NCBI RefSeq assembly: GCF_011044495.1
Contig: NZ_CP049143.1
Location: 1,984,001-2,048,000 of the forward strand
Direction of reading: 5' to 3'
Origin: Roseimicrobium sp. ORNL1
Lineage (GTDB): Bacteria; Verrucomicrobiota; Verrucomicrobiia; Verrucomicrobiales; Verrucomicrobiaceae
Length of the DNA: 64,000 nt
Positions 1 to 64,000 of the stretch are shown piece by piece. How positions within the stretch are numbered: position 1 is the stretch's first letter; each line of letters begins with the position of its first letter. The position numbers and the translations under genes were made by a program. A model generated the notes under the pieces. The model worked only from the letters and a program-made list of their open reading frames with translations, searched no databases and had not been told where the DNA came from.

Positions 1-1140
1 TTCCGCGGTCCCGGCAGTGCAGCCTATGCAGCCGATGCCGTCGCACCCGCGAAGCCCAAGATCGACTGGAGCGCGTCGCTACCCGGTCGTGGCCTCGCGA
101 GTCCGATCATTGTAGGGGACAAGGTCTTCGTCACTTGCTCCAGCGGACCCGGACAGGAGCTTCTGCATGTGATCTGCTTCAAGGCTTCTGATGGCTCCAA
201 GGTATGGGAACGCCAGCTCAAGGCGACTGGTCGCACCATGACGCACGCCAAGACGGCGGTGGCAGCGTGCACGCCGTGCAGCGATGGGAAGCGCCTCTTC
301 GCGTTGTGGTCCTCCAATGACCTCGCGGCATTTGACCTCGATGGCAATTTGCTCTGGCTGCGTGGTCTCACCATCGACTACCCCAATGCCAGCAACAGCC
401 TTGGCATGGCTTCCTCTCCCATTGTGGTGGGTGAAACCGTGGTGACCATGATTGAGAACGACAGCGAGAGCTACACGCTTGGCATTGACGCCAACACGGG
501 TCGCAATCTCTGGAAGATGGAGCGTCCCAAGTCCGCGAACTGGACCAGCCCGCTCGTGTGGCAGGCCGACAAGAACAGTGCGCCCGTGACCTTGCTGCAA
601 TCTTCCAAAGGCATTGTGGCCGTGGACGCCGCCACGGGCAGCCGCCTCTGGGAATATGAAGACGGCGCCTCCACCATGTCCTCCAGCGTGGTGGCGGATG
701 GCGTGCTCTACGCCGCGTCCAAGGGCATCACCGCGCTGAAGCCCAAGACCAACGGCGAAGCTCCCGAGCAGCTCTGGCGTTCAGAACAGCTCAATCCCAG
801 CACCATCAGCCCTGTGGTGGTGGGAGATCACGTCTTCATCATCAACGGCGCTGGCGTGCTCAATGAAGCCAATCGCCTCACCGGCGAGCGCGGCTGGAAG
901 CTTCGCCTTACCGGTCCCTTCAGCGGCTCACCCGTGGCTGCCGGAAAGAACATCGTCGCCGTGAGTGAGAAAGGCGTGTTTCAAGTGGTGGACACCACCG
1001 CCAAGGAAGGTGCTGTGATTGCCACCCTGCAACTTCCCCTGAATGCCGAAACCAAGGAACTCGTGCTCAGCACTCCGGCGCTCAGTGGCAAGCATGTGTT
1101 TGTGCGCACGGACAGCACACTGTGGAGAATCGGTGAATAG
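1..1140 (+). CDS. PQQ-binding-like beta-propeller protein, 5' truncated by window edge
   Basis: The frame is open from base 1 (begins FRGPGS) and ends at TAG 1138-1140, so the start lies outside the window and at least 379 residues are present. Repeated blade motifs are visible: a run of SPIIVGDKVFVTC, then ASDGSKVWERQL, DLDGNLLWLRGL, DANTGRNLWKMERP, DAATGSRLWEYEDG and LTGERGWKLRL. Each couples a 'G..LW' strand to a 'V.VGD.V' strand, as in PQQ-dependent dehydrogenase and BamB-type propellers. The opening FRGP matches the start of the mature region in many secreted planctomycete and verrucomicrobial propeller proteins. No catalytic residues of true quinoprotein dehydrogenases can be recognised, so a scaffold or BamB-like role is as likely as an enzyme. 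An internal ATG at 169 is possible but unlikely because conserved propeller sequence precedes it. Confidence 0.85.
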   Translation, partial: FRGPGSAAYAADAVAPAKPKIDWSASLPGRGLASPIIVGDKVFVTCSSGPGQELLHVICFKASDGSKVWERQLKATGRTMTHAKTAVAACTPCSDGKRLFALWSSNDLAAFDLDGNLLWLRGLTIDYPNASNSLGMASSPIVVGETVVTMIENDSESYTLGIDANTGRNLWKMERPKSANWTSPLVWQADKNSAPVTLLQSSKGIVAVDAATGSRLWEYEDGASTMSSSVVADGVLYAASKGITALKPKTNGEAPEQLWRSEQLNPSTISPVVVGDHVFIINGAGVLNEANRLTGERGWKLRLTGPFSGSPVAAGKNIVAVSEKGVFQVVDTTAKEGAVIATLQLPLNAETKELVLSTPALSGKHVFVRTDSTLWRIGE

Positions 1141-1186
1141 CTGGCGTGAGGATTGGTAACCACTCAAGTTCTTCAACGCAGTGCAG

Positions 1187-1278
1187 CCCTGGGAGCGCTG
1201 GCCTCTGGCCGGCGTATTCATCGACGTCGCGAGACGTAGCTATGCAAATACGCCGACGGGACGTCAGCGCTCCCAGGG
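1187..1278. repeat. Imperfect palindromic element (inverted repeat)
   Basis: The arms CCCTGGGAGCGCTG (1187-1200) and CAGCGCTCCCAGGG (1265-1278) are perfect reverse complements. An inner pair CGGCGTATT / AATACGCCG lies inside them, and the centre carries a short GACGT...AGACGT dyad. The element sits between two convergent genes. It could act as a bidirectional terminator-like structure or be a MITE/REP relative, but there is no T-tract next to the outer stem. Confidence 0.7.
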
Positions 1279-1325
1279 CCGCGTCTGGCATGCGCAATCA
1301 CTAGCCAGTTCAACTGTCGCACCGC

Positions 1326-2399
1326 TCACTGGCGCACCGTCGCACCGACTCTTCTCCACAGCATTCCCACAAATAGCGGAAACTCATCCCGTGCCCGGTT
1401 CTCCGCGCGCGCCCGCGGTCCTGGCTGGCTTTGCTTGTCTGAGTGCCACTCCTCAAACCCCGCGAGCATGAAGCCCGCGCTGAGGGCGCAATACATGAGA
1501 TCCGAGAGGCTCTTGTGAAAGGAGGTGGTGCTCTCGCTCTGCGCCTGCCCCGGGTGCATCACAATGGGGATGCTCGTGGGCGAGCTGTACGCATCCACGC
1601 GGCGGTACTGGATCTTGTTCTCCTCATCAAAGCCCCATGCGGTCTGGCGCGGGATGCGGAAGCAGGGGTGATTTAGCACCCACAGCATGCGGCCGCCGTC
1701 ACGGAGCACCTTCGCGGCTGACACGCACACCCTGTCCAGATGCTCCATGTTTTGCAGTGCGAGAATGCTGGAGACTGCATCGAAAGGTCCAAGGTTTTTC
1801 AAGTCCGCCGCATCACGCGTGACATAGTGGATGGGGGTGGGCGAAGGATACTCCTGCGCGCGACGCACCAACGATGAGGAAGCGTCCAACCCGGTTACCT
1901 TCGCTCCGTGTTCTGACAGAGCGCGGGTAAAGACACCCTGCCCGCAGCCGAGGTCCAGAATGGACTCATCCCGCTTCGGACGCAGCATGTCCAACGCGCA
2001 GGGAATCACGATGCGCTGATACAGCTCCGAACCCTGCGCGCCGATGATCTTGTCATACCAATCCGCGGACTTCTCCCAGGACGTGCCATGTGCGGAGGCG
2101 TCGCGTGGTTTTCCTGTGTGCGCACGGGAAGGGGACTTGTGAGTGTGAGGCCCGCTCTTGGGCCTGCGCTCGCCTTCGTAGGGGCGTTCACGGTCTCTGT
2201 CTCCTGCTCTATCCCGCTCGCGGGGTTCATCCTTCCTGCCCTTGTAGTTCGAGTGAGAAGGACCCGGGCCAGACTTCTTCCAAGGACCAGCACCAGACCC
2301 GGCTCCGGCACCTGTGCCCGAGCCACCTCCAGCCTCCGAGTCACGTCGCGGGCGACGGGGAGGTTGATTGGAATGGGAATCGCGTTTCTGCCAGGGCAT
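1326..2399 (-). CDS. Class I SAM-dependent methyltransferase with long basic N-terminal tail
   Basis: 357 residues, ATG start at 2399. Residues 1-107 are low complexity and rich in R, G, S, P and D/E, with no fold apparent. The methyltransferase domain starts near 110. Motif I is ILDLGCGQG at about 147-155, followed by the acidic ribose-binding position in VTGLDAS. Then come DAADL, a 'DAVSSILALQNMEHLD' motif IV/post-motif and VLRDGGRMLWVLNHP. This is a Methyltransf_11/25-type fold, and the substrate cannot be deduced. The tail resembles RNA-binding, disordered extensions, so an RNA or ribosomal substrate is possible, but this is inference. It stands alone and converges with the propeller gene. 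Confidence 0.85.
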   Translation of the reverse strand: MPWQKRDSHSNQPPRRPRRDSEAGGGSGTGAGAGSGAGPWKKSGPGPSHSNYKGRKDEPRERDRAGDRDRERPYEGERRPKSGPHTHKSPSRAHTGKPRDASAHGTSWEKSADWYDKIIGAQGSELYQRIVIPCALDMLRPKRDESILDLGCGQGVFTRALSEHGAKVTGLDASSSLVRRAQEYPSPTPIHYVTRDAADLKNLGPFDAVSSILALQNMEHLDRVCVSAAKVLRDGGRMLWVLNHPCFRIPRQTAWGFDEENKIQYRRVDAYSSPTSIPIVMHPGQAQSESTTSFHKSLSDLMYCALSAGFMLAGFEEWHSDKQSQPGPRARAENRARDEFPLFVGMLWRRVGATVRQ

Positions 2400-2484
2400 C
2401 CAATGCGATCCATCGATTAGATGGCATTGTCAATCCTCGCTACACGTAGGTTGCATCACCCCAGTGACGCAGAATCGCGCGGTT

Positions 2485-2541
2485 ATTTGGAGTGCTGGAG
2501 CTTGCTCCAGCTTTCCGCAGGCAGCTTGCTGCCGTGAAGCC
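2485..2541 (-). repeat. Dispersed double-hairpin repeat, copy 1 (GGAGCAAGCTCC family)
   Basis: Read on the minus strand this is a GGCTTCACGGCAGCAAGCTGCC stem followed by CTGGAGCAAGCTCCAG and then CACTCCAAAT. Both stems are palindromes around an AA centre. It is nearly identical over 57 bases to the copy at 42916-42972. With the opposite-orientation copy at 2593-2643 it forms an inverted pair flanking about 50 bases. The intergenic DNA from 2400 to 2693 holds nothing else that I can recognise. Confidence 0.85.
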
Positions 2542-2592
2542 AACGGCTGCGTGGTAATCGTCGATGACGTGGAAAATCATGGGTAGCTTCGC

Positions 2593-2643
2593 GCAGAGCA
2601 AGCTCTGCTCCCAAAAGCTGGAGCAAGCTCCAGCACTCCAAAT
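2593..2643 (+). repeat. Dispersed double-hairpin repeat, copy 2
   Basis: The order is GCAGAGCAAGCTCTGC, a CCCAAAA spacer, CTGGAGCAAGCTCCAG, then CACTCCAAAT. The second stem and the tail match copies 1 and 3. The first stem has changed (AGAGC/GCTCT instead of GCAGC/GCTGC) but remains self-complementary, which is compensatory variation suggesting that structure rather than sequence is kept. Confidence 0.8.
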
Positions 2644-2693
2644 CATTCGCGCGACGACACAGCGCTTGGCTTCAAAGCAAAACTCCAGCCATC

Positions 2694-3386
2694 TTACTTC
2701 TTCGGCGCCTTGATCGAGAAGTCGTCGTACTGCACGTCCACCGCATTGGTGGTCAGGCTGATGAGGGTCTTCGAGTCATGGTTGATGCCCTCGGACTTGA
2801 AGCTGCCTACGGCCTTGCCGTCGATGCTCACGAAGATTTCATCGCCGCGCGTGACGACCACCAGCGTGTGCCAGTCCTGCAGGGAGAGATCCACGGGCAG
2901 GCTCTTGTTCTTGCCCTTCAGCATTTCCTTTTCTTCCGCGCTCAGACCTTCCGGGGTCTTCTTCTTTTCATAGATGTCATTGCGGAAGTTGCCGGTCTTG
3001 GCATCGCCGATGTTCACGGCCTTGGGGCTCACGTTCACATTGCAGATGTGGCCAGCGTGGGAGCCCTTGTAGCCCTTGTCGTCGAACCAGAGATTGAAGC
3101 TCTTGGCCTTGTCGCTCGTGTAGCGGAACTTCACCGAAACCTGGAGGTCGCGCTCGGGCTCGATGACCACATTGTCCACGGCGGAGTGGTCGGACCCTTC
3201 CGGGGTGATGCCGTTCAGCACGCCATCCTTCACCACACTGCCGCTCTTGTAGTGTCCCCAGCGCTTGCCGAAGCCGTCTTTGGCAAAGTCATCGGAAAAA
3301 ATTTCGCGGGAGTAGCTGCCGATGGGTTCGGCGAAGGCCACGGTGGCGGTGAGAGAAAGCAGGAGACAGGGAAGCAGTGTTTTCAT
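2694..3386 (-). CDS. Secreted LamG/3-keto-disaccharide-hydrolase-like protein
   Basis: 230 residues from ATG 3386. This start is preferred because MKTLLPCLLLSLTATVAFA is a clean signal peptide, whereas the longer open frame to 3515 adds 43 unconvincing residues. The mature protein has the beta-jelly-roll order typical of DUF1080/LamG domains: EIFSDDF near the N-terminus, GHYKSGSVVKDGVLNG, VKFRYTSDKAKSFNLWFDD, LQDWHTLVVVTRGDEIFVSIDG and a C-terminal VQYDDFSIKAPKK. Such domains are common in secreted verrucomicrobial proteins acting on or binding glycans. No catalytic residues can be assigned. The gene is monocistronic, and a strong minus-strand terminator hairpin lies about 115 bases upstream of its start. 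Confidence 0.75.
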   Translation of the reverse strand: MKTLLPCLLLSLTATVAFAEPIGSYSREIFSDDFAKDGFGKRWGHYKSGSVVKDGVLNGITPEGSDHSAVDNVVIEPERDLQVSVKFRYTSDKAKSFNLWFDDKGYKGSHAGHICNVNVSPKAVNIGDAKTGNFRNDIYEKKKTPEGLSAEEKEMLKGKNKSLPVDLSLQDWHTLVVVTRGDEIFVSIDGKAVGSFKSEGINHDSKTLISLTTNAVDVQYDDFSIKAPKK

Positions 3387-3495
3387 TGGAAATGACAGAT
3401 GGGCCAGCCTTAACGCGCAGGTGGTGACCATTCTACGGAAATGATCCGGAAATTGAACTCCGCAAGAGTCGAGCAGTGCTTCGACAACGCATGTC

Positions 3496-3528
3496 AAAAA
3501 AGAAGCCGCACCCACTCGGGTGCGGCTT
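3496..3528 (-). terminator. Strong intrinsic terminator read leftwards
   Basis: The perfect 11-bp stem AAGCCGCACCC (3503-3513) / GGGTGCGGCTT (3518-3528) has a 4-base loop. On the minus strand it is followed by C and six T residues (3501-3496). The opposite reading has only TTTT then GG. No annotated minus-strand gene lies immediately upstream of it, which is why a small RNA is proposed below. Confidence 0.8.
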
Positions 3529-3703
3529 TTGGTAGTGTGCTCTACCTCAAGTTGAAGTGATCTTAGAAATTGGCTGACCCTTAGAAAAAAAATCGCTAGG
3601 AGTCGGTTTTAAAAATTATTGAATTACTTTGTAGGAGATTCGGAAATTTAGCAAGCATTTCTGAATCGCAGAAGTGATAATAAAGCTGTTTTTTAGAAAG
3701 TCT
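3497..3703 (-). ncRNA. Candidate small RNA or 5' leader in AT-rich gap
   Basis: The 392-base gap 3387-3778 is strikingly AT-rich between about 3535 and 3778 compared with its neighbours, and has no plausible ORF. On the minus strand a consensus TATAAT (3715-3710) precedes about 200 bases ending at the strong terminator. The -35 hexamer 17 bases upstream of it is poor. A GGTAG/CTACC mini-stem lies just before the terminator. This would be a free-standing sRNA of about 205 nt, or a terminated leader of the gene at 2694-3386. No Rfam family was recognised. Confidence 0.35.
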
Positions 3704-3778
3704 ACAGGAATTATAAATATTTATGCAGTCCTGATTTGCATCCTTGGCTTAGTGGTACAATATTGGTAGGTTGGTCTC

Positions 3779-4306
3779 ATGATGCGGCTCACGTTGAGCT
3801 ACCTACTGAGAGTCCTGCTGGTGGCCGCCGTGGTTCTGCCTGTTGCAGGGCTGTTGAATTTCCGTGGGCTGACCGGACACTGGATTCCAATTCGGGAGGT
3901 GGAATCGTTGAGCAATCCCATCCCTGTGAAAGCCTGGACGACCGGGGGGCTTCAGTTAGATGACGGTCGCCTGTTGCCGTTGCCTGATGTGATGGCGCTT
4001 CCAGAGAAAAGCGCTGCCCTTTCTGAAGCCACCCAACGTGGCGTGGAGATCTCGCAAGATGGCCGCGTTTTAGGGCTGGTGAGAGTGCATCATTGGTGTG
4101 GCAACGACCCGGTCCGCGAACATGTGGCAAAGGTCGATCTCGCTGACATGCTCATCTTTGTTGGAGAAGCCACTCCGGTGAAACCTCTGAGTGATTGGCA
4201 AAAGGAACTGCGTGCGGTTAACCCTTCCTCCCGGTTCGGAAAGTATGGGTGGAATATCAGCCAGTACTGCACCTTTCACAGCTGGCGATCCAGGGATGGT
4301 GAGTGA
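3779..4306 (+). CDS. Hypothetical membrane-anchored or secreted protein
   Basis: 175 residues, starting MM at 3779. An N-terminal hydrophobic segment (LLRVLLVAAVVLPVAGLL) could be an uncleaved anchor or signal. The rest is soluble with no recognisable family: it holds a DDGRLLPLPDVMALPE stretch and ends in a Trp/Cys-containing segment NISQYCTFHSW. Two cysteines (VHHWCGND and SQYCTF) could form a disulfide outside the membrane. Coding potential is supported by normal high-GC codon use, in sharp contrast to the AT-rich DNA just upstream. Confidence 0.55.
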   Translation: MMRLTLSYLLRVLLVAAVVLPVAGLLNFRGLTGHWIPIREVESLSNPIPVKAWTTGGLQLDDGRLLPLPDVMALPEKSAALSEATQRGVEISQDGRVLGLVRVHHWCGNDPVREHVAKVDLADMLIFVGEATPVKPLSDWQKELRAVNPSSRFGKYGWNISQYCTFHSWRSRDGE

Positions 4307-4352
4307 GAACTGATCCGGCAAGGTCCCGGCGCTTCGACCTCTGCCCTCCTCC

Positions 4353-5147
4353 TCACACCGCAATCTCCGCCTTGATGGCCGGATGCGGGTCGTAGCCTTC
4401 GAGGGTAAAATCCTCGAACTTGAAGGCATCGATGTCCTTCACGTCCGGATTGATGCGCATGGTCGGCAGGGGACGCGGCTCGCGGGTGAGCTGAAGACGA
4501 GCCTGCTCAAGATGGTTCTTGTACAGGTGCAGGTCGCCGAAGGTGTGCACGAAGTCGCCCGGCTGCAGGTCGCATACCTGGGCCACCATCATGGTGAGCA
4601 ACGCATAGCTCGCAATGTTAAAGGGCACACCGAGGAAAAGGTCCGCACTGCGCTGGTAGAGCTGGCAGCTCAGCTTGCCGTTGTCCACGAAGAACTGGAA
4701 CATCAAATGGCACGGCGGCAGGGCCATGTCCTCGATGTGGGCCACATTCCACGCGCTCACGATGTGGCGGCGTGAATACGGCGAAGTCTTGATGCGCTGG
4801 ATGACATCCGCGATCTGGTCGTGCTCGCGCCCATCCGCACCCCTCCACCTGCGCCACTGCGCGCCATACACGGGGCCGAGATTGCCTTCCTCATCCGCCC
4901 ACTCATCCCAGATGGTGACCTTGTTTTCGTGGAGGTACTTGATGTTCGTGTCCCCCTTCAGGAACCACAGGAGCTCGTGGATGATGCTGCGCAAGTGCAG
5001 CTTCTTCGTCGTCAGGCAGGGGAAGCCTGCGCTCAGGTCGTAGCGCGACTGCTCGCCGAAGACCGAGTACGCGCCCACGCCGGTGCGGTCCTCACGGAAG
5101 CTTCCGTGATCGAGCACTTTGCGGAGGAGGCGGTGATATTCGTCCAT
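4353..5147 (-). CDS. thyA: Thymidylate synthase
   Basis: 264 residues, the same length as E. coli ThyA. It converts dUMP to dTMP with methylene-tetrahydrofolate in the cytoplasm. I chose ATG 5147 ([15 protein letters not shown]) because it aligns with the family N-terminus; an in-frame codon at 5183 would add 12 unrelated residues. Conserved elements are [52 protein letters not shown], the paired arginines in SPYSRRHIV, catalytic Cys146 in [10 protein letters not shown], the dUMP contacts in [24 protein letters not shown] and the C-terminal [14 protein letters not shown]. dfrA is not adjacent. Confidence 0.97.
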
Positions 5148-5316
5148 GGCAGGAGGATGAAGCACAGCCGGGGGCGACTGCAATATTCGAATCTAAAACG
5201 TTACGGCGGGGCGAATGGGGGAGGGCACTTCTGATTTGGGTCGGGATCTTTTTGTTCGTGCCTTGCACCCACCGGTTTCGATAGTATGCCCCGGTAAATC
5301 CGACCGGACTCTCTGC

Positions 5317-5808
5317 ATGATGGCAAAAATCTTCACGCTGCTTTTCATCCTCGCCGGACTGGGACTCCTCGTGCTCGGCGTCGTGCGGTACAGGGAGGGC
5401 AAGGCCAGCAACAGTTGGACCGAAGTGCCCGCCAAGGTGGAGAGCGCGGACATGGGCAGGACGAAAAACAAAACCGCAGGGTCCCGCTACCACGCGCACG
5501 TCACGTACACCTATGAGGTGCAGGGCGTGTCCTACACGAGCAGGCGTGTGGGCCTGGCCGGGCAGGAGTCCGGCAGCGAGAATCATGCGCAGAGCCTGCT
5601 GAAGCAATATCCCGTGGGCAGCACTGTGAAAGCCTACTATGACCCCACGAGGCCCGAGAAGGCGGTGCTCATCCGTGGCGTGGGCTCCAGCGTGTGGACA
5701 GTTTTTGTGGTGGGTCTGGTCTTCCTGGGCATGGGCGGGTACCTCACGCTTCGTGGACTGACGCGACTGTTCGCCGGTGCGAAAGCAAGCCCTGCACGGG
5801 CGTCTTGA
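5317..5808 (+). CDS. DUF3592 membrane protein (first of a tandem pair)
   Basis: 163 residues from ATG 5317 (MMAKIFTLLF). The longer frame from 5215 has no support. There are two membrane helices, about residues 5-21 (TLLFILAGLGLLVLGVV) and 125-146 (VWTVFVVGLVFLGMGGYL). The extracytoplasmic domain between them has the DUF3592 signature: SWTEVPAKVESAD, then YTYEVQGVSYTSRRV, YPVGSTVKAYYDPTRPEKAVL. Function of the family is unknown. The next gene is a paralog with the same architecture about 115 bases downstream, so local duplication is likely. Confidence 0.85.
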   Translation: MMAKIFTLLFILAGLGLLVLGVVRYREGKASNSWTEVPAKVESADMGRTKNKTAGSRYHAHVTYTYEVQGVSYTSRRVGLAGQESGSENHAQSLLKQYPVGSTVKAYYDPTRPEKAVLIRGVGSSVWTVFVVGLVFLGMGGYLTLRGLTRLFAGAKASPARAS

Positions 5809-5923
5809 TCGTGCATCCCGCTGAGGTGGTGCGGCTGCTGAAATGGGGGCTTCGGGAATCGCGCCTTGCGCAGCACCACTTCCCAATCATCTGTCAGCAA
5901 AAAGCCATTTCCTTTCGCACTGA

Positions 5924-6418
5924 ATGACAGAAAAAGCCGCCTCCTCCAGTCAGCTCTTCTCAATCATCCTATCCCTCGCCGGTCTTCTGATCTTGGTGGA
6001 GGGGTGGAAGTTGCTGGCGCAGGTGAAGGAGTGCAGCCGTTGGAGCGAGATTGATGCGCAGGTCCAGAGCTCCAAAGTGAGCGAGACCTCAGCAAGTAAA
6101 AAACGTTATCGCGCCGATATCACCTACACCTACACTGTACGCGGGGACACACACACCAGTCATCAGGTGCTTTTGGATAGGGACTGGAAGGCGCAGCGCA
6201 AAAGTCACGTGCTGGAACTGCTTCAAGACTATCCTGTCGGCAAGACGGTGAAGGCCTACCATGACCCAAACAATTCCGGGAATGCGATACTCATTCGTCC
6301 GAATATCACGGGCGTCTATGTGCTCTTTGGGGCGGGCAGCGTATTTCTTGGAGGGGGTATCTACTTCGTGGTGTGGCACCTCCGAAGGAGGGCCCGCATG
6401 GTGATTCCAGCCACCTGA
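5924..6418 (+). CDS. DUF3592 membrane protein (second of a tandem pair)
   Basis: 164 residues, ATG 5924. It shares with the preceding gene the layout helix-domain-helix and the motifs WSEIDAQVQSS, YTYTVRGDTHTSHQV, YPVGKTVKAYHDPNNSGNAIL and GAGSVFLGGGIYF. The pair is diverged well beyond recent duplication. No enzymatic residues are evident. The two genes are probably co-transcribed, since no terminator is seen between them. Confidence 0.85.
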   Translation: MTEKAASSSQLFSIILSLAGLLILVEGWKLLAQVKECSRWSEIDAQVQSSKVSETSASKKRYRADITYTYTVRGDTHTSHQVLLDRDWKAQRKSHVLELLQDYPVGKTVKAYHDPNNSGNAILIRPNITGVYVLFGAGSVFLGGGIYFVVWHLRRRARMVIPAT

Positions 6419-6502
6419 GATGCGTGTGAAATCGAGGGCTCGCGCATCACAAATCGCGGCAGACGAACAATCATCAGAAAAGCCCCATCCTCTTTCGCTT
6501 CT

Positions 6503-7156
6503 ATGAATCTGAATCGACTCGCGCGCAACGCAGCCCTCACGCTCGGACTGGTACTCTTCTCCTGTGTTGGGGTGCGAGCCCAGGAGCAGGGCGTCATCGA
6601 TGACCCGGACGGCTACACGAATGTGCGCTCAAAGCCGGATACCAGCGCGCCGGTCGTTGCGAAGGTGAACACGGGCGAGGTCTTCACCTATGAGACTGAG
6701 GGCATCCCGCAGTATCCGAAATGGCTGAAGGTGACTCTCCCCTCTGGAAAGACGGGCTGGATGCATGCGAGCCGCATTGTCATTCGTGGCAACATGGAGG
6801 AACTCAAGGATGGCTCGCCCACCGATGAGATCAACATCTACGGCAAGGGAAAGGGAATCGACTACTACCCGCTCGCGCGCGCCGCAGCTCGTGGCGAGCA
6901 GAATGCCATGGTGCAGTACTTCGGCATTGATGACACGGATGGCGCAGCGGCGGAGACGCATTTCTCCGTACTGCGCTCGGTGATTCATCTCCTGGGCGAT
7001 GACAAGCTGTCCGCCTTTCTGAAAACGAGGACGGCGCAGTATCGCAAGCACCTTTGGGAGAATCTCGAAGTGGAGCTCACCTTCTGGCCCTTTGAGCCGA
7101 CGGAATACCTGAACCGCCACTTTCCGAAATCGGTGAAGCTCCTGATTCCGGAGTAG
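6503..7156 (+). CDS. Secreted SH3-domain protein
   Basis: 217 residues. The signal peptide is about 1-27 (NAALTLGLVLFSCVGVRAQE). A bacterial SH3 domain (SH3_3 type) spans about 30-95: DPDGYTNVRSKPDTSAPVVAKV, VFTYETEG, WLKVTLPSGKTGWMHASRI. Residues 100-217 form a helical domain of unknown type, containing YPLARAAARGEQNAMVQYF. SH3b domains usually bind peptidoglycan or cell-surface peptides, so a periplasmic role is likely. No catalytic motif is seen. Confidence 0.8.
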   Translation: MNLNRLARNAALTLGLVLFSCVGVRAQEQGVIDDPDGYTNVRSKPDTSAPVVAKVNTGEVFTYETEGIPQYPKWLKVTLPSGKTGWMHASRIVIRGNMEELKDGSPTDEINIYGKGKGIDYYPLARAAARGEQNAMVQYFGIDDTDGAAAETHFSVLRSVIHLLGDDKLSAFLKTRTAQYRKHLWENLEVELTFWPFEPTEYLNRHFPKSVKLLIPE

Positions 7157-7298
7157 GGGGATCACAGCTTCCATGCAGCTCTGGGAAAAACTCCCTCGAA
7201 TCGATATTCTTCGATAGCTGCAAAACGCCCGGTTCGCGCAAGAACAACACTTGCCGTTTTCCCCGTCCTCAGGGAGACTAGCGGACGTTTCCCTATTC

Positions 7299-8936
7299 AT
7301 GAGCGACAACAAACCTGAGCAGCCGGCCTCGCCTGAGGAAATCGGCAAGAAACTGGAGGAGTTCTTCCGCAGCCAGTTTGGTGGTAATGTGCTTTTCAGC
7401 AGCTTTCGTGCGCCTGGTTCCGACGAGACACCCCAAGTGCAGCCGCCCGAATCACCCTCCATCGAAGACCCGCCGGATGAAGACGCCTGGGTCGACTTCC
7501 GCTACAAGCCCGCGGACATCAAGGCACACCTGGACAAGTACGTGATTCGCCAGGACGAGGCGAAGAAGGTGCTGGCCACCGCCGTGTGCGACCACTACAA
7601 CCACGCGAAGATCCTGCGCGAGCTGCGCAAGAAGAATCCGAAGGCCGCAGAGGAAGTGGAGTTCGCCAAGCAGAACATCCTCATCGTGGGACCCACCGGG
7701 GTGGGGAAGACCTACCTCGTGAAGCACATCGCGGATCTCATCGGCGTGCCCTTTGTGAAGGCAGACGCCACGAAGTTCAGCGAGACTGGTTATGTGGGCG
7801 CAGACGTGGATGACCTCGTGCGCGACCTCGTGGCGAAGGCGAATGGCAACATCGAGCTCGCCGAGCACGGCATCATTTACCTGGATGAAGTGGACAAGCT
7901 TGCCAGCAGTGGCGAGCGCATGGGCCGAGATGTGAGCGGGCGCGGCGTGCAGACCACGCTGCTGAAGCTCATGGAGGAGACGGAAGTGCCCATGTACTCT
8001 CCGAACGACATGCGCTCACAGATCCAGATGATGTTTGAGATGCGCAAGGGCGGAGAACCCCGCAAACAGGTCATCAACACGCGGAACATCCTCTTCGTGG
8101 TGAGCGGCGCCTTCAGCGGACTGGACAAGCTCATCGAGCGCCGCACGAGCAAAGGCAACATCGGCTTCAGCGCGCAGCCGCGTGAGGATGTGAAAGGCTC
8201 CGCCCTGCATCGCGCCCGCACGCAGGACTTCATCGACTACGGCTTCGAGGCCGAGTTCGTGGGCCGTCTTCCCGTGCGCGTGGTGTGTGAATCGCTGGAC
8301 GCGAATGACCTCTTCGACATCATGAAACGCAGCGCCGGCAGCCTCATCCGGCAGTTTGAACGCGAGTTCCTGGCGTACGGCATCAGTGTTTCCTTCGACG
8401 ACTCTGCGCTGCGGATGAAGGCGGACGAGGCGGCTACGGAGAATACCGGCGCCCGCGGCCTGATGACGGTGTGGGAAAAGACGCTTCGTGAATTCAAGTT
8501 TGAGCTGCCCTCACTGGGGCTGCAGGAGCTGGTGATTGATGAGGCGTTGGTGAAAGACCCCGTCGGCACGCTTGCCAGCTGCAAGGAGCGGGCCCTGTCT
8601 GTACAGGCCAGTGTGGTAGCCCGTGAGGTGGAGGCCTTTGCCCACCAGTTCACGCATGACTACGGCCTGCAGATTTCCTTCCTGAATGAGGCCATCCTGG
8701 CGCTCAAGGACCGCAGCACGCGCGAAGGTGTTCCGGTCATGGAGCTTTGCCGCCGTCTTTTCAAGGATTACCCCTTCGGGCTCCAGCTCATCGCAGGGAA
8801 CACGAGTGAAAAGTCCTTCGCTCTTCCCTTGCGCGCGGTGCAGGAACCGGACAAGTATCTCAGTGATCTCGTAGTGGCGTCCTACCGGCGCAGCCACGGA
8901 GATGCCTCGCCCTCGCCTTCGCAACCATCCGTATAA
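7299..8936 (+). CDS. ClpX-like AAA+ ATPase lacking the zinc domain
   Basis: 545 residues from ATG 7299 (MSDNKPEQ), preferred over an upstream in-frame codon at 7251. Residues 1-65 are variable and acidic. The AAA+ core follows with Walker A GPTGVGKT (about 131-138), the ClpX-type ADATKFSETGYVGADVDDL pore-loop region (GYVG) and Walker B IIYLDEVDK (about 192-200). DVSGRGVQTTLLKLMEET, NILFVVSGAFSGLDKLI, FVGRLPVRVV and the sensor-2 region NTGARGL also match ClpX. An IGF tripeptide (KGNIGFSAQ) lies where ClpX docks onto ClpP. The N-terminal C4 zinc finger of ClpX is absent, and about 120 extra C-terminal residues are added. The stop is 3 bases before the next start, so the two are probably translationally coupled. 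This is unlikely to be the housekeeping clpX. Confidence 0.85.
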   Translation: MSDNKPEQPASPEEIGKKLEEFFRSQFGGNVLFSSFRAPGSDETPQVQPPESPSIEDPPDEDAWVDFRYKPADIKAHLDKYVIRQDEAKKVLATAVCDHYNHAKILRELRKKNPKAAEEVEFAKQNILIVGPTGVGKTYLVKHIADLIGVPFVKADATKFSETGYVGADVDDLVRDLVAKANGNIELAEHGIIYLDEVDKLASSGERMGRDVSGRGVQTTLLKLMEETEVPMYSPNDMRSQIQMMFEMRKGGEPRKQVINTRNILFVVSGAFSGLDKLIERRTSKGNIGFSAQPREDVKGSALHRARTQDFIDYGFEAEFVGRLPVRVVCESLDANDLFDIMKRSAGSLIRQFEREFLAYGISVSFDDSALRMKADEAATENTGARGLMTVWEKTLREFKFELPSLGLQELVIDEALVKDPVGTLASCKERALSVQASVVAREVEAFAHQFTHDYGLQISFLNEAILALKDRSTREGVPVMELCRRLFKDYPFGLQLIAGNTSEKSFALPLRAVQEPDKYLSDLVVASYRRSHGDASPSPSQPSV

Positions 8937-8939
8937 CTC

Positions 8940-10274
8940 ATGGGAAAAAGCTGGACCGTCAGTATCATTGTGAGCTCAGTCGTGAGCCTCCTGCTGCTTG
9001 CTCTGTATCAGCAGACGGGGGTGTTTGTGGATTTGGCGGTGAAGCTGCAGAATTTTTTCTACACCGTATTCATCCTTCCCCCGGAGAAGCTGGCGTTCTT
9101 CATCCCGCTGCAGTACGTGTTTCTCGTGGTCATGGCGTTCGTCACGGCCCTCGTTTGCATGGACCTGCCGCGGGTCTTCAGCAAGGTGGCGTACCTTGCT
9201 GGCGCCATCTTCCTGACGCTCCTGCTTTCCCCGGTGCTGGCCTTCTGTGGGGTGTTGTTTGAGCCGTTTTCGGGTGCATTCGCCATCGCGCTCTCCGGTC
9301 TGGCGGGCCTGTTTCTGGGCAGCACGGACAAGGGCAAGCGCCAGCACGCCCTGCTGCGCTACTTCACCGGGCGCATCTCCACGGAGAAGTTCAACGAGAT
9401 CGTAAATTCCAAGAAGCCGGTGGAACTCAGCGGCAAGAAGGATCTCACGGTGCTCTCCTGCCGCATTCTGAACTACCCGGAGCTCTCCAGCCAGATGGAG
9501 CCGCAGGATCTGGAGCAGATGGGCTCACTCTTCCTGCGTGCCGCTGCCGAGTTCCTCGTGAGCAAGGGCGCGTACCTGGATTCCTGCAATGCCGAGGGCG
9601 TGCGCGTGTACTTTGGCATGCTGGAAGCCCCCGATGACAACCACGCGGTGGATGGTTGCAAGGCCGCACTGGAACTGCGCAAGCGCCTCATCAACCTTGA
9701 GCAGGAAATCCAGAACCGCTGGCACCGGAAGCCGTTCTTCGGCGTGTCCCTCGCCACCGGCCCCATGACCACGGGTCTCTTTGGCTTCAGCGAATTCCAG
9801 TTCTACAGCGGCGTGGGTGAGTCGCTCGACTTCAGCCGCCGCCTGTGTGCCATCAATCTTGTTTACGGCAGCCACGTCCTCATCAACTCGCGCACCTACA
9901 GCCTGACCAAGGAGCACATGGAAGCGCGCCCCATGGAAATGGTCTATGCCCCGCGCATGCACCAGATCTCCGAAGTGTATGAACTGCTCGCCGCAAAGGG
10001 TTCCCTCACCGATGAAGAGCTGAAGTCCCGCGATGCCTTCTGGCAGGGCGTGGTGAGCCTGCGCAAGGGTTCCTATCCCGAAGCCGTGGCCCAGCTCAAG
10101 AAGGCAAAGATTGAAGGCCGCGAAGACGCTCCGCTGAACTACTTCCTCGAGCGCGCCGAAGCCGGCCTGAAGGATGACAAACTGGCTGCAGCCGGTGGCG
10201 GCTCCACCTCCAGCTCAGATACTCCTACCACCCGCTCCAGCACCCGCCACGTGCGGATGCTCACGGCGAACTAG
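8940..10274 (+). CDS. Membrane protein with degenerate class III cyclase homology domain
   Basis: 444 residues. Three or four N-terminal helices (about 5-135) precede a region with the order of a class III nucleotide cyclase domain (about 165-340): LTVLSCRILNYPEL, AEGVRVYFG, GVSLATGPMTTGLFG and GVGESLDFSRRL. Compared with active enzymes, the first metal-binding Asp (usually FADIRGF) is replaced in LSCRILN. The GD of the second metal site reads AE, and the Asn of the N-x3-R pair reads Asp. Only the Arg is kept. A TPR-like helical tail (FWQGVVSLRKGSYPEAVAQLKKAK) and a Ser/Thr-rich end follow. It is likely a non-catalytic sensor or adaptor coupled to the upstream AAA+ protein. Confidence 0.8.
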   Translation: MGKSWTVSIIVSSVVSLLLLALYQQTGVFVDLAVKLQNFFYTVFILPPEKLAFFIPLQYVFLVVMAFVTALVCMDLPRVFSKVAYLAGAIFLTLLLSPVLAFCGVLFEPFSGAFAIALSGLAGLFLGSTDKGKRQHALLRYFTGRISTEKFNEIVNSKKPVELSGKKDLTVLSCRILNYPELSSQMEPQDLEQMGSLFLRAAAEFLVSKGAYLDSCNAEGVRVYFGMLEAPDDNHAVDGCKAALELRKRLINLEQEIQNRWHRKPFFGVSLATGPMTTGLFGFSEFQFYSGVGESLDFSRRLCAINLVYGSHVLINSRTYSLTKEHMEARPMEMVYAPRMHQISEVYELLAAKGSLTDEELKSRDAFWQGVVSLRKGSYPEAVAQLKKAKIEGREDAPLNYFLERAEAGLKDDKLAAAGGGSTSSSDTPTTRSSTRHVRMLTAN

Positions 10275-10306
10275 TCAGGCGCGAGAACGGCGCGGTCAGG
10301 AATAGC

Positions 10307-10434
10307 CGCAAAAGAACGCAGAGAACGCAAAAGTCTGAGGGCGCCGGGTGTGCGATGCTGCTTGCGTGTCGCGATGCTTGTTAGTTCTGACCAAGGGCTG
10401 TTGAGGTTCCGCTCATTTGCGTTTTTTTGCGGCC
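10307..10434. repeat. Inverted pair of CGCAAA-type repeat
   Basis: GCCGCAAAAGAACGCAGAGAACGCAAAAG (10307-10335; motif GCCGCAAAAGAACGCAG) faces an inverted partner TTTGCGTTTTTTTGCGGCC at 10416-10434. The same family occurs at 32.3-32.6, 49.66, 54.7-54.84 and 57.36-57.46 kb. It lies between the cyclase-like gene and the convergent M50 gene. Confidence 0.65.
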
Positions 10435-10467
10435 ATCGTTTCCTTGTTCCTCCCTTGCAGCCCTCGA

Positions 10468-11595
10468 CTACCCTTGAGAAGAACTCGTAGGCGGAGACTG
10501 GCGTTGGGCTTCGGGTGAAAGCTCTGCCGCGATGCGATTGCGAAGATCGTCGTAGTCGCCAAGTTCGGTGGCCTTGGCCAGCCATTGTGCGGCTTGTGCA
10601 GCATCGCCCTGCTTGTCCCAGGCTTTTGCGAGGAAGAGAGCCGAGACTGTCTTATCCACCTTTTCATTCTCCGGCGTGGTGAGAGGAGTGAGGATTTTTA
10701 TGGCTTCCGCATAGGAGCCTGTCTGTACCAGAGCTCCTCCCAGGCTGCCTCGAAGAGTCACGGAGTGAGGCGCCAGCGACTGCGCCTCCCGGATCCAGCC
10801 CAGTGCCTTGTCCAGGGAGTTCTCATGTCCATGCATCACAGGGATGCTTGCCAGGGAGTCCAGAATGCAGGCGCGCTCACCACCACGCAGCTTTGGATTT
10901 GAAAGCAGACGCTCGAATTTGCTGATGGCATCTTCGAAACGGGACCGGATCAGGTCATTCTCAGCATCGCCCAGGAGTTCCAATTCTTCAGGGCTCGCGT
11001 TCATCAGCCAGAAGTCTTCAAACTCAAAATCTGGTGTGTAGCGGGCGACGGCTGCTTTGTAGGGTTCATGCGTCGTGAGTGCATCCCTCAGTGCCCGGGT
11101 TTGTTTGCCGGTGACGTAGGCGATGAACTGCTTGCCGTCATTGGGATGCAAGCGTCCCTCGATGGTGGCGTCATGGGGAACCACCGAATACAGGAAAAAC
11201 ACAATCTGCATCATGATCAGGAATTCAATGGCCTTGTAGGCAGCAAGTGTGCCTCCAAGATTGTCCGGCTTCAGGAGCGGCCAGAAGGATATGAGCAGCC
11301 CGAGCATGCAGAGGTCCGCGACAGGGCCCGCGGCTATCATCAGGGCACCACGCCAGCTCAAGCCCTGGTAAGGTATGCGACTTGGCACTGCAATGCCTCC
11401 CCACGGCATGAGGCGAAAGTCGCATTCCAATCCTCGCACGGTGAATTTGAACGAGCCGGGTCCAGTGCCGACTTGTATTCTCTTGGGTGCGAAGCCGACC
11501 CATTGGCCCACCATCGCATGCGCCAGCTCATGCACCAGGGTGCTCAAATGCAGCCAGGCATAGTAAAAGAACAGCTTTGACAGGAAGGCTGACAT
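10468..11595 (-). CDS. M50-type membrane metalloprotease with TPR tail
   Basis: 375 residues. The zinc-binding HELAH sits at residues 22-26 inside the first membrane helix (LHLSTLVHELAHAMVGQWVGF), as in site-2 proteases and M50 peptidases. Further helices contain GALMIAAGPVADLCML (candidate region for the third ligand) and IEFLIMMQIVFFLYSVVPHD. From about residue 215 the chain becomes TPR-like: ALGWIREAQSLAPHSVTLRGSLGGALVQTGSYAEAIKILTPL. There is no PDZ domain. The gene lies about 95 bases downstream of a same-strand paralog whose active site is lost. The substrate is unknown. Confidence 0.8.
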   Translation of the reverse strand: MSAFLSKLFFYYAWLHLSTLVHELAHAMVGQWVGFAPKRIQVGTGPGSFKFTVRGLECDFRLMPWGGIAVPSRIPYQGLSWRGALMIAAGPVADLCMLGLLISFWPLLKPDNLGGTLAAYKAIEFLIMMQIVFFLYSVVPHDATIEGRLHPNDGKQFIAYVTGKQTRALRDALTTHEPYKAAVARYTPDFEFEDFWLMNASPEELELLGDAENDLIRSRFEDAISKFERLLSNPKLRGGERACILDSLASIPVMHGHENSLDKALGWIREAQSLAPHSVTLRGSLGGALVQTGSYAEAIKILTPLTTPENEKVDKTVSALFLAKAWDKQGDAAQAAQWLAKATELGDYDDLRNRIAAELSPEAQRQSPPTSSSQG

Positions 11596-11691
11596 CGGGA
11601 GGCGCCGGTGGTAGTCAGATTTGTCGCACTCAATATCGTGTAAACAAGGCGATTCCGATCATCGTCAAATCGCAGATGTTATGCTGTGCAG

Positions 11692-12801
11692 CTAGGTAAG
11701 CCGGGCCATCGTTTCTGGCGAGAGTTCGGCCATGATACGGCTGCGGAGCTTTTCAAAGGCTTCTGGTTTGCCAGCATGGGACAACCACAGGGCGGCCTGA
11801 CACGCATCTCCCTGTCGATCGCACGCCTTGGCAAGGAAGAGGGATGAGATGACACGGTCCGTCTCGTCATTGTCCGGTGTGGTCAGCGGGGTCAGTAGCT
11901 CAATCGCTTCGGCGTAAACTCCGGTCTGTACGAGTGCTGTTCCCAAGGTGCCACGCACAGTGCGGATCTGTGGCACCAGCGCCTGCGCTTCTCGTGCCCA
12001 TTCGAGTGCTCTGCTCGGTACGACATCACAGTCCTCCATCATGGCCGTGCAAGCCATGCTATCAAGAAGAAAGGCGCGCTCGCCGCCCACCAGTTTGGGG
12101 TTCTGTAGCAGAATTTGATATTTCTCGATCAGTGCTTTGTGGTTGCCCGCCGCCACCGCGATGTTTGCTTCCCCAAAGAGTGTCCTCTCTTCCTGGGTAG
12201 TCTTCCAAATCCACGATGCTCTGTAGCTGAAGTCGGGGTCGTAGCGCTTCGCACATCTCTGATACGTCTCCCGGAACACAAATTTCGGGCCCCACGACTC
12301 GGCGTATTTCCCGCTGATGTACTCCAGTAGCAGGCTTCCATCCGTGGGATATGTCAGGCCATCGACGCGGATTTGCGCAGGAAGGAGATGGACGAGTACA
12401 TCGAAACCCCGGATGGACAGCGTGAAGACCAGGAACGCGGATACCGGGCCTTCTTTCTCCCATGAGAAGTAAATCTCGATTCTGGGCCAGAACTGCACCA
12501 AGGCCCACATCATGGCCAGGTCGACTGCGAGAACGACCAGCGTCATCAAGGCGCCTCTCCACCGGAGTCCAGACATCTCTTCTGGGTGCAGGAGGGTGTA
12601 TTCCCCGAAGGGGAAGGGACCAAAATACCAGGGCGCTCCTGCGATGGAGGTCTTCCATCGCCATTCGCCGCTTCCCACCCACCCCCGGTACACTTTGAAT
12701 CCTAGAAGCCGGCCGGCCGTCGTGCGCATCAATGCATGCACCAGCACGCTGAGGTATAGCCAGCCATAGCAGAGAAGGAGAAGGATGGAGTTTTCCAGCA
12801 T
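11692..12801 (-). CDS. Catalytically dead M50-like paralog with TPR tail
   Basis: 369 residues, colinear with the adjacent gene: YLSVLVHALMRTTAGRLLGF aligns with its HLSTLVHELAHAMVGQWVGF. HExxH is replaced by HALMR (residues 22-26), with Glu23 changed to Ala and His26 changed to Arg, so zinc hydrolysis is not expected. The remaining helices and the TPR part (AREAQALVPQIRTVRGTLGTAL, VYAEAIELLTPLTTPDNDETD) are well kept and the frame is intact over 1.1 kb. It therefore looks like a maintained pseudoenzyme and not a decaying gene. It is probably expressed ahead of the active protease and could act as its partner or regulator (inference). Confidence 0.8.
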   Translation of the reverse strand: MLENSILLLLCYGWLYLSVLVHALMRTTAGRLLGFKVYRGWVGSGEWRWKTSIAGAPWYFGPFPFGEYTLLHPEEMSGLRWRGALMTLVVLAVDLAMMWALVQFWPRIEIYFSWEKEGPVSAFLVFTLSIRGFDVLVHLLPAQIRVDGLTYPTDGSLLLEYISGKYAESWGPKFVFRETYQRCAKRYDPDFSYRASWIWKTTQEERTLFGEANIAVAAGNHKALIEKYQILLQNPKLVGGERAFLLDSMACTAMMEDCDVVPSRALEWAREAQALVPQIRTVRGTLGTALVQTGVYAEAIELLTPLTTPDNDETDRVISSLFLAKACDRQGDACQAALWLSHAGKPEAFEKLRSRIMAELSPETMARLT

Positions 12802-12997
12802 GAGGACAAAACCAATATCAAGACGTGGTCTCTCCTGTCCTCTGAAAATTGCTTCGGTTGTTGGCAGGCGGTCAGTTTGTCATTCTATCTCGTCCTGCGA
12901 GTTTGGCGTTCTCTTGCGGCGCTTCCCTCTTCGTGCGATCTGCGGCTCTCCCTGCCTTGACTGTTGACTCCTGACCGTTGACCCTTCACTTCCACGC

Positions 12998-13603
12998 ATG
13001 TCCCTCGATTACCCCGCACCCATCCGCGAACTCATCCTGCAGATGAAGTCGCTGCCGGGCATTGGCGCGCGGAGTGCGGAACGCATGACGTTGTGGCTGC
13101 TGGGGCGGGGGCATGTGCGGGTGGCAGAGTTGGAGTCGGCCTTGGCTGGGCTGCGTGAGCGTGTGGCCATGTGCCCCGAGTGTGGCTTCTACATGGAGAA
13201 GGAGGGTGAGTGCCCGCTGTGCCACGGCGCGAGGCGGCAACCCAAGCTGCTGTGCGTGGTGGAGCAGGCGGCGGATGTGCTGCGGCTGGAGCGGAGTGGT
13301 GCGTACTCCGGTTTGTATCACGTGCTCGGCGGGAAGCTCTCGCCACTGGATAACATTGGTCCCTCGGATCTGCGCATTGGTGAACTGGTGCACCGCGTGA
13401 AGGAGCAGCATCCGGAGGAGGTGATTCTCGCGCTCGGTGCGGATGTGGAAGGCGAGGCGACTTCCGGTTATGTGGCTGAGGTCTTGCGTGAGACTGGCGT
13501 GTCCGTCACCCGCCTGGCCCAAGGCATGCCTGCGGGAGGCGGATTGGATCATGTGGATGAGATGACGCTGCATCATGCGCTGAGTGGGCGGCGGAAGATG
13601 TGA
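12998..13603 (+). CDS. recR: Recombination mediator protein RecR
   Basis: 201 residues, the standard RecR length. It works with RecF/RecO in loading RecA on gapped DNA. Features in order are an HhH motif (SLPGIGARSAERM, about 17-29), the C4 zinc finger CPEC...CPLC (about 59-75), and a Toprim domain with LCVVEQAADVLRLE and GADVEGEATSGYV. The C-terminus is VTRLAQGMPAGGGLDHVDEMTLHHAL. The common dnaX or YbaB neighbours are not present. Confidence 0.97.
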   Translation: MSLDYPAPIRELILQMKSLPGIGARSAERMTLWLLGRGHVRVAELESALAGLRERVAMCPECGFYMEKEGECPLCHGARRQPKLLCVVEQAADVLRLERSGAYSGLYHVLGGKLSPLDNIGPSDLRIGELVHRVKEQHPEEVILALGADVEGEATSGYVAEVLRETGVSVTRLAQGMPAGGGLDHVDEMTLHHALSGRRKM

Positions 13604-13634
13604 GGGAGGCGATTCGGCACGTCTCTTCGCATCA

Positions 13635-13975
13635 GAAAACGAGTCGTCTCGTGACGAGAACAGCTCGACGCGCTTTGCATCTGGAGTGTTGTGTTCCACC
13701 TTGTGCGAAGCGCCTTGGAGTGCGGTGCGGAGCACCGCTTTGGCAGGGAGTTTCGGGCCGGAGGACCTGCTGCGAGACAGGCGGTTAGTGCATATCATAT
13801 CATATCAGAACTCGGGCGAAATTCCTCTGCTGGAATCAGGGGTGTTTTCGGGATTCTACACGCTTGCAAAAGCGGTGCTCCGCACCGCACTCCAAGGCGC
13901 TGCGAGCAAGGTGGTGTGCTGAAGACTGTCATGGCGCATGTACGCGCAGCTCGTCTCACGAGACGTTTCGGAACA
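13635..13975. repeat. Large palindromic element between recR and the YqhA-like gene
   Basis: The core arms 13697-13740 and 13870-13914 are near-perfect inverted copies sharing GCGCCTTGGAGTGCGGTG and a GCGGTGCTCCGCACCGC palindrome. Outward, the homology decays but continues: CTCGTGACGAG near 13648 mirrors CTCGTCTCACGAGACG near 13952. The whole region of about 340 bases can fold on itself and has no credible gene. A triple CATAT/CATATCATATCA run lies at the centre (about 13790-13806). It looks like a MITE or a fused pair of REP-like elements. The rest of the 485-base gap to 14088 is featureless. Confidence 0.75.
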
Positions 13976-14088
13976 CGGTTCTGACGTTCCCTGTGAAAAA
14001 ATGATCCCTCGTTGCAACTGATGCACCGCATGCGCATTCCGCCATTTGACGAACGGCGCGCGTGCGTTCATGAAAACGGCGCACCCCT

Positions 14089-14727
14089 ATGCCTGCACCG
14101 GATCCCCAACCGAGATTTCGCCGCACTCTGAGCAGTATGATCTTCCTCAGCCGCTGGCTGCAGGCGCCGCTGTACTTTGGATTGATTGTCGCCCAGGGCG
14201 CTTATGTCTGGCACTTCATGGTGGAGCTGTACCACCTGCTGCATGAGGTTCCCGGCATCACCGAGGAGAAGATCATGCTCAGCGTGCTGGGCCTCATCGA
14301 TGTGGTGATGATCGCGAACCTGCTCATCATGGTGATCATCGGTGGTTATGAGACCTTCGTGTCACGGCTTGAGCTGAAGGGGCACCCGGACCAGCCGGAG
14401 TGGCTCTCGCACGTGAACGCCGGCATCCTGAAGGTGAAGCTGGCCATGGCGCTCATCGGGATTTCATCCATTCACTTGTTGAAGAGCTTCATCCACGTGG
14501 GCACGCAGTTCAAGCAGGACACGACCTTTGATCTCAATGTCAAAACGGAGTTCCAGCCGGAAACCGTGGCCGCAGCCATCGACATGTCGAATCATGTCCT
14601 TCTCTGGCAGGTGGCGATTCACGCCACGTTCCTCTTCTCGGCGCTGGCCCTCGCGTGGATTGACCGGCTCACCTATCAGGGCGCAGCAGCCATGCACACC
14701 GACAAGAAGGCTGTCGCGGCGCACTAG
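14089..14727 (+). CDS. YqhA/UPF0114 family inner-membrane protein
   Basis: 212 residues. Membrane segments are FLSRWLQAPLYFGLIVAQGAYVW (about 18-40), LIDVVMIANLLIMVIIGGYETFV (about 74-96), VKLAMALIGISSIHLLKSFI (about 113-132) and a fourth near 170-190 (VLLWQVAIHATFLFSALALAW). The order matches the UPF0114/TIGR00645 family, including RWLQAPLYFGL and MVIIGGYETFVS. Function of the family is unknown. A downstream Met at 14137 is an alternative start that would remove a Pro/Arg-rich tail. Confidence 0.9.
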   Translation: MPAPDPQPRFRRTLSSMIFLSRWLQAPLYFGLIVAQGAYVWHFMVELYHLLHEVPGITEEKIMLSVLGLIDVVMIANLLIMVIIGGYETFVSRLELKGHPDQPEWLSHVNAGILKVKLAMALIGISSIHLLKSFIHVGTQFKQDTTFDLNVKTEFQPETVAAAIDMSNHVLLWQVAIHATFLFSALALAWIDRLTYQGAAAMHTDKKAVAAH

Positions 14728-14730
14728 GGA

Positions 14731-17043
14731 CTAGAGCGACTCATACAGCGCACTGATCTTGCCAAGGTCATAGCCCTCGGGCTCGGCATCCAGCAGATGC
14801 TTCAAGTCAGCACGCGCACCCTCGCGGTCACCCATGCGGGCACGGATGAGGGAGCGCTGCAGGCGATCACCGTGGGACTCGGGCTCGACGGTAATGATGA
14901 GGTCCAGGTAAGGCATGGCCAGTTCCGGTTTCTTGGCGTAGCTCGTGAGATTGTGTAGCAGGCGCAGGATGATGGCGCGCGACGTGGCGGGGGCGCGATG
15001 TTCGTCCAGCACTTCGGTGCCGGTGGATTGCTCGATGAACTGCTCGGCTTCCACGGAAGTGAGTGTCTTGCCACCCTCGAAAAGGTCCAGATACACCTGC
15101 CGCTTCACTTCCTTGACCGCAGCAGAAGTGGAAGCTGTGGCTGCAGCGCCTTCCTCCTTCTTCTTCACAGCTTCCTTCTCCTTGCCCTTCTCTTTATCCT
15201 TGTTCTCCACCTCGGGAATGCTTTCCTCATATGCCACCATGAAGCGGCCGGGAAGGGAGACACCATGGATCTCTGGCAATCCCAAACGGCGTGCGAGTTC
15301 CAGGTACACGATGGAGAGCGTGAGCGGGATGCCTTCACGATCATCCAGCACTTCGTTGAGATAGCTGTTGGAGGGATCGTCAATGGTATCGTTGCGGGTG
15401 CCGTGGAAACCGTTTTCCTTGAAGAGATAGTCCACCAGGCGATTCGCCGCGCGTGACGTTGACTTGGATTTGATGGCGGGATCGCCCTTCAACTCCTCCA
15501 CCATGCGTTCAATGCCGCGAAGATACGGTTCGATTTCAACATCTGGATTGTCATAGCGTGCCACGAGCAGCGCGGCCTTCAGCAGTTCCGTCTGGTCACC
15601 GGGGCGGCGGAGCAGGGTGGAGATCTCCTGACCGATGGACTCACGGTGCATCTCCTTTTGCAGTTCCCGCAGGCTGGCCACCTGCTTCTCCAATTCCTTG
15701 GCGCGCGATTCCAAAAGGTGCCTCGCCGCAACTGGCTCGGTGAGCAGTTTCTTCATGGTGCTGTCCCGCTGCACCGTATTGCCGAGATACTGGTCGAGCT
15801 CAGTTTCGAGTTCCTTGGCGAGTTGCGAGGGCACGGCCTTCTGCGGCGCGGTCTCTCCCAGGTGGAAGCGTTTGAACTGCGCTGCCGGCACACGGAATTT
15901 GCACAGCCCCACCGCGCCGCCACGCAACTCGGCATCCTCCACTTCCGTCACGAGCGTGTCGTTCACGTAGCACTGGATCTTCGCCTCGTCCACGCGCACG
16001 CGAAGGCGGTTCCAGGTGCCCTGCTGATAGGCGGGCGTGGATACTTCCGCGAGTACGGTCCAGGAGAAGACATCCGGTCCATTGAATCGTGTGAGGCGCA
16101 TCTTGCCTGCGCTGGGATAGAAGCCGTAGTGCTGGTCCTTGCCGTCCGAGCAGAAGGCGAGACCTGCCGCGCCGGATTCCTCATCGAGCTTCACCATGAC
16201 GCTCACTTCGAAGGGCAGCCCGGGTGTCTCTTCCTTGTTCAGGCACACGGTGCGCATGCCCAGGCCCTGGCCTTGTTCATTGGCATGAATCACACCGGCA
16301 TGCTGCGTCCAGCGGCCGTTGAACAGCGGCTCCCACGCACGCGGATCGAGACGGCCGATGGTGAGCCAGCGCTTCATGGGCACGGGATTCGGCTTCTCCA
16401 GCAGAGGGCGCAGCGCATTGATGGGGCGCGCGAAGCCGAGGTTATTCGTCACCGCACTCTTCAAGGTGAGCACCCCCTGCACACGACCCTCGCGGTCCAT
16501 CAGGGGACCGCCGCTGTTGCCTTCCTCAATGGGAATGGCGACCTGAATCATGGGATGCCCTTCGACTTCACGCACGGCGGAGACTACGCCTTCCACCACG
16601 CTGAACTGCAATCCCTGCGGGTGGCCAATCGCCACCACATCCTGCCCCTGCTCGACCTTGTCCGAATCACCAAGCGTCAACGGCTGGAGATCCTTCTTGG
16701 AAATGCGCAGCACGGCGAGATCCAGATCCGCGTCCGTGGCATGCACCTCGGTGACTTCATGCTTGGTGCCATCGCTCAGTTCCACTTCCAGCCGGCGGGC
16801 ATTGCCGATGACGTGGAGATTGGTGACGATGAGGCCATCCTTGTCGATGACGAAGCCCGTGCCCAACGCATCCTGCCCGCCGCCGCGGCCATACTGGGTA
16901 ACCGTGACGATCGAGGGCCGCGACGCCTGCGTGAGCGCGGAGACACTGGGGGGCGACGTCTTGGTCACCTCCGGCTGGTCCTTGCCGGAGAGCAGCAGCG
17001 GGCAGAGGGCCAGCCACAGGGCGGGTAAAATGAAGAGCCGCAT
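14731..17043 (-). CDS. Secreted HtrA-like serine protease fused to LamG-like and SirB1-like domains
   Basis: 770 residues. The signal peptide is about 1-20. A trypsin-like S1C domain carries His77 (TNLHVIGN), Asp108 (DADLDLAVLR) and Ser177 (EEGNSGGPL), so the triad is complete. No PDZ domain follows. Instead, about 240-400 is a LamG/DUF1080-like sandwich (PLFNGRWTQHAGVIHANEQGQ, GTWNRLRVRVDEAKIQCYVNDTLV). From about 430 there is a SirB1/Transglut_core2-type domain: RLVDYLFKENGFHGTRND, SYLNEVLDDREGIPLTLSIV, ELARRLGLPEIHGVSLPGRF. A charged linker (KDKEKGKEKEAVKKKEEG) interrupts that part, and a TPR-like end follows. It probably acts in the periplasm. It ends 3 bases from the convergent YqhA-like gene. 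Confidence 0.85.
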   Translation of the reverse strand: MRLFILPALWLALCPLLLSGKDQPEVTKTSPPSVSALTQASRPSIVTVTQYGRGGGQDALGTGFVIDKDGLIVTNLHVIGNARRLEVELSDGTKHEVTEVHATDADLDLAVLRISKKDLQPLTLGDSDKVEQGQDVVAIGHPQGLQFSVVEGVVSAVREVEGHPMIQVAIPIEEGNSGGPLMDREGRVQGVLTLKSAVTNNLGFARPINALRPLLEKPNPVPMKRWLTIGRLDPRAWEPLFNGRWTQHAGVIHANEQGQGLGMRTVCLNKEETPGLPFEVSVMVKLDEESGAAGLAFCSDGKDQHYGFYPSAGKMRLTRFNGPDVFSWTVLAEVSTPAYQQGTWNRLRVRVDEAKIQCYVNDTLVTEVEDAELRGGAVGLCKFRVPAAQFKRFHLGETAPQKAVPSQLAKELETELDQYLGNTVQRDSTMKKLLTEPVAARHLLESRAKELEKQVASLRELQKEMHRESIGQEISTLLRRPGDQTELLKAALLVARYDNPDVEIEPYLRGIERMVEELKGDPAIKSKSTSRAANRLVDYLFKENGFHGTRNDTIDDPSNSYLNEVLDDREGIPLTLSIVYLELARRLGLPEIHGVSLPGRFMVAYEESIPEVENKDKEKGKEKEAVKKKEEGAAATASTSAAVKEVKRQVYLDLFEGGKTLTSVEAEQFIEQSTGTEVLDEHRAPATSRAIILRLLHNLTSYAKKPELAMPYLDLIITVEPESHGDRLQRSLIRARMGDREGARADLKHLLDAEPEGYDLGKISALYESL

Positions 17044-17104
17044 GAGAAGGGGAGTGTAGCAGGAAACGCGCTCTACGGGCGCGGTTTTTCTTGCTCCGTC
17101 CTGC

Positions 17105-18592
17105 TCAGTCCTGGGTCAGGGCCTGCAAGCCGCCCTGGTAAATCCACTCCTTGAGCGTGGGGAAGCCGGACAGATCCGGCACCACCTTGCTGCCGAAGGG
17201 GGCTTCATTCACCGTGCGCACGGACAGTTCTCCCCCGGTGATTTGCAGGGCCGTGAGTCCATCGGGGCGAGTGGCATACAGGTCCGGATGCGCCTCGGCT
17301 GTCTGCCGGGAAATCTCCGGCGGGTACATGCTCAGCCCTCGGAAGTAGTGGTGCCCGTTACGCTCCACATGGGGTACGCCCAGCAGGGCCTGTACGGCCA
17401 GATCCTGCAGCAGGGCGATGGGACCCACATTCACGAGATCCTCGCCGGAGATGACAAACTTCTCCCCCGGATGCTCCAGGCGATGCCGGTGGATGAAGCC
17501 CGCATTCGCCAGCCCTTTCAGCACGCCTTTGCAGTTCTTGTGGCTGGTGCCGGCGTAGCCGAGTGTCAGCGCGCGGTAGGCGTCGCCGAGGGAGCCATCG
17601 CTCTCGTCGATGATGAGTGTGGGCGCGTCCTTCCAGTCGCGCAGGGTGATGCCCACGGCATCATCGAGCGCCTGATCCCGGTGCATCGGCTGCTCCACCC
17701 AGAGCATGCGCTCCAGGATGGGGTGTAGCGAGGCATCCCGTTGCAATTCCTCGAAGTAGGAACGGAAGGCGGCCATGTCGTGGAAGAACTCATTTCCGTC
17801 CAAGGTGACCTGCCAGTCCTCCGGGCAGAGCGAGGTGAGGGTTTCCGAGATGGCGCGCAGCCTCGTGCGATCCGAGTCGAGGTCTGCGCCGAACTTGATT
17901 TTGAAACACCGCAGGCCGTAGGCGGGAATGCATTCCTCCAGTGCCTGGGGCAGTCCGTCGAGCAGGCGCTCTCCGGTAGGGATGTCTTCCACACGGATGG
18001 GATCCGCAAGCCCCACGGTGTGACGCACGCGGACGGAGGGCAGGGGAGACTCCGGCAGGTAGTCGGCGGGACGGATGCCCTCCAACGCAGGATGCGCCTC
18101 ACCGAGGTCCACGCCCAGTTCTTCGGATTTCACCAGGCGATGCAGCGGCATGCCGGTGGCCTGGCAAAGCGCGTACAGCGTGGCGCGCTCCACAAGGCTG
18201 ATGCCAAAATTCCACAGCAGGGGCGGATGGTTCTGTTGCGCCGCCCAGTGGGCCTGATCCTCCTTGAGCTGCTGCCACAGGTCCATGTAGGTCAGCGGAG
18301 AGGCATTGTACCGCTGCGCGACCTTGGCTGCGTGCTGGATCACGGCAATCATCTCCGCCAGATCCTGCTCCATGGAGCTTTGCGGATTTTTCGTGAACCA
18401 CTTCGGCGGCAGTCCATCGCTCGCGATGCCGGTCGCCGCTTTGCCATCCACGTCGATTTCCACCTTCACAAAGAGGTGTGGCACCGCCGTCATGGAGGCG
18501 ATGCCATAGCGAAATGGGAACCGCGTGCGCATCGGATGCACGCGGAGATCCACTTCGAGCACTCGCAGTCGGCAGGCAGCATTTTCAGACAT
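17105..18592 (-). CDS. Enolase-superfamily (mandelate racemase/muconate cycloisomerase-like) enzyme
   Basis: 495 residues, longer than the usual 350-400. The N-terminal capping part begins VHPMRTRFPFRYGIASMTAVPHLFV. In the barrel, KIKFGADLD gives the candidate catalytic Lys. Metal ligands are likely the Asp of TLDGNEFF, the Glu of WVEQPM and the Asp or Glu of IIDESDG. SHKNCKGVLKGLANAG fits the opposite acid/base segment. The substrate cannot be named. It is read in the same direction as the protease fusion 61 bases downstream and may be co-transcribed with it. Confidence 0.8.
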   Translation of the reverse strand: MSENAACRLRVLEVDLRVHPMRTRFPFRYGIASMTAVPHLFVKVEIDVDGKAATGIASDGLPPKWFTKNPQSSMEQDLAEMIAVIQHAAKVAQRYNASPLTYMDLWQQLKEDQAHWAAQQNHPPLLWNFGISLVERATLYALCQATGMPLHRLVKSEELGVDLGEAHPALEGIRPADYLPESPLPSVRVRHTVGLADPIRVEDIPTGERLLDGLPQALEECIPAYGLRCFKIKFGADLDSDRTRLRAISETLTSLCPEDWQVTLDGNEFFHDMAAFRSYFEELQRDASLHPILERMLWVEQPMHRDQALDDAVGITLRDWKDAPTLIIDESDGSLGDAYRALTLGYAGTSHKNCKGVLKGLANAGFIHRHRLEHPGEKFVISGEDLVNVGPIALLQDLAVQALLGVPHVERNGHHYFRGLSMYPPEISRQTAEAHPDLYATRPDGLTALQITGGELSVRTVNEAPFGSKVVPDLSGFPTLKEWIYQGGLQALTQD

Positions 18593-18705
18593 GGGCGATT
18601 ATCCAACACTTTGGTCCCTCAGAAATCCAATCCTCTGTGACGTGATGTGGTAAAATTCACCGTTCACCGCCGCGTCCTGCATTCGTATTTCAACAACACA
18701 ACACC

Positions 18706-19173
18706 ATGTCCCATTTTTCAAAATCTCCCCACGACGAATCACGCGAGCACGAGGACAACATTGCCAGGGTGGTGGGCAAGGAGGAGGACATCGACAAGAA
18801 GATGGCCGGTCAGCGAGCCTTCAAGAAGGTGCTGGAAAGCGGACGCCTTCTGCTTTCCTTGATCAAAGACTACTTCACCGGTGCCTACCGTGAGGTGCCG
18901 TACTGGGCCATCGGCGCGGGAGCGCTCGCGCTGGTGTACGTGCTCAGTCCCATCGACGCCATCCCGGACATCATCCCGGGGCTGGGCTTTGTGGATGACG
19001 CAGCCGTGCTTGCCTTTTGCCTGAAGCTCCTCGAATCGGAACTCAACCGCTACAAGGAGTGGAAGATGACCCGTGAGGTGGAAGGCGTGCAAGTCGGGCA
19101 GGAAGCGGCCGCAGGAGCGTTCAAGGATTGGAAGACGGCCCGCGAGGCGGAAACCAAGAAGCAAAAAGCCTGA
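18706..19173 (+). CDS. DUF1232 (YkvA-like) membrane protein
   Basis: 155 residues. The core motif YVLSPIDAIPDIIPGLGFVDDAAVL (about 81-105) is diagnostic of DUF1232, preceded by a helix (AIGAGALALVYVLSP). Charged, helical N- and C-terminal parts flank it. The function is unknown; family members are short membrane-associated proteins. A terminator-like stem lies about 90 bases after the stop. Confidence 0.9.
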   Translation: MSHFSKSPHDESREHEDNIARVVGKEEDIDKKMAGQRAFKKVLESGRLLLSLIKDYFTGAYREVPYWAIGAGALALVYVLSPIDAIPDIIPGLGFVDDAAVLAFCLKLLESELNRYKEWKMTREVEGVQVGQEAAAGAFKDWKTAREAETKKQKA

Positions 19174-19261
19174 GCTGGAGTGGCTTTTCGGAAAATTTGG
19201 GGCACTTTGGAGCGTACTCATGGTGACGGTGTTGCGCTTGCGCGTGACCCCGTCATGCCTG

Positions 19262-19287
19262 CCGTGCGGCAGCGGGCGCGGTTTTTT
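19262..19287 (+). terminator. Probable intrinsic terminator after the DUF1232 gene
   Basis: CCGTGC (19262-19267) pairs with GCGCGG (19276-19281), with one G-T wobble, and six T residues follow (19282-19287). A competing hairpin GGCGCGG/CCGCGCC around the same T-run also exists. Either way the structure separates the DUF1232 gene from the cytochrome gene. Confidence 0.6.
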
Positions 19288-19405
19288 GCCGCGCCTCTTT
19301 CGTCTCCGAGGAATGCTTCGTGCTGAGCGTGTTCCGGAGGCGGAGATGCTGCATGGTGGTCGCCGCTCCCCTCACGTGCCCGCCCCCAGCCTCCGCGATT
19401 GCCTC

Positions 19406-22255
19406 ATGCCGAAGTTCCGTTCCGTCTCCCTGCTCTTTGTGACTGCCAGCCTGTCCCCGGTCTGGTGCGCGTCTCTCATGGCACAAGCACCGGCTCCGGC
19501 GCCAGCCCAAGCGCAGCCTCAAGCGAAGGGGCAGGTCCTGTCCGAGCACGGGAAGGAACACTATGAGAAGCAGGTGCTGCCGGTGCTGCAGCAGTTCTGC
19601 TACGACTGCCACGGCGATGGCATGGACAAGGGCAACTTCGCCCTGGACAAGCATGCCGAGTTCAAGGTGATGATGGGGGACAAGAAGTTCTGGGACAATG
19701 TGCGCGAGCATGTGGACACCCACGTGATGCCCCCGGAAAACAAGGAGCAGCCCACGAACGAGCAGCGGGATGTCATCCTCAAGTGGATCGAGGACGACGT
19801 CTTCTGGGTGGATCCCAAGCGCCCTGATCCCGGGCACATCACGCTGCGCCGTCTGAATCGCGTGGAGTACAACAACACCATCCGCGACATCTTCCGCGTG
19901 GACTCGCGTCCCGCGACCGCCTTCCCGCCCGATGACACCGGCTACGGCTATGACAACATCGGCGATGTGCTGAGCCTCTCGCCGCTGCTCATGGAGAAGT
20001 ACATGAAGGCAGCGAAGAAGGTGGGGGAAGATTCCATCTGGACGAAGCCCGCCACGCAGGTAGTGCGCGAACTGGGCGCGGCGAAGTTCGAAGATCCGAA
20101 TGAGATCAGCGATCGTCTGGAAGACCAGACCCGCAGCATCTTCAGCAATGGAGACATCGTGACGAAGGTGGAGATGCCCACGGCAGGGATCTTCCGTGCT
20201 TCCTTGAGAGTGTCGGCGTCCCAGGCGGGGGCTGAGAAGGCGAAGATTGCCCTGGTGGTGGATGACAAGGAAGTAAGCCTGTTCGAAATCACTGCCGACT
20301 GGAACGATGCCAGCGACAGCAAGAAGTGGCAGACCTTTCATTTCGATCTGCCTCTGGAAAAGGGACAGCGTAAGGTGGCGGTGCGGTTCCTGAATGACCA
20401 CTTCGAGGAGAAGGAGCCGGATCCGAAGCGCAAGGATCGCAATGTCTTCTTCGACAGCCTTGATCTGCGTGGTCCCCTCCGCTTCCTCACTGGCGAGCAG
20501 TCCAAGTTTCTGGATTGGCTGTGTGAAGGGCAGCGTCTGCAGGGTAAAAGCTTGATCCTGCGTGGGACGGATTTCAATGCGAATGGTCCGGGCGTGGGTG
20601 GAGACAGCGCCACGCTGTACTTGAGCGGGAATGGATTCGCCCACCGTCCGGTGGAGATTCTCGAGAACGGCACGTACAAGCTACGACTGCGGGTGAGTGC
20701 CGATCAGGCCGGACCTGAGAAGGCCAAGCTCAAAGTGAACCTGGGTGACGTGGACTTCGGCGTGCGTGAGATCACCGTGAAAGACACCCACGAGTCCGAG
20801 GAGTGGGTGTTCGAATCTGTCTTGAAGAAGGGCACGTACGATCTCCGCATTGAGTTCCTGAATGACTTCTACGGTGGTGCCGGCAAGGATCGCAATGCCG
20901 TGGTGCAGGAGGTCGTGCTGGAAACAGCGGCGGACAAGATGATGGTGGCGAACCGTGAAACGGTTCGCAAGTGGATCAGTGCGCTCGGCCTTCGCATCTT
21001 CCGCCGTCCCTTGGAGGAGGCGGACGTCACCAAGCTCAACACGATGGCAGACATGGTCTTCGCCGATGGTGGAGACGCCATCGATGCGCTGAAGCTGGTG
21101 ACCGAGGCACTGCTGTGCTCACCGAAGTTCCTCTTCCGTGGTGGCGCCGAACCCATGGGTGCGGCTGAGAATGGCAGCGCACCGGTGGATGAGTTCACGC
21201 TGGCTTCGCGGCTTTCCTATTTCCTCTGGTCGAGCTGCCCGGATGAAGAACTGCTGCGCCTCGCCCGGAGTGGTGAACTCAGGAAGAATCTGCCGGCGCA
21301 GGTTACCCGCATGGTTGGTGACTGGAAGGCCTATGCCATGGCGGAGAACTTCGCCGGCCAGTGGCTGCAACTTCGTAACATTGATCTCGTCGCGCCGAAC
21401 CGCCGCCTCTTCCCCGAGTTCGAGGGAGGCATCGGTGGTGAGATGAAGCGTGAGTCGCTCACGTACTTCGACCACATCTTCCGCGAGAATCGCAGCGTGC
21501 TGGAGTTCCTCGACAGCGACTACACGTTCCTGAATGAGAAGCTCGCGCGTTTCTACGGCATCCAGGGTGTGAAGGGGAAGGACTTCCGCAAGGTCTCGCT
21601 CGAAGGGACTCCGCGTGGCGGCATCCTCACGCACGGCAGTGTGCTCACGCTGACCTCGCACCCGAATCGCACATCCCCGGTGAAGCGTGGGCAGTTCGTG
21701 CTGGAGAACATCCTCGGGACGCCTCCGCCGCCCGCGCCGCAGAATGTGCCGGCGTTCGGCGAAGATCGGGGACGCAAAGTAGAAGGCACGCTGCGCCAGC
21801 GCTTCGAAGGCCACCGCGCCAATCCGAGCTGCGCGAGCTGCCATGCCTTCCTGGATCCCATGGGCTTCGCGCTTGAGAACTACGATGCCATCGGCCGCTG
21901 GCGCGACACGGACAACCGCCAGCCGATTGATGCCACCGGCAAGCTCCTCACCGGTCAGGCCTTCAATGGCGCCAAGGAATTGCGCAAGGTGCTGGTGGAC
22001 GCTCGCAAGAATGAGTTCACCAAGTGCCTCACGGAAAACATGCTCACCTATGCCCTCGGCCGTGGTCTGGATTATCCGGATAAGCCGTTCGTGAAGGAGA
22101 TCGTGAAGCAAGTGTCCGGCAGCGGCTACAAGTTCCAGGACGTCATGATGGGTGTCATCCAAAGCCCACCCTTCCAGCGCATGCGTGTTGGCGGGGATGG
22201 TGGGAAGAAGGTGGCGGAGGGGAGCGCGGCCGCAGGTGCGACGGTGCGACAGTAA
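19406..22255 (+). CDS. Secreted cytochrome-like DUF1587/DUF1592/DUF1588/DUF1585 protein
   Basis: 949 residues from ATG 19406, chosen for the signal peptide MPKFRSVSLLFVTASL; the open frame extends back to 19073 inside the preceding gene. A heme-binding CYDCH (Cys65-His69) in the N-terminal planctomycete-cytochrome domain is followed by VMPPENKEQPTNEQRDVI. DUF1587 covers about 150-215 (LNRVEYNNTIRDIF, FPPDDTGYGYDNIGDVL). Two carbohydrate-binding-like modules lie at about 235-500. DUF1592 follows (ASRLSYFLWSSCPDEELL), then DUF1588 with a second CASCH (about 809-813) and FLDPMGFALENYDAIGRWR. DUF1585 is at the end (LTYALGRGLDY). Such genes normally precede a DUF1552 gene; here a transposase unit follows instead. 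Confidence 0.92.
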   Translation: MPKFRSVSLLFVTASLSPVWCASLMAQAPAPAPAQAQPQAKGQVLSEHGKEHYEKQVLPVLQQFCYDCHGDGMDKGNFALDKHAEFKVMMGDKKFWDNVREHVDTHVMPPENKEQPTNEQRDVILKWIEDDVFWVDPKRPDPGHITLRRLNRVEYNNTIRDIFRVDSRPATAFPPDDTGYGYDNIGDVLSLSPLLMEKYMKAAKKVGEDSIWTKPATQVVRELGAAKFEDPNEISDRLEDQTRSIFSNGDIVTKVEMPTAGIFRASLRVSASQAGAEKAKIALVVDDKEVSLFEITADWNDASDSKKWQTFHFDLPLEKGQRKVAVRFLNDHFEEKEPDPKRKDRNVFFDSLDLRGPLRFLTGEQSKFLDWLCEGQRLQGKSLILRGTDFNANGPGVGGDSATLYLSGNGFAHRPVEILENGTYKLRLRVSADQAGPEKAKLKVNLGDVDFGVREITVKDTHESEEWVFESVLKKGTYDLRIEFLNDFYGGAGKDRNAVVQEVVLETAADKMMVANRETVRKWISALGLRIFRRPLEEADVTKLNTMADMVFADGGDAIDALKLVTEALLCSPKFLFRGGAEPMGAAENGSAPVDEFTLASRLSYFLWSSCPDEELLRLARSGELRKNLPAQVTRMVGDWKAYAMAENFAGQWLQLRNIDLVAPNRRLFPEFEGGIGGEMKRESLTYFDHIFRENRSVLEFLDSDYTFLNEKLARFYGIQGVKGKDFRKVSLEGTPRGGILTHGSVLTLTSHPNRTSPVKRGQFVLENILGTPPPPAPQNVPAFGEDRGRKVEGTLRQRFEGHRANPSCASCHAFLDPMGFALENYDAIGRWRDTDNRQPIDATGKLLTGQAFNGAKELRKVLVDARKNEFTKCLTENMLTYALGRGLDYPDKPFVKEIVKQVSGSGYKFQDVMMGVIQSPPFQRMRVGGDGGKKVAEGSAAAGATVRQ

Positions 22256-22291
22256 GCGGTAGGACGGTGGGTGGCCTGGCAGTGTGCAGTC

Positions 22292-22314
22292 AGAACATAG
22301 GTGACACCTGTTCT
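22292..22314. other. Short dyad near transposon boundary
   Basis: AGAACA (22292-22297) and TGTTCT (22309-22314) flank GGTGACACC. It is a compact palindrome-like site about 60 bases outside the REP-transposase unit. It could be a protein-binding site or a scar of another insertion; nothing else supports either. Confidence 0.3.
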
Positions 22315-22370
22315 ACATGTGGTGGTTTTTCCATTCATGGTTGAATTGCGCTCCTCGTGGTGCAAGTATG

Positions 22371-23039
22371 AAGTCGCGAAGCGACGACCGTGTCTTAGCC
22401 CGGCCTTTCAAGGCCGGGTAGGTGGAGGTGTAGGTCGTGTCGCGAAGCGACACCCGAACCCTCTGCCACACCCATGGCCACCACGTTCCACAATCTCAAT
22501 GTCCACGTCATCTGGAGCACCAAAGAGCGGGTTCCCTGGATCACACAGGATATCGAGCAGCGAGTTTGGGAATACATGGCCGGAATTGCGCGTCAGAAAC
22601 GCATGACTCCGATTTGCGTCGGCGGCTGTGACGACCATGTTCACGCGCTGCTTCGGTTGCCTGCCAATCTGGACACAAGCAAAGCCGTCCAGCTTATCAA
22701 AGGATCGTCCTCAAAATGGATTCACGAGACGTTTCCCAAGTTGCGGGCATTCCGATGGCAGGATGGATTTGGCGCGTTTTCGGTCGCGCAGTCCGGGATT
22801 CCTGCGGTGTTCAAGTACATCAAGAATCAGCGGGCGCACCATCGCAAGAAGACGTTCAAGGAGGAGTTTGTGGAGTTCCTCGTGAAGAATGAAATCGATT
22901 TTGATGAGGGTCATCTTTGGGATTGAAGACGTGGATGGGATGAACAGGCGGTTCGGGTGTCGCTTCGCGACACGATTGTCGCACGTGCCTACCCGGCCTT
23001 GAAAGGCCGGGCTAAGACACGGTCGTCGCTTCGCGACTG
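22371..23039 (+). mobile_element. REP-associated tyrosine transposase (RAYT) unit with inverted palindromic ends
   Basis: About 670 bases. The left end carries three palindromes: GTCGCGAAGCGAC (22373-22385), CCCGGCCTTTCAAGGCCGGG (22399-22418) and GTGTCGCGAAGCGACAC (22437-22453). The right end carries the same three in reverse order and orientation: 22957-22973, 22992-23011 and 23025-23037. The stretch between the first two palindromes is identical on both sides. One transposase ORF fills the middle. No target-site duplication is obvious, as expected for HUH single-strand transposition. No other copy of these palindromes was seen in the window. Confidence 0.9.
22474..22926 (+). CDS. IS200-like/RAYT transposase (Y1_Tnp, HUH)
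   Basis: 150 residues, intact. The opening HNLNVHVIWSTKERVPWI is typical of the family. The HUH pair is His55-Val-His57 in CDDHVHALLRL, and the catalytic tyrosine is Tyr115 in FKYIKNQRAHHRKKTF. The family cuts and joins single-stranded DNA at hairpin ends. All catalytic residues are present, so it may be active or recently active. Confidence 0.93.
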   Translation: MATTFHNLNVHVIWSTKERVPWITQDIEQRVWEYMAGIARQKRMTPICVGGCDDHVHALLRLPANLDTSKAVQLIKGSSSKWIHETFPKLRAFRWQDGFGAFSVAQSGIPAVFKYIKNQRAHHRKKTFKEEFVEFLVKNEIDFDEGHLWD

Positions 23040-23225
23040 AGAAATGCTCGGTCATCTCACGTGCGACAGAAGAGGGCGACGATTTGGTCGGGGCCCTTAC
23101 CCGTAACCAGTGGAAGTTTCTCACCTTTTATGGTGAAGACTTATGCCAAAGTGAACTCCGGGTTGAGTCAGACCTTCCTAAAAAGCAGCTGAAGAAAATT
23201 TCTTCGGTGAACGACACACCTTCCC

Positions 23226-26200
23226 CTACACCTTCGACAACTGCCGCTTCAGCGCGAACATCAGGAAGGTGACCACCACGGCGAGGCCGAACATGATCAC
23301 GAAGAAGTTCATCCAGAGCGTGCTGATTTTAAACTCCTCGTACCAGGGTTTCTTGAGTGCGGGAGTGTCGCGGGTGAGCTCGGTTTGTGGGGCTGCCGAG
23401 TCGTCCGGTTTGCCAAACGGGTGGTAGGTCTTCACGGTGCCGAAGAAGACATTTGGGCTCTCCTTGCGGCGGTAGTCTTCGCGCTCCATCTCGGCCTTGT
23501 TCACGAGGTCGAGCACCTTCTGGTTCACGTAGATCTCATCCGCGCTCACGCCCTTTTTGGAGCGGGCTTCGAGCAGAGACGGATCGAGACGGCCGGATTG
23601 CAGACCTTTGCGAATGAGCGCGAGGCGCTCGCCCACCACGTTGGCGTCTTCTCCGCTCAGTCCGGACACCACGGCGAGCGCCTGCTTGGCGAGGTCCATG
23701 TCCTTGCGCTGTTTTTCGGTAAGCGGGATGTGCCGCGGCAGGTTCGCGAACTCCTGGATGCGATCCTCCAGTTGCGCCTGCGCGACGGAGAGGGGATTCA
23801 GTTTGGCCTGGGAGATGATGGCGCTCTCATAGCTCCAGCGCAGCGGCATGAAGTGGCAGATGAAGGGCACCTTGAGCTTGCTGGCAGGCTCAGCCTCCGC
23901 GCCCTCCTTCTTTTCCACCCAGTGGCGGATGGAGTACACGAAGTCGAGGTTGCGATTCATCTCCTCGTATTTGATCAACGCACCACCGAGGATGATCTGC
24001 GGAATGAGCATCAGGGGAATGATGTTCAGTGCGGTGCGGATGTCATGCACCAGCGTGGACACCAGGAGTCCCAGAACTGCGCCGGAGAGCGACGTCAGGA
24101 ACATCCAGAACAGGTGAACGAGGAACATCTCCCTCAGCTCCAGGATCGCATTTCCAATGATCAGGTAGATCACGCACTGGATGAGGGCGAAGGCGGAGAG
24201 GGACAGGATCTTCCCCGTGACGTAGTAGCCGATGCGCAGGTTGTGATTGCGCTCTCGATTCAGCATGTGCCGGTCGCGGATGACTTCATCCGCGCTGTTC
24301 GTGAGTCCCAGGAACATGGCCACCACCAGCGTGAGGAAGAGGTAGCTGGGAATGTGGAAGGCGCTGGCGAAGGTGTACGAGTCATCCTCCGAATACCGCA
24401 GCACCATGGAGATGAGCACGGCGAGCATGGGCGCCTCCAGCAGGGTGGTGAGCAGGTTGGCGCGGTTACGCAGCTTGCTCAGGAAGGCGCGCTTGATCAT
24501 CGTGGCCAGCAGCAGGCCCTCCTCCCGCAGCGTCAGGCGCGGGGGCTTGGGTATCTTGCGATGGCCGGAGAGCGAGTCATGCCGGCTGTGGTCGTGATCA
24601 CGCCGGGTCTCCTGCTGGGATACACTGCGAAGCAGCACGTGTGTCTGGAAGCGGTCACGCCAGAAGTTTGGCGGGAAACGCCTGGCCGGCACGAGGTGGC
24701 CGTCAGACGTCTGCTCGTGGATGATGTCACCACTGATGTCTCGCAGCGGCGTTTCGAGCACGTCGAATACCAGGTCCGGAGTGACGATGTCCGGCAACGC
24801 GAGGTCGCCACCCATGCGGCTGCCGTTTCCGGCCTGGCCGGTTTCTTCACAATAGGCGCCCCAGAAATACTCCAGCATGCCCTGGGGTGTGCCGAAGAAG
24901 GCCATCTTGCCGCCCTTGTCCAGCAGCAGCGCCTTGTCGAACATTTGCAGCAGCTTCATGCTCGGCTGGTGGATCGAGCACATCACGATCTTGTTGCGAG
25001 CGAGTGAGCGGATGAGCTCCAGCACATGCTCGGAGTCCTTCGAGGAAAGGCCCGAGGTGGGCTCATCGAATAGGTACACGTCGGCGATGCCGATCATGTC
25101 GAGGCCCGCGTTCAGTCGCTTGCGTTCGCCGCCGCTCAGGTGCTTCTGCTCGGGGGTGCCGGCGAGGCGGTGGCGCAGTTCGTTGAGGCCGAGTTCGACG
25201 AGCTTGGCGTCCACGCGCTTGCGGCGCTCTTCCGCCGGAAGGTGCGGGCAGCGCACGGCTACAGAGTAGTCCAGGTTCTCCTGCACCTTCAGCAGTGCGT
25301 CGAAAGCATCCTCCTGCGGGATGTAGGCGATGTAGGGAGTGAGATTCGGAAGGCTGCCGTACAGCGGGAAGCCATTCATCATGATGTCACCCACCTTGGG
25401 CTTGAGCTGGCCGCCGAGCACGCGCAGCAGCGTACTTTTGCCGCAGCCGCTGGGGCCCATGACACAGATCATTTCCCCACGGCGCACCGAGAGGCTGATG
25501 CCATCCAGCGCGGAGCCCTGCCCACCGTAGCGGTGACCCACTTCACGGAGCTCGACATGGCGGATGACGTTGCGCTCCTCCTCGATGATGCGATCCGCGA
25601 AGTGGCAGCGCAGGTACTGGCCTTCACCCAGCGTTAGCGTGTCGCCATCATTGAGTCGTGCACGCTCCTTGATGACCGTGTTGCCCACATAGATGGGCCG
25701 GTCTGAGCGGAGGATCTCCAGGGAGCCGGTCTTCTCCTCGTAGTCGCAGACGATCTTCAGCAGGATTTCGCCCTCGCCATCCTGGGAGAGGAGGATGTCG
25801 CCTTCCTCCAGCAGGTCGGGATTGTTGGAGACGAGGTAGGTGTTGCGGCTGCCTTCCAGGCGGAACTGCTCGCCGAACTCACGCGCGCGGCGGCGGAGTT
25901 CCTGAAGCGAGATTTCCACCTCGCCCTTCGCAATGATCTTGTCCTCGATGGAGGCATCGATCTTCGTGCCTTCCTTGAGGCGGCGGCCGTTGATCTTCGC
26001 ATCCGTGTCGCGCAGGGCCTCGATGGTCACACCGAGGCCGAAGCTGATGCGCAGGTTCGTATTGCGATTGCGCGTCTGGGAGATTTCCGCGCTGCCTTCT
26101 TCCGTCAGCGTCAGGTAGAGCTGCGTGCCGGTGAGGTTTTTCTTGGCGTTGAAGTAGCCGGTGAGGTCCGCGTAATCGAGCGAGATGTCCTCCAGCACCA

Positions 26201-26954
26201 CGCGCTCGCCCTGGTAGAGGCGGGAGAAATCTCCCGGCTTCAGGGTGCGGCTGCGTACCAGCACGGGTACCGTGCCGGTATTCTTCAGCAGCATGAGGTT
26301 CTGGTAGCGGAAGGCCGCCACGGAGCAGTTGCTGCTCAAGGAGCGCAGCAGCACATCGCAGGGCTCCTCGGAGGCGATGCGGAGCATTTCCAGCGGCTGT
26401 CCGGCCTTGCCGGAGAAATCGGTCTCCTCGGAAGGTTTGTCGTCTGCGTTGAGCTGGTAGACGATGTCGATGGCCTGGGCGGCGATGCCCAGGTTTGTCA
26501 TGAAAAGGTAGAACTCGACGAGCTGCTGGCGGGAATTGTCCGAGCGGGAGATGAGCAGGTAGAGCTGCACTCCGAGCAGGATCTTCTGCTCGATGGACAG
26601 TGTGCGGCTCAGTTCGCGGGCACGGGCACTCAGGTCCTGCGGCTTCTGCAGCGCCTCGAAGTAGATGCGCCGCAGTTCGGAGTAGATGGCCTCCGGATAG
26701 TCATACCGCATGAACCCCAGGCTGGAGTCGATTTCCTCCTCCATGATCGAGCCGTCGATCTTGGAGAAGCCGGCGAAGACCTCCATGAGCACCGGCAGCA
26801 TGGTGTGGGAGGTGGAGTCCACCGGCAGGCCCTGAAGCTTTCGCAGGGTGCGCCGCCACCACGGCATGCGCCCGCCCAGTGCTGACCCGCGAACAGGCCT
26901 CACCGGACGGGGGCGCTGGGTGGGGAGCGAGGGCTCGACGGGGGGAGGGGGCAT
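23226..26954 (-). CDS. ABCG-type ABC transporter with N-terminal TerB-like domain
   Basis: 1242 residues. Residues about 50-170 resemble a TerB/DjlA-N domain (MEVFAGFSKIDGSIMEEEID, LSIEQKILLGVQLYLLISRSD). Residues about 230-480 are beta-rich, with FHA-like segments such as DRPIYVGNTVIKERARLNDGD and DTLTLGEGQYLRCHF. The ATPase has Walker A GPSGCGKST (about 497-505), signature LSGGERKRL (about 606) and Walker B VYLFDEPTSGLSS with the H-loop SIHQPS. After a linker come six or more helices (about 850-1030) of ABC2/ABCG type, and a last helix near the C-terminus (FFVIMFGLAVVVTFLMFAL). The substrate is unknown. It is divergent from ftsH across a 217-base gap. Confidence 0.85.
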   Translation of the reverse strand: MPPPPVEPSLPTQRPRPVRPVRGSALGGRMPWWRRTLRKLQGLPVDSTSHTMLPVLMEVFAGFSKIDGSIMEEEIDSSLGFMRYDYPEAIYSELRRIYFEALQKPQDLSARARELSRTLSIEQKILLGVQLYLLISRSDNSRQQLVEFYLFMTNLGIAAQAIDIVYQLNADDKPSEETDFSGKAGQPLEMLRIASEEPCDVLLRSLSSNCSVAAFRYQNLMLLKNTGTVPVLVRSRTLKPGDFSRLYQGERVVLEDISLDYADLTGYFNAKKNLTGTQLYLTLTEEGSAEISQTRNRNTNLRISFGLGVTIEALRDTDAKINGRRLKEGTKIDASIEDKIIAKGEVEISLQELRRRAREFGEQFRLEGSRNTYLVSNNPDLLEEGDILLSQDGEGEILLKIVCDYEEKTGSLEILRSDRPIYVGNTVIKERARLNDGDTLTLGEGQYLRCHFADRIIEEERNVIRHVELREVGHRYGGQGSALDGISLSVRRGEMICVMGPSGCGKSTLLRVLGGQLKPKVGDIMMNGFPLYGSLPNLTPYIAYIPQEDAFDALLKVQENLDYSVAVRCPHLPAEERRKRVDAKLVELGLNELRHRLAGTPEQKHLSGGERKRLNAGLDMIGIADVYLFDEPTSGLSSKDSEHVLELIRSLARNKIVMCSIHQPSMKLLQMFDKALLLDKGGKMAFFGTPQGMLEYFWGAYCEETGQAGNGSRMGGDLALPDIVTPDLVFDVLETPLRDISGDIIHEQTSDGHLVPARRFPPNFWRDRFQTHVLLRSVSQQETRRDHDHSRHDSLSGHRKIPKPPRLTLREEGLLLATMIKRAFLSKLRNRANLLTTLLEAPMLAVLISMVLRYSEDDSYTFASAFHIPSYLFLTLVVAMFLGLTNSADEVIRDRHMLNRERNHNLRIGYYVTGKILSLSAFALIQCVIYLIIGNAILELREMFLVHLFWMFLTSLSGAVLGLLVSTLVHDIRTALNIIPLMLIPQIILGGALIKYEEMNRNLDFVYSIRHWVEKKEGAEAEPASKLKVPFICHFMPLRWSYESAIISQAKLNPLSVAQAQLEDRIQEFANLPRHIPLTEKQRKDMDLAKQALAVVSGLSGEDANVVGERLALIRKGLQSGRLDPSLLEARSKKGVSADEIYVNQKVLDLVNKAEMEREDYRRKESPNVFFGTVKTYHPFGKPDDSAAPQTELTRDTPALKKPWYEEFKISTLWMNFFVIMFGLAVVVTFLMFALKRQLSKV

Positions 26955-27171
26955 GAAATAAATACTTTGGCACCGTAGGCGCGCGCCGTGAAGTCACAAC
27001 TGCAAGTTCCGGTGTTCCCAAGGAGTCCACGCCGCCTTCGTGATGCGTAACGTTCCATGCGGGTGAACCTGCAATTTCCGAGGAGCCCGAATTTTTACCC
27101 CTGCCACTTTCCTTTGCCACACCCGTTTGGGGGTGTATCATCCCAGTTGAATCGTTTTTTCCCAGAAACTC

Positions 27172-29292
<2,121 letters not shown>

Positions 29293-29341
29293 GGGTGCCG
29301 AGGGATTCCCGCGGCAGCGGGCTGGGGTGAGCAACACGAAT

Positions 29342-29380
29342 GGGTCGGGGCGCAGTGGCGCACGACCCTTCTTTGTTTTT
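29342..29380 (+). terminator. Terminator of ftsH
   Basis: GGGTCG (29342-29347) pairs with CGACCC (29363-29368) around an inner GCGC/GCGC stem, followed by TTCTTTGTTTTT. It just touches the end of the convergent gene at 29379. Confidence 0.8.
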
Positions 29381-30035
29381 ACGTCCTCCCTCCAAGGAGC
29401 AGCATATGGACCAGTTCCCGCACAGGTTGCCAGCGGAACCCGTAGGCTGTGGGGTGATGGAAGCCGATGAGTTTCACCTTGTGCCCGTCAGAAATCAAAA
29501 GTTGGCCTGTACGGCATTGAGTCCCGACGTCGTTGGGAACGCTCGTGTCTGAGTCTTTGGGAAGATAGGACCACATCCGGTTGCTGAAGGCGATCACGAC
29601 ATCAGGGCGGTGTTCCTCAAGCGTTTCTCGAAACGCTGACTGTGCTTCGAGCCAAGCGGCTGCCGGTGGTTGCTGCCGGGGCCTCGACAGCACTACCTGA
29701 AGGTAGTTATAGTAGAGCACTGCGTTCCAAAACCGCTTGCGAGATTCTAAGGACCTAGGGTCGTGGTCAAATATCCGGGCGATCCTCGTGTAAAACCGAC
29801 TCCGATTCCAGTAGCGTTCGGCATCCGGGTACCCAATTGCGTCGTGGCCCAGATGGATAGTTTGATTGGCGGCGTCATAACCATCCTGAGTAGCTTTCGC
29901 GTCATAGGATGACTCGCCAAGGATCATGACCTTGCGATTCCAAAGACCAGTCGTCGCATAATTGGTTCCCACAAAGGGATGGATCACGCGGGTGGTGGCA
30001 GACGTCTCGGCGGTGGCTAAAGATTCGTGTCTCAT
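29379..30035 (-). CDS. Uracil-DNA-glycosylase-like fold protein, function uncertain
   Basis: 218 residues. An N-terminal KVMILGESSYDAKA resembles the 'LGEAPG' strand-loop of the UDG superfamily. DVVIAFSNRMWSYLP sits in the central strand position, and KVKLIGFHHPTAYGFRW resembles the C-terminal 'HPS' motif. Spacing and length are right for the fold, but the catalytic Asp/Asn cannot be assigned with confidence. It may be a DNA-repair enzyme or a non-catalytic relative. It is followed after 39 bases by another minus-strand gene on the upstream side. Confidence 0.55.
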   Translation of the reverse strand: MRHESLATAETSATTRVIHPFVGTNYATTGLWNRKVMILGESSYDAKATQDGYDAANQTIHLGHDAIGYPDAERYWNRSRFYTRIARIFDHDPRSLESRKRFWNAVLYYNYLQVVLSRPRQQPPAAAWLEAQSAFRETLEEHRPDVVIAFSNRMWSYLPKDSDTSVPNDVGTQCRTGQLLISDGHKVKLIGFHHPTAYGFRWQPVRELVHMLLLGGRT

Positions 30036-30074
30036 TGATGGATGGAGAAGGGAGAGTGCGGAGGTGGGGCTAAA

Positions 30075-30788
30075 CTACTGCTTGTCTGGCGCTCCCTTCC
30101 GCGATGCCTTCTCCGCCTCCGTTTCCTTCTCATCTTCCAGGATTCTGGCTTTGGTCTCCTGTTCCAGTTTCGTCAGTCGCTTCTCCAGTTCCTCGAAGGA
30201 TTTGTACGGGGTGAGGGGCAGTTTTAGCTCGTCGAAGAGCCGGGCGATTTCGTGCAGGTCGGCACCCACGACCATCCTCAATTCCTCATCCATGGTCGCC
30301 ATCCGCAGTTTGGGAGATGTTCTGAACCCGGTGCAACTGAAGCAGATCTCAATGCAGCAGAGGGGATCTCCCTGCGACGAGTAGAACACAAAGGCGTGAT
30401 GGGGATTGTAGCAGTCAAAGATGGGAAAAAGGGAGTCGGTTTTCAGCAGGGCAGTGGTGAGCCGGGAGATTTGGGTCTTCGACACACGTGCCTGTGCGGT
30501 GACGCGTGAGACGAGTGTGTCGACGTTCACGACGCCCTCTCCCTGACTCAGGATGCTTACCCCGCTGGTGCTTTCTTCCGTTTCCCCCTTTGTCCCGAAG
30601 GGATCTGCCGCGAGACGAGGCCGGAGGTCGCGGTCATCCGCATCCCGGAAGGCATAGGCGATGCAGAAGGCGGATTGGGAGATGAGATCCAGGGCCTTGT
30701 TGCCAGCCGGCTGGTCTTCTGCGCGGCACGGAATGCAGAGCAAGGACTGAAGTGCGGCGAGCAACAGGCAAACGGGGGCGAGGCGCAT
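30075..30788 (-). CDS. Hypothetical secreted protein with C-terminal coiled coil
   Basis: 237 residues from ATG 30788, chosen because MRLAPVCLLLAALQSLLCIPCRA is a signal peptide; the open frame continues upstream to 30935. The middle contains a Cys-containing beta segment (HHAFVFYSSQGDPLCCIEICFSC, of which three Cys lie close together). The C-terminal 60 residues are strongly charged and helical (SFEELEKRLTKLEQETKARI). No family is recognised. It is probably periplasmic. Confidence 0.6.
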   Translation of the reverse strand: MRLAPVCLLLAALQSLLCIPCRAEDQPAGNKALDLISQSAFCIAYAFRDADDRDLRPRLAADPFGTKGETEESTSGVSILSQGEGVVNVDTLVSRVTAQARVSKTQISRLTTALLKTDSLFPIFDCYNPHHAFVFYSSQGDPLCCIEICFSCTGFRTSPKLRMATMDEELRMVVGADLHEIARLFDELKLPLTPYKSFEELEKRLTKLEQETKARILEDEKETEAEKASRKGAPDKQ

Positions 30789-31420
30789 GGGTGAGTTTTT
30801 TCCAAAAACGGTGAAGAGACAAGAGGGTATCTTCTTCAGAAAGAGTTGAGTCCGGGGGCGGGACGTGACTGAAGCTGAGGTTTTTGCATGGGTGCTCCCA
30901 GCGTGCGGGGTTTGCAATGAGGGGGAAATCCACACTGTGGCCCTTTGGTCCGGAGGGTGCGGACGGAAGTGCGGTTTGCAATGTATGCAAGCTTTTCATG
31001 GTGAGTGGGTTACGTCGTTTGGATGCGGCACAGGAAAAACGCCTTGCTGCCCCTCGGGTTTGGCCCTAGCTTTATGACTGTCAGTTCCCCGTCAAAGCAC
31101 GCCCGCTTTGAGGCCGAGTGTTCACCCGCTCCGGTGCCCGACAATGCGTTTTAACCCATCGCGAATCGAGCCTATCCGCCTCAGCATCCAGCAACTTACG
31201 AAGCTGGAACCCCCTCGTGCGACTTTGACCTGCCACCACCGAGCTCTGCCTGCCCAGCTTGCCGAAACCGCCGGTGGCAACTGCCTGCGAGGCCTCGTGT
31301 GCGCCGTGTCTGCCCCGCCCGTTGCGGGAAGACTCCACGGTTCCGTCGTTTCGGAACCACGCGCCGCCAGCCGCCTCGCCCAACCCACAGCTAGCAAAAC
31401 TAAGACAACTCGCCCGTATC
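30789..31420. other. 632-base non-coding gap; long leader of the RRM gene
   Basis: No convincing gene is present. The part nearest the RRM gene holds stable hairpins: GGTTCCG/CGGAACC (31339-31358) and TTGCC/GGCAA around 31259-31280. Short open frames exist on both strands, with biased composition and no family likeness. RRM genes in other bacteria can have long regulated leaders, so a structured 5' UTR is possible (inference). The left part toward 30.8 kb is featureless apart from a GC-rich run. Confidence 0.4.
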
Positions 31421-32227
31421 ATGAGCGACTACAAACCCAACGGCCAGGGCCGCCCCCAAGGTGACCGCCGTCGCCGCCGCCGCGGCGGAAGAAATCGCGG
31501 CCCCCAAAGCGCGTCAGAAAATAGCAGCCAGAGCAGCCACAAAAGCTTCACCCGGCCCCCCAAGACCAAACCTCTCACCGGCTTCCAGAAGTTCCTGAAA
31601 GTCGTGACCCTCGGATTATACAATCCGACCCCCGCCCCGCGTCCCTCCAACCACGGCACCGGCCAGCCCCAGCGCACTCCGCGTGAGGAAGGCCCCATTG
31701 CCCGTAGCGACCGCCAGGAGCGTGAGAGCACCCGCCAGGAGCGCAGCGACCGTGGAGAACGCGGCGAGCGTCAGGAGCGCGGTGAACGTAGTGAACGCCC
31801 GGAACGTGCTGATCGTGGCGAACGCCGCGAGCGCCCCCCGCGCCAGGCCCCCGTGTCCACCGAAGTGACCAATGAGCGTCTCTACGTGGGCAACCTGAGC
31901 TACGACGCCTCCGAGAGCGATCTCTTCGAGCTCTTCAGCGGCTCCGGCCGAGTGAAGAACGCCGAGGTGGTGGTGAACAACCGCACCCAGCGCTCCAAGG
32001 GCTTCGCCTTCGTGACCATGATGAGCGTGGACGAAGCGAAGAAGGCCGTGGCGGATCTCAATGCCAAGGACTTCATGGGCCGCCCGCTGGTGGTCGGTGG
32101 CGCGAAGCCGCTGGCTCCCCGCGATGAGCGCCCGAGCCGCGACGACGAAGAAGGCAGCGAAAGCGAAAGCCAGGAGGAAGCTGCCCAGCCCTCCGGCGAC
32201 GAATCCAAGCCCGAACTGGCTGCCTAA
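31421..32227 (+). CDS. RNA-binding protein: RRM domain with long RG/RE-rich disordered arm
   Basis: 268 residues from ATG 31421 (MSDYKPNGQG). An Arg/Gly-rich start (RRRRRRGGRNRG) leads to a short hydrophobic patch (GFQKFLKVVTLGLYNP), then about 50 residues of repeated R-x-E/R-G-E (RGERGERQERGERSERPERA). One RRM spans 152-230, with RNP2 LYVGNL (154-159) and RNP1 KGFAFVTM (193-200). An acidic tail ends the protein. Single-RRM proteins of this kind bind single-stranded RNA and are often cold-regulated. The basic arm and acidic tail are unusual additions and may promote condensation (inference). Confidence 0.9.
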   Translation: MSDYKPNGQGRPQGDRRRRRRGGRNRGPQSASENSSQSSHKSFTRPPKTKPLTGFQKFLKVVTLGLYNPTPAPRPSNHGTGQPQRTPREEGPIARSDRQERESTRQERSDRGERGERQERGERSERPERADRGERRERPPRQAPVSTEVTNERLYVGNLSYDASESDLFELFSGSGRVKNAEVVVNNRTQRSKGFAFVTMMSVDEAKKAVADLNAKDFMGRPLVVGGAKPLAPRDERPSRDDEEGSESESQEEAAQPSGDESKPELAA

Positions 32228-32260
32228 CGCATTTTGACGGCTCCTCGTGAGCCTGCCTGA

Positions 32261-32300
32261 AACCGCCTGTCTGCCTCGTGCGGCAGGCGGTTTTGTTTTT
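32261..32300 (+). terminator. Terminator of the RRM gene
   Basis: AACCGCCTG (32261-32269) pairs with CAGGCGGTT (32284-32292), with an alternative inner CTGCC/GGCAG stem. TTTGTTTTTT follows. Confidence 0.85.
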
Positions 32301-32320
32301 TGTGCCCCGTAGGTGATGAG

Positions 32321-32610
32321 GTGAAACGCAAAGCAGCGAAGCAGCAAAGGGATGAGGAAAGGAGGGAGGAACGAGGTGGGGCGTCAGGGGCGGATTCCGG
32401 TTAACCGCAGAGGGGCAAAGAGGCAGAGGACGCAGAGGATTTTTGGGGAGGGGGCCAGGGTGAAGCGATGTGAGGGAGCGGGTTTTGGCTTTCGAGGAGG
32501 AGGAGGCAAAGACGCGGAGGTGGGCCTCTAGGGTGTGATGATGGCTGAGGGGTGCTCCGTTGCCTTGCTGCCCCTCAACCTTTTGCGTCCTTTGCGTTCT
32601 TTTGCGGCCA
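32321..32610. repeat. Cluster of CGCAAAGCAGC-type repeats between the RRM gene and miaA
   Basis: GTGAAACGCAAAGCAGCGAAG (first 20 bases at 32321-32340) opens the cluster. A related ACCGCAGAGGGGCAAAGAGG run lies at 32402-32421, and an inverted TTTTGCGTCCTTTGCGTTC is at about 32581-32599. These account for most of the 510-base gap; no gene is seen in it. Confidence 0.65.
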
Positions 32611-32738
32611 TTCCTCAGGACGGAGTTGCGCTCTGCCACGAACTCGCTGGGTGGTAGGAGCATTCCTGGACGTTGCTGCGATTTTTTCTTGCCAGTCCCG
32701 ATAGGTGCCCGACCATCGTGCAATACTCCGAGGCAGCC

Positions 32739-33653
32739 GTGAAAACGTCTCCGCAACCGTTCTATGTGGTGGGCCCAACCGGCTCGGGTAAATCCGCGCT
32801 CGCCATCATGCTGGCGAATCTGTGGGGTGGGGAGATTGTGAATGCCGATGCCTTCCAGCTCTACCAGGGGCTGGACATTTGTACGGCGAAGCCCACGGCG
32901 GCCGAGTGTGCGCTGGCACCGCATCACCTCTATGGCGTGCTGTCTCCCACGGAGCTGTGTGATGCAGCCTTCTTTGCGGATCTGGCGAAGCCGGTGATTG
33001 CGGACATTGCCTCAAGGGGTGCCGTGCCCATCGTGGTGGGAGGAAGCGGTCTTTACATCAAGGCACTGACGCATGGCCTCAGCCCGCTGCCCTCGGATGA
33101 GGGATTGCGCCGTCGACTTTCACACCTAACCCCGGGAGAACGAGTGGCCTGGCTGCTGGCGCGTGACGCGCATGCCTCGGAGACAGTGAACCTGAAGAAC
33201 GACCGGTATGTGACCCGCGCTTTGGAAATCTGTCTGCTGACGGGAAAACGGCAGAGCGAGCTACGCAAGGCGTGGAAGGACCGTGTGCCGGAGTATCACG
33301 GCATCCAGCTTGCCTGGGAGAGGGATGCTCTGCACGAGCGCATCAACAGCCGGGTGCATGCCATGGTGGCCGCGGGACTGGTGGAGGAGATTCGCAAGGC
33401 CACGGAGCTTTCCGCCACGGCGGAGAAAGCGATCGGCGTGCCGGAGATACGGGAGCATCTGCAGGGGAAAGTGTCTCTACCGGATGCGATCGCGGCGATC
33501 CAACTTGCCACGCGGCAGTATGCGCAGCGTCAGGTGAAGTGGTTCCGCAGGGAAAAAGGTTTTGTACCTGTAGAGATCCAGTTGGGTGCTCCCATGGAGA
33601 AGCTGGTGGCCAGGGCGGAAGAGGTGAGGACGGCTGGGGCTGGCCTGCGCTAG
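32739..33653 (+). CDS. miaA: tRNA dimethylallyltransferase
   Basis: 304 residues from GTG 32739 (VKTSPQPFYVVG), chosen because GAGG lies about 7 bases upstream and the P-loop then falls at the normal position. Other in-frame options are GTG 32718 and TTG 32673. It transfers dimethylallyl to A37 of tRNAs reading UNN codons. P-loop GPTGSGKS is at 12-19. NADAFQLYQGLDICTAKPT departs slightly from the usual NADSMQVY (Ser to Ala). VVGGSGLYIKAL and RALEICLLTGKRQSEL follow, then the C-terminal ATRQYAQRQVKWFRRE with the RQ-x-WF motif. Its last 4 bases overlap the convergent autotransporter gene. Confidence 0.93.
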   Translation: MKTSPQPFYVVGPTGSGKSALAIMLANLWGGEIVNADAFQLYQGLDICTAKPTAAECALAPHHLYGVLSPTELCDAAFFADLAKPVIADIASRGAVPIVVGGSGLYIKALTHGLSPLPSDEGLRRRLSHLTPGERVAWLLARDAHASETVNLKNDRYVTRALEICLLTGKRQSELRKAWKDRVPEYHGIQLAWERDALHERINSRVHAMVAAGLVEEIRKATELSATAEKAIGVPEIREHLQGKVSLPDAIAAIQLATRQYAQRQVKWFRREKGFVPVEIQLGAPMEKLVARAEEVRTAGAGLR

Positions 33654-36352
33654 AAACGCCAGGAGGCGGTCACGCTCACCGTGTGGTTCGCATCGTCGTT
33701 CTGTCCGAAGCCGACGTTGTAGTACACGTTCGCGTAGAAGTTCGCTCCGACTTGAAGTCCCAGGCCGGTGCCAATGAAGACTGCATCCGGATTCTCATCG
33801 CTCATCTGGTACATGAATTCGGGGCCGGACCCGCCATCCAGTGCGGAGTGCAGGTCGCCATCACCGAGGTATTCATGCTGCCAGAAGGCGCGGAGTTCGG
33901 GGATCAATGCGGTGCGTTCATTCACCGCGATCGTGTAGGCGATGCGTCCACCGATATAGCTGCGCAGGCTCTCGGAATCCGCGTCGCGCATCTGGAGGTT
34001 CAGGACGCCTGCTCCTGTCTCGGTGAAGTCACCCAAGTCCACCTTGTTGTACTGCAGGCTCATCTGCGGTCCCAAGGTCCAGTTGCCAACATGGAAGTCA
34101 TAGCCGGTGCCCAGCATCGTGAAGAACTCATAGCCATCGGGTTCGCTGGAAGCCCTGCGGTTCAGCGTGGCCCATTGGATGGCGCGTTTCACATCGAACT
34201 CTGTCTGGCCACCGCCGACGGCGAGGTCCATGTAGAAGCCGTTCTGGTCAAAGTTCGCGTAGGCACCGAAGCGGGTACTGCGCAGGTCCATGTCTCCGCC
34301 GAAGTCGTAGTCACCCCAGCCCTCCTGGTAGCTTCCAAAGAGGCCCACGGTCAGATTGTCCGCCACCTGGTAGTCACCGCCGACGAGGATGGTGCCACTC
34401 TCAAAGCTCTCGCCCGGAGTGAGGCTGAGCCCGCCACTGCTGAAGAGGCCACTCGCCTGGGTCCACACCTGCCACTTCTCATTCTCGACCGGGGCCACGG
34501 CGAGTTCCTTGGACGAGAGGACATTCTTGCTGCTCTTCGCACTGTTGGTGGTGGAGGGCAGGGGAGGGTGGCCAGAAGCTTTGGAGTCCGAGAAGGCACT
34601 CCCGAGGCGACGGGCGCTGAACTGCTGGAACAGAAGCTGTCCATGCGTGTGGCCCAGCTCCGTGGCCGTTTGCAACGCGCCCTCGTAATAGGTCGGCTGG
34701 ATGGCCTCAAACGCGGCAGGATATTGCTCTGCTCTGAGCAGGTCCAGAGCGAGGGTGACGGCACCAATGTCTCCGTTCTCGATGCCGATCCATTCATCCA
34801 GAGCCCTGGCAGTGCTGCGTTGGTTCTGTGTCTGGGCCACCAGAGTATAGCTCGCGGGCGCCACCAGAAGCGTGCCGGTGGAGCCTGAGTTCAGGAAACG
34901 ACCGCGGAGAAGGTGGTCATCCGGCATCAGGATGCGGTTGAACCTGCCCGTGATTCTGCCTGCCCGCAGGAAGGTGTAGAGGTCGCCGTAGTCCAGATCC
35001 GCATTCAGGGAGCGCACGTCGAGGGTGCCATTCAAATGGGCCTGTCCGCTCACCGTGAGTCGATCCACCGCGCCGGCGCCATTGACCTCAATCTGCAGTG
35101 TGCCTCGTGATGTCTGGACGAAATTGCCGTCAATGGTGAGCTTGCCAATGCTGTTGCCGGGGGCGACCACGCCGTTGTTCGTCACGTTCCCCGCGACCAG
35201 GCCATTGCCCTGAAGCGTGCCGCGAGTGCCCACAAACACGTGAGGGGTGTGCAACGTGCCATTCACTGCGAGCACACCCTGCACGGAGGTGCTGCCCTCC
35301 ACCTGAAGCAGACCATTGGACGCAACGGTCAGACGTGTGCCGCGACCGATGAGCGCATTGCTTCCCACGGTGAACAGATTTCCCACATTCAGCTGCCCGC
35401 CAGCCACCACCAGATTGCCTGGCACGGTGGCTGTACTGTTCACGGTCAAGGTCCCGGCCCCTTGCTTCGTGAAGTCTGAAACGGTGGACAGATGACCGCC
35501 CTGGATGGTGCCCCTGCCGGTCGGCACGATGAAGGCACCGCTGGTCACTTCCAGATTGTTGTACACCTGGAGAGAGCCACCGGGGGCGAACCACAGGGCA
35601 TTGATGACGTTGCTCTCGGTGGTGGTGCCGGTGAAGGAAGGGCCACGTACGACAAACGTGCTTGCCGGATCGGTGTTCACAGGGCTGGAGTTCTGCAGAA
35701 TGTTGGTCGCCAGCGGGGCGAACAAAATCTGAAACGCGAGATTGCGGTTATTCGAGGTCCATGCGTTTACGTTGAACAAATCCGCGAAGTTGCCGGCGGT
35801 CGAGGCGATGAGGAATCCATCGGGGTAAGGAATGTCATTTATAAATCCGCCCACCCCCACGGAAGAAGGTCCATTGCTTGGGACATCAAGGACGCTGACG
35901 AAAACCGCGTATTGTTGGCCAGCATCCAAGGCCAGGGGAGTGGGCAGCGTGAACGTGTACAGCTCCATACCACTGGAGCTGTTTGCGACCTGGCTCACCG
36001 AACCCTGATACAGCGCCGGGCCTGTGAGCTGACGGTTGACAGTGTCGTAGGCATAGAGGTAGGGCCTTACGTTGACGCCGGGATCGCCGGATGACGCCTG
36101 GAAGGCGAGGGTGAAGCTCGAAGCCCCCATGGACGTGTCCGAGGGAGCCTGAAACGTCTGGCCAAACGAGGGAAAATTGGAGGAGCCCAAGTATCCAAAG
36201 CCCGATACGCCGTTCCAAGTCGGAAAGGTATCGATGGTCTGTGCACCAGCAGATGAACACAACGCTGCTACCGAGGCTACTGTCAGCATCGTCCGCCTTG
36301 CTCTTGTACCCGACAACCCGAACGCCGCCAACAGTTTATGAGCTATGTCCAT
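33650..36352 (-). CDS. Autotransporter with beta-helix passenger and C-terminal barrel
   Basis: 900 residues. The signal peptide ends near residue 38 (TVASVAALCSSAGAQ). Residues 40-215 form a lectin-like sandwich that reads like a PEP-CTERM 'choice-of-anchor' domain (DTFPTWNGVSGFGYLGSSN). About 215-520 is a parallel beta-helix of short repeats (LNVGNLFTVGSNALIGRGT, LAVNGTLHTPHVFVG, GLVAGNVTNNGVVAPGNSIGKL). A linker is followed by a 12-strand-type barrel from about 620, alternating hydrophobic strands such as LTVGLFGSYQEGWGDYDFGG, and terminating in VSVTASWRF with a final Phe as needed for BAM insertion. It is type Va secretion; the function of the passenger is unknown. Confidence 0.9.
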   Translation of the reverse strand: MDIAHKLLAAFGLSGTRARRTMLTVASVAALCSSAGAQTIDTFPTWNGVSGFGYLGSSNFPSFGQTFQAPSDTSMGASSFTLAFQASSGDPGVNVRPYLYAYDTVNRQLTGPALYQGSVSQVANSSSGMELYTFTLPTPLALDAGQQYAVFVSVLDVPSNGPSSVGVGGFINDIPYPDGFLIASTAGNFADLFNVNAWTSNNRNLAFQILFAPLATNILQNSSPVNTDPASTFVVRGPSFTGTTTESNVINALWFAPGGSLQVYNNLEVTSGAFIVPTGRGTIQGGHLSTVSDFTKQGAGTLTVNSTATVPGNLVVAGGQLNVGNLFTVGSNALIGRGTRLTVASNGLLQVEGSTSVQGVLAVNGTLHTPHVFVGTRGTLQGNGLVAGNVTNNGVVAPGNSIGKLTIDGNFVQTSRGTLQIEVNGAGAVDRLTVSGQAHLNGTLDVRSLNADLDYGDLYTFLRAGRITGRFNRILMPDDHLLRGRFLNSGSTGTLLVAPASYTLVAQTQNQRSTARALDEWIGIENGDIGAVTLALDLLRAEQYPAAFEAIQPTYYEGALQTATELGHTHGQLLFQQFSARRLGSAFSDSKASGHPPLPSTTNSAKSSKNVLSSKELAVAPVENEKWQVWTQASGLFSSGGLSLTPGESFESGTILVGGDYQVADNLTVGLFGSYQEGWGDYDFGGDMDLRSTRFGAYANFDQNGFYMDLAVGGGQTEFDVKRAIQWATLNRRASSEPDGYEFFTMLGTGYDFHVGNWTLGPQMSLQYNKVDLGDFTETGAGVLNLQMRDADSESLRSYIGGRIAYTIAVNERTALIPELRAFWQHEYLGDGDLHSALDGGSGPEFMYQMSDENPDAVFIGTGLGLQVGANFYANVYYNVGFGQNDDANHTVSVTASWRF

Positions 36353-36677
36353 GCTGGGCGTAATAAGTGCCGATAATTACTCGAAGCAATTGTTTAATTT
36401 AGCCTTTAATTGCGGTGCGATCATGCAAAATGCATTCATTTTGAAGCGGTCGTGCGTTCTTGAGTGTGAGGATGTTTGACGAGCGCGCCCATCTTCATGT
36501 CGATGTCGTCGAGAAAGCGGCCCACGGTTGGTTTCCGCCATGGGCCTGTCTTCCCAAGGTGAAAAATCAGACGGTATCCTCCAAGAAGTACTCGTCCATC
36601 TGTTGCCCTCTTGACTCTTGGCCTCACCCCGTTCAATAGAACAGTTGCCACTTTGTTTTTCCCAGACTTCCACCTTC
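36353..36677. other. 325-base intergenic gap, lower GC, no supported gene
   Basis: It lies between the divergent autotransporter and aroB genes and must hold both promoters. The half nearest the autotransporter is AT-rich (TTGTTTAATTTAGCCTTTAATT around 36389-36410, shown here in part). Two overlapping minus-strand open frames of 71-100 codons exist, but they start at alternative codons and resemble no family. No terminator or repeat was found. Confidence 0.5.
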
Positions 36678-37763
36678 ATGTCCGAGCCTCTTTCCGTACG
36701 CGTTGACCTTGGTGCCCGCAGCTATGATGTCCTGATTGGGTATGGGCTGCTTTCACGCACCGGTAGTTATGCCGCCGAACTCCTGGGGCGGAAGAAGTGT
36801 GTCATCGTCACCGACTCGAATGTGGGGCCACTGTATGCGGAAGCGGTGAGACAGAGTCTTTGGGAGGCTGGCATCGCCACGACGGTGATTACGGTGAAAG
36901 CAGGGGAAGGTTCCAAGTGCATGTCCGTGGTGGAAGATGTGTGCCGGCAGATGCTGCGCGCGGGGCTGGATCGGAAGGCCTTTCTCGTGGCCTTGGGCGG
37001 CGGGGTCATCGGTGACCTGGCAGGCTTTGCGGCGTCCATCTTTCTGCGCGGCATTCCGTTCATCCAGATTCCCACGACGGTGCTTTCCCAGGTGGATTCC
37101 AGTGTGGGTGGGAAGACGGGGGTGAACACGCCGGAAGGCAAGAACCTGCTCGGGACCTTCAGCCAGCCGGCGCTGGTGCTGGCGGATGTAACCACGCTCA
37201 ACAGTCTGCCTCCGCGGGAATACGCCGAGGGGTTTGCGGAGATCATCAAGCACGCGGCCATTCGTGACCCGCTCATGTTTGAGTCCATCCAAGAGGTGGC
37301 TGAAGGGAATGGAGATCTCGCGGAACTCATCCGGCGGAACGTGGCCATCAAGGCGCGCATCGTGGAGGAGGACGAGCATGAGCTCACTGGCACGCGCGCG
37401 TTGCTGAACTTCGGCCACACCATCGGGCACGCGGTGGAGGCAAGCGCTGGTTATGGCGAGCTGCTGCACGGCGAGGCCATTGCGTTGGGCATGGTCGCGG
37501 CGGCGAGTCTGTCGTGCCAGCTTTCTGGATTGCCTCCTGTGGCGCGCGGCAAGATTGTGAACCTCATCAAGCGCTTCAACATGCCGACCCGTCTGCCTGA
37601 TGGCATGGGCGTGGAGACCATCCTAGGGCACATGAAGCACGACAAGAAATTCAGCGAAGGCAAGATTCGCTTCGTGCTGCTGCGCACGCTGGGTGATGCC
37701 TTCGTGAGCAAGGACGTTACGGAAGAGAATGTCGTGAACGCGATCAAGGGGTTGCGCTACTAG
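36678..37763 (+). CDS. aroB: 3-dehydroquinate synthase
   Basis: 361 residues from ATG 36678 (MSEPLSVRVDLG). It is the second step of the shikimate pathway, Zn- and NAD-dependent. Conserved stretches are GEGSKCMSVVEDVC, ALGGGVIGDLAGFAAS, GIPFIQIPTTVLSQVDSSVG, GKTGVNTPEGKNLLG, EGFAEIIKHAAI with the zinc Glu nearby, and the zinc histidines in LLNFGHTIGHAVE and LHGEAIALGM. Its length is standard. dprA follows after 16 bases, so the two are likely one transcript. Confidence 0.96.
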   Translation: MSEPLSVRVDLGARSYDVLIGYGLLSRTGSYAAELLGRKKCVIVTDSNVGPLYAEAVRQSLWEAGIATTVITVKAGEGSKCMSVVEDVCRQMLRAGLDRKAFLVALGGGVIGDLAGFAASIFLRGIPFIQIPTTVLSQVDSSVGGKTGVNTPEGKNLLGTFSQPALVLADVTTLNSLPPREYAEGFAEIIKHAAIRDPLMFESIQEVAEGNGDLAELIRRNVAIKARIVEEDEHELTGTRALLNFGHTIGHAVEASAGYGELLHGEAIALGMVAAASLSCQLSGLPPVARGKIVNLIKRFNMPTRLPDGMGVETILGHMKHDKKFSEGKIRFVLLRTLGDAFVSKDVTEENVVNAIKGLRY

Positions 37764-37779
37764 CGCGGAGAAGGCTGTC

Positions 37780-38880
37780 ATGACCCGCACGGAGGCTTAT
37801 CTCGCGCTGAATCTGCTGCCCAAGATCGGGCCGGTGCGCGTGCAGCGGCTGCTGGATTTCTTTGGCTCGCCGGAGCAGGTGCTCAGCGCCAGCGCAAAGG
37901 AGATTGTGCGGGTGGAGGGCTTCGGAGAAGAGCTCGCGAATGCCGTCGCCGACTGGGAAAATCGCATTGACCTCACACGCGAACTTCGTCGCGTGAATGA
38001 GGAGGAGCTGACCATCCTCACCCTTGAGGATCCTCTGTACCCACGCCTGCTGAAGCAGATCTATGATCCGCCCGTCATTCTCTATGTGAAGGGCAAGATC
38101 ACGGAACGTGACGCGAATGCGCTGGGCATCGTGGGCTCGCGCCATGCTACGCAGTATGGACTGGCGACGGCAAAGAAGTTCTCTTTCCAACTCGCGTATG
38201 CGGGCTACACGGTGATCAGCGGACTGGCACGTGGTATCGATACCGCGGCGCATGAAGGCGCGCTGGCGAGCAAGGGGCGCACGATTGCGGTCATCGGCTC
38301 GGGACATGGCGAGTTGTATCCCCCGGAGAACAAGGCACTGGCGGAGCGCATTGCATCTCAAGGCGCGGTGGTCAGCGAGTTCCCGGTGGATCGCCCGCCG
38401 GACAAGCAGACATTTCCGTTGCGCAATCGCATCGTGAGCGGCTGGAGCACCGGCATCATCGTGGTGGAGGCGCCCTCACGCAGCGGTTCGCTCATCACCG
38501 CACAGCAGGCGGCCGAACAGGGCCGCACGGTGTACGCGGTGCCGGGGAATATTGACCGGCCCAGCTCGCATGGTTGCAACCGGCTCATCCAGGAAGGCGC
38601 GAAGCTCATCATGGATGGTGCTGAGGTGCTGGATGATCTGAACACACTCTTCCCCACGCAGCCGAAGGCGCCGGTGACCTCCGAGTCCAAGCCTTCCGCC
38701 AAGCTGACGGGCGATGAAGAGAAGGTCTATGCCGTGCTGGGCACGACGGAGGTGCATATCAATGACATCGCCTCGAGCACCGGTCTGGCGCTGCCGGTGG
38801 TCTCCACTACGCTGATGAAGCTGGAGATGAAGCGCGTGGTACGCCCGCTGCCGGGGAAGTATTATGTGCGGATGGTGTGA
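37780..38880 (+). CDS. dprA: DNA-processing protein DprA
   Basis: 366 residues. It loads RecA onto incoming single-stranded DNA in natural transformation. An N-terminal helix-hairpin-helix/SAM-like region is at 1-70 (LLPKIGPVRVQRLLDFFG). The Rossmann-like DprA domain has GIVGSRHATQYGLATAKKF, VISGLARGIDTAAHEGAL, TIAVIGSGHGELYPPENKAL, FPLRNRIVSGWSTGIIVVEA and GSLITAQQAAEQGRTVYAVPG. The C-terminal winged-helix domain (about 305-366) is the DprA_WH type. It is directly downstream of aroB. Confidence 0.95.
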   Translation: MTRTEAYLALNLLPKIGPVRVQRLLDFFGSPEQVLSASAKEIVRVEGFGEELANAVADWENRIDLTRELRRVNEEELTILTLEDPLYPRLLKQIYDPPVILYVKGKITERDANALGIVGSRHATQYGLATAKKFSFQLAYAGYTVISGLARGIDTAAHEGALASKGRTIAVIGSGHGELYPPENKALAERIASQGAVVSEFPVDRPPDKQTFPLRNRIVSGWSTGIIVVEAPSRSGSLITAQQAAEQGRTVYAVPGNIDRPSSHGCNRLIQEGAKLIMDGAEVLDDLNTLFPTQPKAPVTSESKPSAKLTGDEEKVYAVLGTTEVHINDIASSTGLALPVVSTTLMKLEMKRVVRPLPGKYYVRMV

Positions 38881-38889
38881 TGGGAGGTA

Positions 38890-41800
38890 TCAGGGATTGG
38901 GTTCCCGTTTCTTGATCACGAATTTGTAGGTGCTGCCGGCGGATTGGGGTGCCTCGACCATGTGTGCCGGGTCGTCCAGGGAGTACTGCTCGCCAGTTGC
39001 CCACACATACTCCCAACCGAGGAATACTCTAAATTTGCCAGCAGGAAGCGTGGACACACGGAACTTTCCGTTCACGTCAGTGGGAGCTTCTGCCTGGAGA
39101 CCATCGTTGACATCCACGAAGCTGGTCTGGGTTGGTACCTCCACGGGTGCGAAGTGCAGCTTCACCCCCTGAAGTGGCTTGCCATCTGGATCGACCACGA
39201 TGCCCTCTACGGCATGCGCCCGTTCTCGCTTCAGTCGCAGTTGGGACGACGAGCGATCGACTCTGGCAATGAGCGGTGCAATTCCCCGGGTGCTGGGCAC
39301 GGAGAGGAAGTACTGGCCTTGCACCTCGAAGTTCATGTGTGGTAGTTCGAAGGTGCCATCGGCCTTGATCGGGTAGTTGGTGCTTGTAGTGCGGTGGGCT
39401 GGTTCCTTGTAGACCAGGTAAATGTTGCCGCCTTCCATGGGAGTTCCATCAGGTTGGAGAATGGTGCCGCGAATGGACTCACCGTCAGGAAAGGCGATGT
39501 CCTGGCGTACCAGAGGACTGGCTTCGTCCACCTCGAACTCCGGCGTTTCTACCATGGAGGTTCCTTCACGAACGAGGAGGCGGTACCTGGCATGCAGCGG
39601 AACAGGTGAGATGAAGAAACGGGAGCCGTGGTCCAGTACCTTCAAAAGATGTCCGGAGTCATTGTACACGGTTTGCCACTCTCCCGCCCTCGGCTCATAC
39701 TTCAGTAGGATGAGATGGGGGTCGTTGCGCACGGATTGGTATCCTGGATACATGCGAATGTCACCGCTGATGGCTCCGGCCGGTTCCATGGGGATTTCCA
39801 AGCGTAGAGGTCCATCACCTGCTTCCACTTTCTGCCATGTGTGGTCGAATCGGTAGCCGGTGATACCTCCGGTATTGATCGTCAATTGGGAGTTCAATGG
39901 GACATCCACTCTGCAAATGCCATCGGTGACCTTGTGGAAAGTGATGTTCGAATTTTTGATAACCAACGGCACTTCTCCGTTGAAGGGAGGGCTGCCGTTT
40001 GGAGTGGAGAACTTCAGTTCCACCTGGCGGGTGGTTTCTGGTGAGAGCCTGGTGTCCTCGGGCACGGAGAGGCATTTCAATGCGCCGTCTTCGATGCGGA
40101 ATCGGAGCTCCTTCATACTTGAAGTGAAGTCGGTCTCCCACTCTTTGTCATAGATTCTCAACGTGATCTTGCCGGGAGAAAGCTGGCCAAACTCGAAATG
40201 GGCCTTCCCTGATGAGTCTGCCTTGAGGCTTTGTTCGAGATCCACCGAGCCTCCAGTGCTGTAGTCTTGGTCGAGCCTGAGATAAGTCGTGCCGTCTTTT
40301 CGGATGACCTTCCCTTCCGGGTCTTCAATGGTGCCAGAGATCACAAGTTCTGGATCGAGTTCGAATTTGAAACCACCACTTTCACCACCCAACTCCACAA
40401 ACTTTCTTCCGTAGACGGGTGCTTCAAAAATGAGTTCATATCTGTCATTGGGATGGCAGATATTGAGCTCGAGCTTGCCCTGTGCATCCGAAGGGATTGC
40501 ATTCATCTTGGGCATGATGCCGTAGCCATATCCGTGGCTGAATGTGAAGTCATCTCGTCTCCGCATCTTGCACAGGACATTCACTCCCGCGATGGGTTGC
40601 TGCGTCCGAGCATCCATCACGGTCCCGACGAGCGGGGTGCTCCTCACGAGAGTCAGTGTAACGGGCTTGTCCTTCACGAAGCGAACGTCCTGAAAGCGAT
40701 TCCACTGGTAGCCATAAGCGCGGATGTCGAAGCGGAAGCTGAGGCCCTCCAGAGTGTTCCCAGGGATGCAGGTGCCGGAGGCATCGGTGGTCAGCTTGCC
40801 CTGCCGAAAGAAGTCACACTCAGGAGCGAGGAAGAAGGAACAACTGATGTCCGCGTCCGGGATGGGGTGTCCATCCTTGTCCACCAGCTTGAGCACGGCC
40901 GGGAATCCCCGCTCCATGACCAGCTCGAAGGTGCCATGAGATTTGTCCTCGCCATTGAACTTGGCTTCTGTGAAGGCAGGCGCGTATCCAGCCGCCCATG
41001 CTCCTACCTGCATGCGGCTGCCCTTGCCTCTGACGGTTTCCTTCTGGCCAACACTGTTGCCGGAGTAAAAGGACGTGTAGTTCTTGGACCAGGCGATCAG
41101 GCCGATGTCTTCCTCGGGCTCTGATCCGTCCGCCGTGCGTATGGTTCCGGTGGCCTTGATATCCCGGGGAGCCGCGTTGTCCTCGGCGGCCTGAAGTGCC
41201 TCCCGCTCCTGATTGATCACCGTGATACGCTCTTCTGGCGTGAGAGCGCGGGCGATGCGTGGAACTGCCAGACCGCAAACCACGAAGTAGAGTGCAATGC
41301 CCGCCACGCTGGTGATGCCGAAGCGCTCAGGAAGGGAGGTGAGGCGCCCGTGCTCGCCGAGGCCGAGGATGCGCTGGATGCGATGCTTCAGTGAACCCAT
41401 GCCGGAGGATGCGAGGGCGAACTGGGCACCGCGCCACTCCTCCGCAGCAGCGAGGGCGCGGGCGTAGGTTTTGCCATCGCCTTTCCATTGGAGCACGAGA
41501 TCATCGCAGGCTAGTTCACCGGTCTGGCGCACGGTGCTGGCGAGGGCGTGGGCGGCGGGGTTGTGGAAGAGGAGGGTTTCCACCATGGTGACCCAGAACT
41601 GGAGGAGGGGATCACGACGTTTCAGGTGGGCCAGCTCATGAAGCATCAGTGCCTCCACCTCCGCGATGCTGAGACGGGAGAGTAGTGATGCGGGGAAGCA
41701 GATGACGGGACGCAGCCAGCCCACCACAAGGGGAACGCCGAGTGTGGGACACACCAACACGCGCAGATGACGAATGCCGGTACGGTTGGACCATTCGACG

Positions 41801-42339
41801 AAGCGCGTCAGCCATGTGGGCTCGGGATCGGTGCCCGTGTGTTTCAACCGTGCAATCCATCTCCAGCCAAAGAGCAGTCGGATGATGAGCAGCGTGAGGC
41901 CCGCAAGCCATACGGTGGCAAACCAGATGGGAAGCTGCGCAAACCATGACGTCCTGGGCGCTTCGATCGTGAAGGCATCGGTGGGACGAGGAGGAGGCGT
42001 GATGGAGAGTGGCGCCGAGGAGTTGGATTTCTCAGGCGAGGTTGTGGAAGGCGTGGGTGGAGTGATCGCTGGCGGTGTCGCGTAGGCGTGGATGGTTTGT
42101 GCGGGCGGCGGCACCTCGTGTTTCTGCACCTGCATCCACGTCATGGTCACGACTGGCGCCAGTGCGAGTGCGGTGAGGGTGAGCCATGCGAGGCGATGCT
42201 TCGCCGCGGCGGAGAAATGATGGCGGCCGAAAGCAAACACCATTGCCAGCAGTGCCCAGAGGATGGCGCCCTGCCATAGTGAGTGCACCAGCACCCAGCC
42301 GAGATCCTTGAGCCAGGGAGATTGCAGGAAGGCGCTCAT
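38890..42339 (-). CDS. BlaR1/MecR1-like M56 membrane protease with carboxypeptidase-regulatory-like repeats
   Basis: 1149 residues. There are four membrane helices within about 1-360 and the M56 zinc motif HELAH at about 231-235 (EALMLHELAHLKRRDPLLQFW), with the second Glu region GELACDDLVLQW. After the last helix (GIALYFVVCGLAVP) there is no penicillin-binding sensor. Instead about 780 residues of repeated Ig-like/CarboxypepD_reg modules follow: FPAVLKLVDKDGHPIPDADI, PLVGTVMDARTQQPIAGVN, IRGTILQPDGTPMEGG and VEGIVVDPDGKPLQGVKL. The start overlaps the stop of blaI-like 42336-42767 by 4 bases. It is presumably the sensor that triggers cleavage of that repressor; the signal is unknown. Confidence 0.9.
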   Translation of the reverse strand: MSAFLQSPWLKDLGWVLVHSLWQGAILWALLAMVFAFGRHHFSAAAKHRLAWLTLTALALAPVVTMTWMQVQKHEVPPPAQTIHAYATPPAITPPTPSTTSPEKSNSSAPLSITPPPRPTDAFTIEAPRTSWFAQLPIWFATVWLAGLTLLIIRLLFGWRWIARLKHTGTDPEPTWLTRFVEWSNRTGIRHLRVLVCPTLGVPLVVGWLRPVICFPASLLSRLSIAEVEALMLHELAHLKRRDPLLQFWVTMVETLLFHNPAAHALASTVRQTGELACDDLVLQWKGDGKTYARALAAAEEWRGAQFALASSGMGSLKHRIQRILGLGEHGRLTSLPERFGITSVAGIALYFVVCGLAVPRIARALTPEERITVINQEREALQAAEDNAAPRDIKATGTIRTADGSEPEEDIGLIAWSKNYTSFYSGNSVGQKETVRGKGSRMQVGAWAAGYAPAFTEAKFNGEDKSHGTFELVMERGFPAVLKLVDKDGHPIPDADISCSFFLAPECDFFRQGKLTTDASGTCIPGNTLEGLSFRFDIRAYGYQWNRFQDVRFVKDKPVTLTLVRSTPLVGTVMDARTQQPIAGVNVLCKMRRRDDFTFSHGYGYGIMPKMNAIPSDAQGKLELNICHPNDRYELIFEAPVYGRKFVELGGESGGFKFELDPELVISGTIEDPEGKVIRKDGTTYLRLDQDYSTGGSVDLEQSLKADSSGKAHFEFGQLSPGKITLRIYDKEWETDFTSSMKELRFRIEDGALKCLSVPEDTRLSPETTRQVELKFSTPNGSPPFNGEVPLVIKNSNITFHKVTDGICRVDVPLNSQLTINTGGITGYRFDHTWQKVEAGDGPLRLEIPMEPAGAISGDIRMYPGYQSVRNDPHLILLKYEPRAGEWQTVYNDSGHLLKVLDHGSRFFISPVPLHARYRLLVREGTSMVETPEFEVDEASPLVRQDIAFPDGESIRGTILQPDGTPMEGGNIYLVYKEPAHRTTSTNYPIKADGTFELPHMNFEVQGQYFLSVPSTRGIAPLIARVDRSSSQLRLKRERAHAVEGIVVDPDGKPLQGVKLHFAPVEVPTQTSFVDVNDGLQAEAPTDVNGKFRVSTLPAGKFRVFLGWEYVWATGEQYSLDDPAHMVEAPQSAGSTYKFVIKKREPNP

Positions 42340-42767
42340 GGCTTCTTGGGTTTGGTGGTGGGCTTGGCGCTGTCCTCGGCGTCGAGGTTATCGAGGAGTT
42401 GGCGGATCTCGGCGCGCTCTTGGGCGGACACTTTCTTGGTGGAGAGGGCACCGAGAACGAGTTGGGCGGCGGAGCCTTCGAAGGCTTGCTGCAGGAGGCG
42501 GCTCACGAGGCTGCGCTGCACGCGCTCCTCCGGCATGGCGGCCTGGTAGAGGTGGGTGCGGTCGGACTCGTCACGGGTCACGAGCCCTTTCTCATGCATC
42601 ACCTGGAACTGCTTCAGCACGGTGGTGTAGCTGCCTTTCGCGCCAAGGTCCTCCCACACCTGGCGCACAGTGGCAGAGCCGAGTTTCCAAAGGACACGCA
42701 GCAGGGGCAGTTCCGCTTCCGTGGGTTCAGGGCGGGAGGGGTGTCGGACTTTGGGAGGGCGTGGCAT
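42336..42767 (-). CDS. BlaI/MecI/CopY-family transcriptional repressor
   Basis: 143 residues. A Pro/Arg-rich start is followed by a winged helix: TEAELPLLRVLWKLGSATVRQVWEDL, GSYTTVLKQFQVMHEKGLVTRDESD. The C-terminal part is a dimerisation region (VQRSLVSRLLQQAFEGSAAQLVLGAL). The family dimer binds dyads at its own promoter and is cleaved or displaced through the M56 partner encoded next. Two matching dyads are present 43-100 bases upstream. Confidence 0.93.
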   Translation of the reverse strand: MPRPPKVRHPSRPEPTEAELPLLRVLWKLGSATVRQVWEDLGAKGSYTTVLKQFQVMHEKGLVTRDESDRTHLYQAAMPEERVQRSLVSRLLQQAFEGSAAQLVLGALSTKKVSAQERAEIRQLLDNLDAEDSAKPTTKPKKP

Positions 42768-42809
42768 GGAGGGAAGGAGTGGTAGATGAGCTCCCGAGGT
42801 GAGGGGGTG

Positions 42810-42868
42810 TACGATATTAATCGTAATTAAAGCGTGAGTGGAGTGGATGAGTCAACGATAATAATCGT
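42810..42868 (-). promoter_or_regulatory. blaI-blaR1 promoter with two palindromic operators
   Basis: Operator A is TACGATATTAATCGTA (42810-42825) and operator B is ACGATAATAATCGT (42855-42868). Both share ACGAT-4-ATCGT half-sites and their centres are 44 bases apart, about four helical turns. On the minus strand TTGACT (42855-42850) and TTTAAT (42831-42826), separated by 18 bases, give a good promoter. Operator B abuts the -35 and operator A lies just past the -10. The arrangement suggests that both sites must be vacated for expression. Confidence 0.85.
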
Positions 42869-42915
42869 AGATCGGTGCTCTCGCTGAACTTCGGGGAGAT
42901 GCTTTGGCTCGGGGT

Positions 42916-42972
42916 GGCTTCACGGCAGCAAGCTGCCTGCGGAAAGCTGGAGCAAGCTCCAGCAGTCCAAAT
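42916..42972 (+). repeat. Dispersed double-hairpin repeat, copy 3
   Basis: GGCTTCACGGCAGCAAGCTG opens this copy and GCTGGAGCAAGCTCCAGC forms its second stem. It differs from copy 1 (2485-2541, opposite strand) at essentially one base over 57 despite being 40 kb away. Confidence 0.85.
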
Positions 42973-43001
42973 CACTGAGCCTCGCGCGGCACGTCAGAGC
43001 C

Positions 43002-44282
43002 TCAGCCCTTCCCATCCAGTTCGGACTCCACGAGTTTCAGCGTCTCTGCCTCGTTCAGGATGTCCACGTGCCCATGGATGAAGTGTCTCCAGGACTTGGC
43101 AGCCTTCTTCACGCGGAGATCTGTTTCGCTTTCCACGGTGACGACGCCGTCGTTTTCACCCCGGAGGTAGAAGGGACCGCCCTTGATGGAGCCGTAGATG
43201 AGGTGGTGTGTGGTGCCCTTGGGCAGGGGCGTGTTGTACATCTTCACGAGGTAGTCGCTGCCGGGCGCGACATCGATCCAGGAAGGCACGGGCTTTTTCA
43301 GGTGGCGGATGCCGGCCTCGGCGGCCTTGTGTCCTCCCCAGGGTGTGGAGATGCTGACGAACTCAGGAATGAAGTCCACGCCTTCCTCCGCCACCGCTTC
43401 GGTGATGGCGGGACGTGCGACGAGGCCGCCCATGCTGTGGGCCACCACGTAGGCCTTTGGAAAACCGTAACGGTGTTTCAGGGCGCGCAGGCCTTCAGCC
43501 AGCACATTGGAGACGCGGCTCAGGCGCATGCCGCTGGGGTAGTGGTAGAACCAGAGCTGGTACTTGGAGCGGTCGAAGTTCTTGATGAAGTAGTCCCAGT
43601 CCTGGGGGCTGCCGCCGATGCCGTAGACAAACACGACCGGGATGCGCTTTGGATCAAAGGGCTCGGTGAAGTAGATGCCGAGGGTGTTGGTGGTCAGGAA
43701 ATCCAGGGGGCGCCAGAGCCCGCTGCCGCCGGTGTCCGGGGCGAAGCGTGCCTCACGCAAGGAAGCGACATCGCCAAGGGCGACATTCATCTTGCCGCCC
43801 AGTTCGAGATTTTCCTTCGGTCGCTCAATCACCGTGCCCTTGGGCAGACCGTGGGTGCGGGTCAGGGTGACGGGGAGGATCTTCGCCGTGGCGACACCAT
43901 CAGAAAGAGGCCGGGGGGAGACGTCCTTCAAGAAGCCGAGGGGCTCACCGGCGTCGTATTTCTGATTCTTGTTTTCATCCGTGAAGGCACCCACGCGGTA
44001 CACCTGGCCGAGCCTCAAGTGAAAGGCGGCGAGCCCGTCCTCCCGGACTTCCTGAAATCCGGCGGAGTCCTTGCGCTTGTCCCCCTCCATGCGCCAGGCG
44101 AGCGCATAGGTGGGCGCTGGCCCTTTGGGAGGAGGGGTGACTTGAATTGCGATACCGCCCTGAGCTTCAAGACTCTCCACCTGCTGGCGCAGGCCGAGCA
44201 GGGAACAGGAGGGGAGTAGCAATGCCAGGGAGGCAGGGACAGCAAAGGCGAAGGCGGCAGCCAGGCACGGTGGACGTTTCAT
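43002..44282 (-). CDS. Lipoprotein alpha/beta hydrolase (PGAP1/lipase-like)
   Basis: 426 residues from ATG 44282. The signal has a lipobox (LLLPSCSLL), so a lipid anchor at about Cys26 is predicted; the longer frame to 44402 lacks this logic. The N-terminal 160 residues hold a beta domain (RLGQVYRVGAFTDENKNQKYD, an 'uncleaved carboxypeptidase-like' strand pattern). The hydrolase starts at VVFVYGIGGSPQDWDYF. The nucleophile Ser is in VVAHSMGG (about residue 280), followed by SISTPWGGHKAAE, the candidate Asp in ENDGVVTVES and a late His in RHFIHGHVDILN. Natural substrate unknown, possibly an ester or lipid in the periplasm. Confidence 0.82.
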   Translation of the reverse strand: MKRPPCLAAAFAFAVPASLALLLPSCSLLGLRQQVESLEAQGGIAIQVTPPPKGPAPTYALAWRMEGDKRKDSAGFQEVREDGLAAFHLRLGQVYRVGAFTDENKNQKYDAGEPLGFLKDVSPRPLSDGVATAKILPVTLTRTHGLPKGTVIERPKENLELGGKMNVALGDVASLREARFAPDTGGSGLWRPLDFLTTNTLGIYFTEPFDPKRIPVVFVYGIGGSPQDWDYFIKNFDRSKYQLWFYHYPSGMRLSRVSNVLAEGLRALKHRYGFPKAYVVAHSMGGLVARPAITEAVAEEGVDFIPEFVSISTPWGGHKAAEAGIRHLKKPVPSWIDVAPGSDYLVKMYNTPLPKGTTHHLIYGSIKGGPFYLRGENDGVVTVESETDLRVKKAAKSWRHFIHGHVDILNEAETLKLVESELDGKG

Positions 44283-44346
44283 GTGAAAGTGTGTCGGAGA
44301 ATCACTGGCAAGATCTGAACACGGTCCCAGAGGGGAGAGGGCTGGG

Positions 44347-44565
44347 CTAGTGCATGAGGCGGTCGAACCACATGTCGACACGCTGCTGCCGGGCGCGAGC
44401 ACGCATCTTCCGCTTATCCTGACGTTCCTGGTACCGCTCGTTCTTCTCCCTCAGCCTCTTGTTGTAGGAAATGGTGCTTTCGTCATCTTTGGAGGAGCAC
44501 GAGGCGAGCAGGGGCAGGCAGGCGAGGGCGAGCGCTACGCAGAGGAGGGGGCGGAGGGATTTCAT
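44347..44565 (-). CDS. Small lipoprotein with charged helical tail
   Basis: 72 residues from ATG 44565. MKSLRPLLCVALALACLPLL leads to the lipobox LLASCSSKDD. The mature part is almost entirely charged (NKRLREKNERYQERQDKRK). It is a minimal lipoprotein resembling small outer-membrane or entericidin-like proteins in layout only, with no family assignment. The longer open frame to 44709 is not supported. Confidence 0.65.
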   Translation of the reverse strand: MKSLRPLLCVALALACLPLLASCSSKDDESTISYNKRLREKNERYQERQDKRKMRARARQQRVDMWFDRLMH

Positions 44566-44683
44566 GATGGGCGTGGAAAAGAGAAGCACAGGGGCTGCCG
44601 AGCCCGCCAGTGCAAATTCACGAAAATCGCACGGACCGGCCCACGGGTTGGAAGCCTTGGCGCTGCTGCCAGCGTACACTGGA

Positions 44684-45082
44684 ATGATGACCACTGGAAC
44701 CCAAGCCAAGCCGCAGTCCCCGGAGCGCGTCGTCGTCCTCGGGGCGTCACCGAACGAAGAGCGCTATGCCAACAAGGCGATGAAGATGCTGCTGGAGTAT
44801 GGGCACCAGCCGATTCCGGTGAATCCCGGCTTCGAGGAGATCCTTGGCATCAAGTGCTACAAGTCGATCGCGGAGGTGCCCGGGCCGGTGGATACGGTAA
44901 CCCTGTACCTGGGCGAGGCGCGCTCGGAGCCGCTGATTGCGGACATCCTCGCGACGAAGCCGCGGCGCATCATCTTCAACCCCGGCGCGGAGAATGCGCA
45001 CCTCGCGCAGGAAGCGAAGGCCATCGGCATCGAGCCGGTGGAGGCGTGTACGCTGGTGCTGCTGCGGACGGGGCAGTATTGA
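44684..45082 (+). CDS. CoA-binding protein (YccU/CoA_binding_2 family)
   Basis: 132 residues (ATG 44684, next ATG 44687). A Rossmann-like fold: VVVLGASPNEERYANKAMKM, GHQPIPVNPGFEEILGIKCY, PVDTVTLYLGEARSEPLIAD and RRIIFNPGAENAHLAQEAK, ending with the family Cys (EACTLVLL). Members bind CoA; the physiological role is unclear. It is divergent from the small lipoprotein. Confidence 0.9.
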   Translation: MMTTGTQAKPQSPERVVVLGASPNEERYANKAMKMLLEYGHQPIPVNPGFEEILGIKCYKSIAEVPGPVDTVTLYLGEARSEPLIADILATKPRRIIFNPGAENAHLAQEAKAIGIEPVEACTLVLLRTGQY

Positions 45083-45091
45083 CCGACCCGA

Positions 45092-46153
45092 TCACTCCTT
45101 CTCAGGAGGGGGCAGGGTGCGGATGCGCGTGGAGAAGTCCGGCGCGCTATTGGCTTCCTGTGCTCGCGCGTTGATGTGGGCACGCGCACGCAGGCGGGGG
45201 AAGGGCAGGTTGGTATCGATGAACCCGGCCTCGAAGAGGTATCGATCAAAAAGCCCATTGAGCAGGTGGCCGATGTGGAACCCGCCTTCCCTGCCGGCGG
45301 CATTGGCGTAGCGCACGATGTTGATGGTGCAACTGTTGCTCAGGAGATGGTAGAACTCGGGCTTGTTGGCCAGTTCATTGATGCGGTCGATGTAGACCTT
45401 GAACAGCGCCCGGGCCCCTGCTGCAGGAATGCGTATTTTGTAGAGGAAAACATCCTCCTTGCGGAAGTTTGAACGAACCCGCACCAGGTCACGCTCATCG
45501 CCGACCACGTAGATCAACTCATACTTCTTGAACATGGAAGCGATGGGGTCATAGCTTTCATGTTCCTCTGGCCGGGTCTCGATGGAGATGCAGACCGGTG
45601 GCGAGTTGTCGAAGTTAAAGGTCAGAAAGGTGTGTCCCACCGGGCCCTCCACCCAGTAGGAAATGAAGAGGTCGACTGAGGTCAGGTGCGAGAGAAAGAC
45701 TTCGCGCTCTTCATACTTCACGGTGAAATCCTCCAGGCTCTTGTAGTCGAAGTTGCGGAAGCCGGTGAAGCGCACGGAGTCGCCATTGACGATCACACGA
45801 GGCACCACGGCGACATCGGTTCTCCAGATGCGGTCATTGGAAGGGCGGATGGAGATGAACCAGGCCAGCACTCCCAGGAAGAGCACTGCCAGCACCGCGC
45901 GTGACTTGAAGGTGCGGCGTATCCACAGGGCCCAGATGCCAAAGGCCAGGTACGCCAGCGCCAGAGACGCCCGCGCCCAATTCCACGGCACGGTCGTGTA
46001 GTACAGGGCAAGGGTGGGCCACAAAATATACAGAAGGCCGATGAAGAAGGCCACGGTCGTGTACGCCCAGCGGAAGGGCTTGCTGAGCCACGAGGTGGAG
46101 CGGCTTTTGGTGGCGGGAGTGGCGGCAGGTGGGGTCTCTTGCACAGTAGACAT
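45092..46153 (-). CDS. DUF4105 membrane protein
   Basis: 353 residues from ATG 46153 (MSTVQETPPA); a GTG at 46222 would add 23 residues. Three helices lie in about 28-115 (YTTVAFFIGLLYILWPTLAL, RASLALAYLAFGIWALWI, AVLAVLFLGVLAWFISI). The DUF4105 domain follows: FTVKYEEREVFLSHLTSVDLF, VGHTFLTFNFDNSPPVCISIE, YELIYVVGDERDLVRVRSNF and YHLLSNSCTINIVRYAN. The conserved Cys in NSCT and a His in GHTFL suggest a cysteine-hydrolase-like, papain-fold arrangement on the outer face (inference). Confidence 0.8.
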   Translation of the reverse strand: MSTVQETPPAATPATKSRSTSWLSKPFRWAYTTVAFFIGLLYILWPTLALYYTTVPWNWARASLALAYLAFGIWALWIRRTFKSRAVLAVLFLGVLAWFISIRPSNDRIWRTDVAVVPRVIVNGDSVRFTGFRNFDYKSLEDFTVKYEEREVFLSHLTSVDLFISYWVEGPVGHTFLTFNFDNSPPVCISIETRPEEHESYDPIASMFKKYELIYVVGDERDLVRVRSNFRKEDVFLYKIRIPAAGARALFKVYIDRINELANKPEFYHLLSNSCTINIVRYANAAGREGGFHIGHLLNGLFDRYLFEAGFIDTNLPFPRLRARAHINARAQEANSAPDFSTRIRTLPPPEKE

Positions 46154-46417
46154 CGTCGGAGGGCCCTTGAAGTTTTGCTCAGATGGCTTCGGAGCTGCGC
46201 GTGGGCTCACCAGCTGTCCCACCGCTGCAAGATACCTCAGAGTTTCTCAGGCGAGCCAACTTTTTTTACGAAGCACAGACGGAAATGCGCCAGCAGTGCG
46301 TGCTGGCGGCAATGAACGCAGCTTGAGTGTGCTTTATGAACCGGGAGCGCAACTACCCTGGGTTTAGCGCGTCACGCCCCCAAGTGCTTGTTTCATGCGA
46401 AAGCAGTCTGACTCTCA

Positions 46418-47851
46418 TTAGAGATCGAGGAAGGGACTATCAGGGACTTTGACGGGTGGCTTCTCAGGGGCTGACGCGAGCCAACTGAAAATCCTCGAAG
46501 ATCCTGCGGAAGGAGAGAGCAGCACGCGAGGCTTGTCATAGTTCAGCATCACCTGCTCCAAAGTGGCCGCCTCGACGTTGAGTTGGACAAAGCTCATGCG
46601 ATCGCTATTGGTGAGTTTCAACCTCACAACGTAATTTTGGGGTGTCCAAATCGCCAGCAACCAGAGGGGATCTTTCGTGAACTCGTAGATAGAGGGTTCG
46701 CCGAATTTTTGCACCAGCCATCGAGCCAGCAGGTCGGTTTCTTTTTTGGCGAGGGGTTGCCTGTTAAAATAAGAAAACCTGTAAACTTTGTTCCGGCTCA
46801 AACTCAACTGGCGTGAACTGAGGGTAAAGCTGGATGCGAACGGTTCTTCCACCGTTGGCACACTCAGAATATCAGGGTGGGGTTTGCGCGAAAGATAAGG
46901 GCGTCTCGCGCAAATCTCCGCAATATCGTCCCCGAGGACGTCCTGTGTGGCATGCATCGGCAATACACGGGTGAAGATTTCCTGATCCTCGGCGGGCGAG
47001 GCCTTCACAGGGATTCCCCAAAGGTGGGTCAGAGGATAGATGGGAGGCGGCGTGGGAACGCTGAGGTCAAGAAACGTGATGTCGCCCGTGTTCGGCTCGC
47101 CTGGGAGAACAGACTCGTTCAAGTAAGTGACGGCACCAATCAATTCCCCAGACCGCTTGTGAAAGACCGGGTATCCTGTCTGAATATCTTTAAACCCCTC
47201 AGTGGGGATGACGATTCTCGCTCCACCTTTGTGGGGCTCGTTAGGAAGCAACTCAGGCAGATTGAATGTCCCAGGCTCGAAAGTCACCCTACGATGCCCG
47301 GCTTGAGTGACGATGACGAGTTCGTCTCCCTCGCGCAGAAGGGGCAGACCCGCGAATTGTTTTGAGCCTGCGCCAGTAGTGGCCGGGCCGTCGGGCAACT
47401 CCCAAACCCACAGATTCTTACCCCATTCTCCCTTGGAGTGCTTTAGCAGCCTGCCCGGTTTCAATGGCTTCTCGTTGAATCTTGGTACCTGGATCCGGTC
47501 CTCGTATGCTACTGCCACAAGCGCTGACATTTTTGGGAATCTGACACAGAAGGCATGCCACACGTCTCCATTGGACCGATGGGTGATGAGAGGTAGCTTG
47601 GCTGGAATGGGAAGCGGACCTTTGCCGGAGCGAGTCTCAAACTGCTCGGCTGCTCGAATCTTTGTGAGCCGGATGTCTTCTGTCTGCGGTGCAGGCTCAC
47701 TGGTGGCTGCTTGGGCTTGAAGCGATGACAGATTGCCGCACAGGGCGAGGCCAAGCAAAGAAAGCATGGCACAGGCAGGCTTGAACACAGCCCTCGCTTG
47801 AGAAACGAATAGAGGAAGCATGGCGCAAAGCGATCGAATAAACGACGACAT
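46418..47851 (-). CDS. Hypothetical secreted protein
   Basis: 477 residues from ATG 47851; the frame continues upstream only from a TTG at 47926. A long signal or anchor region ends near CGNLSSLQAQA. The central part has beta-rich segments resembling a serine-protease-like barrel (LVAVAYEDRIQVPRFN, GLPLLREGDELVIVTQAGHRRV, YPVFHKRSGELIGAVTYLNES), but no catalytic triad is visible. The later part is unassigned. It may be a degenerate protease domain; confidence in that is low. Confidence 0.5.
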   Translation of the reverse strand: MSSFIRSLCAMLPLFVSQARAVFKPACAMLSLLGLALCGNLSSLQAQAATSEPAPQTEDIRLTKIRAAEQFETRSGKGPLPIPAKLPLITHRSNGDVWHAFCVRFPKMSALVAVAYEDRIQVPRFNEKPLKPGRLLKHSKGEWGKNLWVWELPDGPATTGAGSKQFAGLPLLREGDELVIVTQAGHRRVTFEPGTFNLPELLPNEPHKGGARIVIPTEGFKDIQTGYPVFHKRSGELIGAVTYLNESVLPGEPNTGDITFLDLSVPTPPPIYPLTHLWGIPVKASPAEDQEIFTRVLPMHATQDVLGDDIAEICARRPYLSRKPHPDILSVPTVEEPFASSFTLSSRQLSLSRNKVYRFSYFNRQPLAKKETDLLARWLVQKFGEPSIYEFTKDPLWLLAIWTPQNYVVRLKLTNSDRMSFVQLNVEAATLEQVMLNYDKPRVLLSPSAGSSRIFSWLASAPEKPPVKVPDSPFLDL

Positions 47852-47957
47852 CCAATCAGTTCGCCGATTTTTGGGCAATCTCAGATTGCTCGAAAATTCC
47901 GGAGAATGACAGATTGAGCTTTGCAACGATGCCTGCGCAACGCAGGGAGAGGCGGGG

Positions 47958-49454
47958 TTACGCCTCCAGCGCCTGCTTCATGCGCTCGAGGATGATCTCG
48001 GTGGGTTCGAGGCCCACGGAAACGCGGAGCAGGGTGCGGTCCACGCCACAGCGGGCAGCCCAGTCGAGCTCGTCGTAGTGGGCGAGCAGGGTGTAGGGGC
48101 ACACGAGGGTGAAGTTCGTGCCGAGGCTGGGCCCCTTGCTGAACTGCATGGCGTCATACACGCGCTGGGCGCTGTCGCGGTCCTTTAGGACAAAGGAGAG
48201 GAGGCAGCCGTGGCCGCCATCCACCTTCTGCAGGTGATCATACAAACCACTATCATCTGCGATGGAGTGATACACCTTCTCCACGGCGGGATGCTCGGCG
48301 AGGAATTCGTAGAGGGCCACGCTGTTCTTGCTGACGGTCCTCATGCGCTCCACGTAGTCGCGGGAGTTCTGCTCGAGGGCGATGGCATCACCGCGCCAGA
48401 GTTCGTGGTCGGCATGCTCGCGCAGGAAGGCGGCGAATTCCTCGTGCCAGGGGGATTCGCTGTTGATGATGACGCTGCCCGCAAGGACATCGCCCACGCC
48501 GGAGAAGGACTTGGTGAGGCTGGTGGTGACGACGTCCGCGATGAGGAAGGCATCCACGTTCACATTCGCGCCGACGGTGTCATCCACGATGATGGGAACG
48601 TCCTTCTCTTCGAGGAAGAGCATCTCGGTGACCTTGCGCAGATCCACGCACTTCAGCAGGGGATTGCTGGGCAGCTCGGCGAAGATGCCGGCGAGTGGTT
48701 CACTCTTGATGATGGTGCGCAGCTTCTCGTAGTCGCCATCGTCTGCGAATGGCAGGAAATGCGCGCCGGCGCCGAAACGCTCCTGCAGCTTCAGCACATC
48801 CACATAGGGGAAGTCGAGCTGCACGGTCTTGCGATTCGGCAGGATGCTGGAGAGCATGCGGTGCACGGCGTAGTTCGCCGCCATGCCGGAGGGGAAGAGG
48901 AAGATGTCCTCCTTACTTTGGCCGGTGATGTCTGCGAGGCGCTGCTTGATGCGCTCGGTGGCGATGTGGCCTTCCTTCTCCGTATACTCGTGATGCTCCG
49001 TGCCGAGGGCGGCTTCGCTCTGGCGGATGCTGAGGACTTCACCGCAGAAGCGCCAGAAGAGGCGGGCGGTCTTGTAAGAGGTCTCGGGGAAGAGAGTGAC
49101 GCCGAACGATTCTTCGCCGAACTCGGCAACGCGTGCGGGACCGGCGTTGTGTTTCTCAATGAACTCGGCGCAGCGCTCGGCATGGACGCGGCGGGGGAAG
49201 ACCAAGGCGCGCTCGCCGGGCTTGGCGTGCTCCTTTTCCGCAGCTTCAAAGACGGCGGCGATGGCGGGCGGCACGAAGAAGCGGGGGTAGCCGCTCTTGA
49301 ACTTCTCCACCACGCGCTGGTCGCCTTCTTCATAATCGATGACATGCTCCCAGAGCGGCAGGCACACCGAGATGCCGTACGGTGTGGGAGGTACAGCAGA
49401 GCCGAGGTCTTCAGGCTTGCAGAGGGGGTCGGTCAGGAGGTTTCGCGTGCTCAC
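47958..49454 (-). CDS. PLP-dependent Cys/Met-metabolism enzyme with N-terminal extension (cystathionine gamma-synthase-like)
   Basis: 498 residues, GTG start at 49454. The first 120 residues form an extra domain beginning PPTPYGISVCLPLWEHVIDYEEGD, as in fungal-type long cystathionine gamma-synthases. The PLP domain has IFLFPSGMAANYAVHRML, ELPSNPLLKCVDL, IIVDDTVGANVNVDAFLIADV and the Schiff-base Lys in TSLTKSFSGVGDVLAGSV (about residue 312). The C-terminal domain ends LLRVSVGLEPTEIILERM. It likely acts in transsulfuration or methionine synthesis; which direction cannot be told. A second PLP paralog lies 3 kb away (52415-53596). Confidence 0.87.
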   Translation of the reverse strand: MSTRNLLTDPLCKPEDLGSAVPPTPYGISVCLPLWEHVIDYEEGDQRVVEKFKSGYPRFFVPPAIAAVFEAAEKEHAKPGERALVFPRRVHAERCAEFIEKHNAGPARVAEFGEESFGVTLFPETSYKTARLFWRFCGEVLSIRQSEAALGTEHHEYTEKEGHIATERIKQRLADITGQSKEDIFLFPSGMAANYAVHRMLSSILPNRKTVQLDFPYVDVLKLQERFGAGAHFLPFADDGDYEKLRTIIKSEPLAGIFAELPSNPLLKCVDLRKVTEMLFLEEKDVPIIVDDTVGANVNVDAFLIADVVTTSLTKSFSGVGDVLAGSVIINSESPWHEEFAAFLREHADHELWRGDAIALEQNSRDYVERMRTVSKNSVALYEFLAEHPAVEKVYHSIADDSGLYDHLQKVDGGHGCLLSFVLKDRDSAQRVYDAMQFSKGPSLGTNFTLVCPYTLLAHYDELDWAARCGVDRTLLRVSVGLEPTEIILERMKQALEA

Positions 49455-49523
49455 GGGACGGGGTTAGTAGCGCGGGAGCTCCCGGGACTCAAGGAAAGCA
49501 TGGAAATAGGTGGGGCAATGGGG

Positions 49524-49550
49524 CTGTGTAGTTGTGCGGTGGCTACACAG
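49524..49550. repeat. Short inverted repeat upstream of the long PLP enzyme
   Basis: CTGTGTAG (49524-49531) and CTACACAG (49543-49550) are perfect reverse complements with an 11-base loop, about 70 bases upstream of the GTG at 49454. Either an operator or a leader hairpin is possible. No SAM or other known riboswitch was recognised. Confidence 0.35.
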
Positions 49551-49654
49551 GGGAGGTGGGTGTGGTGGGCTGCATTGGATTCAACACAGAGCACAGAGGA
49601 ACTTCGGAGACTGAGTCTGCGAATACAGGGACGGGAGATTTGTAGCGCCCCAAT

Positions 49655-49685
49655 TTTTTGCTGCTTCGCTGCTTTGCGTTTCACC
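49655..49685 (-). repeat. CGCAAAGCAGC-type repeat, single copy
   Basis: TTTGCTGCTTCGCTGCTTTG is the inner 20 bases, continuing into CGTTTCACC. It matches the copy at 32321-32350 in inverse orientation and lies just before the end of the PEP-CTERM gene. Confidence 0.75.
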
Positions 49686-49702
49686 TGAGCCGGTGAAGGA
49701 GG

Positions 49703-52294
49703 CTACTGCCTTCTGCGGCGGAAAAGCATTCCCAACACTCCAAGCACAAACAGCAGCGCCTTTCCGGGTTCCGGGACGATGCTGACGGTCAGTGAGCCGG
49801 AACCGGAGAAGTTGCTCACCTGCCAGAAGTAGCCGGCGGAGAGCTCGGGGAGATCGAGATTGCCTTCGTTGCCGTCGGCATTGTTGCCGGTGCGGAGGTT
49901 GGTGCCGGTACTGAAACCGGTGGCGTCCAGGGAACCGGCCCAGTCGATGAGGGTCCAGCTTTGCCCGAAGGCTGGCGCGAAGGGATTCGCGCTGTCGAAG
50001 GTGACCACGATGTTGCTGTTTCCATCCAGTGTGAGGGAGCCGCCGATGTTGATCCGGTCAGCGGAAGCAGGATTCAGGATCTTCAACTCTGCCACTGTGG
50101 CGGGTGCGGTGGGATTGAAGACCAGATTCCCCGTGACGGTGAGGGTGCCGATGCCGTCGCCGGCGGTGTTGATGTTGGCGGGATCGGAGGTGGTGCCGGG
50201 CTTGAGCACCTTGCCCGCGCCGATGTTCAGGCTGCCCTGGATGGTGCCGCTGCCGCTGATGACGCCGGTGCCCGCGGAGGCATAGGAGTAGCCGCCGGAA
50301 ATGGCGCTGACATTGAGCGTGGCTCCGGAGTCTACCTGGATCCACGGGCTGGAATCGATGCGGCCGGTGGCATTGAGGGCGAGCGTTCCTTGGCTGACGG
50401 TGGTCTTTCCAGTGTAAGCGGTGACGCTATTGAATTGCAGCGTGCCAGCGCCTGTCTTCACGAGATTGGCCGAGCCGATGACGCCGATGGCACTGTTCAC
50501 CGTGGTGGTGCCGCCCGTGATATTCCATGTGCGGGTGCCGGTGCCCATGTCGATGCGCGTGACGGAGGTAGCCACGGGGGTGCCAGTATTTGCGGCGAAG
50601 GTGTTGGTGCCGGAGGCGATGACATCTCCATTGAGGAGGATCTGACTACCCAAGGCATTCAATCCTGTGCCAGGATTGAGGGTGAGCGTCTGGCCATCGA
50701 GGAGGAGGCCGCCACTTCCCACATTCAAGGCACCAATCACCGACGTGCTGTTGCCACCGATTTGAAGTACGGCGTTGCCATTGCTGGCATTTACGAAGCC
50801 ACTGAAGTCGACTTTGTTCGCGATGGTGGTGCCACCGGAGTTGACGGTCCATGCCCAACCCTGGCTGCCGTTGCTGGTGCCGCCAGAGACGGCCAGCGTG
50901 TCCTGGATGGTGACAGTGCCCCCCTGGGTGGTCATTTCACCGCCGGTCTTCGTCAGGTTGAGGAGAGTTTCGTTGCGGTTGTTGAAGACCAACGTGCCGC
51001 TGGAGATGGTGATGCTGGAGGTATCGGCAATCTGATCGTTGTTGGAGGCGCCCCACGACAGGGTCCCGCCATTGACGAGGACATTTCCCGCAATCGCATT
51101 GATGCCGACTGTCTTGGTCATGGAGAGGGTGCCGCCGGAGACGGTGGTGAGACCGGTGTACGTGTTGGCAGCGGTGCCACTCAGCGTCAAGGTCCCGGCG
51201 CCGGTCTTGGTGAGAGCGCCGTTCACGATCACGATGGCGCTGCCGATGGTGGTAGTGCCGCCGGTGATGTCGAAGGTGCGAGTGCCGCCACCCAGATCGA
51301 TCTCGTGGACGGCGCCTGCCACGGCAGCGGCGTCCATGCGGAAGACATTGGTCCCGGAGGCAGTGACGTTGCCATTCAGCAGGATGCGATTGCCCTTGGG
51401 TCCGGCATTCATCTGGATGGTCTGACCGTCCATGAGGAGACCGCCTGCGCCCACGGTGAGCTGGGCTGCCAGCGTGGCGGCATTGCCGCCAAGGAGGATG
51501 GACTCATTGTTCGTGCCGGAATAGGCGCTGCCACGAATGTCCACCGTCTGGGCGGACACCTGTGCTCCTGTATTCACCGTGAATCCCGCGCCGGTGCCAG
51601 AGCTGGCGATACGCAAGGTCCCTGTGATGGTGAGATTGGCATTGGTTCCGGAGATGCTGCCTCCTGCGGCGGCAGTGGTCTGGGTGAAGTTGGCAATCGT
51701 ATCTGTAAAGCCACCAAAGTTTACTCCGCCTCCATTCACTTCGACGTTTGACGTGTCGGCGATCCGATTGTTGGCGGCAATGGTAAGTGAACCTCCATTG
51801 ACAGTGATGGTGCCAGTCAGAGTGTTTGCGGTTCCGCCTCCAAGGGTGAGTGTCCCGGTGCCTTCCTTGGTGAACCCATTGGTTCCTGCAAGACTGGCAG
51901 TCAAAGTGGCGCCCGCTGTCCCGGCGACGGTGATGTTGGAACCGGTCGCGAGCGTGAGCGTATTGCCTCCTCCGGCGATGGTGTATCCCGTGGTCTGGAA
52001 CGTAAGGTCCTCCACGGTGATGGCTTCGCCCAAGGTCACGGTATAAGGCCCGGCGCCGCCCTGGCCGAAGATGGCGCTGTCTGGCGTGGCATTATTCCAG
52101 GGCTGGTAGGCCGGAGAGGGAAGCGCTGCCGGATTGAACCACCTGTCTGTGGCTGTTGTGTTCCACGTACCGCCTCCGTCCTGCAGGCCAGCCGTGACGG
52201 TGTCACCGTCCCAAGTGAGGACCTCGGCACGGAGCGATGCCGTGGTCAGTGTGAGTACCACGTATGGCAGAATCAGGATGGAACAATGTCTCAC
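49703..52294 (-). CDS. Beta-strand-repeat surface protein with PEP-CTERM sorting signal
   Basis: 863 residues from GTG 52294, which gives a clean signal (RHCSILILPYVVLTLTTASL); a TTG at 52357 would give 884. The body is built of autotransporter-associated beta-strand (PATR-type) repeats with the GAGTLTL...YTG.TTVSGGTL pattern, for example KTGAGTLTLSGTAANTYTGL and VKTGAGTLQFNSVTAYTGKT. Between them lie 'GG.TTTIGSA' units. Near the end is a non-repeat strand block (FAPAFGQSWTLIDWAG). The C-terminus is VPEPGKALLFVLGVLGML then RRRRQ, the canonical PEP-CTERM tripartite signal. It is presumably an exported, surface- or matrix-associated protein needing an exosortase encoded elsewhere. Confidence 0.88.
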   Translation of the reverse strand: MRHCSILILPYVVLTLTTASLRAEVLTWDGDTVTAGLQDGGGTWNTTATDRWFNPAALPSPAYQPWNNATPDSAIFGQGGAGPYTVTLGEAITVEDLTFQTTGYTIAGGGNTLTLATGSNITVAGTAGATLTASLAGTNGFTKEGTGTLTLGGGTANTLTGTITVNGGSLTIAANNRIADTSNVEVNGGGVNFGGFTDTIANFTQTTAAAGGSISGTNANLTITGTLRIASSGTGAGFTVNTGAQVSAQTVDIRGSAYSGTNNESILLGGNAATLAAQLTVGAGGLLMDGQTIQMNAGPKGNRILLNGNVTASGTNVFRMDAAAVAGAVHEIDLGGGTRTFDITGGTTTIGSAIVIVNGALTKTGAGTLTLSGTAANTYTGLTTVSGGTLSMTKTVGINAIAGNVLVNGGTLSWGASNNDQIADTSSITISSGTLVFNNRNETLLNLTKTGGEMTTQGGTVTIQDTLAVSGGTSNGSQGWAWTVNSGGTTIANKVDFSGFVNASNGNAVLQIGGNSTSVIGALNVGSGGLLLDGQTLTLNPGTGLNALGSQILLNGDVIASGTNTFAANTGTPVATSVTRIDMGTGTRTWNITGGTTTVNSAIGVIGSANLVKTGAGTLQFNSVTAYTGKTTVSQGTLALNATGRIDSSPWIQVDSGATLNVSAISGGYSYASAGTGVISGSGTIQGSLNIGAGKVLKPGTTSDPANINTAGDGIGTLTVTGNLVFNPTAPATVAELKILNPASADRINIGGSLTLDGNSNIVVTFDSANPFAPAFGQSWTLIDWAGSLDATGFSTGTNLRTGNNADGNEGNLDLPELSAGYFWQVSNFSGSGSLTVSIVPEPGKALLFVLGVLGMLFRRRRQ

Positions 52295-52414
52295 TAGGAA
52301 GGAATGCGGTGCGAAGGAGCGAAAATGATGAACAGGCCCTTCTCTGATTCGTTTCAAAGAAGGCTGAGTCTTGCATCTATTTCTTGTCGCAGGGCGTGCG
52401 ATTCAGCACTGCAA

Positions 52415-53596
52415 CTAGCCCGCGCGGTGAAAGGCCTGCTCCACATCCGCCCAGAGGTCTTCGATGTGCTCGATGCCCACTGAAAAACGCACGACGCCAT
52501 CGGTGATGCCGACGGCTTCGCGCACTTCACGCGGGATGCTCGCGTGGGTCATGCTCGCGGGATGGCAGATGAGGCTCTCGATGCCGCCGAGGCTCTCGGC
52601 CTTGGTGAAGTAGCGGGAGGCTTCCATCAAGGCCATGGTCTGCTCCAGGGTGAGGCCGAGGTCGGCGGTGACGATGCCGCTGCCGTTGCGCATCTGTTTG
52701 ATGGCCAGCTCATGCTGGGGGTGGGAGAGCAGGAAGGGGTAGCGCACCCACTTCACGCCCTTCATGTGCTCCAAGCGACCGGCGAAGGCGAGGGCGTTGG
52801 AGGCATGGCGCTCCATGCGCACGGCTTCCGTCTTGATGCCACGGGAGGTGAGCCAGGCATCGAAAGGGGAGGGCTGCAGGCCGAGCGCCTTCTGGGCGAA
52901 GATCATCTTCTCCTGCCATTCGTCGTCATCCGTGCAGACCGCACCGCCGAGAGCGTCGGAGTGGCCATTGGAATACTTCGTGGTGCTCAGCAGCGAGAGC
53001 GTGGCGCCGAGCGCGATGGGCTGCTGCACGTAGCTGGAGGCAAAGGTGTTGTCCACGACCACGGGGGCGTTCACCTCCTTCGCCACGGCGGAGATGGCGG
53101 CAATGTCCAGCACCTTGAGCAGCGGATTGGTGGGAGACTCGATCCACACCAGCGCGGGCTTCAGGTCGGTGATGTGATGGTAGTTCTCCGGATTGCTGAG
53201 ATCAAAGTAGGCGGTCTTGATGCCGAACTTTTCAAACACACGGGCGAAGAGGCGGTAGGTGCAGCCATACACATTCTCCTCCAGCACCACGGTGTCTCCG
53301 GCCTTCAGCGTGGAGACCACGGCGGTGATGGCGCTCACGCCGCTGGCGAAGACACAGGCGTGCTTGCAGCCCTCTAGCGAGGCGAGCGTCTGCTGGAGAT
53401 TGCGGAAGTTCGGATTGCCACTGCGGGTGTAGTCGAAGCCGCCGGGGTTGCCGTACTCAAACGTGCTGGTGAGATACACCGGCGGGATGACGGCGCCTGT
53501 TTCATCCTTCCAATTCTGCCCAACATGGATGGCAGCCGTTTCAAAGTGGCCGTGACCGTGGGAATCGGGGGTGGGGGATGAGGAAGGGGAGGACAT
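52415..53596 (-). CDS. Transsulfuration PLP enzyme (cystathionine gamma-synthase/lyase type)
   Basis: 393 residues, the typical length. A His/Ser-rich start leads into FETAAIHVGQNWKDETGAVIPPVYLTSTFEY. Then come YTRSGNPNFRNLQQTLASLEG, CVFASGVSAITAV, LEENVYGCTYRLF, WIESPTNPLLKVLDI, VVDNTFASSYVQQPIALGA, the Schiff-base Lys near 205 in LLSTTKYSNGHSDALGG and the ESLGGIESLICHPASMTHAS signature. The C-terminus VVRFSVGIEHIEDLWADVEQA is typical. MetB, MetZ and lyase cannot be told apart by motif reading. Confidence 0.9.
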   Translation of the reverse strand: MSSPSSSPTPDSHGHGHFETAAIHVGQNWKDETGAVIPPVYLTSTFEYGNPGGFDYTRSGNPNFRNLQQTLASLEGCKHACVFASGVSAITAVVSTLKAGDTVVLEENVYGCTYRLFARVFEKFGIKTAYFDLSNPENYHHITDLKPALVWIESPTNPLLKVLDIAAISAVAKEVNAPVVVDNTFASSYVQQPIALGATLSLLSTTKYSNGHSDALGGAVCTDDDEWQEKMIFAQKALGLQPSPFDAWLTSRGIKTEAVRMERHASNALAFAGRLEHMKGVKWVRYPFLLSHPQHELAIKQMRNGSGIVTADLGLTLEQTMALMEASRYFTKAESLGGIESLICHPASMTHASIPREVREAVGITDGVVRFSVGIEHIEDLWADVEQAFHRAG

Positions 53597-53690
53597 TGGC
53601 GTACAGAGGGGCGGGACAGTCCGAGGTCAGGGGGCGGTGGTCAAGAGGGGAGTGTGGAGTCGCGGAGGTGGCTGTGGAAGGATGGGAATT

Positions 53691-53950
53691 TGGGAAACCA
53701 CTAATGGACACTAACGGAACACTAATAAGGGAAAGATGAGCGGAAGGATGTTGGAGGGGGTACGGCTGAATTTTGATCGAGGACTCCGTTCAAAGCGGTG
53801 TCGCGGCCTCAAGGGAGGCCAGTGCCACCGCAGTCCAAGACGCAAAGCGAAGGGTCACATGCATGGAGATGTGTCGTATCGCGTTACGTCAGCACACCCC
53901 TGAGCCGCTTCAAAATTAGTGTCCCGTTAGTGTCTATTAGTGGTTTCCCA
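53691..53950. repeat. Inverted-repeat element (CCACTAATGGACACTAACGG family) with inner hairpin
   Basis: The left arm (53691-53727) contains TGGGAAACCACTAATGGACA. The right arm (53914-53950) is its inverted copy, ending TCTATTAGTGGTTTCCCA, with a few mismatches. Inside lies a hairpin GCGGTGTCGCGGCCTC / GAGGCC...CCACCGC (53795-53831). The element fills most of the 425-base gap between the PLP gene and bioD. It looks like a non-autonomous mobile repeat. Confidence 0.8.
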
Positions 53951-54021
53951 CATTCCTCCACTCGCCTTGAGCATCACAAGACATGGAGCCATCTGGAAAC
54001 TGACTGCTGAACACTGGCCAC

Positions 54022-54660
54022 TCACACCGCTTGCTCAATCGCCCGGAGCAACTCGGACGCATCCGTCTCGCCGTGCATGATTTCACCGAGCACGGGGATG
54101 CCCATGCGGTCGAGGATCATGCTGTTGGAGATGCTGGCAGCGTCGCGTTCGGCGGAGGCGTAGTTGAGGATGATGCCGGGGCAGGTGAGGCCGCGGGACT
54201 GGATGTTCCGCACGGTGAGGATGGTGTGGTTCAGTGCGCCGAGCTTGTTGTTCACCACGACGACGACGGGCCAGCCGAGGTGCTCGGCGAAATCTGCGGC
54301 GGTGTACTTTTCCGTGATCGGCACCTCCCAGCCGCCCACGCCTTCCACGAGGATGTGCTCCGCGCGTGAACGCAGGGAGACACAGGCCGCGAGGACGGCA
54401 TCCGGCTCGATGGGCTGATTCTCGATGAGCGAGGATGCGTAGGGTGAAGCGGGAATCTTCATCCAGCAGGGATTGAGTTCATCCATACTGAAGCCATCCG
54501 CACCGGCTGCACGGAGGTGGGCGACGTCCTCGCGACTGCCGCAGCAAAAAGGTTTGCAACCCACCGCGACGCGCCCACTGGCTTTGAAGGCTTCCAGGAG
54601 GCGGCAAGTCACATAGGTCTTTCCGGCATCCGTGTCCGTGCCGGTGATGAAAATCTGCAT
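54022..54660 (-). CDS. bioD: ATP-dependent dethiobiotin synthetase
   Basis: 212 residues. It closes the ureido ring of DAPA to form dethiobiotin. P-loop TGTDTDAGKTYVT spans about 6-18. GCKPFCCGS (with the catalytic Lys and substrate-binding segment), then HILVEGVGGWEVPI and VVVVVNNKLGALNHTILT follow. CGSREDV replaces the usual pattern around the KPV/SG segment. No other bio gene is adjacent. Confidence 0.93.
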   Translation of the reverse strand: MQIFITGTDTDAGKTYVTCRLLEAFKASGRVAVGCKPFCCGSREDVAHLRAAGADGFSMDELNPCWMKIPASPYASSLIENQPIEPDAVLAACVSLRSRAEHILVEGVGGWEVPITEKYTAADFAEHLGWPVVVVVNNKLGALNHTILTVRNIQSRGLTCPGIILNYASAERDAASISNSMILDRMGIPVLGEIMHGETDASELLRAIEQAV

Positions 54661-54707
54661 GCGTGCATGGTTAAGCGGATGGGACGTGGTGCAAGAGGGA
54701 AGAACGT

Positions 54708-54844
54708 AAACGCAAAGCAGCAGAGCAGCAAAGGTGTGGTGGGTAAGCGCTGGGAAATGAAAGCCCGGGTGGACGTCGCCTGATTTTATCGTGCATTTCC
54801 AGACATGGCTCTATCCTTTGCTGCTCTGCTGCTTTGCGTTTCAC
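54708..54844. repeat. Inverted pair of CGCAAAGCAGC-type repeats
   Basis: AAACGCAAAGCAGCAGAGCA (54708-54727) continues to AGCAAAGG, and the inverted copy CTTTGCTGCTCTGCTGCTTT lies at about 54816-54835. The arms flank about 80 bases. This accounts for the gap between bioD and the pentapeptide gene. Confidence 0.8.
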
Positions 54845-54935
54845 CGTTCCCGCCCTGCCACCGCTGGGGTCCTCCCGTGGAAATTTAGAGAAAATCGCGT
54901 GACGCAGGCGCGTAGATGCGCATAACACTGCCTTC

Positions 54936-55442
54936 ATGTCCCAAGACCTGACTCCCCAGGAACTGCGCTCGCACTCGGAATGGCTCTCCAGCAATGGAGC
55001 GTCCGGCAAGCAGTTGTCCAAAAAGAATGCGGACCTCACGGGAACCGACCTGACCGGGGCGAACCTGGCGAAGGCTGTTCTCCCGGATGCGCGCCTCGAT
55101 CGTGCCACGCTGGTGGGCACCGACTTTTCCGGAGCGGACCTGCGCGGCGCGAGCCTGGAAGGCACGGACGCGGATGGTGCGCGGTTCATCAATGCAAAGA
55201 TGCGCGACGTGAATCTCTGCGAGACCAGTCTGCAGGGTGCTCAACTCGATGGAGCGGACCTGAGCCATGCCTTCGCAGAAGGAGCCCAGTGCTCCGGCGC
55301 GAGCTTCACCGGTGCGGACCTCACGGAAGCGGATTTCAGCGACGCGGATCTGGATGGGGCCAACCTCACCGATGCCAAGCAAGGTGGCCTGAATCTCAGC
55401 GGCGCTGAGATCTCGGACACGCGTGGTCTGACGAGAGGCTAG
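54936..55442 (+). CDS. Pentapeptide-repeat protein
   Basis: 168 residues. After about 27 N-terminal residues the chain is a run of A(D/N)LxX pentapeptides from about residue 30 to 160, for example ADLTGTDLTGANLAKAVLPD, LVGTDFSGADLRGASLEGTD and FTGADLTEADFSDADLDGAN. This predicts a right-handed quadrilateral beta-helix. Some such proteins mimic DNA and bind gyrase; nothing here proves that. No membrane or signal segment. It is the first gene of a possible pair with the rhomboid gene 90 bases downstream. Confidence 0.93.
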   Translation: MSQDLTPQELRSHSEWLSSNGASGKQLSKKNADLTGTDLTGANLAKAVLPDARLDRATLVGTDFSGADLRGASLEGTDADGARFINAKMRDVNLCETSLQGAQLDGADLSHAFAEGAQCSGASFTGADLTEADFSDADLDGANLTDAKQGGLNLSGAEISDTRGLTRG

Positions 55443-55532
55443 TGCTGGCCAACCAGAGTTGAATGATTGGGCAGTGGTGAGGCGTGCCTCTTCCACTTGC
55501 CCACGTGATGTGCCTGCTTATCTGATCCATTG

Positions 55533-56477
55533 ATGGAACAAAGACCGGAGGGCACTGATGCATTGCCGCGTGAGGAGAGCGAGAGCCCGCCTGCGCCGCC
55601 CGTCGTGATCTCCAGGCGCACTTGGGCGACATGGGTCTTCTTCTTCGCCTGCATTGGCATTTTCGTAGGGATCAATCTCGAGGACGGAGACAAGAAGTAC
55701 ACCTGGGCGGTGCTGGAACGCTTCGGCTTTTTCCCGGCGACGGTAATTTGGGAGGGAGCCTGGTGGGGCGCAGTGACTTCCGCGTTCGTGCACATCAATC
55801 TGATCCACGCCTTCTTCAATCTCTACTGGCTGTGGAATCTGGGCAGGCTCATGGAGGATGAGATTGGCTCGTGGCGTTTCCTCGTCTTTTATCTGGGGGC
55901 GGCGATCGTCAGTTCCACGGCGCAGCTTGCTGTGTCCGACCAGACCGGCATTGGAGCTTCCGGAGCGGTGTATGCCCTCTTCGGCTTCATGTGGCGCACG
56001 CGGTTGGTGTATCCGAAATTTCAGAGCATCATGGTGCCGCAGACCATCAAGACGTTCTTCATCTGGCTGGTGGCCTGCTTCGTCCTGACGGCAGCGGACA
56101 TGATGAAGATAGCCAATGGCGCGCATGTGGCCGGCCTGATCTATGGAGCCGTGGTGGCGGAATGTTTTGTGATCCGGCGTCCACGGATCCCCTATGCCGT
56201 CGGCGCGACAGCACTCGCGGCGTTGTCACTGGTACCCCTCTGGTGGGCTCCCTGGTCAAATACCTGGCAGGGGGTGAAGGCCCAAGGCGCACTGAATGCC
56301 GGCAAGGAGGAGGTGGCAATCGTGCGCCTGAGCATCATCATCGAGCGTGATCCCAAGAATGCCTGGGCGTACCGAACCCGTGGCAGGCTGTACCAAGAAA
56401 TGGGCGAATCTGAAAAAGCGGCGGCCGATTTCCAACGGGCGCAGGAATTGAGTGCGTCTGCGAAGGAAAAGGAATAG
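55533..56477 (+). CDS. Rhomboid-family intramembrane serine protease with TPR-like tail
   Basis: 314 residues from ATG 55533. Six membrane helices span about 28-245. The catalytic Ser is in GIGASGAVYALFGF (about residue 142) and the His in NGAHVAGLIYGAVV (about 197). The loop-1 element WEGAWWGAVTSAFVHINLIHAFFN corresponds to the conserved 'HxxxxHxxxN' region. The tail (about 255-310) is one or two TPR-like helices: DPKNAWAYRTRGRLYQEMGESEKAAADF. Substrates unknown. Confidence 0.9.
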   Translation: MEQRPEGTDALPREESESPPAPPVVISRRTWATWVFFFACIGIFVGINLEDGDKKYTWAVLERFGFFPATVIWEGAWWGAVTSAFVHINLIHAFFNLYWLWNLGRLMEDEIGSWRFLVFYLGAAIVSSTAQLAVSDQTGIGASGAVYALFGFMWRTRLVYPKFQSIMVPQTIKTFFIWLVACFVLTAADMMKIANGAHVAGLIYGAVVAECFVIRRPRIPYAVGATALAALSLVPLWWAPWSNTWQGVKAQGALNAGKEEVAIVRLSIIIERDPKNAWAYRTRGRLYQEMGESEKAAADFQRAQELSASAKEKE

Positions 56478-56485
56478 TCGCGGAA

Positions 56486-57328
56486 CTACTGCATCAGCCC
56501 CGGTACCGGCTTGCCCATGAGGAGCGGAGCCACGTGGTCGCGGATGAACTCCATCTTGATGTTGTCGAAGTGGTGGCCGTAGTCGCCATCGGCCTCGAGC
56601 TCTTTGGTCCAGTGAATGGTGACGATTTTCTCGGCGTACAGGCGGCGGGTTTCGTCGGAGGCTCCGCGAGGCAGGGTGAAGCCGCGAAGGCCCGCGCCGG
56701 GGTCGTGCTTCTTCCGGTCGGCGGTGCCGGAGAAGGGCATGAGAAAGCGGAGCATGCGATCGTGCGTGGAGGTGTAGAGGTACACTTTTCCGCGCACACG
56801 CCGGAGGGCGTTCGTGAGATCGTAGTCCTCGCTGATGGAGGTGCCGAGAAGCACGACGTGCTCGACATTCACGGACTCGGGCAGGTACTCCAGGGCGAAG
56901 ATGGCCACGGCGGTGCCGGCGGAGAAGCCGAGCAGGCTCACCGGCGCGGTGGGGAAGGCGGCGGTCTGGCGCTGGATTTCGGCGGCCATCTTCCGTGCCC
57001 CCGCGCGCTTGTAGGCCACGGGAGCGTCCTGGTCTGCCACGAGTCCTTTGCCTGTCTCCCATGAGAACATTTCTCCGGCGCCGCGATAGCCTGCGGCGAG
57101 CAGGCCTTCCTTCACGCCCTCCGACCAGTTCTTCTTTCCCGTGCCGCCGCCCGCGCCATCCAGGAAGTAGAGGTAGCCATGCTTCATCCGCTTATCCCGG
57201 TCCGGCAGGTGCTCGGGCAGGCCGGGGGAGGTGGGCTTGCTGGCACAACTGGCGAGCTGACCGGCGAGAGCTCCGAAGGCGAGGCTCCGGGCGAAATGGC
57301 GGCGGCTCAGCGTGGGGTGGGGATTCAT
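56486..57328 (-). CDS. Secreted alpha/beta-hydrolase-fold protein
   Basis: 280 residues. The start SRRHFARSLAFGALAG is Tat-like and is followed by LASCASKP, a lipobox. The fold is shown by KHGYLYFLDGAGGGTG, the nucleophile elbow LLGFSAGTAVAIFALEYL with Ser at about 138, VVLLGTSISEDYDL, VYLYTSTHDRMLRFLM with the candidate acid, and a late GHHFDN His. Family or substrate cannot be named. Convergent with the rhomboid gene. Confidence 0.75.
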   Translation of the reverse strand: MNPHPTLSRRHFARSLAFGALAGQLASCASKPTSPGLPEHLPDRDKRMKHGYLYFLDGAGGGTGKKNWSEGVKEGLLAAGYRGAGEMFSWETGKGLVADQDAPVAYKRAGARKMAAEIQRQTAAFPTAPVSLLGFSAGTAVAIFALEYLPESVNVEHVVLLGTSISEDYDLTNALRRVRGKVYLYTSTHDRMLRFLMPFSGTADRKKHDPGAGLRGFTLPRGASDETRRLYAEKIVTIHWTKELEADGDYGHHFDNIKMEFIRDHVAPLLMGKPVPGLMQ

Positions 57329-57361
57329 GGGGTGTTAGGAACGGTTGGGCCGGTGAGGGTG

Positions 57362-57460
57362 GAACGCAAAGCAACAAAGCAGCAAAGGGGGACAATGAGT
57401 TCAGGCTGGAAGCCTAACCTCCATCGAATCTTTGCTGCTTTTGCTGCTTTGCGTTTCATC
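57362..57460. repeat. Inverted pair of CGCAAAGCAGC-type repeats
   Basis: GAACGCAAAGCAACAAAGCA (57362-57381) continues to GCAAAGG. The inverted partner CTTTGCTGCTTTTGCTGCTT (57430-57449) ends in TGCGTTTCATC. The arms flank about 40 bases. It lies just upstream of the leader region described next. Confidence 0.8.
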
Positions 57461-57501
57461 TTATGAGAGGGGCAGCCATCCATCCGGCAATCTGGTCGTC
57501 A

Positions 57502-57530
57502 TTGACGTCCCGACATTCGTACCTTATGGA
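57502..57530 (+). promoter_or_regulatory. Possible promoter of the EamA leader transcript
   Basis: TTGACG (57502-57507) and TATGGA (57525-57530) are separated by 17 bases. If used, transcription would start near 57537, just before the leader ATG at 57541, which would make translation nearly leaderless and lose the GGAG at 57528-57531. A promoter farther upstream is the alternative. Confidence 0.35.
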
Positions 57531-57540
57531 GTGAATGTTC

Positions 57541-57630
57541 ATGCGCGCCATCGCCGCCATCATTATTAGCGTCACTCGCCTCTGGCTTATCAAGCCGGAC
57601 GGGCGGAGTGGTGACGCGGTGATGCGATGA
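57541..57630 (+). CDS. Leader peptide with clustered Ile codons, upstream of the EamA gene
   Basis: 29 codons, ATG 57541 to TGA 57628-57630, beginning MRAIAAIIISVTRLWLIK. Four of the first nine codons are Ile (ATC, ATC, ATT, ATT), with three consecutive; Val, Leu, Leu and another Ile follow. GGAG at 57528-57531 gives a 9-base spacing, and an in-frame ATG at 57535 is the alternative start. The composition and placement match leader peptides of ilv/thr-type attenuators. It is too short to be a functional protein on its own. Confidence 0.7.
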   Translation: MRAIAAIIISVTRLWLIKPDGRSGDAVMR

Positions 57631-57725
57631 CGCAGCCGCAAGCGAAACGCGAGACAGCAAACAGCAGCAGTCGTTTCCCAAAGTTTCCCCACCACCCGCC
57701 CGCCTCACCGGTGAGCGGGTTTTTT
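57544..57725 (+). promoter_or_regulatory. Transcription attenuator (ribosome-mediated) of the EamA exporter gene
   Basis: Four pairing segments are visible. Segment 1 is 57544-57558 (CGCGCCATCGCCGCC). Segment 2 is 57601-57613 (GGGCGG-A-GTGGTG), segment 3 is 57690-57709 and segment 4 is 57710-57719. Segment 2 pairs with CACCAC-CCGCCC (57690-57701), 12 bp with one bulge. That uses the CCC at 57699-57701 needed for the 3:4 terminator. Segments 1 and 2 also pair partly (CCGCC/GGCGG, CCAT/GTGG, CGCG/CGCG). A ribosome stalled on the Ile codons (57559-57567) would mask segment 1, free segment 2 and allow 2:3, preventing termination. Continued translation would favour termination. This reading is structural inference. 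Confidence 0.65.
57699..57725 (+). terminator. Attenuator terminator upstream of the EamA gene
   Basis: CCCG-C-CTCACC (57699-57709) pairs with GGTGAG-CGGG (57710-57719), with one bulged C, followed by six T residues (57720-57725) and GTTTT. The fold needs a short loop taken from the central CCGG, so the actual stem is probably 8-9 bp. It stands 45 bases before the ATG of the transporter and terminates no complete upstream gene. Confidence 0.75.
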
Positions 57726-57769
57726 GTTTTCCAGCTCTTCGCCCTTCCTCCGCAAGCCCGACCAATCTC

Positions 57770-58759
57770 ATGTCCCAGACCTCGACTTCTTCCTCTTCCT
57801 CAGCTCTCCGATCCTCGATGGCCACCTACGGCATCGTGGCGGCGAGTTCCCTGTTCTTTTGTTCCAAGGCGGTTTTTGTGAAGCTGGCCTTCCGCTATCA
57901 AATGGATGCGGTCACCGTGCTGGCGCTGCGGATGGCGATGGCTCTTCCCTTTTTCCTGATCGGCGGCTGGCTCGACGCCCGGAAAAATCCACGGCCCATT
58001 TCACGGAAAGACTGGGGAATGCTGGCACTGCTCGGCTTCTTCGGCTGGTACCTTTCTTCCGTGGTGAACTTCATGGGTCTGGAGCACGTGAGCGTGGGGC
58101 TGGAGCGGATGATCCTCTATACCTATCCTTCGATCGTGATTCTCGGGTCGGTGCTCTTTTTTAAGAAGCCGCTGCGGTTCGTCGTGGTCGCGGCGATGGC
58201 TGTTTCCTACGTTGGAATCATCATTGGCTACCAAGCCGAAGCTGCCACTTCCAGCTCGGAAACGCTCTATGGTGCCCTTCTCGTTTTTGCGAGCGCGGTT
58301 AGTTATGCCGTTTTTGTCATGTTAAGTGGCCAAGTCGTTTCGCGCATCGGTCCCATCCGATTTACCTCCTGCGTGGTGGGTTTTTCCGCAATTTTCGTAC
58401 TCATTCATTTTTGCCTGACACACCCTCCCTCACTGCTTATCAACCTTTCTCCCGGCGCCTACGGGTGCGGAATTGCGCTTGCGATTGCGGGCACGGTAAT
58501 TCCGTCTTATCTGTTCGGAATCGGTCTAAAAAGGGCTGGATCCCAGGCTTTTGCGATCATTGGCATGGTGGGCCCCCTGGGTACTGTTTTCCTAGGGTGG
58601 TTCATTTTGGGAGAGGCGTTGAATCTCACCCAGATCCTTGGTCTCCTCCTCACCTTGGCAGGTGGTCTCGCTGTAAGCTTGTTAAAGGACAAGCCCGTTT
58701 CTGAGGCTACTATGAGGCCAGAGAAAGCTAAGGTAATGCGTGACGCATCTCAGTCCTGA
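57770..58759 (+). CDS. EamA/DMT-family transporter (RhaT/YdcZ-type exporter)
   Basis: 329 residues with ten predicted helices in two EamA halves: VAASSLFFCSKAVFVKLAFR, LGFFGWYLSSVVNFMGLEHV, SIVILGSVLFFKKPLR and, in the second half, YAVFVMLSGQVVSRIGPIRF, GCGIALAIAGTVIPSYLFGI, GMVGPLGTVFLGWFILGEAL. The family exports small metabolites, including amino acids (RhtA, YdeD). The isoleucine-codon attenuator just upstream suggests that its expression tracks branched-chain amino acid supply (inference). The 3' end overlaps the convergent CHAD gene by 32 bases. Confidence 0.9.
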   Translation: MSQTSTSSSSSALRSSMATYGIVAASSLFFCSKAVFVKLAFRYQMDAVTVLALRMAMALPFFLIGGWLDARKNPRPISRKDWGMLALLGFFGWYLSSVVNFMGLEHVSVGLERMILYTYPSIVILGSVLFFKKPLRFVVVAAMAVSYVGIIIGYQAEAATSSSETLYGALLVFASAVSYAVFVMLSGQVVSRIGPIRFTSCVVGFSAIFVLIHFCLTHPPSLLINLSPGAYGCGIALAIAGTVIPSYLFGIGLKRAGSQAFAIIGMVGPLGTVFLGWFILGEALNLTQILGLLLTLAGGLAVSLLKDKPVSEATMRPEKAKVMRDASQS

Positions 58760-59558
58760 TTTTGCGTGGCGGACGTGAAAATGCCTTTTCCGCCCGTCGC
58801 CCGATTCGAGAGAGCAGATGGTCGCGTTGTTCCTGTATTTTTGGCTGCCACCCGCGTACAGGCTGGATGGTGCCCGCTTCTGCGGAGTCACTAAACACGT
58901 CCAAATCGTGACAATCTCCAAGCAGTGAGCCGATCTTCCGCGTACGGCGCAGGCGCTTGGGGTGGTGCAGCCACCGCTCGAGTGCCGTGGACTGGTAGTA
59001 GAGCCGTTTCACTTTTTTGCGCCATTCGTGGAGATTCTCCGCGCTGGGCTCTTCTTGGGCGTCCTGCCATGCCTTCCGGCTGGTCTTGTAAGACTTGGCA
59101 TAGGAGTCGCCCAGCATCTCCCAAGTGAGTTGAGAGAGGTCCAGCAAGCCGATGTCGATCAGCAGTTGTTCCGAGAGCATTCTGGCTTTGTCGACTTTCC
59201 CATGAGTGGATCCGGCATCAGCATGAATGCCCGAGACAGAGGCTCCGAGTTTATGCGCCAATTTCGTAAGAACTAAGGTGTCCCGCTGACCGGATAGTAG
59301 GTTTTTCAAGTCACGGACATCGCTGAGCACGGACTTCATGGTGGGGTCTGGAACCACCGGCTTGGCGAGGCGCAGCATTGCCTGCAGCTTCTTCATGCGC
59401 TTGCGCAGGCTGTGGACCCCCTGCTCCTCCCATTTTGGCACCTTATGGATGTCGCGTGCCGCCTGCTGCACGAGTTGGGTGAGCAGGCGGTGTAGCCAGC
59501 GTCCGGCGTGACTTTGGGAGGTGCGGCTGGACGTGGCGATTTCCGAAGCCAAGTTCAT
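58728..59558 (-). CDS. CHAD-domain protein
   Basis: 276 residues, helical throughout. The CHAD (conserved histidine alpha-helical domain) pattern is VHSLRKRMKKLQAMLRLAKP near the N-terminus and LHEWRKKVKRLYYQSTALE in the second half, plus RKIGSLLGDCHDLDVF. Conserved His and basic residues bind polyphosphate in characterised members. No CYTH domain is fused. Confidence 0.9.
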   Translation of the reverse strand: MNLASEIATSSRTSQSHAGRWLHRLLTQLVQQAARDIHKVPKWEEQGVHSLRKRMKKLQAMLRLAKPVVPDPTMKSVLSDVRDLKNLLSGQRDTLVLTKLAHKLGASVSGIHADAGSTHGKVDKARMLSEQLLIDIGLLDLSQLTWEMLGDSYAKSYKTSRKAWQDAQEEPSAENLHEWRKKVKRLYYQSTALERWLHHPKRLRRTRKIGSLLGDCHDLDVFSDSAEAGTIQPVRGWQPKIQEQRDHLLSRIGRRAEKAFSRPPRKIRTEMRHALP

Positions 59559-59634
59559 GCACCAGACGGTTACGCTGCTCGCGAGGTTTTTGCTCCCCCT
59601 CGATTGCGATCTCTAGCGCAAAACGCGCGCAGAG

Positions 59635-60141
59635 TTATTCCTTCTCGCGCGTCAAAAGGTGCTCCTTGCGGCGAAGCCGGGCCGTCTGGATCTGTGCCAG
59701 CTCTTGGGCGCGGGTGAGGGTCCACTGCGGAGCTGAGACACGGAGGTTCCAATGCCAGGCGTGGATGAGGACGCGTTGGCGCTGCTCGTTGAACCATTCG
59801 AAGAAGAGCAAATTCTTGAGGCTACCCGTGGACGGCGCGAGAACGCTGCTGGCAGGTGGAGCGCTTTTCCGCAGGGTTTGTGTAATCCTCCGGGAGGCAG
59901 TCATCTCGCCCACAGTGCCAATTTGATGACGATGAAGCTTTGAAAGCAGGGTGTTGTCGGTTTTTGGGACGTGGTTGACGATCTCAATGCTGCACCCGGC
60001 GATGTCACTCAGGAAGTTGCCCTGTAATTCTACGTGAATCTCGTGTTGAGCTCCTGCGAGTTGGATAATGCCGGTGACGAGATTGGGGATTTCGTTGCTG
60101 AACGTGGCAGTGAGAACAGCGTTACTGAGCTGGAGGTCCAT
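59635..60141 (-). CDS. Hypothetical protein
   Basis: 168 residues from ATG 60141 (MDLQLSNAVLTATFSNEIPN); the frame to 60273 is less likely. The first 75 residues are beta-like (NEIPNLVTGIIQLAGAQHEI, HVELQGNFLSDIAG). The rest is helical and basic, ending QTARLRRKEHLLTREKE. No signal peptide and no family resemblance. It may be cytoplasmic. Coding use is consistent with neighbours but support is modest. Confidence 0.5.
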   Translation of the reverse strand: MDLQLSNAVLTATFSNEIPNLVTGIIQLAGAQHEIHVELQGNFLSDIAGCSIEIVNHVPKTDNTLLSKLHRHQIGTVGEMTASRRITQTLRKSAPPASSVLAPSTGSLKNLLFFEWFNEQRQRVLIHAWHWNLRVSAPQWTLTRAQELAQIQTARLRRKEHLLTREKE

Positions 60142-60347
60142 TGCATAAAATATAAGAGGATCAACAATGGCGGGCAAGTGGCACGATGCCTCAAGCGAGG
60201 GCTCTCCTAGGCTCCAACACGATGATGCCGAGCCACAAAGACACCCCAGATTGTTAATCACGATTAATAACAAAATCCTTTGTGCCCTAGTGTCTTCGGG
60301 TCTCTGTGTTGAAGTCCCTGACGCTCCAAGTCCGGAACCGCTCGCCC

Positions 60348-61115
60348 ATGCTTTTCCCGCTTTCGATCTCCATCATCTCCTGCAACGAGGAGGCAAACAT
60401 CGCGCGCTGTCTGAAAAGCGCGGCGGATCTCGCGGAGGAGATTGTGGTGGTGGACTCGGGATCCAAGGACCGGACGCGCGAGGTCGCGGAGGGATTCGGG
60501 GCCAAGGTCACTCATCAGGACTGGCTCGGGCATCGCGACCAGAAGAACGTGGCACTGGGCCTGTGCACCCGCCCTTGGGTGCTGGCTTTGGATTGTGATG
60601 AGGAACTGTCCCCGGAACTGCGCCAGAGCATCGAGCGTTTCTTCACGGATGGGTCTGCGGACCGGTTCGACGGAGCGGAGTGCAACCGGAAGGTGTGGTT
60701 CCTCGGCCGGTGGATCACGCATGGAGACTGGTACCCGGACCGGAAGCTTCGGCTATTTCGGCGTGAAAAGTCGAAGTGGGGTGGCAGCCCGGAGCATGAC
60801 TATATTGAGCTCGCGGGGCCGACGATGCGGCTGGAGGGGGACCTTCATCACTACTCCTTTCCGTCGATGAGGCGGTACGTGGAGAAGATTAATACCTTCA
60901 GCGATGTCTTCCTAGCCCGGCAGAAGGCGGAGGGAAAACGCTGGTCCGTGGGGGCGAATGTGACCCGCCCGTGGTGGCGCTTCTTCCGCGCGTACTTTTT
61001 GCGCCGCGGTTTTCTGGATGGCTTCCCGGGATTCTGGATCGCGGTGAGCACGGCCTACTTTGCCTTTGTGCGGTACAGCCGGAAGTTTGAGGACGAGGTC
61101 GGCGAGGGGAAGTGA
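60348..61115 (+). CDS. Family 2 glycosyltransferase (WaaE/KdtX-like)
   Basis: 255 residues from ATG 60348 (MLFPLSISIISCNEEAN). A GT2 fold: SCNEEANIARCLKSAADLAEEIVVVDSGSKDRTREVAE with the nucleotide-binding DSGSKD, then DWLGHRDQKNVAL, WVLALDCDEEL (DxD-like metal site) and RLFRREKSKWGGSPEHDYIE. It ends with a membrane-associated basic part (WWRFFRAYFLRRGFLDGFPG). The layout matches lipopolysaccharide core glucosyltransferases. Its sugar is not determinable. Confidence 0.9.
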   Translation: MLFPLSISIISCNEEANIARCLKSAADLAEEIVVVDSGSKDRTREVAEGFGAKVTHQDWLGHRDQKNVALGLCTRPWVLALDCDEELSPELRQSIERFFTDGSADRFDGAECNRKVWFLGRWITHGDWYPDRKLRLFRREKSKWGGSPEHDYIELAGPTMRLEGDLHHYSFPSMRRYVEKINTFSDVFLARQKAEGKRWSVGANVTRPWWRFFRAYFLRRGFLDGFPGFWIAVSTAYFAFVRYSRKFEDEVGEGK

Positions 61116-61236
61116 GGTGAGGGAGCGGTGATGGTTCCCTCCGATTCCTGGTGTGCAGGTTTCGCTTGAGACCTGTGAGGCTTGCAGCCGTTGCTCTGAT
61201 GGTTCGCGATTCAGTTGTGAACGAACCTAATATACT

Positions 61237-61395
61237 ATGAGCCTCGGAACCATTCTCCTCATTGTTGTCATCCTGCTCCTCATTGGATCGCTTCCCTCGT
61301 GGCCCTACAGTTCGGGCTGGGGGTACTATCCCAGTGGCGGACTTGGCCTGTTGGTGGTGATTCTGCTGATCCTTGTCTTGCTTCGAAGGATATAG
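61237..61395 (+). CDS. DUF3309 mini-membrane protein
   Basis: 52 residues: begins MSLGTILLIVVILLLIGSLP, then SWPYSSGWGYYPSGGLG, then a second helix ending LVLLRRI. This is the complete DUF3309 pattern (two helices around a 'WPyS..WGY.PSGGLG' turn). Function unknown. The upstream dyad GGTTCG...CGAACC (61201-61227) could be an operator. It ends 30 bases before a strong terminator, so it is an independent transcription unit. Confidence 0.9.
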   Translation: MSLGTILLIVVILLLIGSLPSWPYSSGWGYYPSGGLGLLVVILLILVLLRRI

Positions 61396-61425
61396 CCGCC
61401 TGACTGGGATAGACAGATAACAAAG

Positions 61426-61450
61426 TGGGGGCATTTCAGCCCCCATTTTT
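61426..61450 (+). terminator. Terminator of the DUF3309 gene
   Basis: TGGGGGC (61426-61432) pairs with GCCCCCA (61439-61445) around ATTTCA, then TTTTT. Confidence 0.9.
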
Positions 61451-61511
61451 GTAGCCCTGTTTTGGGCATCAGAAGTTCCCTAGCTGACTGAGCAAGCCTC
61501 AACGCGGTCGC

Positions 61512-62093
61512 CTAACCCGCTGGCGACGACCTGCTGGTCATGGAGAAGTGGTGACCTTCGGCGATTTCCTCAATGACCTTTGCACTGAAGGCCTTCAAGT
61601 CATCGGGCTTGCGGCTGGTGACCAGGCCGTGATCCACGACGACAGGTTCATCCACCCAGTCGCCACCGGCATTGCGGATGTCGCTCTGGATGGAGGGCCA
61701 TGAGGTAAGGCGGCGGCCGTTCACGATGCCGGCCTCAATCAGGATCCATGGGCCGTGGCAGATGGCGGCGATGGGTTTGCCAGCCTCGGCGAACTCACGC
61801 ACGAATTCTATGGCATCCTCGTTGGAACGCAGCTCATCCGGATTGGCGAGGCCACCGGGGAGTATCAGCGCATCGAAGTCTTCGGAATGGGCGCTCTTGA
61901 GGGGGATGTCCACGTCGAACTCATCGGCCATTTCGAGGTGGTGCATGCCCTGGATGCGACCACCGTGGGGTGAGATGATGGTGACATTCGCACCGACACG
62001 CTCAAGGGCGTGAAGTGGCTCCTCAAGCTCGGATTGTTCAAAACCATCCGCAGCAAGGATGGCCACATGCTTGTCAGACAGGTCTGTTTTCAT
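61512..62093 (-). CDS. DJ-1/PfpI family protein (YhbO/YajL-like)
   Basis: 193 residues. The nucleophile Cys112-His113 is in PIAAICHGPWILIEAG, and the acid Glu19 in FEQSELEEPLHAL. VAILAADGFEQ opens the Rossmann-like strand and ALILPGGLANPDELRS follows. Members act in glyoxal or protein deglycation, or as general stress proteins; the exact reaction is disputed. Monocistronic on the minus strand. Confidence 0.92.
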   Translation of the reverse strand: MKTDLSDKHVAILAADGFEQSELEEPLHALERVGANVTIISPHGGRIQGMHHLEMADEFDVDIPLKSAHSEDFDALILPGGLANPDELRSNEDAIEFVREFAEAGKPIAAICHGPWILIEAGIVNGRRLTSWPSIQSDIRNAGGDWVDEPVVVDHGLVTSRKPDDLKAFSAKVIEEIAEGHHFSMTSRSSPAG

Positions 62094-62259
62094 GTGAGTG
62101 AATCGGTGCCGGAAAATGAGGTGGATGCGTAGGGGGTGGGACTCGGGCCTGGTTCAGGGTTTGAGGATGAGGTGAATGGCGGGGGGAGTGGCTCGTCCAC
62201 AGGGGGCGGACAATGCGATGTTAGTGATGTAGTGAACAATCCCCAACGAGACCCCTGAT

Positions 62260-63258
62260 ATGAAAGCCCCCCTGATGCCGGTGTTGTGTGGAATGGTCCT
62301 GTGCGGCCTGATAGCGATGACGCGGAGCCTCGCGCAGGAGGCGGTGCCGAAGGCCATTCCGGTGGAGGACGTGAAGAAGAGCGAGGACCCGAAGAAGATT
62401 GAGCGGCTGCAGGTGTATCTGGATCGCGAAGGGTTCCCACCCGGGCAGATCGATGGGAAATGGGGTGAGTTCACCGGGAAGGCGCTGGGGAGGTACCAGA
62501 TGCATCGTGCCGGGGTGGCGGCCAATGCGGCGGTTGATTTGCCCGCGGACTTCGATGTCTTCACGGAGTACACCGTGGCGGAGGCGGACTTCAGCCAGGT
62601 AGGCGTGGTGGGTGCTACGCCAGAAGAACAGTCGAAGCAGAAGTCGAGTCCCTATCCCACGATGGTGCATTTCTTGAAGGAGAAGTTTCATTGCGACGGG
62701 GACTACCTTCGCAAGCTGAACCCGGGCCTGAACATGGATGACCTGAAGCCGGGTGACGTGGTGAAGGTGCCGAACGTGACGCCGTTCCTCATTGAAAAGC
62801 TGAAGGTGAAGGATCGCATCCAGCCGAAGTCGCAATTCCAGAAGCGCAATCTCCGCGTGGATACGAAGGAGAAGATGCTGGATGTGATGGAGGACGGAAA
62901 GGTGCTGGCATCATTCCCCATCACACCCGGGTCGGAGTCGCTGCCGGCACCGGTGGGCATGTGGGAAATCGAGACCATGACCACCCTGCCCCTTTTCCGC
63001 CGGGATGAGTCCATGCTGAAGACCGGTGTGCGTAGCGATGACTACCATCTCATTCCTCCGGGACCCTCCAGTGCGGTGGGGGTGCTCTGGATTCAGCTTA
63101 ATAAAAAGGGCATCGGCATCCATGGCACGAATAACTCGGAAACGATTGGCCGCGCCGCGAGCCATGGCTGCATCCGCCTTTCAAATTGGGACGCCATCCG
63201 CCTGAGTGAGATGGTGACGGACAAGATGGCGGTGGAGATTGTGGAGGGGGTGAAGTGA
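62260..63258 (+). CDS. L,D-transpeptidase (YkuD) with peptidoglycan-binding and LysM-like regions
   Basis: 332 residues. Signal peptide is about 1-24 (CGMVLCGLIAMTRSLAQEA). A peptidoglycan-binding-1-like segment IERLQVYLDREGFPPGQIDG lies at about 45-70. A LysM-like repeat (LKEKFHCDGDYLRKLNPGLN, LKPGDVVKVPN) precedes the catalytic domain from about 195. The YkuD signature HGTNNSETIGRAASHGCIRL contains the catalytic Cys near residue 305. It forms 3-3 crosslinks or attaches proteins to peptidoglycan in the periplasm. Confidence 0.93.
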   Translation: MKAPLMPVLCGMVLCGLIAMTRSLAQEAVPKAIPVEDVKKSEDPKKIERLQVYLDREGFPPGQIDGKWGEFTGKALGRYQMHRAGVAANAAVDLPADFDVFTEYTVAEADFSQVGVVGATPEEQSKQKSSPYPTMVHFLKEKFHCDGDYLRKLNPGLNMDDLKPGDVVKVPNVTPFLIEKLKVKDRIQPKSQFQKRNLRVDTKEKMLDVMEDGKVLASFPITPGSESLPAPVGMWEIETMTTLPLFRRDESMLKTGVRSDDYHLIPPGPSSAVGVLWIQLNKKGIGIHGTNNSETIGRAASHGCIRLSNWDAIRLSEMVTDKMAVEIVEGVK

Positions 63259-63303
63259 GGGTGAGGAGTTAGAGGGAGGATTGTTGTTTCGGTGGCAAGA
63301 CGG

Positions 63304-64000
63304 ATGGTGCGCCGGCGTTCTCGGTGGATGCGTTTCCGATTGGTGTCGTTTGTTGTGAGTGTGATGGGGCTGCTGATGGCGGTGCTGCCAAGTGCGGTGC
63401 GTGCGGCGGAGCGGCCGAATATTTTGTGGCTCACGAGTGAGGACAACAGCCCCTACCTTGGGTGCTATGGGGACAAGCTCGCGAAGACGCCGCATTTGGA
63501 CAAGCTGGCGGAGCAGGGCGTGCGGTACCGGAATGCGTTTGCGAACTCGCCAGTGTGCTCGGCGGCGCGCACGACTTTGATCACCGGCATGAATGGCTGC
63601 GCGCTGGGGGTGCAGCATCATCGCAGCAAGGTAAGCATTCCGGAAGGCTTCCAACTCTATCCGGAAGTGTTGCGGGCCGCGGGCTACTACTGCACGAACA
63701 ACTCGAAGACGGACTACAATCTGCCGGATCGCAAGGATGTGTGGGACGAGAGCAGCAAGAATGCGCACTACAAGAACCGCGCGTCCAGCCAGCCATTCTT
63801 CGCTGTCTTCAACTTCACCACCACGCATGAAAGCCAGGTGGCGCCGAAGGAGGGGAAGACCGATTTCCGCATTCCGCCGGAGCAGATGACCTTGCCGCCA
63901 TACCATCCTGATACACCCGAGATTCGCCGGGATTGGGCGAACTACTATGACCAGATGACACTGATGGATGAGCAGGTGGGGAGGATGCTGGAGCAGCTGG
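63304..64000 (+). CDS. Sulfatase, 3' truncated by window edge
   Basis: The frame opens at ATG 63304 and runs off the window (232 residues visible); ATG 63328 is an alternative. A signal peptide (RLVSFVVSVMGLLMAVLPSA, ending VRAAE) leads to RPNILWLTSEDNSPYLGCYG, the first metal-binding motif of type I sulfatases. The formylglycine motif is SPVCSAARTTLITG with Cys near 86: C-S-A-A-R in place of C-x-P-S-R. EQGVRYRNAF precedes it, and FFAVFNFTTTHESQ and DWANYYDQMTLMDEQVG follow. Such sulfatases act on polysaccharides in the periplasm after activation by an FGE or anSME. Confidence 0.93.
   Translation, partial: MVRRRSRWMRFRLVSFVVSVMGLLMAVLPSAVRAAERPNILWLTSEDNSPYLGCYGDKLAKTPHLDKLAEQGVRYRNAFANSPVCSAARTTLITGMNGCALGVQHHRSKVSIPEGFQLYPEVLRAAGYYCTNNSKTDYNLPDRKDVWDESSKNAHYKNRASSQPFFAVFNFTTTHESQVAPKEGKTDFRIPPEQMTLPPYHPDTPEIRRDWANYYDQMTLMDEQVGRMLEQL

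Follow-up and report, generated by a model that had tools for sequence, protein, structure and literature searches.

A candidate tryptophan-decoding attenuator ahead of an EamA-family transporter gene in Verrucomicrobiota

A leader upstream of an EamA-family gene

The window, by which we mean the whole stretch of 64,000 nucleotides analyzed here, is taken from the complete 7.96 Mb genome of Roseimicrobium sp. ORNL1. Within it a gene on the + strand (57770..58759) encodes a 329-aa protein of the EamA family of the drug/metabolite transporter (DMT) superfamily, with the ten-helix DMT fold (PF00892, E 3.3e-32). It is probably transcribed alone, because the genes on either side of it in the window are encoded on the opposite strand. 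The predicted structure (pLDDT 83) matches 5i20 (YddG), together with nucleotide-sugar transporters and the choline importer LicB. Since the fold is thus shared by exporters and importers, it does not decide the direction of transport. No match to the transporter sequence was found in the PDB. The TIGR00950 and, more weakly, YddG models match the protein, all below cut-off, with the YddG aromatic amino acid exporter model NF050091 giving 22.5 bits against a cut-off of 300 bits. We sought the substrate in this similarity and in the gene neighborhood, and neither yielded one. The similarity to YddG is weak, and a paralogue from outside the clade (L187) scores equally well; ten neighboring proteins from nine loci have no family in common.

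Upstream of the gene, on the same strand, lies an ORF of 29 codons (MRAIAAIIISVTRLWLIKPDGRSGDAVMR; 57541..57630, with ATG at 57541 and TGA at 57628-57630). It includes three consecutive isoleucine codons, Ile7 to Ile9 (57559..57567), and a single tryptophan codon, Trp15 (57583..57585). The ORF is followed by an intrinsic terminator (57699..57725) comprising a stem at 57699-57719 and six T nucleotides at 57720-57725. The hairpin has a calculated stability of -9.7 kcal/mol as a 21-mer, and -12.3 kcal/mol when the flanking pairs are included. It is missing from the output of a stock terminator scanner, probably due to a bulged C in the stem. The strand that we call segment 2 (57601..57613) is complementary to segment 3 (57690..57701), which overlaps the 5' arm of the terminator, so that the antiterminator and the terminator are mutually exclusive. 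This duplex has 12 pairs and one bulge, with a stability of -23.0 kcal/mol. The best duplex between the stretch from ORF to terminator and the region of the terminator 5' arm reaches -30.8 kcal/mol, and none of 400 shuffled sequences does as well (mean -15.1, minimum -24.5 kcal/mol). The ORF, terminator and antiterminator described in an earlier note on this DNA are therefore all borne out.

That note also paired segment 2 with a segment 1 at 57544-57558. Such pairing is possible, but locally segment 2 pairs most stably with 57570-57588. The resulting hairpin 1:2 (57570..57616, -25.2 kcal/mol), which is also present in the centroid fold, sequesters segment 2 and contains the Trp15 codon in its 5' arm. 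The folding of the window leader taken as a whole is not above chance (z -1.37, with 17 of 200 shuffles equally good), and neither this leader nor 15 orthologue loci contain a match to Rfam at curated score.

A candidate sigma-70 promoter (57502..57530, + strand) can be placed immediately upstream, with a -35 element TTGACG (57502-57507) separated by 17 nt from a -10 element TATGGA (57525-57530), and with the ATG 10 nt past the -10. If this promoter is used the leader mRNA would be almost without a 5' UTR. It is of moderate quality, scoring 13 compared with 8.8 (sd 1.6) for random positions, and its spacing is kept in another genome of the genus (L002), where 3 of the 29 residues of the leader peptide differ. 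Taking 45 leaders together, the best sigma-70-like score just 5' of the leader start averages 14.2, against the same random value. No convincing promoter was found by this scoring before the Verrucomicrobial leaders L003, L005, L006 and L025.

Two features of the surrounding DNA may be recorded in passing. The gap that separates the leader from the divergent upstream gene contains nested inverted repeats of the CAAAGCAGCAAAG type (57360-57458), the core 12-mer of which is confined to this interval within the window. Elsewhere, two inverted copies of the Rfam 'Acido-Lenti-1 RNA' (22372-22418 on the - strand and 22992-23038 on the + strand) flank a 150-aa Y1 transposase (22474-22926; PF01797, E 2e-29). 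In this setting the 'sRNA' resembles the termini of a REP-associated transposase element.

Occurrence of such leaders in two phyla

Orthologues of the transporter are thinly spread across the Verrucomicrobiota. They were found in 11 of 57 close relatives (E 1e-3), 9 of 286 genomes of the class (E 1e-40) and 5 of 387 genomes of the phylum (E 1e-50), and from a search of named genomes the best 80 of 203 loci were used. From these searches 19 Verrucomicrobiota orthologues were drawn for comparison, leaving out L010 and L011 (E about 5e-4) and the duplicates L012-L014, L021-L023, L028 and L029. A short ORF stands upstream of the gene in 17 of the 19, and in all 17 there is a correspondingly placed terminator. 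In the remaining two (L019 and L020), which are long-branched in the tree, coding sequence lies directly upstream. The earlier note had named a conserved short ORF with alternative pairing in relatives as support, and these 17 provide it. The antiterminator duplexes of 13 representatives are collectively stronger than those of shuffled sequences (Fisher p 2e-7), but not significantly so in every relative; L009 and L025 are no better than shuffles (p 0.48 and 0.50), and L003, L006, L007, L017, L018 and L027 have p above 0.05.

In a tree of 64 rows, which could not place L117, L120 and L177, the presence of the leader requires 7 changes compared with a mean of 19.1 on shuffling. The Bacteroidota form the sister of the Verrucomicrobial clade, and no leaders are found there. 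A search of the 57 relatives with the leader peptide recovered only the source genome and G001 at E < 0.1, although this search is insensitive and known leaders were also missed. Taking the conserved arrangement of a presumably translated ORF and terminator together with the antiterminator of the window, we are confident that a ribosome-mediated transcription attenuator precedes the window EamA gene, as had been proposed.

Analogous leaders occur in Proteobacteria. Six Methylophilus orthologues (L030, L035, L036, L039, L052 and L091) are preceded by leaders of the form ...[RK].ALWLVAT.... In the order to which Methylophilus belongs, 142 of 300 genomes contain an orthologue (E 1e-30), and a Trp-containing leader, most commonly of the form [KM]RLWLW, was present in 24 of the 68 upstream regions read. 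Most of these leaders belong to the closest homologues (20 of 29 in L105-L133 compared with 4 of 39 in L135-L173); L134, at a contig end, was left out. Most proteobacterial orthologues have far stronger TTGACA-TATAGT promoters, with the -10 lying 6-10 nt 5' of the leader ATG, and from this sequence a leader RNA with little or no 5' UTR is expected.

When an RNA model constructed from 17 proteobacterial leaders was run against 369 further genomes of the class, it gave 6 matches, of which the four best (30-40 bits) all lie directly 5' of EamA orthologues; the two weakest (L181 and L182) do not, and the model revealed no convincing second target. The search was filtered, and missed the Methylophilus genome G329 even though its locus scores E 6e-5. 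The model found no match among the Verrucomicrobial leaders (best E 0.77), and the link between the phyla therefore rests on the peptide motif, its position and the orthologous gene. The sequences suggest common descent of the leaders in the two phyla; a convergent origin is possible.

The proteobacterial leaders have no obvious terminator, and terminator-like hairpins are rare before non-Verrucomicrobial homologues generally (4 of 71 loci, L030-L100). They contain a 3:4 hairpin followed by an anti-Shine-Dalgarno segment that could pair either with the loop arm of 3:4 or with the Shine-Dalgarno sequence of the transporter gene. Helices 2:3 and 3:5 covary (0 of 500 shuffles each as high) and 3:4 does so less (21 of 500), by shuffles that leave relatedness in. 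The 5:6 helix that would sequester the Shine-Dalgarno sequence exhibits complementarity, with 77.6% of cells paired, but does not covary (500 of 500 shuffles reach the same level). These leaders may hide the Shine-Dalgarno sequence in place of forming a terminator. The anti-Shine-Dalgarno logic is identical in leaders whose sequences differ (GGGTCT/AGACCC, GGACTT/AGGTCC and GGGCTC/GAGCCC in L030, L052 and related leaders, and in L111-L156), which suggests a translational switch. In the leader L109 the Trp lies six codons 5' of its normal position (SWRLQQSTVAV). There the hexamer CTGTGG is retained at the normal position but in a different reading frame, hinting at a constraint on it at the RNA level.

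The decoded codon

The earlier note assigned control to the three isoleucine codons and, on that basis, inclined to an importer or a supply response; the predicted fold, as said, fits importers and exporters alike. We collected 51 leaders, 17 from Verrucomicrobiota and 34 proteobacterial. Tryptophan is present in all 51, where at an assumed usage of 1.3% some 36 would be expected to lack it, a figure that is not a probability since the rows are related. A single Trp is found in 33 leaders, that of the window included, and WW in none. Leucine (51 of 51) and arginine (50 of 51) are also near-universal. The isoleucine run does exceed chance, with III-containing ORFs upstream of 2 of the 19 orthologues for ATG starts (shuffle mean 0.03), or 3 for any start. 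Yet only three of the 51 leaders contain it, those of the window's genus (L001 and L002, three codons) and that of another genus of the family (L004, four codons), and it is absent from all 34 proteobacterial leaders. Ten leaders have no isoleucine whatever, including the sister genus (Verrucomicrobium type; L003, L005 and L006), where there is no run but three Trp; L003 and L006 group with L001 and L002 in the tree, from which L005 is absent.

ORFs encoding [LI]W[LIVM] lie upstream of 11 of the 19 orthologues when only ATG starts are allowed (shuffle mean 0.12, maximum 1), and of 13 with any start (mean 0.70, maximum 3). Because this motif was chosen after the peptides had been seen, selection of leaders by their promoter provides a cleaner test. 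Requiring a promoter 5-11 nt upstream of the start codon with a score cut of 14, and independently of the motif, 37 ORFs were selected from 115 regions, and 33 of these contain Trp; the exceptions are L166, L168, L058 and L066. The window leader, scoring 13, falls below the cut, and the set takes in just 2 of the 17 Verrucomicrobial leaders, both among the 33.

We have also calculated the folding of the leader RNA while stepping a ribosome through it codon by codon, ending the transcript at the terminator 5' arm and scoring the pairing of that arm with segment 2. This pairing is high until the ribosome passes the Trp codon and then drops, most clearly in L002, L004, L015-L018, L024, L026 and the Methylophilus set. 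For 26 representatives chosen by hand from 43 leaders (L121 and L169 being excluded as the automatic choice of hairpin looked wrong), in 19 the alternative pairing disappears 1-6 codons past a Trp, compared with a mean of 8.0 and a maximum of 16 in 5000 permutations. Collapse is late in the sister genus L003, L005 and L006 (9-10 codons past Trp), and L007 fails. A Trp codon is thus conserved just before segment 2, where a stalled ribosome would mask only segment 1.

In the window leader, partition-function folding gives an antiterminator pairing of 0.46 with the ribosome anywhere from Met1 to Ser10, rising to 0.66 at Trp15 and falling to 0.01 at Lys18, before a partial recovery that reaches 0.74 at Asp20. 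Because other pairings reappear, the automatic rule does not register a collapse until 12 codons past Trp. A stall at Ile7-9 leaves the pairing at 0.46, identical to the unblocked level. The minimum-energy structures do not discriminate between codons, giving 2:3 for every stall tested from Ile4 to Trp15. The isoleucine run stands as more than chance, but its role as the sensed element is not supported. The sensed codon is most probably Trp rather than Ile, and we consider the Trp codon a likely point of stalling.

Mechanism, alternatives and relation to known systems

On balance we favor, as the best single explanation, an attenuator that controls the window transporter through the decoding of Trp. 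The ribosome would trail RNA polymerase through the leader ORF. On reaching the stop codon it would cover segment 2 (or hairpin 1:2 would reform), whereupon segment 3 would enter the terminator and transcription would end at about 57725. A ribosome stalled at the Trp codon would instead mask segment 1, so that the free segment 2 could pair with segment 3 and the transporter gene would be transcribed. Slow decoding of Trp is the most likely trigger, and might arise from a low level of charged tRNA-Trp through shortage of Trp or inhibition of Trp-tRNA synthetase; on whether the supply of charged tRNA-Trp is itself the signal we find the case evenly balanced. Several observations detract from this explanation, namely the predominance of a single Trp and lack of WW, unlike classical amino-acid attenuators, the late collapse point of the window itself, the antiterminators of some relatives that do not exceed shuffles, and the near-universal Leu and Arg. 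According to PMC1183508, classical amino-acid attenuators have at least two control codons, and sensitivity is low where such codons make up a small fraction. The single codon found in most leaders here lowers the claim to a classical starvation attenuator, rather than to stalling as such.

For this reason we weigh arrest by the nascent peptide at [R/K]-[LI]-W-[LI] as a rival reading, although we doubt it. As with TnaC or erm, a small ligand such as free Trp, an aromatic compound or a drug might take part, and its excess would open the switch, which would suit an exporter. The mostly solitary Trp speaks for this reading, and its neighbors are conserved, with Leu before 51 of 72 Trp residues, Leu after 40 and Arg at -2 in 22; moreover RLWLIKPDGRSG in the window parallels RLWLVKPTGRGG in the proteobacterial leader L180. 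Yet the neighbors do vary (SW, GW, KW and CW all occur), the RNA helix may account for part of the conservation, and both the peptide end and the distance from Trp to stop are variable, unlike TnaC. In favor of this reading, YddG is included in the second-ranking NCBIfam family for all eight leader-bearing proteins tested, always below cut-off; against it, the paralogue L187 from outside the clade matches YddG too. Control by isoleucine or branched-chain amino acids, at least in the window's genus, seems improbable to us. The Ile run, the 2:3 pairing in minimum-energy folds for stalls at Ile4 to Ile9, and Leu in every leader (compatible with a Leu signal) speak for it, and are outweighed by the 48 leaders without the run and the unraised pairing on stalling at Ile7-9.

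A general sensor of translation stress or antibiotics, in which the switch of a drug exporter opens whenever a ribosome is slow on the leader, would have precedents in bmrB before BmrCD (PMC4191407) and toiL (PMC12121999), and many leaders still allow the pairing with stalls anywhere before Trp. It leaves unexplained the Trp adjoining segment 2 in every leader, and we think it a poor prospect. That an ordinary terminator of an upstream transcript has fallen beside a random ORF is scarcely credible. The global folding of the leader is unremarkable and the upstream intergenic stretch also bears repeats, but on the gene map of the window no + strand gene ends upstream of the leader, and conservation across orthologues exceeds that in shuffled controls, so that chance is largely refuted.

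The textbook role of attenuators that carry amino-acid control codons is to regulate biosynthesis. One Trp-codon attenuator controls a resistance function, that of the indolmycin-resistant Trp-tRNA synthetase of Streptomyces; it is of the same codon type as the leader described here, but acts on a synthetase and in Actinobacteria. TnaC stalls at its own stop codon and acts through Rho, whereas the stall proposed here is at or just past Trp and would act on a terminator or Shine-Dalgarno helix. Both involve a short peptide in which Trp matters, and free Trp is reported to cause TnaC to stall (PMC8429421). The trp operon attenuators (E. coli trpL and Sinorhizobium meliloti trpLE(G)) share the Trp-codon leader ORF and the alternative of terminator and antiterminator, but they control biosynthesis, whereas this leader precedes a DMT transporter. 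The S. meliloti trpL RNA starts at the ATG and is thus leaderless, according to PMC7298713, as most of the proteobacterial leaders here would be. In bmrB-bmrCD, erm and toiL-topAI a ribosome stalled on an upstream ORF likewise opens a terminator or a ribosome-binding site, and bmrB serves an exporter (PMC4191407); these sense drugs, and the accessible texts report no invariant Trp codon for them. By eye, trpE and ilvB of the source genome have no comparable leader. A literature search of non-subscription papers gave no title on an attenuator before an EamA gene, and no paper joining EamA, leader peptide and attenuator. The attenuator before the window gene, differing from known ribosome-mediated examples and lacking a match in Rfam or that search, is a new variant.

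More speculatively, and in our view doubtfully, the leaders might represent an undescribed and widely spread device of one DMT transporter subfamily. A leaderless or near-leaderless upstream ORF encoding a Trp-centered peptide, [RK]LW[LI], would act as a sensor of the nascent chain or of Trp charging, common to Verrucomicrobiota and Pseudomonadota, with the output platform exchanged between intrinsic terminator and masking of the Shine-Dalgarno sequence. Its transporter would serve as a relief valve, letting out aromatic metabolites or natural inhibitors of Trp-tRNA synthetase.

An attenuator before an orphan EamA/DMT gene links transporters whose substrate is unknown to a signal that can be tested, the decoding of tryptophan. 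A Trp-centered leader that may work through a different output platform in each phylum constitutes a natural experiment in attenuator evolution, and the leader gives a direct handle on the substrate and direction of the transporter.
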